Assembly (NCBI GenBank): GCA_025355245.1
Contig: JANXZZ010000236.1
Span: forward strand, 1 to 38,254
Reading direction: 5' to 3'
DNA length: 38,254 bases
From: Pseudomonadota bacterium
GTDB taxonomy: Bacteria; Pseudomonadota; Gammaproteobacteria; Steroidobacterales; Steroidobacteraceae
Under the pieces are notes generated by a model. It ran no database searches. It saw only the letters and a list, made by a program, of their open reading frames with translations, and had not been told where the DNA came from. Position 1 is the first letter of the stretch, and the number at the start of each line of letters is the position of its first letter. Of the stretch, positions 1 through 38,254 are shown one piece after another. Made by a program: the position numbers and the translations under genes.

Positions 1-1
1 G

Positions 2-91
2 TTCGAGAAAACCCCGCTGGACATAGCGCTTTCGCGTATTCCGGTGGCCTCAGAATCGGATCAAGCCGGCAACCAGCTGATTCTCCTCTGA
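2..91 (+). CDS. possible C-terminal end of an unidentified protein (partial)
   Basis: One frame is open from the left edge to a TGA at 89-91 and encodes about 29 residues ending in NQLILL. Codon choice looks moderately coding (GAC, CTG, AAC, GCC, CAG), but the piece is too short to recognise a family. It could be the tail of a plus-strand gene that starts before the window, or chance. No terminator-like hairpin follows directly. Confidence 0.3.
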   Translation, partial: FEKTPLDIALSRIPVASESDQAGNQLILL

Positions 92-235
92 AAACGTTGG
101 GACAGGCCTGATAACAAATATTGAAAAGCTGCTCCCCGGGGCGCGCAGCGAATCGAAACAACGCGCGCGGTCGCACGCGCCTTGCCGAACTTCCGTGCCC
201 CGAGTTTCCCTTGGGTTGCTTTTTACCGACAGCAA

Positions 236-266
236 ATTACAAGTTAACCATTTGAGATTACAAATT
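236..266. repeat. two 10-bp direct repeats spaced 21 bp (operator-like)
   Basis: ATTACAAGTT at 236-245 and ATTACAAATT at 257-266 differ at one base. Their starts are 21 bp apart, about two helical turns, within an AT-rich patch of an otherwise GC-rich region. This geometry suits a protein binding two half-sites on the same DNA face. The binding protein is unknown. Confidence 0.35.
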
Positions 267-426
267 CATGACGCGCAATCGCGCTCGCAATTCGCGCATT
301 CAGTGGGGTCCCGTCTGCGCGGCGTCCATCACGACGCTGCCCTGAGACCCGCGGTGTGTTTTTCACAACACCGTGCTTTCCCCGTGTCACATTTATGTCA
401 TAAAAAAGGGATCCGTGCGAGGGGTT

Positions 427-444
427 GCTGAATGATCGTTCAGC
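427..444. promoter_or_regulatory. inverted repeat, TetR-operator-like
   Basis: GCTGAATGATCGTTCAGC has perfect 6-bp arms (GCTGAA/TTCAGC), and the centre TGATCG adds further near-symmetry, with one mismatch in the 16-bp core. TGAAyGATCrTTCA-type palindromes are typical of TetR-family operators. It lies about 670 bp before the receptor start, so its target gene is unclear. Confidence 0.35.
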
Positions 445-894
445 GGCGACGGCGGCGGCACCGTCAGCGCGTCGGTTCGAGGTCCGCCGGGGGCCTGCGT
501 TTCCCGGGCCGGCGCGGTCGCCGCAACGCCCGATGCTGGCGTCGCAGCCACCCCCGGACAGCACAATTTAGGCGGCACTGACGCTATCGCGTGGCGCGGA
601 GGCGAGCTCGTTGCCCGGGTCCCGGAGGCACCGCGCTTGCCGCCCGAACCGGGTTGTCTGCCCGTTCAGGCGGGCGCAAACGGGGCCGGCGGTGACTCGC
701 GCCCACCCCAAGCGGGGGCGGCGAACGGCGCTAGCCCGGCCGGCCATGTCTTTTTTGTATGCCCCAATCGATATTCTCGGCTTGGAGGTAGCGGGCCGTT
801 GTGAAAGGCTCGGGTCGGAAGCTCTGAGACTCCGGCCGACCGCACGACGGATCGGAACGTTATTTGGGACCGCGCGGGGGCGTCGTACACAGAT

Positions 895-912
895 TGTTGT
901 AGTTCTGCAACA
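895..912. promoter_or_regulatory. 18-bp near-palindrome upstream of the receptor
   Basis: TGTTGTAGTTCTGCAACA reads TGTTGnAGnnCTnCAACA in both directions, so 14 of 18 positions are symmetric. This suits a dimeric repressor such as a LacI- or GntR-type protein. It sits about 205 bp upstream of the receptor start codon, where a promoter could lie. I see no regulator gene beside it. Confidence 0.4.
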
Positions 913-1091
913 TCGCGTTCGAACCGTGCGACGCGCATAATCCGGGGGCAAAGGGTAGCGAATAACCGAACCACGCGTCGTCCGAGCCCCCTCGCGGCAG
1001 CCACCGCGTTTGCGCTCGCACAACACGATGGCGAGGATCGATGAGCGGGATCGGGGAGCGGGTCGCTACAGCGGCTGCGCGGCAATTCAAG

Positions 1092-1101
1092 TTCACGTGA
1101 A
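1092..1101. promoter_or_regulatory. palindrome TTCACGTGAA in the receptor leader
   Basis: TTCACGTGAA is a perfect 10-bp palindrome. It ends a few bases before the Shine-Dalgarno GGGGAG (1105-1110) of the TonB-dependent receptor and is flanked by AATTC and GAATT, which add partial outer symmetry. It could be an operator or an RNA hairpin affecting ribosome access. It could also be chance. Confidence 0.25.
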
Positions 1102-1116
1102 TTCGGGGAGACACAT

Positions 1117-3873
1117 TTGAAGTCCAACCATAAGCTTTCGTCTGCCATTTTCGCCGTATTGGCTGGCTACGCCGGGGCCGCGACCGCCCAGCAGGCCGCG
1201 AGCGCGAGTGCGCCGGCCGCCGCGTCAGACGCGATCGCCGAGATCGTCGTCACCGCACAGCGTCGCACGGAAAACATCCAGGACGTTCCAATCACGATCC
1301 AGGCGATGACGACCGAGACGCAGAAGCAGCTCAACGTGTCCACCGCCGACGACTTCGTCAAGTACGTCCCGAACGTCTCGTTCGCCTCGAACGGCCCGGG
1401 CCAGAGCAACATCTTCATGCGCGGCCTCGCGCTCGTGTCCGCGGGAACGCAGTCCTCCGGCACGATCGGTGGATTCCCGAACGTGGCGGTCTACCTGGAC
1501 GACCAGTCCGGCCAGCTGCCGTCCCGAAATCTCGACGTGTACGCGGCCGACCTCGAGCGTATCGAGATTCTCGAGGGTCCCCAGGGCACCCTGTTCGGCG
1601 GCGGCGCCCAGGCGGGCGTGATCCGCTACATCACGAACAAGCCGAAGCTCAACGTCACCGAAGGCAGTGTCGAGGCGGGCTACGGGATCACCGCGCACGG
1701 CGACCCGAACAGCAGCCTGAACGCGGTTCTCAACCTGCCGCTGATCGCAGACACCCTTGCGGTCCGTGCGGTCATCTATAACGACAGGCGCGGCGGCTAC
1801 ATCGACAACCTGCCGAGCACGTTCACCCGCAGCGCCAACGACTACGGTATCTACTACGCGGGCTACGCCACCAGCTGCTCGGCCGGCGCACCGGTCAACG
1901 GCGCCTGCGGCGCCGGTACCAAAGCAACGGGATACGGCCCCCCGCCCGGCAGTTCGTCGATCAACAACTACTCCATCGCCGGCAGGGCGATCAACCCGGT
2001 GACCTACCAGGGCACCCGCCTTTCGGCGCTCTGGCAGATCAACGATGACTGGAGCGCGCTGGTCACCCAGACCTACCAGAACATGGAAGCGGACGGCGTT
2101 TTCTACCAGATGCCGCACGGTTCGGATTACGGTATCAATGCGTCGTCCCCGCAGGCGCTGCCGCCGCTCAGCGTCACGACCTTCAGCCCGTCCTACGACA
2201 AGGACAAGTGGGAAAACACAGCGCTGACCGTCAACGGCAAGATCGGCGACTGGAAAATGGTGTATTCCGGCGGCTACCTGTCTCGCCGCATCGACCAGGT
2301 CAACGACTACACCAACTACACCCGCGGCGTATTCGCGGACTACTACCAGTGCTATGGCCTCTATGCCGGCAAGCCGACCTGCTTCTCGCCGGTCGCCTAC
2401 TGGCAGGAGACCGAGACCAACACGCACCAGAGCCAAGAGTTCCGCCTGAGCACTCCGGATGACAAGCGCATCCGCGGCCTGTTCGGCGCGTTCTACGAGG
2501 ACTACAAGATCACGGACGACACCGACTGGTCGTACAAGACGGTGCCGACGTGCGTGACCGGCGGCAGCCCGGACTGCTTCCAGAACGTGCAGCCGGTGAC
2601 CGGCTCGGTCGTCGGCAACCCGAACCCGCGCAACGACAACGTGGCGTTCTTCGAGGATACGCACCGCGACATCAAGCAGACGGCGTTCTTCGCCTCGGTC
2701 GACCTCGACATCCTGCCGAAGGTGCTGACCCTCACCGTCGGCACGCGCCACTTCGACTATAAGGAAGACTTCGGCGGGACCGTCGTCAGCAGCTTCGGCT
2801 GCTTCAACTACGCGGCGACGCCGACGCCCGGGCCGTGCAAGAACTTCAAGTACTCCGCGAACATTTCGGGTTACAACCTGAATGCCGAGTTCAAGGGGTT
2901 CAAGAGCCGTGCGAACCTGACCTGGCACGTGACGCCGGACGCGATGCTCTACTACACGTGGTCGCAGGGTTACCGCCCGGGTGGCTTCAACCGCTCGACC
3001 GGCTTCGAGGCGGCGGACGCGAACGGCATCCCGCAGTACATCAAGGAACTGACCGTGCAGCCCGACTCGTTGACCAACAACGAAGTCGGCTTCAAGACGG
3101 AGTTCATGGACCACCGCATCCAGCTGAATGGCTCGCTGTATCAGGAGAAGTGGCAGAACGTGCAGACCGCCATCTTCAACCCGCAGTACTTCGGCAACAC
3201 CACCTTCGGCGTGAACGGACCGGACTACCAGGTCAAGGGCATCGAGCTGCAGCTGACGGCGCGCGTGACGACGGCGCTGACGGTGATCGGCTCGGGCTCG
3301 TGGAACCAGGCCAAGCAGACGACCTCACCGCCCCTCGTCGACAACAACTGCGCGAACAACCCGCTGCGCGCGCTGTTGCCGGCGAGCGTCCCGGTCAGCC
3401 CGACCTGCGGACAGCCGATCACGCAGCTGGTCGAGCCGAACGGCAAGGTCGGCAACGTGACCAACACCTTCGGCACGACCGGCGTGCCGACGGCGTTCTC
3501 GCCGCCGCTCGAGTTCAACCTGCGTGCCCGCTACGACTTTGCGGTCGGCGACTACAAGGCGTTCTGGCAGCTCGGCATGGTCCACATCGGCCACTCGTAC
3601 AACAACTCGAACACCGACCCGACCATCAACGGCGACGTGCTCTGGCCTGCCGGCCAGCCCGTCACGACGACCATCTGGCGGTTCGAGATGCCGGGCTACT
3701 CGACCTTCGATGCCTCGATGGGCGTCGCCAAGGACAACTGGAACGCGCAGCTGTTCGGTTCCAACGTCACGAACGTCAACGCGAGCCAGTTCACCTCGAC
3801 CTCGCAGTTCGTCAAGGCGGAGACTCCGATTCGCCCGCGCGTGCTCGGGCTCAAGATTGGCTACAAGTTCTAG
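1117..3873 (+). CDS. TonB-dependent outer-membrane receptor
   Basis: This is a TonB-gated outer-membrane beta-barrel of 918 residues that would import a scarce ligand using TonB/ExbBD energy. Translation starts at a TTG, supported by GGGGAG six bases upstream. Residues 1-24 form a signal peptide ending ATAQ. A TonB-box-like segment (AEIVVTAQRR, about 41-50) is followed by the plug domain, with VPNVS and IFMRG motifs and the typical LEGPQGTLFGGGAQAGVI segment. The barrel ends in a terminal Phe (IGYKF), as needed for BAM insertion. The length is normal for sphingomonad/Steroidobacter-style receptors. The ligand cannot be read from sequence. Such receptors are often followed by a TPR-sulfotransferase, as here, but a strong terminator separates the two. 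The upstream region carries several operator-like repeats. Confidence 0.93.
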   Translation: MKSNHKLSSAIFAVLAGYAGAATAQQAASASAPAAASDAIAEIVVTAQRRTENIQDVPITIQAMTTETQKQLNVSTADDFVKYVPNVSFASNGPGQSNIFMRGLALVSAGTQSSGTIGGFPNVAVYLDDQSGQLPSRNLDVYAADLERIEILEGPQGTLFGGGAQAGVIRYITNKPKLNVTEGSVEAGYGITAHGDPNSSLNAVLNLPLIADTLAVRAVIYNDRRGGYIDNLPSTFTRSANDYGIYYAGYATSCSAGAPVNGACGAGTKATGYGPPPGSSSINNYSIAGRAINPVTYQGTRLSALWQINDDWSALVTQTYQNMEADGVFYQMPHGSDYGINASSPQALPPLSVTTFSPSYDKDKWENTALTVNGKIGDWKMVYSGGYLSRRIDQVNDYTNYTRGVFADYYQCYGLYAGKPTCFSPVAYWQETETNTHQSQEFRLSTPDDKRIRGLFGAFYEDYKITDDTDWSYKTVPTCVTGGSPDCFQNVQPVTGSVVGNPNPRNDNVAFFEDTHRDIKQTAFFASVDLDILPKVLTLTVGTRHFDYKEDFGGTVVSSFGCFNYAATPTPGPCKNFKYSANISGYNLNAEFKGFKSRANLTWHVTPDAMLYYTWSQGYRPGGFNRSTGFEAADANGIPQYIKELTVQPDSLTNNEVGFKTEFMDHRIQLNGSLYQEKWQNVQTAIFNPQYFGNTTFGVNGPDYQVKGIELQLTARVTTALTVIGSGSWNQAKQTTSPPLVDNNCANNPLRALLPASVPVSPTCGQPITQLVEPNGKVGNVTNTFGTTGVPTAFSPPLEFNLRARYDFAVGDYKAFWQLGMVHIGHSYNNSNTDPTINGDVLWPAGQPVTTTIWRFEMPGYSTFDASMGVAKDNWNAQLFGSNVTNVNASQFTSTSQFVKAETPIRPRVLGLKIGYKF

Positions 3874-3890
3874 TCGATTCGGACGAGCGA

Positions 3891-3916
3891 CGGCAGCCGG
3901 CACGGGCCGGCTGCCG
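3891..3916 (+). terminator. GC-rich hairpin after the receptor gene (no U-tract)
   Basis: Perfect 11-bp arms (3891-3901 and 3906-3916) close a 4-base ACGG loop just after the receptor stop codon. No T-run follows. It is probably an mRNA 3'-end stabiliser or the first of two tandem stem-loops, with the real terminator at 3927-3954. Confidence 0.5.
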
Positions 3917-3926
3917 TAGAATCAAA

Positions 3927-3954
3927 GGCGGGCACCAGTGCCCGCCTTTTTTTT
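3927..3954 (+). terminator. Rho-independent terminator of the receptor gene
   Basis: The stem GGCGGGCA/TGCCCGCC has a CCAG loop and is followed directly by eight T residues (3947-3954), with AAA before the stem. This is a textbook intrinsic terminator. It also decides the start of the next gene. An in-frame GTG at 3938 lies inside the hairpin, so that codon is not a credible start; the ATG at 3962, preceded by GGAG, is. Confidence 0.9.
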
Positions 3955-3961
3955 GGAGCCA

Positions 3962-5968
3962 ATGGAAGCCGCCGCGCCAAGTCCGACGCCCTCCCCGGTC
4001 GAGGTCGAAGTCCTGCGGGTACGCCGGTTCATGGAGCAGAACCGGTTCGCCGAGGCGCTCAGCGCCGTCGAGCGGCTGGCCGCCGAGGTTCCCCAGAACC
4101 GCGACGTGCTCTACATGGCCGCGGTGTCCCTGCGTTACCTACAGCGCGTCCCCGAGGCGCTCGCGACGCTCGAGCGGCTCGAGGCCTTCCACCCGGGGTT
4201 CAGCCGGCTCTTCCAGGAGCGGGGCCACTGCTACGTGGCGCAGCGCGATGCGCCGAACGCAATCGCGGCGTTCCTCAAGGCCGTGAACCTGAACCCCGCA
4301 TTGCCGGCGAGCTGGGCGATGCTCGAGAAGCTTTTCGGGATGACCGGGAAGCGCAAGGACGCCAAGATCGCGGCGAGCCACGTCGCGAAGCTCAAGGAGC
4401 TGCCGGCGGACATCGTGACGGCGACCGGCATGTTTTCGGACGGCGAGTTCGTGCCCGCCGAGCGCATCGTGCGGGCGTACCTCCTGAAGCACGGGGACCA
4501 CGTGGAGGGGATGCGGCTGCTGGCCAGGATCGGACTCGAGCTCGACGTGCTCGATGACGCCGAGCTCTTGCTCGATGAGGTGCTGAAGGTCGCGCCGGAG
4601 TACCAGCCGGCGCGCTTCGACCTGGTCCGCACGCTGCTGAAGCGCCACAAGCACGTCCGCGCGCTCGAGGAGCTCGACAAGCTCCTGAAGGCCGAGCCCG
4701 AGAACCGCAGCTACCGCACGACCTACGCAACGGCCTGCATCGGGCTCGGCGACGACGAGCGGGCGCTCAAGATGTATCAGGCGCTGCTCGCCGAGATGCC
4801 GCAGGCAGCCGACGTGCAGCTCTCCGTAGGGCACGTGCTCAAGACCCTCGGGCGCAGCCAGGAGTCGATCGCCGCCTATCGCGCCGCGGCCGGGCTCAGG
4901 GCGAGTTTCGGCGACGCCTACTGGAGCCTCGCCAACCTCAAGACCTATCGCTTCACGGAGGCGGAGTTCGCGCGCATGCGGGCCGAGGAGGCGGCGCCCG
5001 CGACACAGCTCGCGGACCGCTACCACCTGTGTTTTGCGCTCGCCAAGGGCCTCGAGGACCGGGGTGAGTACGCCGAATCATTCGCGTACTACGAACGCGG
5101 CAACTCGCTGAAAAAATCCGAGCTCCGCTACCGCCCGGAACCCGTCGAACGCAACACGCGCATGCAGCAGGCGATCTGCACGCGCGAGTTCTTCGCGGCG
5201 CGTGACGGCGTCGGCGCCACCAGCAATGCCCCGATCCTCATCGTCGGCCTGCCGCGGGCTGGCTCGACGCTGCTCGAGCAGATCCTAGCTTCGCACTCGC
5301 AGGTCGAGGGCACGATGGAGCTCGCCGACATTCCGCGGCTCGCCCAGGAACTGCAGGGACGCGAAGCGGACGACGAGAACCCGCTCTACCCGCGCGTGCT
5401 AGCGGACATGCCGCCGGAGGACTTCCGGCGTCTCGGCGAAAAATACCTCAGCGATACCCTCGTCTACCGCGACGGCAAGCCGCGTTTCATCGACAAGATG
5501 CCCAACAACTTCCGCCATCTCGGCCTCATCCACCTGATGCTGCCGAACGCGAAGATCATCGACGCGCGACGCGAGCCGATGGCCTGCTGCTTCTCGAACT
5601 TCAAGCAACTGTTCGCTTCGGGGCAGGAATTCACCTACAGCATCGAGGATATCGCCAGGTACTACCGGACCTACGTCGAGCTGATGCGGCACTGGGACCT
5701 GGCATTGCCGGGCCGGGTGCTGCGCGTGCAGCACGAGGACCTGGTCGATGACTTCGAGAGTAACGTGCGCCGCATGCTCGAGTTCTGCGAGCTCGACTTC
5801 GAGCCAGCGTGCCTCGAGTTCTACAAGAACGAACGCAGCGTCCGCACCGCGAGTTCCGAGCAGGTACGCCAGCCCATCTTCAAGGAAGGCCTCGACCAAT
5901 GGCGCAACTTCGAACCGTGGCTCGAACCCCTCAAGGCTGCGCTCGGCGAGCTTGCGCCGCGCAATTGA
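3962..5968 (+). CDS. TPR-repeat protein with C-terminal sulfotransferase domain
   Basis: This 668-residue cytoplasmic protein has two parts. Residues 10 to about 350 are helical tetratricopeptide-like repeats (A-x-x-x-x-x-A-L patterns). From about 423 to the end is a PAPS-dependent sulfotransferase-like domain. The 5'-phosphosulfate loop is visible as GLPRAGSTLLEQIL (about 429-442). A later RREPMACCFSNFKQLF segment corresponds to the 3'-phosphate-binding region. Enzymes of this type move a sulfuryl group from PAPS to protein, sugar or lipid acceptors; the acceptor here is unknown. The ATG at 3962 with GGAG five bases upstream is chosen over a GTG at 3938, which sits inside the receptor's terminator. 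The next gene starts nine bases after this stop, so the two may be co-transcribed. Confidence 0.85.
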   Translation: MEAAAPSPTPSPVEVEVLRVRRFMEQNRFAEALSAVERLAAEVPQNRDVLYMAAVSLRYLQRVPEALATLERLEAFHPGFSRLFQERGHCYVAQRDAPNAIAAFLKAVNLNPALPASWAMLEKLFGMTGKRKDAKIAASHVAKLKELPADIVTATGMFSDGEFVPAERIVRAYLLKHGDHVEGMRLLARIGLELDVLDDAELLLDEVLKVAPEYQPARFDLVRTLLKRHKHVRALEELDKLLKAEPENRSYRTTYATACIGLGDDERALKMYQALLAEMPQAADVQLSVGHVLKTLGRSQESIAAYRAAAGLRASFGDAYWSLANLKTYRFTEAEFARMRAEEAAPATQLADRYHLCFALAKGLEDRGEYAESFAYYERGNSLKKSELRYRPEPVERNTRMQQAICTREFFAARDGVGATSNAPILIVGLPRAGSTLLEQILASHSQVEGTMELADIPRLAQELQGREADDENPLYPRVLADMPPEDFRRLGEKYLSDTLVYRDGKPRFIDKMPNNFRHLGLIHLMLPNAKIIDARREPMACCFSNFKQLFASGQEFTYSIEDIARYYRTYVELMRHWDLALPGRVLRVQHEDLVDDFESNVRRMLEFCELDFEPACLEFYKNERSVRTASSEQVRQPIFKEGLDQWRNFEPWLEPLKAALGELAPRN

Positions 5969-5977
5969 CGCGCCAAC

Positions 5978-7522
5978 ATGACTGACACTCCCGCATCCGG
6001 CCGTCGACGCGAACGCGGCACCCGAGCCGCGCGCTCGACGGGACCGTCGCTCACGCCGTTGCCGCGTCTCACCAACCGCTGGGCGCCGCTCGAGATCCTC
6101 TCGGTCGAGCAGGTCGAACGCATCGTCGATGCCGCCTACCGGGTACTCGTGGACGCCGGTATCGAGATTCGCAGCCCCGAGGCACGCGATGTCTACCGGC
6201 GCGCCGGCGCGATGGTGGACGAGGAGTCACAGATGGTCCGGCTCGGACGCGACCTGGTCGAGGCGCATCTCGCCCATGCGCCGGAGAGCTTCGTCCTGCA
6301 CGCGCGCAACGCCGATCGCCATCTGCACGTCGGTGGCAACGTCGTGAACTTCGGCCCGGTCAATGGGGCACCGAACATCACTGACCTCGAGAACGGCCGC
6401 CGCTACGGCGACCTCGAGGCGTTCCGCAACATCCTGAAGCTCACGCACACGCTCGGCATCCTCCACTGGCAGGGCGGCATCGTCGTGGAGCCCACCGACG
6501 TGCCGGTCGCGGTCCGCCACCTCGCAACGTACCAGGCGCACATCGAGCACGCGGACGTCGTGTGGGCCGCGCGCGGGGTCGGCGGCGTGCAGGCCGAGGA
6601 TGCGATCGCGCTCTCCGCCATCGAGCACGGCTGCTCGATCGAGGACCTCGGCTCACGCCCGACGCTGATGACGGTCACCAACGTCAATTCGCCGCGGCGC
6701 GTCGACCAGGAGATCCTCGACAACATCATGATCATGGCGCGGCACGGCCAGTGCGTCGTCATCACGCCGTTCACGCTGATGGGCGCGATGGCCCCCATTA
6801 CGCTGGCAGGCGCACTGGTCCAGCAGACGGCCGAAGCGCTTTCGATCATTGCGCTCTGCCAGATCCTGCGCCCCGGGACGCCCTGCGTGATGGGCGGCTT
6901 CACCTCGAACGTCGACATGCGCACGGGTTCGCCCGCCTTCGGGACGCCCGAGTACGTGAACGCGGCGCTCGCGACCGCGCAGCTGGGTCGGCGACTCAAA
7001 GTGCCCGTGCGCACGAGCGCGGTCAACGCATCGCCCGTGGTCGACGCGCAATCGACCTACGAGACGGCATTCTCGCTGCAGGCGGCGATCCTGAGCCACA
7101 GCCACCTGATCAACCACGCGGCGGGCTGGCTCGAAGGCGGACTGTCGGCCTCGCTCGAGAAGATCATCGTGGATGCCGAGCTGCTGCGCGGTTGGGCCGA
7201 GATCCTGAAGCCGATCTCCTTCAGCGACGATGACCTCGGCGTCGAGGCGATCAAGGGCGTCGCTGCCGGTGGCCACTTCTTCGGCACCGAGCACACGCTC
7301 GCGCGCTACGAGACGGCGTTCTACCGACCGCTCCTCTCCGACTGGTCGAACTTCGAGAGCTGGACGGAGGCGGGATCACGCACGGCCTCGCAGCGCGCGA
7401 CCGGGATCTGGAAGAAACTGCTGGCCGACTACGTCCCGCCGCCCCTCGATTCAGGCATTCGGGAGGCCGTCCGGGACTACGTGGCTCGCAGGACCCTCGA
7501 GCTCGGCGAGCCGTCACCGTAG
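5978..7522 (+). CDS. trimethylamine methyltransferase (MttB) family protein, non-pyrrolysine
   Basis: This 514-residue TIM-barrel protein belongs to the MttB/MtgB superfamily (NFGPVNGAPNITDLE, MTVTNVNSPRRVD and GGFTSNVDMRTGSPAFGTPEY segments). Founding members transfer a methyl group from trimethylamine or glycine betaine to a corrinoid protein. No in-frame amber codon interrupts the reading frame, so it lacks pyrrolysine. It resembles the non-pyrrolysine branch, some members of which demethylate quaternary amines such as betaine. No corrinoid protein or corrinoid-activating gene is in the window, so the methyl acceptor is unclear. A basic N-terminal tail (residues 1-20) precedes the conserved core, so the true start may be slightly downstream. 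The next gene follows by 11 bp, suggesting one operon. Confidence 0.85.
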   Translation: MTDTPASGRRRERGTRAARSTGPSLTPLPRLTNRWAPLEILSVEQVERIVDAAYRVLVDAGIEIRSPEARDVYRRAGAMVDEESQMVRLGRDLVEAHLAHAPESFVLHARNADRHLHVGGNVVNFGPVNGAPNITDLENGRRYGDLEAFRNILKLTHTLGILHWQGGIVVEPTDVPVAVRHLATYQAHIEHADVVWAARGVGGVQAEDAIALSAIEHGCSIEDLGSRPTLMTVTNVNSPRRVDQEILDNIMIMARHGQCVVITPFTLMGAMAPITLAGALVQQTAEALSIIALCQILRPGTPCVMGGFTSNVDMRTGSPAFGTPEYVNAALATAQLGRRLKVPVRTSAVNASPVVDAQSTYETAFSLQAAILSHSHLINHAAGWLEGGLSASLEKIIVDAELLRGWAEILKPISFSDDDLGVEAIKGVAAGGHFFGTEHTLARYETAFYRPLLSDWSNFESWTEAGSRTASQRATGIWKKLLADYVPPPLDSGIREAVRDYVARRTLELGEPSP

Positions 7523-7533
7523 CCCGCGCGCCC

Positions 7534-8349
7534 GTGACCGAAGCCATCGCTAACGCCCGCATGTATTCGGTCACGCCCGAGGTCGAGGCGGCGTGGCAGT
7601 CGTTGCTCGAGCACATCGCGCACGATGCCGCCGTGCCGCTCGGCTACCTGCCCTACCCGGCGCCCCGGCCGCTTGAGGCGCTGTGGTCCCGGACCGATCT
7701 TGGCTGCGTGCTGATGTGCGGCTATCCGATTGCGCTCAAGCTCGCCGCCGTCACGCCGATCGCGGCGCCGATTCCGCGGGCGCCGTGGGCCGGCGGGCAG
7801 CCTCGCTACCGCTCCGATTTGATCGTGCGGGCGGATGCGCCGTTCGCGCGCCTCGAGGACACCTTCGGCGGCCGCGCCGGCTGGACGGTCGCGCACTCGC
7901 ACTCGGGATTCAATGCCTTCCGGCACCACCTGCTCGCCTTCCGCACGCCCGAGCGACCGGTGCTGTACCGCGAGATGGTGGGCGAGCTGGTGACCGCCCG
8001 CAACGTGCTCGACGGGGTCCGTGAAGGCCGGATCGACGTTGGGCCGCTCGATGCGTACTGGCACCTATTGATTGCCCATCACCGGCCGGAGCTGACGCGG
8101 GGCATTCGCGTGCTCGCCTCGACGGACAATGCGCCGATACCGGCGTTCGTCGCCTCGGCGGCCGCTGGCGGGGATAGCGTCGCGCGATTGCGCGAAGCCC
8201 TCGTCGCGGCAAAATCACGGCCGTGGTTCGGCGCGATCGCGGATCAGTTGCTGCTGGAGGGATTCGGCGCGGTCAGCGAGTCGACCTACGCTCCGACCTT
8301 GGAGTGGGACCGCGCCGCGAACGCGGCGGGCTACCCGGTGCCCGCCTAA
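7534..8349 (+). CDS. PhnD/SsuA-type substrate-binding-like protein without signal peptide
   Basis: This 271-residue protein is built like the binding domain of phosphonate/phosphate-type ABC importers (PhnD-like): GYPIALK near the front, then WTVAHSHSGFNAFRHHL, GRIDVGPLDAYWHLL and LASTDNAPIPAFVAS. I see no export signal with either the GTG start (7534) or the downstream ATG (7561), and no permease or ATPase beside it. It is therefore probably a cytoplasmic ligand-binding protein or enzyme partner rather than a transporter component. It follows the MttB-like gene by 11 bp. Its stop overlaps the stop of the convergent desaturase gene (8346-8349). The ligand is unknown; a methylated amine is a guess from context. 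Confidence 0.7.
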   Translation: MTEAIANARMYSVTPEVEAAWQSLLEHIAHDAAVPLGYLPYPAPRPLEALWSRTDLGCVLMCGYPIALKLAAVTPIAAPIPRAPWAGGQPRYRSDLIVRADAPFARLEDTFGGRAGWTVAHSHSGFNAFRHHLLAFRTPERPVLYREMVGELVTARNVLDGVREGRIDVGPLDAYWHLLIAHHRPELTRGIRVLASTDNAPIPAFVASAAAGGDSVARLREALVAAKSRPWFGAIADQLLLEGFGAVSESTYAPTLEWDRAANAAGYPVPA

Positions 8350-9329
8350 GCGTGCGCGCGCGACCCGGCGGGTCGCATGCCCGGCACGCGACCGGTCGGG
8401 TGCGGCAGTGCATCGTGCGCGCGAAACAGGAACCTGCGCGCGACGTCGAAATAGGTCACGTACAGGAGCCCACCGTTCGCCTCGACCAGGTGCGCGCGCT
8501 GCTGGCGGTAAAGCTTGGGCAGCGCATACCACGGGACCTTCGGCTCCGCGTGGTGCAGCGCGTGCAGGTTGTTGAAGAGAAACAGCGGCCCCAGGACCCA
8601 CGAGCGCTCGACGATCGCGATCCGCTCGCGCGCCTCGGGCAGTGCGCGATGCTCCGCAAACGAGCGGATCAGGAGGATGCCGTTGCCCGGGATGACCATC
8701 GCCACGACGTAGAGCCACAGCGGCATGCCGCAAACCGTGGTTACCCAGAAGATGACCGGCACACACCAGAGGAGGTGCTCGGCCCAGCTCAACCGGACGC
8801 CCATATCGTCGCGACCGAGGGCGCGCAGTTCGCCGTGCAGGAACTTCGCGATTCGCCACGACGAGCCGATGACCACCCGCCCCGCCAACGTCTGCTGGGC
8901 CTGGTAGAGCGTCCGCGTGAACAGGCTCATGCGCACCAGAGCGTCGGGCGTCCAGTAGAACGTCTCCGGATCGTCGAAAGGATCGGTGAGGCGCTCGTCC
9001 GCGTGGTGAACGAGGTGCGTCTGGCGATAGCGTTCGTAGGGCAGCCAGAACGACAGCGGCACGATGCCGAGGAGGCGGTTGACGGTGATTGAGCGCGTCG
9101 GGTGGCCGTGCAGGATCTCGTGCTGCAGCGAGCTGTGCAGCGTGAGCAGAACCGCGCAGACGGGTGCGACGACCCAGAGCGGCCAGCGTCCGTAGGCGTA
9201 GGTGATCGAGAGCCAGGCGGCGTAGGTGCCAAGCACCAGGAGCAGGGTCGGAAGCTCCACTGCCGGCCGCTCAAGCCGGCGCTCCGTCGTCCCCGAAGGG
9301 GCAGCGCGCGCGGTCGAGTCTCGGCTCAT
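8346..9329 (-). CDS. membrane fatty acid desaturase family protein
   Basis: This 327-residue membrane diiron enzyme has the three histidine clusters of the desaturase/hydroxylase superfamily: HEILHGH (residues 70-76), HLVHH (105-109) and HALHH (256-260). H227 in a SFAEH context is a further likely ligand. Hydrophobic segments lie around 26-45, 50-68, 185-200 and 204-222. The family inserts double bonds or hydroxyls into acyl chains or other lipophilic substrates using O2. The substrate is not determined by sequence. It is convergent with the PhnD-like gene, and the two stop codons overlap. Upstream is a 107-bp gap with a TAGAAT-like -10 element and a short palindrome (9370-9381). Confidence 0.85.
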   Translation of the reverse strand: MSRDSTARAAPSGTTERRLERPAVELPTLLLVLGTYAAWLSITYAYGRWPLWVVAPVCAVLLTLHSSLQHEILHGHPTRSITVNRLLGIVPLSFWLPYERYRQTHLVHHADERLTDPFDDPETFYWTPDALVRMSLFTRTLYQAQQTLAGRVVIGSSWRIAKFLHGELRALGRDDMGVRLSWAEHLLWCVPVIFWVTTVCGMPLWLYVVAMVIPGNGILLIRSFAEHRALPEARERIAIVERSWVLGPLFLFNNLHALHHAEPKVPWYALPKLYRQQRAHLVEANGGLLYVTYFDVARRFLFRAHDALPHPTGRVPGMRPAGSRAHA

Positions 9330-9369
9330 CGGCAGGGCCTCGCAGACGGTACAGGTCGTTGTAATTCTA

Positions 9370-9381
9370 GCGAAAATTCGC
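9370..9381 (-). promoter_or_regulatory. short inverted repeat at the desaturase promoter
   Basis: GCGAAAATTCGC has 5-bp arms (GCGAA/TTCGC) and, read on the minus strand, sits directly before a TAGAAT sequence resembling a -10 hexamer. The desaturase start follows about 35 bp later. A repressor bound here would block the promoter. No cognate regulator can be named. Confidence 0.3.
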
Positions 9382-9436
9382 CCCCAACGCCGTCCCCAGA
9401 CCTAACTTTTGAGACGCGGTACCGTTCCGACGGTTG

Positions 9437-10174
9437 TCACACGTGGACGGCCTTCAGGATACGTCGCTCGATACCCGCCATCGCGTCGTAGAGCAGCATC
9501 GCCATCAGGCCCGTAATAAGCCCCCCCTGCAGGATGAAGGCGGTGTTGTTCGACAGGAGCCCCGCAATGATGACCTCGCCGAGGCCCTTGGCGGCGACGG
9601 TCGAGCCGATCGTGGCGGTGCCGATGTTGATGACGAGCGACAGGCGGATGCCCTCGAGGATGAGCGGCATCGCGAGGGGCAACTCGACCGCCAAGAGCCG
9701 CTGTCGGGGGCTCATGCCCATGCCGTTCGCGGCGTCGATGACTGACGGCGGGCAGCCCTGCAGGCCGCTGATGGTGTTCTCGAAGATCGGCAGCAGGCCG
9801 TAGGCGAAGAGCGCAATCAGCGTCGGCGTCTCCCCGAACCCCACGAGCGGTACCGCGATCGCGAGCACCGCGACCGGCGGAAAGGTTTGCCCGATGTTGA
9901 CGAGCGTGCGCGACAGCGGCAGGAACGGGGCGCCGCGGCGCCGCGTCACGAGGATGCCGAGCGTGACAGCGACGACGGTACTCGCGGCCGCGGCCAGGAA
10001 CACCGTACCGAGGTGGGCGAGCGCGAGCGTCAGGAGGCTCCCCTGGTCGTAGATCGGCGGTGCCCCGTACTCGGTGAGCGGCGCGAACAGCGGCGCAAAG
10101 CGCTGCGGGATCACGAGAAACGTGACCAGCAGCGCGAGGGCGCCTACCCGCAGGACGGTCGCGATGCGCGGCAT
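9437..10174 (-). CDS. yehW: osmoprotectant/betaine ABC transporter permease (YehW-like)
   Basis: This 245-residue inner-membrane permease belongs to the OpuB/OpuC/Yeh family. It has about six membrane spans and the EAA-type cytoplasmic loop DAANGMGMSPRQRLLAVELP followed by PLILEGIRLSLVINIGTATI. The start is the ATG at 10174 (MPRIATVL), which overlaps the stop codon of the ATPase gene by one base (TGATG). In-frame codons further upstream read into the ATPase gene and give a nonsense extension. It is the last gene of a four-gene set in the order binding protein, long permease, ATPase, short permease. That is the order of E. coli yehZYXW, a low-affinity glycine betaine system. No clear terminator follows. 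Confidence 0.88.
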   Translation of the reverse strand: MPRIATVLRVGALALLVTFLVIPQRFAPLFAPLTEYGAPPIYDQGSLLTLALAHLGTVFLAAAASTVVAVTLGILVTRRRGAPFLPLSRTLVNIGQTFPPVAVLAIAVPLVGFGETPTLIALFAYGLLPIFENTISGLQGCPPSVIDAANGMGMSPRQRLLAVELPLAMPLILEGIRLSLVINIGTATIGSTVAAKGLGEVIIAGLLSNNTAFILQGGLITGLMAMLLYDAMAGIERRILKAVHV

Positions 10175-11109
10175 CAGCTCTGCCTGCCGCGCGCGAGGAT
10201 GCCGGCCATGCTGAGCCGGCCGCCCGGCGTGCCGTCCGGGTTCACCACGATCGCGGCATCCGTGCCGCTCCACAGCAGCTCCGAGAGAACATCGCGCAGT
10301 GACGTCGACGCGGCGACGCTGAGGCCGTCGCCCGATCCCGCCTCCGCGGCCTCCCCCGCCGTCGTCAGCGACAGGAGTTTCATCGCGCGATCGCCGGTGC
10401 CGGTCAGTCGCGACACGAACGGGTCCGCCGGGCGCTTCAGCAGCACCGCGGGGCGGTCGTACTGGAGAAGCTTGCCGGCGCTCATCACGGCGACCCGATC
10501 GCCCAGGCGAAACGCCTCGTCCATATCGTGGGTGACGAGCACCACGGTCGTCCCGAAACGCCGCTGGATGTCGCGCAGATCGTCCTGCGCCTTGCTACGG
10601 ATGATCGGGTCGAGTGCGCCGAAAGGCTCGTCCATCAGCAGCACCGCGGGCTCGGCCGCGAGCGCTCGCGCGACGCCCACGCGTTGCTGCTGGCCGCCCG
10701 ACAGCTCGTGCGGGAACTTGAGCGCGTAGCCGCCCGGGTCGAGCTGGAAAATCCGGAGCAGCTCATCCACACGCGCCGCGACGCGGGCGCCTTCCCAGCC
10801 GAGGAGCCTCGGGACCGTCGCGATGTTCTCCGCGACCGTCCGGTGCGGAAAGAGACCGTGGCCCTGGATGGCGTAACCGATGCGCCGGCGCAGCCGGTGC
10901 GCGGGCTCGGCCGCGGTGTCCTTGCCATCGATGCGCACGCGGCCGGCGGACGGCTCGACCAGCCGATTGATCATGCGCAACAGCGTCGACTTGCCGGAGC
11001 CCGAGGTTCCGACGACCACCGTGATCGAGCCACGCTCGATCGACATCGAGACCGCGTCGACGACGGTCGTCGTGCCGTACTGCTTGCTCAGGGATTCAAT
11101 CTCGATCAT
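10174..11109 (-). CDS. yehX: osmoprotectant/betaine ABC transporter ATP-binding protein (YehX-like)
   Basis: This 311-residue ATPase of the OpuCA/ProV/YehX group energises betaine-type import. Walker A is GTSGSGKST (34-42), the Q-loop glutamine is Q82, the signature is LSGGQ (136-140), Walker B is VLLMDEP (156-162) and the switch histidine is H194. After the ATPase core a short tail (about 230-311) may be a reduced CBS-like regulatory region (SVAASTSLRDVLSELL). The ATG at 11109 overlaps the upstream permease stop by four bases (ATGA), a sign of translational coupling. An in-frame upstream extension reads through the permease gene and is rejected. Confidence 0.92.
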   Translation of the reverse strand: MIEIESLSKQYGTTTVVDAVSMSIERGSITVVVGTSGSGKSTLLRMINRLVEPSAGRVRIDGKDTAAEPAHRLRRRIGYAIQGHGLFPHRTVAENIATVPRLLGWEGARVAARVDELLRIFQLDPGGYALKFPHELSGGQQQRVGVARALAAEPAVLLMDEPFGALDPIIRSKAQDDLRDIQRRFGTTVVLVTHDMDEAFRLGDRVAVMSAGKLLQYDRPAVLLKRPADPFVSRLTGTGDRAMKLLSLTTAGEAAEAGSGDGLSVAASTSLRDVLSELLWSGTDAAIVVNPDGTPGGRLSMAGILARGRQS

Positions 11110-12275
11110 TGAGGAGCCCTTTTCATGACGTCGATGAGTGCATCGAGCAGGACGGCCGATGAAAACGCGAGCGCAACCGTCGGGATCGCGCCCAGCAGCA
11201 CGAGGTCGATCGCCGTCTGCCCCATGCCCTGGAAGACGAAGGTGCCGAAGCCACCGCCGCCGATGAGCGCCGCGATTGTGACCAGGCCGATGTTCTGCAC
11301 CAGCACGATGCGGATGCCGGTGAGGATCACGGGGAGCGCCAGCGGCAATTCGATCTGCCTCAGCACCTGCCCGTCCGTGAGCCCCATGCCGTGGGCCGCA
11401 TCGACGGTCGCAGCCGGCACCCGCGCAAGCCCGACGACCGTATTGGCGACGACCGGCAAGAGCGAGTAGAGAAAGAGCGCGATGACCGCAGGCGCGGCAC
11501 CGATGCCGCTGATTCCCCACTCCGATAGAAGCGGAAACGCGGTCGCGAGCGCGCCGAGCGGCACCATGAGGATTCCGAACAGCGCGATGGAGGGAATGGT
11601 CTGGACCAGGTTCAGGATCTGCAGGATCGCGGCACGCACCCGCGGAACCCGGTGGCAGAGGATGCCGACGGGGAGCGCCACGACCACGGCCGCGGTCAGC
11701 GAACCGAGCGCCAGCAGGACGTGTTGACGCGCCTCGCGCGCAAAGCGGCTCGCGTTGACGGCGTACTCGCGCATGATCGAGAGATGGTCGAAGAGTCCGG
11801 AGCGGAAGGCGATCGCGACCACCGCGGCGAACAAGACCAGACCGAGGACGCGCGTGCCGGGGCCGGGGCGCAGGCGCGCGACGGCATCGGTCGTCAGGAG
11901 GCCGAGCGCGAGCAAGAGCACCCAGAAGCCGGGCCCCGGCGATATGCGCACGATCCGGTTGCCGGGCGGCGTCAGGCCGTTGGCGGCCGCCGCAATCACC
12001 AATGCGACCGCCGCGACCCCGGCGAGGCCGACCACCAGGCGGATGCGCGCGCTCGAGACACCGAGCGCCGTGGCGGCAACGACGATAAGCACGGCATCGA
12101 AGGCGAGAGCGAGCGCCGTCGGCAGCACGGCGAATAGCGACCGGGTCTCCCCGGGCATGATCCGGTTCGTCTTGAACACGACGAACGGCAGCAGCAGCAC
12201 AGCCACCAGCCCGAACACGGTCAACAGCGCCCCCAGGGGGTCGAGGCGATAGCCCGCGGACATGCTCTTGCTCAT
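11106..12275 (-). CDS. yehY: osmoprotectant/betaine ABC transporter permease, long form (YehY-like)
   Basis: This 389-residue permease has two parts: an N-terminal block of extra membrane helices (about residues 12-165) and a C-terminal Opu-type permease domain. The domain carries the coupling loop DAAHGMGLTDGQVLRQIELP and the following PVILTGIRIVLVQNIGLVTI. The long N-terminal membrane extension matches YehY (about 385 residues) and separates it from the short OpuBB permeases. Translation begins at the ATG at 12275. A 64-bp spacer carrying a strong hairpin separates it from the binding-protein gene, and it overlaps the ATPase gene by four bases. Confidence 0.9.
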   Translation of the reverse strand: MSKSMSAGYRLDPLGALLTVFGLVAVLLLPFVVFKTNRIMPGETRSLFAVLPTALALAFDAVLIVVAATALGVSSARIRLVVGLAGVAAVALVIAAAANGLTPPGNRIVRISPGPGFWVLLLALGLLTTDAVARLRPGPGTRVLGLVLFAAVVAIAFRSGLFDHLSIMREYAVNASRFAREARQHVLLALGSLTAAVVVALPVGILCHRVPRVRAAILQILNLVQTIPSIALFGILMVPLGALATAFPLLSEWGISGIGAAPAVIALFLYSLLPVVANTVVGLARVPAATVDAAHGMGLTDGQVLRQIELPLALPVILTGIRIVLVQNIGLVTIAALIGGGGFGTFVFQGMGQTAIDLVLLGAIPTVALAFSSAVLLDALIDVMKRAPQ

Positions 12276-12305
12276 CTCGACGCCCAGCCTCGGGAATTGC
12301 AGGGT

Positions 12306-12334
12306 CGCCGCCGCGCGCGAGGCTCGCGGCGGCG
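12306..12334 (-). promoter_or_regulatory. intercistronic stem-loop between binding-protein and permease genes
   Basis: Perfect 10-bp GC arms (12306-12315 and 12325-12334) enclose a 9-base loop in the spacer between the binding-protein stop and the permease start. There is no U-tract in the direction of transcription. Hairpins here are common in ABC operons, where they protect the binding-protein mRNA and lower permease expression. That role is inferred from position. Confidence 0.55.
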
Positions 12335-12339
12335 GACGC

Positions 12340-13250
12340 CTATCTCAGGAATCCTTTGCTCTTCAGGTAGTCCTCGGCGACGGTCTCCGTCGGCTCGCCG
12401 TCGATCTGGACGCGGGCGTTGAGCGCCTGGAGGATCTCGCCGTTGAAGCTCTCCATCAGCGGCTTCACGATCTGGGCGATCCTCGGGTTGGCCTTGAGCA
12501 CGACCTCGCGGACGATTGGAACCGGCGCGAAAGTCGGCTGATCGTGCTTGTCGTCGTCGAGAAGCGTCAGATTGGACGCCGTGATGCCGCCGTCCGTGCC
12601 GTAGACCATTGCTGCGTTGGTGCCGTTGGTCTGCGCCGTGCGGCGCCCATCGTTGCCGACGTATCGCCCCCCGCGAGCACGATCAGCTGGTCGGGGTGCA
12701 GCGAGAACCCGTAGGTCTTCTCGAGCGAGCGCAACGTCGCCGAGTTCACGAACTCGGCCGAGCACGCGATCACGACCTTGCCGCCCGCCGACACCCAGCG
12801 CGCGAAATCGCTCATCGTTTTCAGGTGGTTGGCCGTACCGATGTCCCGGCGCACGGCGAGCGCCCAGGCATTGCTCGCGTTCGCCGGTGTCAGCCAGACG
12901 ATCTTGTTGGCCTGGTAGTCGAGCTTCGCGCCGAAGTCGTAGCCGGCCTTGAAGTCCTTCCACGCGGGATCGGAGGCGACGTTGAAGAAGAAACCCGCGT
13001 TGCCCGTGTACTCGACGTAGAGATCAATCTCGCCGGATATGATGGCCTTGCGGACCACCGGGGTGCCGCCGAGCGTCATGCGATCAACAGTCTTGATGCC
13101 GTTCGCCTCGAGCAGCAGGCGAATCATCTGGCCGATCATGGCCGACTCGCTCGACAGCTTCGAGGACACGACCACGGCCGCCTCGGTGGGCGCCACGGTC
13201 GCTAGCACCAGCGCCGCCGCCAGGGTGAGGGACTTGAGAACGCTCCCCAC
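12340..13250 (-). pseudogene. yehZ: betaine-type ABC transporter substrate-binding protein (YehZ/OsmF-like), frameshifted
   Basis: The reading frame encodes a periplasmic binding protein of about 300 residues split by one missing base. The front part starts at a GTG (13250) with GGAGG six bases upstream. It has a signal peptide ending PTEA, then GTPVVRKAIISGEIDLYVEYTG and WLTPANASNAWALAVRRD, and runs to LAGGDTSATMGAA. The homologous sequence then continues in another frame as AQTNGTNAAMVYGTDGG through the end KSKGFLR. The break lies at about 12634-12642. Adding one base there restores the OsmF-like join (MGAA-x-AQTNG), where E. coli has a similar GGDT...AA...NAAM stretch. The gene heads an otherwise intact yehZYXW-like operon, so a sequencing error is as likely as real inactivation. 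The ligand is probably glycine betaine or a related osmolyte. Confidence 0.85.
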
Positions 13251-13455
13251 TGGGCACCTCCGTACCGATTCTTGCGCCGGTCGCGAGCGGCGCCGGCCCA
13301 CTCAACGCCGCCGGTCGTTCCGCCGGCCGGCAACCCGCGATCTCCCTCTTCTTCCGACACGTTGTCGGTTGTTGCGCGGCGCGTCAAGCCCGCCGCCGCG
13401 AGGCCGCCTGATTCTGCTGCTGGAATCCCGCACGATCCCCTAGAATACGCACGAC
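13251..13455. promoter_or_regulatory. divergent promoter region between the betaine importer and the sarcosine oxidase-like gene
   Basis: This 205-bp gap separates two genes pointing apart. A TAGAAT hexamer (13441-13446) lies only nine bases before the GTG at 13456 and no Shine-Dalgarno lies between them. If it is the -10 box, the mRNA would be nearly leaderless. On the other strand, GGAGG (13257-13261) serves the binding-protein gene. I see no clear -35 box or operator palindrome. Confidence 0.4.
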
Positions 13456-14715
13456 GTGTCGAGCGGTTCATATTCAGGCGTCAGGCTGTTTCTGGAAGGG
13501 CTTTCCGGCCATCGGGGCTGGACCCGCGCCTGGAAAAAGGCCGCGCCGCGCTCCCGCTACCGCGTGGTGATCGTCGGCGGCGGCGGGCACGGACTCGCCA
13601 CCGCCTACTACCTCGCCGCCGAGTTCGGCATCACCGACGTCGCGGTCATCGACAAAGGCCCGATCGGCCTCGGCAACGTCGGGCGCAACACCACGATCGT
13701 TCGCTCGAACTACTTTCAGCCCGACAACGTGCGCTTCTACGACTACTCGTTGCGTCTGTGGGAGGGGCTCGAGCACCGGCTCAATTTCAACGCGATGGTG
13801 AGCCAGCGCGGCACGCTCAACCTCTTCCATACCGAGGCGCAGCGCGACCTGTTCACGCGCCGCGCCAACGGCATGAGGATGCAGTCGGTCGATGCGGAGG
13901 CGCTCGGCCGGGACGCGGTCAAGGCCCTGGTTCCGCTCGTCGACCTCGACAACGGCCGCTACCCGGTGCTCGGCGGGTTCCTGCAACGCCGCGGCGGCAC
14001 TGTCCGCCACGATGCGGTCGCCTGGGGCTATGCGCGCGCCGCCTCCGACGCCGGCGTCGATATCATCGAGAACTGCGCGGTCACCGGCATTCGCCGCGAT
14101 GGCAACGGCGTGACGGGCGTCGACACGCCCGCCGGCTTCATCGGCGCCGACAGCGTCTGCCTCGCGGTCGCCGGCCATTCGTCCCAGCTCGCCGAGATGG
14201 CGGGCTTCCGGCTGCCGATGGAAACCCACGTGCTGCAGGCCTTCGTGACCGAGAGCATCAAACCCGTGCTCGACGTGGTGCTGACCTACGGCGCCGGCCA
14301 TTTCTACATCAGCCAGTCGGACAAGGGCGGTCTCGTGTTCGGCGGCGCGATCGACGGTTACAACACCTACGCGCAGCGCGGCACCCTGCCGATGGCCGAG
14401 GAAGTCGCCGCCGCGGGCCTCACGTTGCTGCCCGCACTCGCGCGACTCAAGGTGGTCAGGCAATGGGGCGGCGTCATGGACATGAGCATGGACGGCTCGC
14501 CGATCATCTCGAAGACGCCGGTCGAGCGGCTGATCCTGAACGGCGGCTGGTGCTACGGCGGCTTCAAGGCCATTCCGGCCGGCGGCATGTCGACCGCGCA
14601 CCTGATCGCGCGCGGCGAACCCCACCCGGTGGCCGCGCATTTGGGACTCGATCGGTTCGCCAACGGTCGCACGATCGACGAGCGCGGCATCGGCCCCTTC
14701 CCCTTCCTGCACTGA
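13456..14715 (+). CDS. FAD-dependent oxidoreductase, sarcosine oxidase beta subunit-like
   Basis: This 419-residue flavoprotein of the D-amino-acid-oxidase fold closely resembles SoxB, the beta subunit of heterotetrameric sarcosine oxidase. It shows an N-terminal GHRGWTRAW, the FAD-binding VVIVGGGGHGLATAYYL (37-53), then GNVGRNTTIVRSNYF and QRRGGTVRHDAVAWGYARAA. In SoxB a His in that last region carries covalent FMN; H185 is the candidate here. GGFKAIPAGG near the C-terminus is also family-typical. SoxB oxidatively demethylates sarcosine with folate and O2, but it needs alpha, gamma and delta partners. None is present in the window, so the substrate may differ. The GTG start is supported by N-terminal family similarity rather than by a ribosome-binding site. 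It converges on the enolase-family gene, with a 16-bp gap. Confidence 0.85.
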   Translation: MSSGSYSGVRLFLEGLSGHRGWTRAWKKAAPRSRYRVVIVGGGGHGLATAYYLAAEFGITDVAVIDKGPIGLGNVGRNTTIVRSNYFQPDNVRFYDYSLRLWEGLEHRLNFNAMVSQRGTLNLFHTEAQRDLFTRRANGMRMQSVDAEALGRDAVKALVPLVDLDNGRYPVLGGFLQRRGGTVRHDAVAWGYARAASDAGVDIIENCAVTGIRRDGNGVTGVDTPAGFIGADSVCLAVAGHSSQLAEMAGFRLPMETHVLQAFVTESIKPVLDVVLTYGAGHFYISQSDKGGLVFGGAIDGYNTYAQRGTLPMAEEVAAAGLTLLPALARLKVVRQWGGVMDMSMDGSPIISKTPVERLILNGGWCYGGFKAIPAGGMSTAHLIARGEPHPVAAHLGLDRFANGRTIDERGIGPFPFLH

Positions 14716-14731
14716 GGAAGGACGCGGCCCC

Positions 14732-15916
14732 TCAGAGCGGGCGATCCGCCATGTCGAGGTGCAGCAGCGTGCCCCGGTACGGGTACTTCGCGATCAACGC
14801 CTCGTTCAACTCGACGCCGAGGCCGGGCTCCGTCGGCGGGATGATATAGCCCTCCTCCCAGCGGATCGGCTTCACGAGAATGTCGCTGTGGAAGCCCTGC
14901 CAGCGCTCGATGCTTTCCTGGATCAGGAAATTAGGGCTGCAGGTCGCGAGCTGGATGTTGGCCGCACCGACGATCGGTCCGCAGTAGAGATGCGGCGCGA
15001 TCTGGACGTGGCGCACCTCGGCCATGCCGGCGATTTTCTTGGCCTCGAGGAGCCCGCCGACCCGTCCGAGGTTCATCTGCAGGATCGCTGCGGCGCCGGC
15101 ATCGAGGAGCCTGCCAAAATCGTACTTGGTGGTGAGCCGTTCGCCGGTTGCGATCGGGATCGTGGTCGCGCGCGCGACCTTGGCCATTTCCTCGGGCGCA
15201 TCGGGCGGCACTGGCTCCTCGAACCAGAGCGGGTCGTAGGGCTCGAGGCGCCGCGCGAGCCGGATGGCGCCTGCGGCCGTCATCTGGCCGTGGGTACCAA
15301 AGAGTAGATCGGCCTTGCTGCCGACCGCTTCGCGCAGCCGCTTGACGAAGCGCTCGCAGAGATCGAGCGCCTCGAGCGACAGCTGCCGCCCGTCGAACGC
15401 GGTATAGGGTCCCGCAGGATCGAACTTGATCGCCGTGAAGCCTTGCTGCACGTACTCGACCGCGCGCTCGGCCGAGAGCTCGGGGTCCTGGTAGACGTCG
15501 GTCGCATCGCCCGGACGAGCGTATATATAAGTGTAGGAGCGCAGCCGCTCGTGCACGCGCCCGCCGAGCAGGTTGTAGACCGGCTGGCCGGCTTCCTTGC
15601 CAATGATGTCCCAGCACGCCATCTCGAGTGCGCTCAACACCCCCATCAGCGTCAGGTCCGGATGCTGCGTGAAGCCGGCAGAATACACGCGCCGCCACAT
15701 GCGCTCGATGTTGTGCGGATCCTCGCCCTCGAGATAGCGCTGGAATACGTCCTCGATCATCTTCGCGACGAGGTGCGGCTCGAACGGGACGCAGTACGCC
15801 TCGCCGACCCCACTGACGTTGCCGTCGGTGGTGAGCTTCACGAACACGAAGTAACGGCCGCCGTTGTGCGGCGGCGGGTTACCGACCACGAAGGTCCGGA
15901 TGCCGGTGAGCTTCAC
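14732..15916 (-). CDS. enolase-superfamily protein (mandelate racemase/muconate lactonizing group)
   Basis: This 394-residue protein has the family's capping domain and (beta/alpha)7-barrel. Family segments include KFDPAGPY (164-171), WFEEPVPP, ATGERLTT and APHLYCGP with H309. Relatives such as galactonate or mannonate dehydratase remove water from sugar acids using Mg2+. Two usual acidic positions look altered. The first metal ligand, normally D-x-H-G, is here G207-T-H209-G. The Asp that normally pairs with the catalytic His is N282 (QMNLGRVGG). E233/E234 and E259 remain. This may be a subfamily trait with changed chemistry. It starts at a GTG, 15 bp after the aldehyde dehydrogenase stop, so the two form an operon. 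The substrate is unknown. Confidence 0.82.
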   Translation of the reverse strand: MKLTGIRTFVVGNPPPHNGGRYFVFVKLTTDGNVSGVGEAYCVPFEPHLVAKMIEDVFQRYLEGEDPHNIERMWRRVYSAGFTQHPDLTLMGVLSALEMACWDIIGKEAGQPVYNLLGGRVHERLRSYTYIYARPGDATDVYQDPELSAERAVEYVQQGFTAIKFDPAGPYTAFDGRQLSLEALDLCERFVKRLREAVGSKADLLFGTHGQMTAAGAIRLARRLEPYDPLWFEEPVPPDAPEEMAKVARATTIPIATGERLTTKYDFGRLLDAGAAAILQMNLGRVGGLLEAKKIAGMAEVRHVQIAPHLYCGPIVGAANIQLATCSPNFLIQESIERWQGFHSDILVKPIRWEEGYIIPPTEPGLGVELNEALIAKYPYRGTLLHLDMADRPL

Positions 15917-15931
15917 TTGGGGTCTACGCGC

Positions 15932-17365
15932 TCAGGCCGCGTAGAACCCGTTGATCGCCTTGAGCTCGGTGAACTCGGTGAGCCCGTGCTTGCCCCACTC
16001 GCGGCCGTTGCCCGACTGCTTGAAGCCGCCGAACGGCGTCTCGTAGTCCTGGCCCGCGCCGTTGAGATGCACGCTGCCGGCACGCAGGCGCCGCGCGACC
16101 GCACGCGCCTTGGTCTGATCCGAGGTCTGCACATAGGCGGCGAGGCCGTAGGGCGTGTCGTTCGCGATCTCGATCGCCTCTTCGAGCGTGCGGAACTTGA
16201 GAATGCACAGCACCGGTCCGAAGATCTCCTCGCGCGCGACCGTCATCTGGTTGTTGACGTCGGCGAAGATCGTCGGCCGCACGAAGTAGCCGTTCTCGTG
16301 GCCCGCGGGCTTGCCCGGGCCGCCGACGACGACGCGCGCGCCCTCGGCGACGCCGGCCTCGATCAGCTTCTGGATCTTGTCGAACTGCAGCTTCGAGACG
16401 ACCGGGCCGAGATGATTGCCGGCCTGCGCGGGGTCGCCGACCTTGACCCCGCTCGCGACGCGCTCGGCAATCTCGACGACCTTGTCGTATACCGATTCCT
16501 CGACGAGCATGCGGGTCGGCGCGTTGCACGACTGGCCTGAGTTGTTGAAGCAGTGGAGCACACTGCGCTTCACGGCGGCCTCGAGGTCGGCGTCCGCGAA
16601 CACGATGTTCGCCGACTTGCCGCCGAGTTCCTGCGCGACGCGCTTGACGGTGTCGGCGGCGCTCTTCGCGACGCTGATCCCGGCGCGGGTCGAGCCCGTG
16701 AAGGACACCATGTCGACGTCGGGGTGCACGCTCAAGGCGTTGCCGACGATCGGGCCCGTGCCGTGGACCATGTTGAATACGCCCGTCGGGTAGCCCGCCT
16801 CGGCGATGAACTCGGCGAACAGCTGCGCCGACAACGGGCTCTGCTCGCTGGGCTTCAGGATCACGGTGCAGCCCGCCACGAGCGCCGGCGCGATCTTCGC
16901 GGCGAGCTGGTTGATCGGCCAGTTCCAGGGCGTGATCAGCGCGCAAACGCCGACCGCCTCGCGCACCAAGTTCGCGGACTTGCCGCTGCGGCCCTCCCAA
17001 TCGAGCGCCTGCGCCGCCTCGATGGTCGCGTTGATGTGCCCCGGGCCGCAGGCCGCCTGCGAGCGCGACGAGAGATCGTGCGGCGCGCCCATCTCGACGG
17101 TGATCGCCTGGACCATTTCCTCGTAGCGACGCTCGAAGATCGTCTGCACGCGCTTCATGAGTGCGATGCGCTCCGCGAGCGGCGTCGCCGAATAGGCCGG
17201 AAACGCGGCGCGCGCGGCCTTGACGGCGCGATCGACATCCGTCGCCGAGCCCATCGAGATCTCGGCGACCTGCTGCTCCGTCGCCGGGTTGATGACCGCG
17301 AAGGGCGCGGATTCGACTGCCGAGGGCACCCAGCGCCCCGCGATGTAGTGCTGAAGACGGTTCAC
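15932..17365 (-). CDS. aldehyde dehydrogenase family protein
   Basis: This 477-residue NAD(P)-dependent aldehyde dehydrogenase has all key residues: N148 in TPWNWP, K171 in LKPSEQSP, general base E246 in ELGGKS, and nucleophile C280 in NSGQSCNAPTR. The C-terminal ETPFGGFKQSGNGREWG is typical. It oxidises an aldehyde to the acid; the substrate is not set by sequence. It starts at a GTG with AGAGGT upstream. Downstream by 15 bp lies the enolase-family gene, and upstream is an exported hydrolase. That suggests a route from an ester or lactone via an aldehyde to an acid, which is inference. Confidence 0.92.
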   Translation of the reverse strand: MNRLQHYIAGRWVPSAVESAPFAVINPATEQQVAEISMGSATDVDRAVKAARAAFPAYSATPLAERIALMKRVQTIFERRYEEMVQAITVEMGAPHDLSSRSQAACGPGHINATIEAAQALDWEGRSGKSANLVREAVGVCALITPWNWPINQLAAKIAPALVAGCTVILKPSEQSPLSAQLFAEFIAEAGYPTGVFNMVHGTGPIVGNALSVHPDVDMVSFTGSTRAGISVAKSAADTVKRVAQELGGKSANIVFADADLEAAVKRSVLHCFNNSGQSCNAPTRMLVEESVYDKVVEIAERVASGVKVGDPAQAGNHLGPVVSKLQFDKIQKLIEAGVAEGARVVVGGPGKPAGHENGYFVRPTIFADVNNQMTVAREEIFGPVLCILKFRTLEEAIEIANDTPYGLAAYVQTSDQTKARAVARRLRAGSVHLNGAGQDYETPFGGFKQSGNGREWGKHGLTEFTELKAINGFYAA

Positions 17366-17400
17366 GGCAAGGCTACCTCTGCTGAATTGAAGACTCGTGG

Positions 17401-17458
17401 CGGCCGCCCCGCGAAACCTCGCCGGGCGGCCGTCGAATAAATCCGGGGGACGCGTCCC
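17401..17458 (-). terminator. two hairpins between hydrolase and aldehyde dehydrogenase genes
   Basis: One stem pairs 17401-17409 with 17424-17432 (CGGCCGCCC/GGGCGGCCG). The other is the palindrome GGGACGCGTCCC (17447-17458). They lie just after the hydrolase stop and before the aldehyde dehydrogenase start on the minus strand. There is no long U-tract, so termination would be partial or Rho-aided. They may lower read-through between the two genes. Confidence 0.4.
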
Positions 17459-17464
17459 GGGGCG

Positions 17465-18436
17465 CTATTCCGCCAGAAAAGCACTCAGATCGCGAGCGAC
17501 GCGTTTAGGGTCCTCCCAGAACGCGTTATGCCCGAAGTCCGGGTACAGAATCACCTTGGCGGCGGGCAAACCCGCCTGGAGGCTCTGCCGGTCCTTCGCA
17601 CCGAAAATGGGGTCTTTTGCTCCCCAAATCAACAGGGTGGGAGCCTTGAGCCGCGGCAGAGTGCTCTGCAAGTCCATGCCGGTCAGGCCCTGGTCCAGGA
17701 CCGCGAGCCAGACCTTGAGCGGGATCGCGGCGGCGTCGCGGCGCTGCCGGCGCAGGAAGTCCGCATCGACGGGCGTGGGCGAGGCCCACCACTCGACCAT
17801 GAACTTGGACTCGGGATCGATCGGCTCGTGCAGCTTCTGGATCTCGGACCTGAAATCCATGCCGTCCGGCTTCGGCGCCGTGGCGCCGGGGGCCGTGCAC
17901 TCGGCCGGGCCGCCGGTCGAGGATATCAGCACCAGCTTGCGCGTGCGCTCGGGCCAATACTCGGCGAAGGTCTGGCTGATGATGCTGCCGAGCGAGTGGC
18001 CGACAATGTCCGCACGCGCGACGCCGAGCTTGTCGAGCAAGAGCTTGATGTCGTAGGCGAAGTCGACGCGCGAGTAGCAGCAGTCGGGCTTGCTCGACTT
18101 CCCGTGGCCGCGGATGTCGACCAGGATCAGCCGCGAGCGTTTCGGCAGGTACGGGAGGAGCGGCACCCAGTCGCGCGCGCTGTCCGTGTAGCCGTGAATC
18201 AGCACCATGGGCGGCCCGGCCGGATCCCCGAACTCGGCGTAGCCGAGCGTGATGCCATTCGGCAGCAGCGCAGTCTGCTTGGCGCGGTCGAACTCGTCGA
18301 GATTCATCAGGAGCGGCGGCGCCTGCGCGGCGGCGGCCGCTTCGGCCCGCGCGTCCTGAGAATGAGCGCCAACGATCGCGCACAGGACGATCAGCGTCGT
18401 GCGGATTGCGATGATCACGCGAAAGCTGTGATTCAC
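17465..18436 (-). CDS. exported alpha/beta-fold hydrolase
   Basis: This 323-residue serine hydrolase has the triad S148 in GHSLGS, D275 in WGAKDP and H303 in DFGHNAFWE, with the oxyanion region at IHGYTDS (80-86). Residues 1 to about 32 look like an export signal ending near DARA, so the enzyme probably acts in the periplasm. Family members cleave esters, lactones or amides; the substrate is unknown. The GTG start has GAGGA about eight bases upstream. It lies between the MFS transporter and the aldehyde dehydrogenase on the same strand, which suggests that the hydrolase releases a product taken up by the transporter. Confidence 0.87.
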   Translation of the reverse strand: MNHSFRVIIAIRTTLIVLCAIVGAHSQDARAEAAAAAQAPPLLMNLDEFDRAKQTALLPNGITLGYAEFGDPAGPPMVLIHGYTDSARDWVPLLPYLPKRSRLILVDIRGHGKSSKPDCCYSRVDFAYDIKLLLDKLGVARADIVGHSLGSIISQTFAEYWPERTRKLVLISSTGGPAECTAPGATAPKPDGMDFRSEIQKLHEPIDPESKFMVEWWASPTPVDADFLRRQRRDAAAIPLKVWLAVLDQGLTGMDLQSTLPRLKAPTLLIWGAKDPIFGAKDRQSLQAGLPAAKVILYPDFGHNAFWEDPKRVARDLSAFLAE

Positions 18437-18527
18437 GAACGGTCCTCGAAGCTACCCAGAAAAGACAGCCGCGCCGGGCGCGCTGCCACCGTGCGCGCGC
18501 GCGGACGAGAAAACGGCGGCGCCAGCG

Positions 18528-19844
18528 TTAAGCCGCGACCCGGATTCCGGTGGCACGTTCCTGGTCTTCCGCGAGCCGGCGCGTCGACCAGAAATAGTGG
18601 AACGTGGCCCAGAGTCCCGTCGGCACGAGGCACAGCATCGCGAGGCGCAGCGACTCGGCGTTCGCGACGTGACTCGGCGCGAACCAATCGCTCAAGGCCG
18701 CCACGGCATTCGGCGCGATGATCAGGTTGCCGAGGTTGGCGAGGAACAGCGTCGCGGCGCAGAACTGCGCGCGCATGCGCGGTTCGGCCAGGTTCAGCAG
18801 CAAGCCGAAGCAGGGGCCGATGTAGAAGTAGATGGACGGGATGAACACCCAGAACAGGGCCTTGGCGAGCGGCAGCGAGTGGGTCGAGTAGATGAAGTAC
18901 GACGCGACCGTCGCAATGCCGATGACGGCGCCCATCAGCTGGACCAGCCGGCGCGGGTTGGCCATCGCGCGCGTGCCGACGAGCCAGGCCGTGAACACGG
19001 TGGCGGCGACGCCGCCGTAGAGATTGATGGGTCCCGTGATCGCGCCGGCCTCGCCCGGGGAGAGCTGGTAGACGCGGACGAGAAACGTCGGCGTGAACCA
19101 CATGAGGCCCCAGCCCCACAGGGCGGTCAACGCGCTCGCAAGCATCACGTGCACGGCCGAGCGTTGGGTCCACAGGTAGACAATCGTCTCCCAGACGGTC
19201 GGTCGCTCGTCGCCGGGCTTGCGATCCTGCTGGCCGCGGCGCGGCTCACGCACGGTGAAGTAGATCAGGAGCCCCACCAGCGTTCCCGGCAGGCCGAGCC
19301 ACAGGAACGCCGCGCGCCAGCCGAGGTGATCGGCGATCGCCCCGGCGGTATCGGACGCAAAATACGCACCGATCGGAGCGCCGAGCGAGAAGATCGTCAG
19401 CGCCATCGGCCGGCGCAGCGCGGGAAAGTAATCCGAGATGATCGAGTTCGCGCCCGGCGTCCCGCCGGCCTCGCCGACGCCGACGCCGACGCGGGCGAAC
19501 ACGAGCTGCCAGGCCGTGCGCGACAGGCCGCAGAACGCGGTCATCGCGGACCAGGCGATCAGGCAGACGACGATGATGTTGCGGCGGTTGCCCCGGTCGA
19601 TCAGCCACGAGATCGGGAAGCCGAGGAAAATGTAGAAGAACGCGAGCGGCGCCGCGGTGATGATGTTGACGCCGGTGTCGGTAAGGTGCAGCTCGAGACG
19701 GATCGGCTCGAGCACCTGCGAAATCATGTACCGATCCGTGATGCTGAGCGTATACACGCCGCACATCAGAATCAGCACGTACCAACGCACGAGCCCCGAT
19801 GTCGGGTTCGCCGGCTCCAGGTCCGTCTGCGTCGCGTCGGTCAT
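18528..19844 (-). CDS. MFS transporter (spinster-like)
   Basis: This 438-residue inner-membrane transporter has about twelve hydrophobic spans. Visible features are TDRYMISQVLEPIRLEL after helix 1, the loop 2-3 motif A variant DRGNRR, and the GVGVGEAGGTPGANSIISDYF stretch after helix 4. The last two are characteristic of spinster-type MFS proteins common in sphingomonads and Steroidobacter-like bacteria. These export or import organic acids, lipids or other small molecules; direction and substrate are not readable. It is the first gene of a minus-strand run (transporter, hydrolase, aldehyde dehydrogenase, enolase-family protein). It is divergent from the hydroxyacid dehydrogenase at 20167. 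Confidence 0.87.
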   Translation of the reverse strand: MTDATQTDLEPANPTSGLVRWYVLILMCGVYTLSITDRYMISQVLEPIRLELHLTDTGVNIITAAPLAFFYIFLGFPISWLIDRGNRRNIIVVCLIAWSAMTAFCGLSRTAWQLVFARVGVGVGEAGGTPGANSIISDYFPALRRPMALTIFSLGAPIGAYFASDTAGAIADHLGWRAAFLWLGLPGTLVGLLIYFTVREPRRGQQDRKPGDERPTVWETIVYLWTQRSAVHVMLASALTALWGWGLMWFTPTFLVRVYQLSPGEAGAITGPINLYGGVAATVFTAWLVGTRAMANPRRLVQLMGAVIGIATVASYFIYSTHSLPLAKALFWVFIPSIYFYIGPCFGLLLNLAEPRMRAQFCAATLFLANLGNLIIAPNAVAALSDWFAPSHVANAESLRLAMLCLVPTGLWATFHYFWSTRRLAEDQERATGIRVAA

Positions 19845-20166
19845 CTGCTCTGCCCCCTTGCCTGTCGATCGTGCTGTCGAGAGCGCATCGGCCGAGCCGC
19901 CCGGCGTAGTGCCGAACGGGACTGCACGCGCAGCATAACCATTGCGTACCCGGAATCTCGGGCTACCGCGATATCTAAAATTGGCATGGCGCGATCTTTC
20001 GCCGCGATGCCGCGGGGCGGCTACCCGGGGTTTTTCCGACCACCAAGCTTTTTTACTTGTCCCCCGCTCCGGAATGTCGCTAGCCTCGGTATTCGAGGCT
20101 TCGGCAGCCGCTTCATGGTACTGGTTTTCGGCCGCAGCCCAGTGCTTTTAACCTGACGGAGACGAT
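19845..20166. promoter_or_regulatory. 322-bp divergent intergenic region
   Basis: This gap separates the MFS transporter (minus) from the dehydrogenase (plus). It holds an imperfect hairpin (19983-20011, with GGCAT and ATGCC at its ends), T-rich stretches, and a conserved box at 20061-20100 that recurs upstream of the aminotransferase at 32227-32255. The dehydrogenase Shine-Dalgarno GGAG is at 20158-20161. I see no small gene here. Confidence 0.5.
20061..20100 (+). promoter_or_regulatory. promoter-like box shared with 32227-32255
   Basis: CCCCCGCTCCGGA (20061-20073) is followed by ATGTCGCTAGCC and then TCGAGGC (20093-20099). The same 13-base core, followed by TG, an AGCT/GCTAG-like element and TCGAGGC, occurs before the class III aminotransferase gene. 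TTGT just before the core and GCTAGC after it could act as -35 and -10 elements. It may be a shared promoter class or operator. Confidence 0.45.
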
Positions 20167-21150
20167 GTGGACAAGACACGGATCGGATTCATTGGCCTCG
20201 GAAACGTCGGCGGCAAGCTGGCGGGGAATTTGTTGCGCCACGGCATCGACCTGACGGTGCTCGATCTCGATCGCGAGCGCGTCGCGGAGTTCGTCGCGAA
20301 GGGCGCGCGCGCCGCCGCCTCGCCCAAGGCACTCGCCGAGCGCACCGACATCGTGATCACCTGCCTGCCCTCGCCGGCCGCCTCCGCGGCCGTCATGGAA
20401 AACCCCGACGGGATCCTCGCGGGCCTCGGACGCGACAAGGTGTGGCTCGAGATGAGCACGACCGACGCCGCGGAAATCCGCCGCCTGGCCGCGAAAGTCG
20501 AGGCGCAGGGCTCGACCGCAATGGACTGCCCCGTGTCGGGTGGCTGCCACCGGGCCGCGACCGGCAATATATCGATCTTCGCGGGCGGCTCGCGTCAAGC
20601 TTTCGAACGGGTACTTCCGGTGCTGTCGATCCTCGGCAGGCAAATCCTGCACACGGGGGCGCTTGGCTCCGCGTCGGTCCTGAAGGTCATCACCAACTAC
20701 CTCTGCACGGTCCACCTGGTCGCGCTGACGGAGGCGCTGTCGGTCGCGAAAGTCGTCGGACTCGACATGAACATGACCTACGAGGGCATCCGCATCTCGT
20801 CGGGGAACTCCTTCGTGCACGAGACCGAGTCGCAGGTGATCCTGAATGGCAGCCGCGACATCAGCTTCACGATGGACCTTGTGATCAAGGATGTCGGGCT
20901 CTTCGATGCGATTGCCGAGGAGCACGAGGTGCCGCTTGAGCTGTCACCGCTCGTGCTCGGCATCTTCAAGGACGGGCAGCGGCGCTACGGCCCGCGCGAG
21001 CTGTCGCCCAACATCATTCGCCGACTCGAGGATGCCTGCGGCATTCGCGTGCTTGGTGAGGGGTTTCCGGCCGAAATGGTCGACGACCAACCCGAAGCGA
21101 CGGGATTCGAGGTCATTCCGAAGGGCAGGACGCGCGCCGCGGCGACCTGA
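20167..21150 (+). CDS. NAD(P)-dependent beta-hydroxyacid dehydrogenase (3-hydroxyisobutyrate dehydrogenase family)
   Basis: This 327-residue dehydrogenase has an N-terminal Rossmann fold with GLGNVG (10-15), and D33 at the end of the second strand points to NAD. The family STTD (97-100) and MDCPVSGG (119-126) motifs are present, and the catalytic lysine is K173 in SVLKVITNYL. A helical C-terminal domain completes the fold. The family reversibly oxidises beta-hydroxyacids such as 3-hydroxyisobutyrate, tartronate semialdehyde or 2-hydroxymethylglutarate. It starts at a GTG with GGAG five bases upstream. It is divergent from the MFS-hydrolase-dehydrogenase set and may belong to that pathway. The stop lies 21 bp from the convergent LysR gene. 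Confidence 0.88.
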   Translation: MDKTRIGFIGLGNVGGKLAGNLLRHGIDLTVLDLDRERVAEFVAKGARAAASPKALAERTDIVITCLPSPAASAAVMENPDGILAGLGRDKVWLEMSTTDAAEIRRLAAKVEAQGSTAMDCPVSGGCHRAATGNISIFAGGSRQAFERVLPVLSILGRQILHTGALGSASVLKVITNYLCTVHLVALTEALSVAKVVGLDMNMTYEGIRISSGNSFVHETESQVILNGSRDISFTMDLVIKDVGLFDAIAEEHEVPLELSPLVLGIFKDGQRRYGPRELSPNIIRRLEDACGIRVLGEGFPAEMVDDQPEATGFEVIPKGRTRAAAT

Positions 21151-21171
21151 CGAGCGCAACCGCTGCCCCGG

Positions 21172-22086
21172 TCAGGCCGGTGACGACGCGCGCGCTTCGC
21201 GCGCGATCCACTCGAGGAATGCGCGCACGCGCGGCTCCTCGCGCTTTTCCTGGCGGCAAATCACGCCCCAGCCGCCCGGACACTTGAGTTCGTGCGCGAG
21301 CGGACGCACCAGGCGACCTGCGCGCAGGTCCTCCTCCGCGAACGGCCCGTTGGCGAGCGCAATCGCGCGGCCCTCGAGGGCGATCTCGAGCGCGACCGCG
21401 AGGGTGTCGACGACGATGCGCGAGCGCGCTGCGTGGGCGACCTGTGCGGATTCGAACCACACGTCCCAGTCGCGGGTGGCGCTGTACAGGGAGACGAGCG
21501 GCAGCGCCATCAGGTCCGCCGGCTGCGGTCGCTCGCCAAGCTGTGCCCGGAGGGCGGGCGCGCACACCGGGTACAGGCGATAGTCGAAGAGCGGCAGCCA
21601 GAAGAACGCCGGGGCCGGGGCAGTTTCGCTGTAGACGAGCCCGACGTCCGCGAGCGACTCATCGAAGTCCCACTCCGATGAGCAGGTGCTCAGCATTACG
21701 TTGACCTCGGGATGCGCCTCGCTGAACGCGGGCATGCGGCGCGCGAGCCAGCGCACCGAGCAGGTCACGTAGGTCTGCACGCGCAAGGGCGTGTCGGCAC
21801 GCGCGCGCCTGAGCGTTTCGGCTCCCTCGATCAGCGTCTCGAGCGCCTCGCGCACGAACGGATAGAAGCGCTCCCCTTCCGCGGTCGGCACGATCCTGCG
21901 GCCTTCGCGCGCGAACAGTTCGACGCCAAGATCCGTCTCGAGCAGCTGGATCTGGTAGCTGATGGCCGGATGCGTGAGGCAGAGTTCGTCCGCCGCCTCG
22001 CGCACGCTCTGCCGGCGCATGGCCGCCTCGAAGCCCTTGAGCGCGTTCAGCGGCGGGAGCTTGCGCAGGTCGATCTTCTGTTTCAC
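21172..22086 (-). CDS. LysR-family transcriptional regulator (GcvA-like)
   Basis: This 304-residue regulator opens with a winged helix-turn-helix (LPPLNALKGFEAA, residues 10-22, through SYQIQLLETDLGVELFAREGRRI), which is the pattern of the GcvA subgroup. The effector-binding domain (about 95-295) contains the RVQTYVTCSVRWLARRMPAF strand-helix typical of that group. GcvA-type regulators often control amino acid, glycine or amine metabolism. The start is a GTG. It is transcribed away from the GMC oxidoreductase gene, and the 195-bp gap holds a T-N11-A site. It therefore probably activates or represses that neighbour. Confidence 0.9.
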   Translation of the reverse strand: MKQKIDLRKLPPLNALKGFEAAMRRQSVREAADELCLTHPAISYQIQLLETDLGVELFAREGRRIVPTAEGERFYPFVREALETLIEGAETLRRARADTPLRVQTYVTCSVRWLARRMPAFSEAHPEVNVMLSTCSSEWDFDESLADVGLVYSETAPAPAFFWLPLFDYRLYPVCAPALRAQLGERPQPADLMALPLVSLYSATRDWDVWFESAQVAHAARSRIVVDTLAVALEIALEGRAIALANGPFAEEDLRAGRLVRPLAHELKCPGGWGVICRQEKREEPRVRAFLEWIAREARASSPA

Positions 22087-22138
22087 GGGTATCTCGCCTC
22101 GGCCGGGCGCGTCGCCGACCGCGCTAGCCTAGCAGGGC

Positions 22139-22155
22139 GCTCCCGGATCGGGAGC
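22139..22155. promoter_or_regulatory. inverted repeat between LysR and GMC genes
   Basis: GCTCCCGGATCGGGAGC has perfect 7-bp arms around GAT. It sits in the divergent gap close to the LysR-type box. It could be a second operator or a hairpin in the 5' leader of one of the transcripts. Confidence 0.4.
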
Positions 22156-22166
22156 CCGGAGCGGCG

Positions 22167-22183
22167 ATTCGAGCATGGCAAAT
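22167..22183. promoter_or_regulatory. LysR-type T-N11-A box
   Basis: ATT, eleven bases, AAT (22167-22183) forms the canonical ATT-N11-AAT recognition pattern, with extra symmetry ATTCG/CAAAT. It lies between the LysR gene and its divergent GMC neighbour, exactly where a LysR regulator usually binds. Confidence 0.5.
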
Positions 22184-22281
22184 TCCCGCACCGGTCTGCA
22201 GAATCGCTGCGGGTCTCGCGCTCACCCGCCGACGGCGGGAGCGCGCCGCCCCATGTACCCCACACCGGACCGACGCCGCGC

Positions 22282-23892
22282 ATGGACGAATTCGACTACA
22301 TCGTGATTGGCGCCGGCTCCGCGGGCTGCGTGCTCGGCAACCGCCTGAGCGCGTCGGGCAAGCACAGCGTGCTCTTGCTCGAGGCCGGCGGATCCGATCG
22401 CAGCCCGTGGCTCAAGGTGCCGATCGGCTACGGCAGGACCTACGCCGATCCGCGCGTCAACTGGATGTATACGGCCGCGGCCGATCCCGGTCTCAACGGA
22501 CGCGCGGCCTACTGGCCGCGGGGCAAGGTACTCGGCGGCTCGAGCGCGATCAACGCGATGGTCTTCGTGCGCGGGCAGCCCGGCGACTTCGACGACTGGG
22601 CGGCTGCCGGCAATCCCGGCTGGTCGTGGGCCGACGTGCTTCCATACTTCCGCAGGGCCGAAGACCACGAGTTCGGCAGCTCCGCGCATCACGGCGTCGG
22701 CGGCCCCGTGCACGTCAGCGACATGAGCGGCCGGGTACATCCACTGTGCCAGACCTTCATCGAGGCCTGCGGCGCGCGCGGCATCCCGTTCACGCCGGAC
22801 TTCAACGGCCCGCTACCCGAGGGCGCGGGCCTGTGGCAGATGACGATTCGCGACGGGGTGCGCGTGTCCTCGGCGACTGCCTACCTGCGTCCGGTGCTGT
22901 CGCGCCCGAACCTCGTGGTCCGCACGGCCGCACTCGCGAGCCGCGTCCGCTTCGACGGCCGTCGCGCCACGGGCGTCGAGTTCCTCGCCTCCGGGTCCCG
23001 GCACGAGGCACGCGCGCGGCGCGAGGTGATCCTCGCGGCGGGCGCCGTCAACTCACCGCAGCTGCTGCAGCTGTCGGGAGTCGGCCCGGGAGCGCTGCTC
23101 GGGCGCCTCGGGATTGCGCAGGTCCACGAACTCGCCGCGGTGGGCCAGGGTCTCCAGGACCACGTCGCGGTCTCCTATTTCTACCGCTCGCGCGTCCCGA
23201 CGCTGAACGACGTGCTGTACCCGTTGAGCGGCAAGCTCCGCGCGGCCCTCCAGTACCTGTTCGGCCGGCGCGGGCCCTTGTCGATGAGCGTGAACCAGGC
23301 GGGCGCCTTCGTCCGCAGCCGCGCGGGGCTCGAACGCCCCAATTTGCAGGTGTACTTCAATCCTCTCAGCTACACCGCGGCGGTCACGAAGCGCCGCCTG
23401 ATGAATCCCGACCCCTACTCCGCGTTCCTGCTGTCCTTCAACACCTGCCGGCCTACGAGCCGCGGCAGCATCGAGATCAGTAGCCGCGATCCGCGCGCAG
23501 CACCGGTGATCCGCCCCAACAGCCTCTCGACGGCCGAGGACATCGCGGACGTCTTCGAGGGGGCCCGTCTCTTGCGCAGCCTCGCAACCGCGGCGCCGCT
23601 CGCGGGCGTGATCGAGAAGGAACTTCAGCCGGGCGCGGATTGCCAGAGCGAAGCGGCGCTCCTCGAGGACTTCCGGTCACGTGCCGGAACGGTCTTTCAC
23701 GCCTCATCCACCTGCGCGATGGGGCGCGACCCCGCCCGCAGCGTCGTCGACGCGCGCCTCACGGTGCACGGCCTCGAGAACCTGCGGGTCGTCGATGCCT
23801 CCGTCTTCCCGACGGTCACCTCCGGAAACACGAACGCGCCGACCCTCATGGTCGCCGAGAAAGGCGCAGATCTGATCCTCGCCGCCGACTGA
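22282..23892 (+). CDS. GMC-family oxidoreductase (choline dehydrogenase-like)
   Basis: This 536-residue FAD enzyme of the glucose-methanol-choline family starts at the ATG at 22282. The FAD site is YIVIGAGSAGCVLGNRL (6-22) and the second GMC signature is near GKVLGGSSAINAMVFVRG (81-98). The catalytic histidine is H473 in FHASSTCAMG, with a conserved SGNTNAP (514-520). The family oxidises alcohols to aldehydes, for example choline to betaine aldehyde. The closest named type by eye is choline/alcohol dehydrogenase, but the substrate is not proven. Reading further upstream in frame gives an antisense-like extension over the LysR gene and is rejected. It probably depends on the divergent LysR regulator. 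Confidence 0.9.
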   Translation: MDEFDYIVIGAGSAGCVLGNRLSASGKHSVLLLEAGGSDRSPWLKVPIGYGRTYADPRVNWMYTAAADPGLNGRAAYWPRGKVLGGSSAINAMVFVRGQPGDFDDWAAAGNPGWSWADVLPYFRRAEDHEFGSSAHHGVGGPVHVSDMSGRVHPLCQTFIEACGARGIPFTPDFNGPLPEGAGLWQMTIRDGVRVSSATAYLRPVLSRPNLVVRTAALASRVRFDGRRATGVEFLASGSRHEARARREVILAAGAVNSPQLLQLSGVGPGALLGRLGIAQVHELAAVGQGLQDHVAVSYFYRSRVPTLNDVLYPLSGKLRAALQYLFGRRGPLSMSVNQAGAFVRSRAGLERPNLQVYFNPLSYTAAVTKRRLMNPDPYSAFLLSFNTCRPTSRGSIEISSRDPRAAPVIRPNSLSTAEDIADVFEGARLLRSLATAAPLAGVIEKELQPGADCQSEAALLEDFRSRAGTVFHASSTCAMGRDPARSVVDARLTVHGLENLRVVDASVFPTVTSGNTNAPTLMVAEKGADLILAAD

Positions 23893-23974
23893 GGCCCGCG
23901 AAATCCCCGGGGCCTGCCGCTGTCGCGACCGGCTCTTGGGTACAATCACGCTTCGGCCGCGGGAGTGAACGCCA
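23893..23974 (+). promoter_or_regulatory. promoter region of the HD-domain gene
   Basis: This 82-bp gap contains TACAAT (23941-23946), a good -10 hexamer, without a clear -35 box at the usual distance. GGGAG (23961-23965) lies nine bases before the ATG. It suggests a separate promoter for the HD gene rather than simple read-through from the GMC gene. Confidence 0.4.
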
Positions 23975-24556
23975 ATGGACGAGATCGTCAGTTTCCGCCA
24001 GATGAAGGACGGCACGCGCGAGGACTACCTGCTGCTCGAGCGCGGCGAGCGCGAGTACGTGCGCGCGCTGCCGGACCGCCTGATCGCGGGGCTGCGCAAG
24101 CTCGAGCACGCGTTGCCAGGATACCCCGTCACACGCTACCAGCACTCGCTGCAGGCCGCGACGCGCGCGTGGCGCGACGGCGCAGACGATGAACTCGTGA
24201 TCGCGGCACTGCTGCACGATATCGGCGATGACCTCTCGCCGTACAACCACGCCGATGTCGCCGCCGCGGTGCTGCGGCCCTACGTGCGCGCCGAGGTCAC
24301 GTGGATCGTCGAGCAGCACGGGCTGTTCCAGTCGTACTACTACGCGCACCACTATGGCGGCAATCGCAACGGTCGTGAACGGCTGCGCGAGCATCGCTGG
24401 TACACGGCGTGCGCGTCATTCTGCGAGCGCTGGGATCAGTCCTCATTCGATCCCGACTACGTGAGCGAGCCGCTGTCGCGCTTCGAACCGACGCTGCGCG
24501 AGATATTCAGCCGGCCGCCGCACGATCCGCGCTTCGTCGAGCGCGATTCGCTCTAG
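23975..24556 (+). CDS. HD-domain protein, candidate PhnZ/MIOX-like diiron oxygenase
   Basis: This 193-residue HD-fold protein has six potential metal ligands in the order His-His-Asp-His-His-Asp: H57 (RYQHSLQ), H81-D82 (LLHDIGDD), H92 (YNHADV), H115 (EQHGLFQ) and D154 (ERWDQSSFDP). In ordinary HD proteins this set supports phosphohydrolysis. In PhnZ, TmpB and myo-inositol oxygenase it holds a mixed-valent diiron centre that oxidatively cleaves C-P or C-C bonds. The PVT-x-x-x-H-x-L-Q-A-A start and the small size resemble the PhnZ group. The substrate is unknown; TmpB acts on a trimethylammonium phosphonate, which suits this neighbourhood but does not prove it. The stop lies nine bases from the convergent permease gene. 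Confidence 0.72.
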   Translation: MDEIVSFRQMKDGTREDYLLLERGEREYVRALPDRLIAGLRKLEHALPGYPVTRYQHSLQAATRAWRDGADDELVIAALLHDIGDDLSPYNHADVAAAVLRPYVRAEVTWIVEQHGLFQSYYYAHHYGGNRNGRERLREHRWYTACASFCERWDQSSFDPDYVSEPLSRFEPTLREIFSRPPHDPRFVERDSL

Positions 24557-24565
24557 CGAAAGCGG

Positions 24566-25396
24566 CTACTGCGCGGCGAGCCGGGCGTCGGCGAGGCGCT
24601 GGCGTTCGCCACGCCGCACCAGGTAGCCGGCGGTGAGCACGCAGACACCTACCGCGCAGATGATCAGGCTCGCGAGCGCGTTGATGTCGGGGCTCACGCC
24701 GAGTTTTACCTTCGAGTAGATCACCATCGGCAGCGTGCTCGAGCGCGGACCCGAGACGAAACTCGAGATCACGAGATCATCGAGCGACAGCGTGAAGCTG
24801 AGCAGCCAGCTCGAGATCAGTGCCGGCGAAATGATCGGCAGGGTGATGTCGACGAAGGCCTGCAACGGGCTCGCCCCCAGGTCCATCGCCGCCTCTTCCA
24901 GCGATCGATCAGCCGTCTGCAGGCGCGACTGCACGGTGATCGTCACGTAGGCGGTGCAAAACGCGACGTGCGAAATCACGATCGTGGTCATGCCTCGGCT
25001 CGGCCAGCCGACCAGCTGCAGCATCGAGACGAAGAGCAGGAGCTGCGTGATGCCGGTGATTATTTCCGGCATCACTAGCGGCGCGCCCACCATGCCGGTT
25101 AGCAGCAGGCGGCCGCGGAAGCGGCTGAAGCGCACGAGCGCGATGGCTGCCAGCGTGCCGAGGACCAGCGCACCGGTCGAGGAAACCGCGGCGACCTCGA
25201 GCGATAGCGCCGCGGCCTTCAGGATCTGCTGGTTGTGCAGAAGTTCGGTGTACCAGGACGTCGAGAATCCGCCCCACACGCTCGCGAGGGCCGAGGCGTT
25301 GAACGAGAAGCCGATCAGCACCAGCATCGGCAGGTACAGGAACGCGATGCCGATGCAGAGCACCGAGAGCAGCAGCGGCGAGAAGCGCTTTTCCAC
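24566..25396 (-). CDS. polyamine-type ABC transporter permease (PotC/PotI-like)
   Basis: This 276-residue inner-membrane permease has six membrane spans. Its EAA loop EEAAMDLGASPLQAFVDITLP is followed by SPALISSWLLSFTLSLDDLVISSFVSGP, a very characteristic PotC/PotI stretch. The start is a GTG at 25396, two bases after the partner permease's stop, with GGAG eight bases upstream. Longer in-frame extensions run through the partner gene and are rejected. It pairs with the permease at 25399-26352. Neither an ATPase nor a binding protein is adjacent. The transported compound could be a polyamine or another cationic amine. Confidence 0.9.
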   Translation of the reverse strand: MEKRFSPLLLSVLCIGIAFLYLPMLVLIGFSFNASALASVWGGFSTSWYTELLHNQQILKAAALSLEVAAVSSTGALVLGTLAAIALVRFSRFRGRLLLTGMVGAPLVMPEIITGITQLLLFVSMLQLVGWPSRGMTTIVISHVAFCTAYVTITVQSRLQTADRSLEEAAMDLGASPLQAFVDITLPIISPALISSWLLSFTLSLDDLVISSFVSGPRSSTLPMVIYSKVKLGVSPDINALASLIICAVGVCVLTAGYLVRRGERQRLADARLAAQ

Positions 25397-25398
25397 GG

Positions 25399-26352
25399 CT
25401 ACTGCTCCAGCTGCCGTATTCGGTAGTACTGGTGCACCGCGATCGGCCCCGCCAGCAGCACCAGGAAGGCGATGGAGACGGCCGCCGCCACCGGCCAGTC
25501 GTGGTTGGCGAAGAACTCGTCCCACAGCACGCGCCCGATCATCAGGTTGTCGGGTCCGCCGAGCAGCGCCGGGATCACGTACTCGCCGATCGCCGGGATG
25601 AACACCAGCATCGAGCCCGCGATGACGCCGGGCATCGACAAGGGCAGCGTTACGTCGAGGAACGCGCGCCACGGCCGGCTGCCGAGATCGGATGCCGCCT
25701 CGAGGAGTGTGACGTCGAGTTTCTCGAGCGTCGCGAACAGCGGCAGCACCATGAACGGCAGGTAGGAATAGACGATGCCAAGATAGACTGCGAAGGTCGT
25801 GCGCATGAGCTTGAGCGGGTGGTCGATGACCCCGAGCCACAGGAGCGCGCTGTTCAAAAGACCGTTGTCGCGGATGATCCCCTCGAGGGCATAGACCCGG
25901 AGCAGGAACGACGTCCAGAATGGCAGGATGATGACCAGCATCAGGATGCCCTGCGTCGCCTTCGACGAGCGCGCCATCGCGTAGGCCATCGGGTAGCCGA
26001 TCAGGAGACATATCAGCGTCGAAAAGAAGGCGGTCTTGAGGGAGTAGAGGTAGGAAACCGCATAGACTTCATCGTTGAGCAGGTACGCGTAGTTTCTGAG
26101 GGTTGGCGTGAGGTGCAGGTGGTGATCGGCAGTGATCTGCCACACCTCGCTGAACGGCGGGATGCGCAGCGCCGCCTCGGCAAAGCTGATCTTGAGCGCA
26201 AAGGCGAACGGGATGAGGAAGAACACCAGCAGGAACACGAGCGGCGGCAGGATGATGAGCCAGCGTCCGTGCCGGGCGACGATGCCGCCGAGAGAAAATC
26301 GCGCCGCGCTCCGACGCGCCGCGGGACTCTTCGTCTGTGCCACTGGCTCCAT
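25399..26352 (-). CDS. polyamine-type ABC transporter permease (PotB/PotH-like)
   Basis: This 317-residue permease, the same length as E. coli PotH, has an N-terminal cytoplasmic tail and six membrane spans. It carries the family stretches ILPFWTSFLLRVYALEGIIR and LEAASDLGSRPWRAFLDVTLP, then PGVIAGSMLVFIPAIGEYVIP. It forms the heterodimeric channel with the PotC-like protein. The start is the ATG at 26352, and the divergent regulator gene begins 65 bp away at 26418. Control by that TetR-type regulator is therefore likely. In-frame sequence further upstream would overlap the regulator and looks like noise. Confidence 0.9.
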   Translation of the reverse strand: MEPVAQTKSPAARRSAARFSLGGIVARHGRWLIILPPLVFLLVFFLIPFAFALKISFAEAALRIPPFSEVWQITADHHLHLTPTLRNYAYLLNDEVYAVSYLYSLKTAFFSTLICLLIGYPMAYAMARSSKATQGILMLVIILPFWTSFLLRVYALEGIIRDNGLLNSALLWLGVIDHPLKLMRTTFAVYLGIVYSYLPFMVLPLFATLEKLDVTLLEAASDLGSRPWRAFLDVTLPLSMPGVIAGSMLVFIPAIGEYVIPALLGGPDNLMIGRVLWDEFFANHDWPVAAAVSIAFLVLLAGPIAVHQYYRIRQLEQ

Positions 26353-26417
26353 TGCGCGATCGGCTCCCCGGGACCGCTGATGCGGCCGGCGGCAAGAGTC
26401 TGCCCGAGGCACTCGCA
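26353..26417. promoter_or_regulatory. short divergent control region of regulator and permease genes
   Basis: Only 65 bp separate two divergent starts, so both promoters must overlap or extend into coding DNA. CCGCTGATGCGG (26374-26385) is a perfect 4-bp-arm inverted repeat, with GG/CC extending outward past one unpaired base. TCCCCGGGA lies just before it. Either could be the operator of the TetR-type regulator. GAGG (26405-26408) serves the regulator start. Confidence 0.4.
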
Positions 26418-28124
26418 ATGCGGAAGGGCACCGGCAGCCCGGGGCGTTCGAAAGTGAAGCGCGCGGCACCGCAGCGCGGCTCGCGCCCCCCGTCCCCTGC
26501 CCGGCCGCGCGCCTCGCGCGAACGCCAGCGCCAGCGGCTGATCGACGCCTGCATCTCGGCCCTGCACGTTTACGGGCCGTCCAATACAACCGTGGAAAAG
26601 GTGGTGGCGATCGCGCGGATGTCGCCCGGCATCGTGCGCTTCTATTTCGAGTCGAAGGCCGCAATGCTGGTGGCTTCGCTCGAGTATCTGGCGGCGGAAT
26701 TCGAGGACCGGCTGCTGGTACCGGTCGGCGCGCTCAAGGCGACCCCGGTGGCGGCGCTCGAGCGGCTCGTCGATCTATACCTCGGGGCCGAGATCGCGAC
26801 TGCCCGCAAGGTGTCGGTCTGGTACTCCTTCTGGGGCGAAGCGAGCTCCCGCCAGGAGTATTTCGACATCTGCGGCACGCGCGACGAGCGCTTCGAAGTG
26901 CTGGTCCGCGAGCTCATCGGGCGGCTCATCGAGGACACCCGCTCGCGGCACCTCGATGCGGACGCAATCGCGCTCGGGCTCATCGGCGTGCTCGAGATGC
27001 TCTGGCAGAGCTACGCCTTCCAGACCGAGTCGACGATCGATCGCGCCGCCGCGGGCCGGCGCTGCATGGCTTACCTGCGTTCGGTGTTCCCGAGCCGGTT
27101 TCCGGTTGCGGAGCGGCCGCCAGCGGCCGCGGAGCTGCCGCCGGCGGCGTACTCGAATGCGACGCTGTTCGAGAGTGAGCGACGGGAACTGTTCCACGGC
27201 AGCTGGCAGTTCATCGGCCTCGAGCAGGAGCTTCGTGCGCCCGGGGATTTCCTCAGCCTCGAGGCCCCGGCCACGCGCGCGCTGGTGGTGCGCCAGGCGT
27301 CGGGAGCCCTGCGCGCCTTTCACAACGCCTGCCGTCAGCGCCCGCACGCACTGACCGCCTCCCGCGCGGGCCACTTCGGCGACGTCATCGCGTGCGCCCA
27401 GCACGGCCTCCACTACAATCTCGCCGGCGAGGCGCTCGACGGAACGCCCGGCGGACCGCTCCGCGACCTCGAGCTCGCCTCCGCGGGCGAGTTCATGTTC
27501 GTGCGCGCCCGCGCGGAGCACAGCGCGGAGGCCGAAGCACCGGCGGCTCAGGCCGCATTCGCGGCCTCGGGCCTCAAGCTCGGCGCCGTCGCGCCGCCCG
27601 TTGAGCGCGAAGTCGCCGCGGACTGGAAACTTCTCGTCGAACACTGGCTCGAGAATCCCGCCGAGGCCGCGACGACGCCGGGCGTCGTCGAGTTCGCGGG
27701 GCCCCTGGTCTGCGGCCGCGGATGGAGCGAGGCACGCTATCGCGCGCTCGTCCCGGCCGGTCTCGTTCCCGAGTGGCAGCAGAGCTTCGTTGCTCCAAAC
27801 CAGCTCATCGACATGCGACCGGGCCGGGTCGAGGTCACCCAGGTGGTGCCGCAGGCCCCGGGGCGTTGTCTCGTGCGCGTGTTTGCATTCGCTGGCAACC
27901 CCTCGACCCGCGAAGCGCGCGCGCTCGGCTACCTCGCTGCGCGCGCCGCGCGCGCGCGCCCGGCAACGGAGCGGGCCCTCGCGACGTCCGTCCAGAAGGG
28001 CCTCGACGCTGGCGTGCCGGGTGACGGGGTGCTTGGCGAAGTGCCAGTGCCGCTCGCCGAATTTCGCCATAGAATTGCGCGCCTGCTTCCGGTCGCGCTG
28101 CGTCACTCTGGAGATTCGACATGA
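26418..28124 (+). CDS. TetR/BetI-like regulator fused to a degenerate Rieske-oxygenase domain
   Basis: This 568-residue protein has two domains. Residues 33-225 form a TetR regulator: helix-turn-helix at about 38-80 (TTVEKVVAIARMSPGIVRFYF) and a ligand domain resembling BetI (VWYSFWGEA). Residues about 245-560 match the whole length of a Rieske non-heme iron oxygenase. Compared with the intact Rieske enzyme at 30829-31995, the Rieske motif C-x-H is C305-x-Q307, while C326-x2-H329 is kept. The iron-site histidines align with A415 and T420, and the ligand Asp with E518. The catalytic chemistry should be lost, so I infer a sensor role. TetR proteins are normally about 200 residues. The ATG at 26418 is preferred because an earlier GTG would overlap the divergent permease. 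Its stop overlaps the next gene's ATG (ATGA), so regulator and aldehyde dehydrogenase are coupled, as in betI-betB. Confidence 0.85.
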   Translation: MRKGTGSPGRSKVKRAAPQRGSRPPSPARPRASRERQRQRLIDACISALHVYGPSNTTVEKVVAIARMSPGIVRFYFESKAAMLVASLEYLAAEFEDRLLVPVGALKATPVAALERLVDLYLGAEIATARKVSVWYSFWGEASSRQEYFDICGTRDERFEVLVRELIGRLIEDTRSRHLDADAIALGLIGVLEMLWQSYAFQTESTIDRAAAGRRCMAYLRSVFPSRFPVAERPPAAAELPPAAYSNATLFESERRELFHGSWQFIGLEQELRAPGDFLSLEAPATRALVVRQASGALRAFHNACRQRPHALTASRAGHFGDVIACAQHGLHYNLAGEALDGTPGGPLRDLELASAGEFMFVRARAEHSAEAEAPAAQAAFAASGLKLGAVAPPVEREVAADWKLLVEHWLENPAEAATTPGVVEFAGPLVCGRGWSEARYRALVPAGLVPEWQQSFVAPNQLIDMRPGRVEVTQVVPQAPGRCLVRVFAFAGNPSTREARALGYLAARAARARPATERALATSVQKGLDAGVPGDGVLGEVPVPLAEFRHRIARLLPVALRHSGDST

Positions 28125-29617
28125 ATACCGCGCTTTCCACCCGTGACTGGCATTCACGCGCCGGGGAGATCAAGTACGCGACCGGTCACTTCATCGACGG
28201 CGAACACGTCGCGGGCAAGAAGGGGGCGAGCTTCACCGTCACGAATCCGGCCACGGGCGCGCCGCTGTGCGAGGTCGCGGCGGGGACCGCCGAGGACGTC
28301 AATCGCGCGGTCGCCTCCTGCAAGCAGTCGTTCAAGGCCGGCGTGTGGCGCTACATGGCGCCGCGCGACCGCCTCGCGGTGCTGTCGCGGCTTGCCCAGC
28401 TCATCGACGCCAACGCCGAGCGCTTTGCGCTGCTCGACACCCTGTGCATGGGCAAGCCCGTGCGCGACATGCTGGCCAGCGATGTGCCGGCCGCGGTGCA
28501 GACCTTCGCTTACTTCGCGGAGCTGTCCGACAAGATCGACGGCGCGGTGACCTCGACCGCGGTCGATGCCTTTCACTACATCCTGCGTGAGCCGCTCGGC
28601 GTGGTCGGCTGCATCGTGCCGTGGAACTACCCGCTGCTGATGGCGTCGTGGAAGGTCGCACCCGCGCTCGCCGCCGGCAATTCCGTGGTCCTGAAGCCCG
28701 CCGAGCAGTCGCCGCTGTCGGCCCTCTTGCTCGGCGAATTGTTCATCGAGGCGGGCGGCCCGCCCGGCGTCCTCAACGTCGTGAATGGCCTCGGCGAGGC
28801 GGCAGGCGCGGCGCTCGCGCTGCACGCCGACGTCGCCAAGATCGCCTTTACCGGCTCGACCGAGATCGGCAAGCTCATGCTCGTCTACGCCGGCCAGTCC
28901 AACATGAAACGGGTCAGCCTCGAGTGCGGCGGCAAGTCGCCGCAGATCTTCCTGGCGGACCTCGAGGACCTCGATCGCGCGGTGACCTACGCGATCAACG
29001 GCATCTACGGGAACATGGGCGAGGTCTGCAACGCGGGCTCCCGCCTCTTGATCGACAAACCGATCGCCGAAGCCTTCGTTGCGCGCTTCATTGAGCGCGG
29101 CAAGGGCGCCTATCGCGCCGGCGACCCGCTGGACCCCGAGACCAACCTCGGGCCACTGGTGACCGCGCAGCACCGGTCGCGCGTGCTCGACTACATCGGC
29201 AAGGGCAAGAAGGACGGCGCGCGGCTCGAGTTCGGTGGCGACACGCCCGCGCTCCCCGGCAGCTACGTGAACCCGACGCTGTTCTCGGGGGTCACGAACA
29301 CGATGACCATCGCGCGCGAGGAAATCTTCGGCCCGGTCGCGTCCGCCATCGTCGTGAACGGCCTCGAGGATGCGCTCAGGATCGCGAACGATTCCATCTA
29401 CGGGCTCGCGGCCTCGGTGTGGACCCGCGACCTCACGACGGCGCACAAGGCCGTACGCGGCCTCGAGGCGGGCGTCATCTGGGTGAACTGCTTCGACCAC
29501 GGCGACATGACGCAGCCCTTCGGCGGCTACAAGCAGTCGGGCCAGGGCCGCGACAAGTGCTTGGAGAGCCTGCTCGGCTACACGCAGACCAAGTCGGCCT
29601 GGATCCACCTCGGCTAA
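28121..29617 (+). CDS. aldehyde dehydrogenase (betaine-aldehyde/gamma-aminobutyraldehyde type)
   Basis: This 498-residue NAD(P)-dependent aldehyde dehydrogenase has N169 in VPWNYP, K192 in LKPAEQSP, base E268 in LECGGKS and nucleophile C303 in GEVCNAGSRLL. The overall pattern is nearest the BetB/PuuC group, which oxidises amino or quaternary-ammonium aldehydes to acids. Its ATG overlaps the stop of the TetR-Rieske regulator by four bases. It converges on the first Rieske oxygenase gene with a 19-bp gap. Rieske N-demethylation or amine oxidation can release such aldehydes, so a role in the same pathway is plausible. Confidence 0.92.
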   Translation: MNTALSTRDWHSRAGEIKYATGHFIDGEHVAGKKGASFTVTNPATGAPLCEVAAGTAEDVNRAVASCKQSFKAGVWRYMAPRDRLAVLSRLAQLIDANAERFALLDTLCMGKPVRDMLASDVPAAVQTFAYFAELSDKIDGAVTSTAVDAFHYILREPLGVVGCIVPWNYPLLMASWKVAPALAAGNSVVLKPAEQSPLSALLLGELFIEAGGPPGVLNVVNGLGEAAGAALALHADVAKIAFTGSTEIGKLMLVYAGQSNMKRVSLECGGKSPQIFLADLEDLDRAVTYAINGIYGNMGEVCNAGSRLLIDKPIAEAFVARFIERGKGAYRAGDPLDPETNLGPLVTAQHRSRVLDYIGKGKKDGARLEFGGDTPALPGSYVNPTLFSGVTNTMTIAREEIFGPVASAIVVNGLEDALRIANDSIYGLAASVWTRDLTTAHKAVRGLEAGVIWVNCFDHGDMTQPFGGYKQSGQGRDKCLESLLGYTQTKSAWIHLG

Positions 29618-29636
29618 GAGCGAAGGCTCTAGCGCC

Positions 29637-30806
29637 TCAGCTGCGCGCGAGCTCCGCGCGCAGCCACTGGTGCAGCCGGAAGACGTCGTATTCTTCCGGC
29701 ATCAGCAGCCCGTGCGCGTGGCGCTGCGAGCGCAGGCCGCGCTGGTTGAGCTCGCATACCGCGCCGTCCTCGGCCATGACCTGGGCGGAGAATTCCCACG
29801 CCTTGCGGATGTCGACATTCTTGTCCGCCAGAGTCGCGTGCGGAAACAACCACTCGATGCTGAGTTCGGTCTCCTCCGGTCCCAACGGCAGGATCCGCGA
29901 CGAGCGCACGTGATCGACGTGCGCGACCAAGTAGTGCGAGGGCATGCTCGTCATGTAGTGGTAGCCCAAGCGCCGCTCCTCGGCCGTGAGCCCGGGGAAC
30001 TCGTGGCCGAGCGAACGGCCGTCGATCGACCAGGTGGCCGCGTCGCTCCTGAGCCCGCCCTTGTAGGCGGGCTCCGCCTTCGCCGCATGCGCGCGCCAGT
30101 TGGGATCGTCGCGCTCTTCCATGATCCCGCGGCGGTAGATGGGCACGAGGCTGCTGAGGCCGGGATGCACGTTCGGGCAGTGCAGGCACTCGTTGTAGTT
30201 TTCCCAGAAGATCTTCCAGTTGCACTGGATCCTCTTGCTCAGCCGGTGGCCGACCACGAGATCCTCGAGCGGCCAGTGCGCGACGGTCTCGGTGTTGGCG
30301 TTGAAGTTTTCGCTCAGGCCCTTCCCGGAATCGCCGAGGTTGGCGTACAGGAAGCCCTTCCAGTCCTTGAGCGGAATGGTGTAGAGCCGCGTGCCGTCGG
30401 TGTCGATGTGGTGCGGCCGGCCGGCCGAGGGAATGCGCGCGAGTTCGCCGTTGAGCCGGTAGCTCCAGGCATGGTACGGGCAGGTGATAGTCCTGGCGGG
30501 CAGGCGGCCGGCGGGCTCCGGGCAGAGCATCGCGCCGCGATGCCGGCAGGTGTTGAAGAACGCGCGCAAGGCGCCGGCCTCGTCGCGCACCACCAGCACC
30601 GGCTGCGTGCCGACGGTGAAGGTGCGGTAGGAACCCGGCTCCGCGATAGTGTCGGCGCGCCCGAGGTACACCCAGTTGCGATACCAGACGCGCTCGAGCT
30701 CGAGCGCGTACTGGGCGGGGTCGTAGTACCAGCTCGCCGGCAGCGAATGCTCGAGCTTCTTGAGACCGTAGAACTCGCCCGCGGTGGGATCGGCCTCCGC
30801 ACTCAT
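29637..30806 (-). CDS. Rieske [2Fe-2S] oxygenase, alpha subunit (quaternary-amine type)
   Basis: This 389-residue oxygenase component has both metal sites intact. The Rieske cluster ligands are C87, H89, C109 and H112 (TCRHRGAM; TCPYHAWSY). The mononuclear iron ligands are H209, H214 and D347 (NECLHCPNVH; AEDGAVCELNQRG). The residue linking the two sites is E206 rather than the Asp of aromatic dioxygenases. That Glu is a mark of the enzymes acting on quaternary amines (carnitine monooxygenase CntA, glycine betaine monooxygenase GbcA, stachydrine demethylase). The ATG has GGGAGG seven bases upstream. The gene follows a paralogue by 22 bp. No ferredoxin-reductase partner lies in the window. The exact substrate is unknown. 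Confidence 0.9.
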   Translation of the reverse strand: MSAEADPTAGEFYGLKKLEHSLPASWYYDPAQYALELERVWYRNWVYLGRADTIAEPGSYRTFTVGTQPVLVVRDEAGALRAFFNTCRHRGAMLCPEPAGRLPARTITCPYHAWSYRLNGELARIPSAGRPHHIDTDGTRLYTIPLKDWKGFLYANLGDSGKGLSENFNANTETVAHWPLEDLVVGHRLSKRIQCNWKIFWENYNECLHCPNVHPGLSSLVPIYRRGIMEERDDPNWRAHAAKAEPAYKGGLRSDAATWSIDGRSLGHEFPGLTAEERRLGYHYMTSMPSHYLVAHVDHVRSSRILPLGPEETELSIEWLFPHATLADKNVDIRKAWEFSAQVMAEDGAVCELNQRGLRSQRHAHGLLMPEEYDVFRLHQWLRAELARS

Positions 30807-30828
30807 GTCGACACCCTCCCTAGCTCGC

Positions 30829-31995
30829 TCAGGCGAAACGCGCCGGGGCCGCGGGCAGGCGCACTTCCGGGATCGTCTCGCGCAGCAGGTCGTGGAAATT
30901 GTGCATCCACTGCTCGAGCGATGACAAGGGTCCGGGCGTGTAGCTCGGCGAGGCGAGCCCGCGCTGCACGCGCTCGCACAAGAAGCGGTCCTCGTTGTTC
31001 ACGCTCGCGTTGATGCGGTTGCTGAGGAGCCGCAGCACGCGCATTTCGCGCCGCTCGTCCGGCAGCCCGTAGATCGCATAGCGAATCACGCACTTTCCGG
31101 GTCCGCGCGGCAGCACCTGGAAGAAATCCATGAGCTCCGGGTACACGTCGATGCCGAGGTTGGGCAGCATGCTGTAGAAGCGCCAGCAGCGGCTGTGGCT
31201 CTCGGGCAGGTGCTGGATCGTGGGGCCCACGAGCGTCTGGTAGAAGCGCTCGCTCCAGCGCGAGGAGGGCTGGTCGCGCAGCCAGCTGGTGCCGCGGGCG
31301 ATGCCCATCGCGCCTTTCTGGTCCTCGTAGTCCGGCGTGAACATGCGGTTGAGGCCCGGGTGTCCGACGGGCACGTGGTAGGACTCGAGGTAGTTGTCCA
31401 TAGCGACTTTCCAGTCGACGTCCCAGTTCTCGTAAGACACGGGGACCAGCGGGACCATGTCCTCGAAGCGGTACGGCTCAAGCTCGGCCATGAAGGGCGC
31501 AAAGCGCTCCTTGAGCGGTGGCGGGGTCGAGCCGAGGCAGACCCAGACAAAGCCGAGCGCGACCTCGACGTGGACCCGCTTGAGGCCGTGCTCGGCGCGA
31601 TCGAGGCCGACGAAAGAGTCCTTGCCTGGCACGCCGATCAGCGAGCCTTCGTAGTTGTACGACCAGCCGTGGTACGGGCAGACGATCGTGCCCGGGCAGT
31701 GGCCCGCAGCGTCGAGCAGACGCGCGCCACGGTGGCGGCACACGTTGTGATAGGCGCGCACCCGCTGCTCGCGGTCACGAACCACGACGATGCTGTCGAG
31801 CCCGAGGTCGAAGGTCGAGAAATCGCCCGGCTTCGGAACCTCGCTCGCGTGGCAGGCGATCTGCCAGCTCGGGCGGATGATTCGCTCGAGCTCGAGGCGG
31901 GTCATTTCGGGGTGGTTGTAGATCCACGCGGGCAGCGCCCGGGGCGCTGTCGAGGCCGGGGTCTTGTCCGCCTCAAGGACGATTGAGGTTGCCAC
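30829..31995 (-). CDS. Rieske [2Fe-2S] oxygenase, alpha subunit (second, paralogous copy)
   Basis: This 388-residue oxygenase has Rieske ligands C86, H88, C106 and H109 (VCRHRGAR; VCPYHGWSY), iron ligands H207, H212 and D336 (LESYHVPVGH; NNEDRFLCERVQRG), and the bridging E204. It has the same quaternary-amine-type layout as its downstream neighbour, but sequence identity between them looks low outside the motifs, so they probably do different steps or pair as unequal subunits. The start is a GTG with GGGGAG seven bases upstream. Its SWQ...PGDF and NxCRHRG regions are the best in-window match to the degenerate domain fused to the TetR regulator, which suggests a common ancestor. Confidence 0.9.
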   Translation of the reverse strand: MATSIVLEADKTPASTAPRALPAWIYNHPEMTRLELERIIRPSWQIACHASEVPKPGDFSTFDLGLDSIVVVRDREQRVRAYHNVCRHRGARLLDAAGHCPGTIVCPYHGWSYNYEGSLIGVPGKDSFVGLDRAEHGLKRVHVEVALGFVWVCLGSTPPPLKERFAPFMAELEPYRFEDMVPLVPVSYENWDVDWKVAMDNYLESYHVPVGHPGLNRMFTPDYEDQKGAMGIARGTSWLRDQPSSRWSERFYQTLVGPTIQHLPESHSRCWRFYSMLPNLGIDVYPELMDFFQVLPRGPGKCVIRYAIYGLPDERREMRVLRLLSNRINASVNNEDRFLCERVQRGLASPSYTPGPLSSLEQWMHNFHDLLRETIPEVRLPAAPARFA

Positions 31996-32289
31996 GTGCG
32001 TGCTCCCCGCGTGCTTATACGTCCGTTCAATCTACCCCTTCTGACGGCCGGTCGGCAAGCGAGTTATGGTAAAAACAGGGCCCGTATTATATTTTTAATT
32101 ACTTTTATATTTCAGATGCTTAAGATCCTTTCGAGACCAATCCTTCGTAGTGCTCGGGGTAACTCGCGGATGCTGCAGCGCAATCCGCACGAAAGTTATA
32201 TGAGTATATAGATTCCCGTGGACTGACCCCCGCTCCGGATGGTAGCTTTCGAGGCCTAAGTGCATCGTCAACCGGGGGGAGAAACGGCC
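31996..32289. promoter_or_regulatory. 294-bp divergent intergenic region with AT-rich blocks
   Basis: This gap lies between the Rieske operon (minus) and the aminotransferase operon (plus). It contains a 29-bp run with a single C or G before its end (32085-32113) and a second AT block (32194-32214). Both stand out sharply against the GC-rich background. The shared box at 32227-32255 and the Shine-Dalgarno GGGGGGAG just before 32290 belong to the aminotransferase side. AT blocks may be promoter UP-elements or binding sites for a nucleoid protein. I see no gene. Confidence 0.5.
32227..32255 (+). promoter_or_regulatory. promoter-like box shared with 20061-20100
   Basis: CCCCCGCTCCGGA (32227-32239) is followed by TGGTAGCTT and TCGAGGC (32249-32255). 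The 13-base core and the trailing TCGAGGC are identical to the box before the hydroxyacid dehydrogenase gene. Here it ends about 35 bp before the aminotransferase start. Promoter or regulator site is inferred from the repeat alone. Confidence 0.45.
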
Positions 32290-33614
32290 ATGGCGCGAAA
32301 CTTAACCAAGAGCAATGCGCAGTGGCAGCGTGCGGTCACGAAGCTGCCGCTCGGGGTCGCTTCGAACTTCCGCTACTGGGGCGAAGACCGAACGATCTAC
32401 GTCAAGGAGGGACGCGGCGGACGCGTGACCGACCTCGACGACAACGTCTACGTCGACTACCGCCTGGGCTACGGCCCGGCGATCCTCGGCTACGCCGATG
32501 CGCGGGTCGATGCGGCGGCGCGCAAGGGCAGGGAGGTCGGCGGCGTATTCGCGCTCTCGACCGAGCGCGAGTTCACCGTGGCCGCGCGCATCTCGAAGAT
32601 GGTGCCGGCGGCGGAACTCGTGCGTTTCTCGAACTCGGGCACCGAGGCGGTGATGGCGGGCCTGCGCCTCGCCCGCGCGTTCACCGGGCGCGACGACTAC
32701 ATCATTCTCGAGGGCGGCTACCACGGGCTCTTCGACGCGGCGATGTGGTACACGCCGATGGAAAAGTGGGCCGAGGTCGGGGAGCCCGAGGTCAAGCCCT
32801 ACAGCGAGGGCATTCCGCTCGGCGTGCGCGGCTTCGCGCACTTCGTCCAGGCGAACGACGCCAACCAGCTCGAGGACACCTTCCGTCGGCACGCCGGCAA
32901 GATCGCCTGCATGCTGATCGAGCCGATCATGGGCAACTGCCTCGGCATCGCCGCGGAGGCCGATTACCTGCGCACCGCACGGGCGCTTTGCGACAAGTAC
33001 GGCGTGGTGCTGCTGATCGACGAGGTGAAGACCGGATTTCGCGTCGCGCGCGGCGGCGTGCAGGAGCTTTATGGCGTCAACGCCGACCTCTGCACCTTCG
33101 CGAAGGCGGTCGCCAACGGCTACCCGATTTCCGTGCTCGCGGGTCGCGAGGACATCATGCGCAAGCTCGGCCGGGGCGTCGCGCACGGCGGTACCTACAC
33201 CGCGCATTCGGTTTCGCTTGCCGCGGCGGAGGAGTGCCTGCGGATTCTCGACGAGACCGACGCGCTCGAGCGCATCGCGAGCTACGGAACGCGGCTGCGT
33301 AAGGGCATGAGCGCGGTGCTGAGCGCGCGCGGCATCCCGCACAGCTTCGTCGGCCACCATCGATGAGCGGCCTCTATTTCGCGGCCGACCCGCCGCGCAA
33401 CTACCGCGCGTGGAAGAGCAGCGACTACGCGTTCTACGACGCGATGGCGCAGGTCCTGCACGACGAGGGCGTGCTCTGCGAGCCCGACTCGCGCGAGCCC
33501 TGGTTCATCTGCGCGGCGCACGACGATGCCTGCCTCGCCGACACGCTGCGCGGCTTCGAGATCGCCGTCGATGCGACGCTGCGCTCGCGGATCGCCGACA
33601 AGGTCCCGGCCTGA
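32290..33614 (+). pseudogene. class III aminotransferase (glutamate-1-semialdehyde aminomutase-like), frameshifted
   Basis: This PLP-dependent enzyme of about 440 residues is split by one missing base. The first part (ATG at 32290 with GGGGGGAG upstream) has the SNSGTEA phosphate-binding loop (114-120), D244 in LLIDEVKTGFR and the PLP lysine K272 in FAKAVANGYP. It stops early at VGHHR. The rest continues in another frame from 33363 as MSGLYFAADPPRNYR to the stop at 33614. Adding one C near 33354-33358 would give VGHPSMSGLYF, the usual sequence of this family. The two parts overlap by four bases (ATGA), so separate translation is possible but unlikely to be the original state. The enzyme would transfer an amino group to or from a keto or aldehyde substrate. 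It opens the cluster of flavoproteins and GcvT-like protein. Confidence 0.85.
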
Positions 33615-33634
33615 GCGGCCGGCGACCCGAACCC

Positions 33635-35248
33635 GTGGCGACTCAAGGGGTGCCCGCGAGCGGCCGGCAGGACGTCATCGTCGTTGGCGCCGGCCACAAC
33701 GGGCTGGTCGCCGCGTGCTACCTCGCGCGCGCCGGCCTCAAGGTCCTGGTGCTCGAACGCAACGACTACATCGGCGGCGCCGCGGTAAGCCGCAAGCTGT
33801 ACGGGGACTTCACCTACTCGAACTGCTCGTACGTTTGCAGCCTGCTCCGTCCCGAGATCATGCGTGCGCTCGAGTTGCCGCGCTACGGCCTGCAGGTGAT
33901 CCCGTACGAGGGTGGCTGCACGATGATGCGCGACGGCGGCCATCTCGCGCTCTACGACAACCACGACGCGCTCCGGCGCGAGATCGCGCGCCACTCGCCG
34001 CGTGACGCGGAGGCCTATCACCGCTTCTCGACCGACGTGATCCGCCAGTGCAAGTTCATCAAGCCGCTCCTGATGCGCGAGCCGCCGGATCCCACCTCGT
34101 TCAAGCCGCGCGACCTCATGGAGCTCCTCTACCTCGGCCAGCGCCTGAACGGCATGGGCGAGGAGCGCATGTACGACACGCTGCGCTTCTGGACCATGTG
34201 CGCGGCCGACTTCCTCGACGAGTATTTCGAGAGCGAGATCGTCAAGGCGCACTTCGCCGGCAGCTCGATCATCGGCACCGCGCTCGGGCCGCGCTCGCCG
34301 GGCACCGCCTACGTGCTGCTGCACCACTACATGGGCGACATCGACGACACGGTCGGCGCCTGGGGCTTCGCACGCGGCGGCATGGGTGCGATCACGCAGG
34401 CGCTGACCGCATCGCTCGAGGCGAGCGGCGGGAGCGTGCGCACCGGCGCGCCGGTCGCGCAGATGCTCATCAGGAACGGGCGCACCTACGGCGTCGCGCT
34501 CGCGAGCGGCGAGGAGATCGCGGCGCCGATCGTCGTCTCCAACATGGACGTCAAGCGCACCTTCCTCGAATCGGTCGCTCCCGAACACCTCCCCGAGGAC
34601 TTCCTGACGGCGGTACGGCGCTTCAAGATCCGCGGCTCCTCCGGCAAGCTCAACATCGCGCTCGACGGGCTGCCGCACTTCCCGGCGATCCCCGAGGGCT
34701 CGCCCTCGATCCGCGGCGACCTGCATCTCACCGACACCATCGAGATGATGGAGCGCGCCTACGATGACTGGAAGGACGGCCGCTGGTCGGCGGCTCCCTA
34801 CGTCGACATGCTGATCCCCTCGCAGATCGACCCGACGATGGCGCCGGACGGCAAGCACTACATGTCGGTGTTCGTGCAGTACTGCCCCTACCAACTCGCC
34901 GACGGGCCCTGGACGGATGCGAAGCGCAAGGCCTTCGGCGACACGGTCATCGACGCGATCGCGCGGCAGAGCCCGAACTTCAAGAGCCTGATCCTGCACG
35001 CCGAGGTGCGCACGCCCTGGGATATCGAGAACGAGGTCGGACTCACGGAAGGCAATATCTTCCAGGGCGAGCTGACCATGGACCAGCTGCTCTTTAACCG
35101 TCCGGTGCCCGGCTTCGCGCAATACCGCACGCCGGTGAACGGCCTCTACATGTCGGGGTCCAGCACGCACCCGGGTGGCGGCGTGATGGGCGCGCCTGGC
35201 GCCAACGCCGCGCGGCGCATCCTGCGTGACCTGGGACGGGCGCAGTGA
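33635..35248 (+). CDS. phytoene dehydrogenase-like FAD oxidoreductase (first of two)
   Basis: This 537-residue flavoprotein of the CrtI/PYROXD2-like family binds FAD through VIVVGAGHNGLVAACYLARAG (about 14-34) with the acidic end VLERND. The C-terminal GLYMSGSSTHPGGGVMGAPG is the typical FAD-capping segment. Carotenoid desaturation is unlikely because no phytoene synthase or carotenoid gene is nearby, and this branch contains many uncharacterised bacterial amine or alkyl oxidoreductases. The GTG at 33635 is chosen because longer in-frame versions run through the aminotransferase gene; a GTG at 33650 is an alternative. It overlaps the next paralogue by four bases (GTGA), so the two are translationally coupled and may form a heteromer. 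Confidence 0.83.
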   Translation: MATQGVPASGRQDVIVVGAGHNGLVAACYLARAGLKVLVLERNDYIGGAAVSRKLYGDFTYSNCSYVCSLLRPEIMRALELPRYGLQVIPYEGGCTMMRDGGHLALYDNHDALRREIARHSPRDAEAYHRFSTDVIRQCKFIKPLLMREPPDPTSFKPRDLMELLYLGQRLNGMGEERMYDTLRFWTMCAADFLDEYFESEIVKAHFAGSSIIGTALGPRSPGTAYVLLHHYMGDIDDTVGAWGFARGGMGAITQALTASLEASGGSVRTGAPVAQMLIRNGRTYGVALASGEEIAAPIVVSNMDVKRTFLESVAPEHLPEDFLTAVRRFKIRGSSGKLNIALDGLPHFPAIPEGSPSIRGDLHLTDTIEMMERAYDDWKDGRWSAAPYVDMLIPSQIDPTMAPDGKHYMSVFVQYCPYQLADGPWTDAKRKAFGDTVIDAIARQSPNFKSLILHAEVRTPWDIENEVGLTEGNIFQGELTMDQLLFNRPVPGFAQYRTPVNGLYMSGSSTHPGGGVMGAPGANAARRILRDLGRAQ

Positions 35249-36834
35249 GCGCCTCGTCCCCGCCGGCGACGCGCGGCCCGTTCGACTGCATCGTCGTGGG
35301 CGCCGGCCACAACGGACTCGTGTGCGCAACCTACCTCGCCCGGGCGGGACGCACGGTGCTGGTGGTCGAAGCCGCGGATCGGGTCGGCGGCGCAGCGGTG
35401 ACCCGCGAATTCGCGCCGGGACACCGCGTGTCGGCAGGCGCCCATCTGCTGCACCAAATGCCGGAAGCATTGCTTGCGGACCTGCGACTCGCGGAACACG
35501 GTTTCGACTACGCGGCCCGCGCCCTGCCGACAACCGCGCTCGCGGCCGATCGCCCACCGCTGCCGATCGGCTTGGGCGGCCTTGCGGCGCTCGGCGCCGT
35601 GTCGCCCCGCGACGCGGCCGCGTTCGTTCCGTTCCAGGAGCGCCTCGGCCGGTTCGCGAAGGTGCTCTACCCGCTGCTCGATTCGATCCCGCCGCGCCTC
35701 GGCACCGACTCGTGGGGTGACCGGCTCGCATTCCTCAAGCTCGGCTGGCGCATCCGCACCCTCGGACGCCGGGACATGCGTGAGCTCCTGCGCATCATCG
35801 GCATGAACGCCTACGACCTGATCAGCGACGAGTTCGAGACGCCACTCCTGCAAGGTGCGCTCGGCTTCGACGCGATCCTCGGCACCAACTTTGGGCCGCG
35901 CGCACCCGGCACCGTGCTCACGTTGCTCAACCGCCTCGCAGCGGAATCGGCCGTAGCGCCACAGCCGCTGTCGCAGCCGAAGGGCGGCATGGGCGCCCTG
36001 AGCGATGCGCTGGCGAAGGCCGCGATCGCGGCCGGCGCGAGCGTGCGCACCGGCGCACGGGTCGCAAGAATTCGCATCGAGGGGGACCGGGTCGTCGGCG
36101 TCGCTCTCGAGTCGGGCGAGGCCATCGATGCGCGCGTCGTGCTCTCGAGCGCGGATGCCAAGACGACGTTCCTGAAGCTCCTCGGCACGCGCCACCTCGA
36201 CACCGGTTTCGTGCGGCGCGTCGATCACCTGAGGAGCAAGGGGCTCGCGGCCAAACTGCACCTCGCGCTCGACCGCGCGCCCGTATTCCGCGGCGTCGAT
36301 GCCCGCGCGCTCGGCGGCCGCCTCCTCATCGCGCCGTCGCTCGACTACCTCGAGCGCGCGTGGAACTGCTCGAAATACGGGGAATCGTCGACCACCCCCG
36401 CGCTCGAGGTGACCTTGCCGACGGTCCACGATCCCGCGCTTGCGCCCTCGGGACGCCACGTGCTGTCGGCGATCGTTCAGTACGTACCCTACGCGCCGAA
36501 GGCCGGATGGGGCGCGGAGCGCCCGCGCGCGCTCGAGAACGTGCTCGCCACGCTCGAGGAGCATGCGCCGGGTCTGCGCGCCTCCGTAACCGCGAGCGAA
36601 TTCCTCACGCCGGCCGATCTCGAGCGCGAGTTCGGCATGAGCGGCGGACACTGGCATCACGGGGAACTCGCTTTCGACCAGTTCTACATGGTCCGCCCGG
36701 TACCGGGCGCTGCCCAGTACCGCACGCCGGTCGCGGGCCTGTACCTGTGCGGCGCGAGCGGCCACCCGGGCGGCGGCGTCATGGGCCTCGCGGGCCGCAA
36801 CGCCGCGCGGGCGCTGCTAAGAGGAGCCGCCTGA
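35245..36834 (+). CDS. phytoene dehydrogenase-like FAD oxidoreductase (second of two)
   Basis: This 529-residue paralogue of the preceding protein has CIVVGAGHNGLVCATYLARAG (about 14-34) for FAD and a C-terminal GLYLCGASGHPGGGVMGLAG. Middle regions also align (GPRAPGT, KGGMGALSDAL), but overall similarity looks moderate, consistent with old duplication. The GTG start overlaps the previous stop by four bases. Tandem flavoproteins of this type beside an aminotransferase and a GcvT-like protein suggest oxidation of an amine or N-methyl compound. The direct substrate is unknown. Confidence 0.83.
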   Translation: MSASSPPATRGPFDCIVVGAGHNGLVCATYLARAGRTVLVVEAADRVGGAAVTREFAPGHRVSAGAHLLHQMPEALLADLRLAEHGFDYAARALPTTALAADRPPLPIGLGGLAALGAVSPRDAAAFVPFQERLGRFAKVLYPLLDSIPPRLGTDSWGDRLAFLKLGWRIRTLGRRDMRELLRIIGMNAYDLISDEFETPLLQGALGFDAILGTNFGPRAPGTVLTLLNRLAAESAVAPQPLSQPKGGMGALSDALAKAAIAAGASVRTGARVARIRIEGDRVVGVALESGEAIDARVVLSSADAKTTFLKLLGTRHLDTGFVRRVDHLRSKGLAAKLHLALDRAPVFRGVDARALGGRLLIAPSLDYLERAWNCSKYGESSTTPALEVTLPTVHDPALAPSGRHVLSAIVQYVPYAPKAGWGAERPRALENVLATLEEHAPGLRASVTASEFLTPADLEREFGMSGGHWHHGELAFDQFYMVRPVPGAAQYRTPVAGLYLCGASGHPGGGVMGLAGRNAARALLRGAA

Positions 36835-36835
36835 C

Positions 36836-38044
36836 ATGGCACCCAGCGATCCGGTCGCGCCACATTTTCGCAAGCCACTGCTCGAGACGCCGTTCCACGC
36901 GCGTGCGCGCGAGCTCTCGCAGATCGACCAGTTCGTGCCGTGGGCGGGCTACAACACCGTCGACGTGTTCACGACGGTCGAGCAGGAGTATTTCGCGATC
37001 CGGAATGCCTCGACGCTTTACGACCTGACCCCGATGGTGAAGTACCGGGTGGCGGGCTCGGAGGCGCTCGAGTTCCTTAACCGCCTGGTCACGCGCGATG
37101 TGCGCAAGCTCAAGGTCGGCCGCGTCAGCTATGTGGTCTGGTGCAACGACCGGGGCCACGTGATCGACGACGGCACGATCTTCCGGCTCGGCGAGACGGA
37201 ATTCCGGCTGTGTACCGCCGAGCGCCAGCTCGACTGGCTGCTCGATTCCGCGCTCGGTTTCGACGTCGAGATCGCCGAGGTGACGACCGACATCGCCGCG
37301 CTCGCCGTGCAGGGCCCGACGTCCTGCTACATCCTTAAACGCTTCGGGCTCGAGGGCGTCGAGCGGCTGAAGGTATTCGAGATCGGCGAGTTCGTGGTGC
37401 GCGGACGCCCGCTGACCGTGTCGCGCACGGGATTCACCGGAGACCTCGGCTACGAGCTCTGGATGCGACCCGCCGACGCGGTCGCGATCTGGGACGAGCT
37501 CATGGCGGCGGGTCGCACGCGCGGCCTCAGGGCCATCGGCTCGCAGGCGCTCAACATGGCACGGATCGAAGCCGGCTTCCTGATGCCGAACATCGACTTC
37601 GTGAACGCCGAGCACACCGTGCGGCTGGGCCGCGACCGCTCGCCGCTCGAGCTCGGACTCGGCTGGCTCGTCGATCTCGACAAGCCGCACTTCAACGGCC
37701 GCCGGGCGCTTCTGGCCGAGAAGACACGGGGACCCCGGCGGCTGCTGGTCGGGCTCGACGTCGCCGGCAGCAAGCCCGCCCACAACGCCCTTCTCTACGC
37801 CGAGGAAGCCGGCCGCCGGGAGGTCGGCAGCGTCACCTCCGCGCTTTGGTCGCCGACCTGCAAGCGCAACATCGCGCTCGCGATCGTCGAGGGCCCTCAT
37901 TTCGCGGTCGGGACCGTGCTCTGGGCGGACATCTACCTCAACCGCGAGCTCGTGTGGGAGCGGCGCATGGCCCGATGTACGGTGGTCGAGAAGCCGTTCT
38001 TCGCGCCCGACCGACGACGCGCCACGCCTCCGGCGGACCGGTAG
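36836..38044 (+). CDS. GcvT-like aminomethyltransferase family protein
   Basis: This 402-residue protein has the three-domain folate-binding fold of glycine-cleavage T-protein, dimethylglycine dehydrogenase and DMSP demethylase. The folate-contacting acidic pair appears in CNDRGHVIDDGTIFR (about 100-114), the conserved SRTGFTGDLGYELWM follows (about 200-214), and the C-terminal beta-barrel is present. Such proteins take a one-carbon unit from an N- or S-methyl group onto tetrahydrofolate. The ATG lies one base after the previous stop, with GAGGAG upstream, so it is in the same operon. It would be the methyl-accepting partner of the upstream flavoproteins; this is inference. Confidence 0.87.
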   Translation: MAPSDPVAPHFRKPLLETPFHARARELSQIDQFVPWAGYNTVDVFTTVEQEYFAIRNASTLYDLTPMVKYRVAGSEALEFLNRLVTRDVRKLKVGRVSYVVWCNDRGHVIDDGTIFRLGETEFRLCTAERQLDWLLDSALGFDVEIAEVTTDIAALAVQGPTSCYILKRFGLEGVERLKVFEIGEFVVRGRPLTVSRTGFTGDLGYELWMRPADAVAIWDELMAAGRTRGLRAIGSQALNMARIEAGFLMPNIDFVNAEHTVRLGRDRSPLELGLGWLVDLDKPHFNGRRALLAEKTRGPRRLLVGLDVAGSKPAHNALLYAEEAGRREVGSVTSALWSPTCKRNIALAIVEGPHFAVGTVLWADIYLNRELVWERRMARCTVVEKPFFAPDRRRATPPADR

Positions 38045-38127
38045 CGCGCCGTGCGTGACGCCTCCCACGCCAGTCGGTTACGCTCGGGGCGTCGCTACCG
38101 GATGAGCCCTACGACGGGAGGACGCGG
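38045..38127 (+). promoter_or_regulatory. spacer before the PotA-like gene
   Basis: This 83-bp gap contains the Shine-Dalgarno GGGAGG (38116-38121), six bases before the GTG at 38128. I see no clear terminator for the GcvT-like gene and no convincing promoter hexamers, so read-through is likely. Confidence 0.35.
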
Positions 38128-38254
38128 GTGAACTCGACTCAGCGACAGTCGCTGCCCGATCGGCCGTGGCTCGATCCCGCGGCCAAGCCGCAGATCGTGC
38201 TCGAGGGCGTCGGCAAGACCTACGGCGAGTTCACCGCGGTCGGCAGCGTCAGCC
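38128..38254 (+). CDS. polyamine-type ABC transporter ATP-binding protein (PotA-like), N-terminus only
   Basis: The frame is open from the GTG at 38128 to the window edge (42 residues). After a short leader containing RPWLDPAAKPQ comes IVLEGVGKTYGEFTAVGSVS, the opening strand and A-loop of PotA/PotG-type ATPases (pattern E-x-V-x-K-x-[FY]-G-x-F-x-A-V). Walker A would follow beyond the window. A perfect GGGAGG supports the start. It is probably the first gene of an importer operon serving the preceding cluster, and may also energise the orphan permeases at 24566-26352. Confidence 0.75.
   Translation, partial: MNSTQRQSLPDRPWLDPAAKPQIVLEGVGKTYGEFTAVGSVS

Follow-up and report, generated by a model that had tools for sequence, protein, structure and literature searches.

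The window, i.e., the whole stretch of 38,254 nucleotides that was analysed, carries a gene in which a TetR domain and a Rieske-oxygenase fold are fused in a single frame, between divergent transporter genes and Rieske oxygenase genes (Table 1). The forward frame 26337-28124 runs through 595 codons without a stop. Codon 26337 is taken as residue 1 (protein P0001), so that our residue numbers are those of the initial annotation plus 27, while the numbering of the AlphaFold2 model equals that of P0001 minus 27. An in-frame ATG is present at 26418; however, in the alignment of the upstream region an ATG coincides with the GTG at 26451, or lies no more than a few columns away from it, in 8 out of 10 relatives, and in one further relative a GTG does so. 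The true start is therefore probably GTG 26451 rather than ATG 26418.

Table 1. Features of the locus in window coordinates (residue numbers refer to P0001).
Feature	Coordinates	Strand	Remarks
PotB/PotC-type ABC transporter permeases, divergent	24566..26352	-	PotB start ATG at 26352
Short divergent intergenic stretch, probable operator region	26353..26450		
TetR-pseudo-oxygenase fusion gene	26451..28124	+	Start probably GTG 26451; earlier ATG 26418; frame open from 26337
TetR/BetI-like DNA-binding and dimer domain	26502..27101	+	Residues 56-255; profiles, structural match
Rieske-oxygenase-derived domain, mononuclear iron site lost	27129..28106	+	About residues 265-590; profiles, model
Putatively rewired Rieske site	27330..27404	+	C332 27330-27332, H337 27345-27347, C353 27393-27395, H356 27402-27404; canonical His334 is Gln
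W437-L438-E439, at the places of CntA Tyr203 and bridging Glu205	27645..27653	+	Alignment
Aldehyde dehydrogenase	28121..29617	+	ATG overlaps the fusion stop codon
RO_B (P0002), intact Rieske oxygenase	29637..30806	-	
RO_A (P0003), intact Rieske oxygenase	30829..31995	-	Convergent
Class-III aminotransferase, two FAD amine-oxidase-like proteins, GcvT-like protein	32260..38044	+	Conserved beyond RO_A

The fused domains and their gene neighbourhood

The domain make-up of the window protein is supported by Pfam profiles and by structure prediction. TetR_C_6 (45.6 bits versus a cut-off of 27, E 9.1e-12), Rieske (31.7 bits versus 20.3, E 1.4e-7) and Ring_hydroxyl_A (25.5 bits versus 24.9, E 1.4e-5) all exceed their cut-offs, the last one matching with its C-terminal half only (profile positions 104-205 of 208). 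The helix-turn-helix profile TetR_N remains just below its cut-off (21.9 bits versus 24, E 1.5e-4); in related fusions with an intact oxygenase domain all four cut-offs, including that of TetR_N, are passed (4/4 scanned). In NCBIfam, BetI and glycine betaine monooxygenase score best, each remaining far below its cut-off; the BetI equivalog TIGR03384 scores 68.7 bits in the window protein and does not reach its curated cut-off of 201.3. The AlphaFold2 model of the window fusion, built from 55 sequences, has a mean pLDDT of 88.6 and a pTM of 0.69. Its residues 33-225 match the TetR structure 3crj (Z 20.1), and superposition of its residues 232-558 on the carnitine monooxygenase CntA gives a Z of 27.6 with an rmsd of 3.2 over 307 aligned residues; the predicted structure thereby shows that the C-terminal part holds an oxygenase fold, with CntA and stachydrine demethylase as its top structural relatives. 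The model of an intact fusion from Inquilinus (mean pLDDT 82.5) matches the same oxygenases at a Z of about 33. A search of a viral structure library returned two unnamed matches at E <= 0.001. The protein is best explained as a TetR/BetI-type transcription factor with an added domain that was once a Rieske oxygenase, of the type active on quaternary ammonium compounds.

The surrounding genes are conserved as well. Within the available flanks of 64 fused loci, PotBC-like genes occur in 58, a class-III aminotransferase-like gene in 46, an RO_A-like gene in 45, and the two FAD oxidases and GcvT in 37 each. Under the stricter scores and positions applied to the 57 loci in which the oxygenase domain lacks the in-register iron His pair (the dead class, see below), a divergent PotBC-like ORF lies upstream in 53 and a convergent RO_A in 44, 26 of these within 150 bases; the same loci contain an aminotransferase (40), GcvT (36), an adjoining aldehyde dehydrogenase (18) and RO_B (11). 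Where long flanks are available, RO_A is convergent in 36 of 38 dead-class loci, which agrees with the proposal of the initial annotation that Rieske oxygenase genes adjoin the fusion. Stachydrine demethylase and CntA are among the best matches of RO_A by sequence in the PDB, which hints at quaternary ammonium chemistry.

When the regions upstream of 73 TetR starts were searched for inverted repeats and for 8-mers in common, no palindrome was convincing, and the highest-ranking 8-mers resemble PotB coding sequence. The stretch GAGTCTGCCCGAG (26396-26408) is conserved just 5' of the fusion gene in about nine relatives of the same genus. It occurs exactly once in the window; when two mismatches are allowed, 2 occurrences are found versus 2.27 expected in shuffled sequences.

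Distribution, classes and descent of the fusions

Among 60 related genomes 37 match the window protein at E <= 1e-10, lone TetR or lone Rieske matches included, and the long fusion matches share 43-69% identity. Out of 217 genomes from the family of the window, 74 match at E <= 1e-45, and these belong to 8 of its 25 genera; many weaker matches cover the TetR part only. A scan of 84,980 species, each represented by one genome, yielded 144 relatives, from which 80 loci were retained. The partly overlapping set of loci L017-L116, in which some genomes were entered twice, contains 81 single-frame ORFs with both domains, 67 of them distinct by their last 150 residues. According to the record titles, the fusions stem mostly from gammaproteobacterial or other proteobacterial metagenome genomes, some of them Steroidobacteraceae, and from Inquilinus limosus; 5 of the 17 genomes sampled from the Inquilinus order carry an intact fusion. 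Among 212 plasmid records with a match, none has one place that covers 80% of the query. The claim of one uninterrupted TetR-Rieske frame is thus borne out by the open frame, the Pfam matches and single-frame homologues, which show the same domain order near Rieske genes in dozens of genomes. An artefact or chance fusion is ruled out by these homologues together with the confident AlphaFold2 model. Two records stand out by their titles: L111, titled Mycobacterium sp. KBS0706, contains a fusion 94-98% identical to the Inquilinus fusions, and a Candidatus Paceibacterota genome (L112) carries a TetR of the fusion clade. Both are probably mislabelled or misbinned.

By their ligand residues the fusions fall into two classes, one with all catalytic ligands kept, as in Inquilinus, and the dead class, to which the window protein belongs. 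In the intact fusions (L023, L024, L103, L109, L110 and their kin) the four Rieske ligands and the His-His-Asp iron triad are all retained (9/9 rows). Ligand-complete fusions were noted at L109, L111, L113, L115 and L144-L147, at L023 and L024, at L103, and at L110 and L114; such proteins are possible oxygenases that control their own transcription.

The trees place the two classes together, with long branches that make exact placements unsure. In the Rieske tree, built from 71 of the 158 rows (every one of the 10 intact fusions plus random subsets of the others), the 17 dead rows form a single group (support 100), and a branch with support 96 has these rows and 8 of the 10 intact fusions on one side. 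It is probable that the dead class shares descent with the catalytically intact fusions and, given this grouping, the fusion probably preceded the loss of catalysis. L110 and L114 group with unfused oxygenases, yet a tree constrained to place them among the fusions is not rejected either (p-AU 0.364). In the TetR tree, to which 19 outgroup rows were added, all 18 fused rows fall in a 24-row clade (97/97) together with six unfused TetRs. A constraint that keeps the fused rows together with five unfused ones nested among them is likewise not rejected (p-AU 0.291); in the best tree, however, a further unfused TetR (L159) falls inside this grouping. These trees are compatible with one or two origins of the fusion. 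Of the unfused TetRs (L094, L096-L102, L104-L106), several are nested in the dead clade and point to a later loss of the oxygenase domain in some lineages. In contig C34 of genome G023 (L168:1052-2949, reverse strand) one of the six unfused TetRs of this clade is immediately followed by a separate gene for an intact oxygenase, and the TetR stop codon overlaps the ATG of the latter (ATGA); this tandem represents either a pre-fusion or a split arrangement.

Ligand positions and selection in the oxygenase-derived domain

The losses of catalytic ligands that the initial annotation had assigned hold for the window protein. The first Rieske ligand pair is C332-x-Q334 in place of Cys-x-His, which leaves the C-x-H...C-x2-H cluster set incomplete. 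In the 2-His-1-carboxylate iron triad the two His are replaced by A442 and T447 (T446 in another alignment) and the Asp by E545. For a wider comparison we aligned Rieske domains from which duplicates and short pieces had been removed, namely 55 of the dead class, 10 of intact fusions and 93 of stand-alone enzymes. The canonical first Rieske His is found in 8 of 54 dead-class domains and is invariant in the intact fusions (10/10) and in the stand-alone enzymes (92/92), the latter being mostly RO_A and RO_B relatives from the same loci and hence an uneven sample of Rieske enzymes. None of 59 dead-class rows, the window included, has an in-register iron His pair. In 4 of 55 dead-class domains (L068, L071, L079, L116) an H-x4-H pair is displaced two residues upstream and an Asp occupies the third place, and these domains may still hold iron.

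L083 is akin to this displaced-His sub-lineage, with the second His lost. L068 and L083, the two long-flank loci that miss RO_A, group with the displaced-His loci by the sequence of that stretch. At L068, L079, L083 and L116 no RO_A was seen over 7-10 kb of downstream sequence, so that the fused domain in these loci may do the enzymatic work itself.

A different set of residues is conserved around the lost Rieske His. C332 and H337, the residue at C332 + 5, are present in 54 of 54 dead-class domains, C353 in 54 of 55 and H356 in 53 of 55. The resulting C-x4-H...C-x2-H set is complete in 52 of 55 and broken in three (L074, L088, L090), and it ranks among the best conserved features of the dead domain, along with A428 (55/55), P336 (53/54), S551 (51/53) and E435 (50/55). 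Position 334, in contrast, is occupied by Arg, Gln, Val, Glu and others where the His is gone. This variability, while the other four residues stay, indicates that metal-type residues are selectively kept; judged from the alignments, the Rieske site is rewired rather than abandoned. H337 occurs in 8 of the 10 intact fusions versus none of the 92 sampled stand-alone enzymes. All eight also retain His334, from which it follows that the spare His predates the ligand loss. We know of no Rieske cluster with a C-x4-H spacing. CntA also has a His at the +5 position; the cluster ligands reported for it are Cys86, His88, Cys106 and His109 (PMC7948474). The +5 His is not among these ligands, so the conservation of H337 does not prove ligation.

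In the old substrate pocket, 43 of 55 dead-class domains have Trp (W437 in the window protein) at the position of CntA Tyr203 (cation-pi), and 41 of 55 have Glu or Asp at the bridging-acid position (E439, CntA Glu205). The iron-site region of the dead domain is partly deleted. The earlier suggestion that the domain keeps its substrate pocket is therefore supported in part, by the aromatic and acidic positions but not by the iron-site region. That the window's domain lacks the catalytic ligands, derives from an oxygenase and is conserved in frame is supported; the ligand losses do not extend to every relative, considering the eight domains with a Rieske His and the four with a displaced His pair and Asp.

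The dead domain is constrained, less so than the TetR part. Among the 26 closest pairs listed, the 19 dead-dead pairs have a dN/dS of 0.17-0.44 in the dead domain versus 0.03-0.23 in the TetR part, with the former exceeding the latter in every pair, whereas the 7 intact-fusion pairs show 0.13-0.26 for the oxygenase domain and 0.11-0.17 for the TetR part. Over 1225 dead-dead pairs the median identity amounts to 39% for the dead domain and 71% for the TetR part. Truncated remnants of the domain are found at L020/L093, L089 and L095. The gene at L026:8435-10282 (the same gene as L038) has one in-frame TAG in the domain, behind which a coding-like frame resumes. Two close TetR relatives (L105:6457-7773 and L106:9935-11026) carry a different C-terminal extension of about 140-160 residues, to which no Pfam family matches at E <= 1.

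Possible modes of sensing

We propose, with somewhat less than even confidence, that the window protein is a repressor at an amine-uptake and oxygenase locus whose pseudo-oxygenase domain serves as a sensor, probably a metal- or Fe-S-bearing one. The dead domain would have kept a metal centre, for which a modified [2Fe-2S] cluster with H337 substituting for the lost His334 is the most likely candidate. The redox, assembly or ligand state of this centre would change the TetR dimer, and this change would lift the repression of amine uptake and oxidation under conditions that permit oxygenase chemistry. Trp437, which is retained, may additionally bind a quaternary ammonium ligand. In favour of a metal-bearing sensor, the four ligand-type residues are near-fixed despite a median pairwise identity of 39%. 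Against it, the dead domain evolves faster than the TetR part and is shortened or lost in several lineages. A zinc site would produce the same C-x4-H...C-x2-H conservation pattern. An altered Fe-S site, which the initial annotation had put forward as its second option, fits the conservation pattern better than the pocket idea. The more specific proposal, in which the sensor is a pseudoenzyme Rieske oxygenase with a ligand-swapped C-x4-H/C-x2-H Fe-S centre that evolved stepwise, is conceivable but tentative. The route would lead from a tandem TetR-oxygenase operon to a fused, perhaps self-controlling oxygenase, which would acquire a spare His before both the canonical ligand and the catalytic activity were lost.

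Three other explanations were weighed, and the metal-bearing sensor, ranked ahead of all of them, is the best explanation of the data. The domain could be a substrate-sensing pseudoenzyme, in which the old pocket binds the quaternary ammonium substrate or product of the oxygenase and signals to the TetR domain, with the Rieske residues holding a structural metal such as zinc. The Trp at the place of CntA Tyr203, the close structural relationship to CntA and stachydrine demethylase and the transporter and oxygenase neighbours are in line with such a role; in CntA, Tyr203 is reported to contact the quaternary ammonium group (PMC7948474). However, the strongest conservation of the dead class lies at the Rieske site and at core positions, the iron-site segment, itself belonging to the old pocket, has been deleted in part, and the TetR domain already has a ligand region of its own. 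We regard substrate sensing as unlikely, while keeping it as the first of the alternatives.

Still a little less probable, yet a serious rival, is that the oxygenase part is a relic which slowly decays after the fusion and the loss of catalysis, so that the TetR domain alone regulates. The dN/dS values, higher in the dead domain than in the TetR part for each of the 19 dead pairs listed, the remnants and unfused TetRs described above and the in-frame TAG at L026/L038 are in line with slow decay. On the other hand, dN/dS in the dead domain does not exceed 0.44, about 330 codons stay open in dozens of diverged genomes, and the model is confident. Furthermore, four non-adjacent metal-type residues are near-fixed, including H337, which is not an enzyme consensus residue.

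TetR proteins form dimers and these oxygenases trimers, a difference in symmetry that counts against a direct readout of enzyme status, in which the pseudo-oxygenase part would join RO_A subunits in mixed trimers and the repressor would read the amount or state of the oxygenase; this is highly improbable. RO_A is also missing from L068 and L083 among the 38 well-covered loci. In favour of such a readout, RO_A is convergent in the other 36 and an acid is kept at the bridging position in 41 of 55 dead-class domains, a position at which, as reported for CntA, a glutamate bridges the subunits of a head-to-tail trimer (PMC7948474).

The metal-bearing sensor that we favour has partial counterparts among known systems. 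BetI/TetR regulators (PF00440, PF13977; TIGR03384) resemble the window protein in the N-terminal domain, its predicted fold and the position divergent from a transporter gene, but lack its oxygenase-derived extension of about 340 residues. The combination of a predicted helix-turn-helix domain with an enzyme-fold domain devoid of its catalytic set, as found in the window protein, makes it the same kind of system as, though not a member of, the MocR/GabR regulators. These likewise join DNA binding (wHTH) to an enzyme-derived, aminotransferase-like sensory domain; they differ in DNA-binding domain, enzyme fold and cofactor, and no kinship is claimed. The Rrf2-family Fe-S regulators IscR, NsrR and RsrR share the proposed principle that the state of a cluster alters DNA binding. 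They belong to another family, whereas the presumed cluster here would reside in an added, oxygenase-derived domain. Our search of the open-access literature for TetR-Rieske, enzyme-derived and Rieske or Fe-S regulators found no description of a TetR-Rieske regulator.

If the rewired site indeed holds an Fe-S cluster, this would mean Fe-S or redox sensing by a TetR-type regulator and would illustrate a natural exchange of a Rieske ligand. Extant genomes seem to span the range from a separate regulator and enzyme via an intact fused oxygenase to a catalytically dead domain on a repressor, and each step from enzyme to sensor is thus open to experimental testing. The intact fusions, in turn, predict oxygenases that may govern their own transcription. 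With the Group V Rieske oxygenases (CntA, Stc2, GbcA) the window protein has in common the whole C-terminal fold, both Cys and the second His of the cluster and the aromatic and bridging-acid positions; it differs from them in lacking the first Rieske His and the iron triad and in being joined to a DNA-binding domain. The stand-alone RO_B of the window reads Glu-Cys-Leu-His-Cys at its iron site, which resembles the Cys-X-X-Cys pair reported for CntA and Stc2 (PMC10952381).
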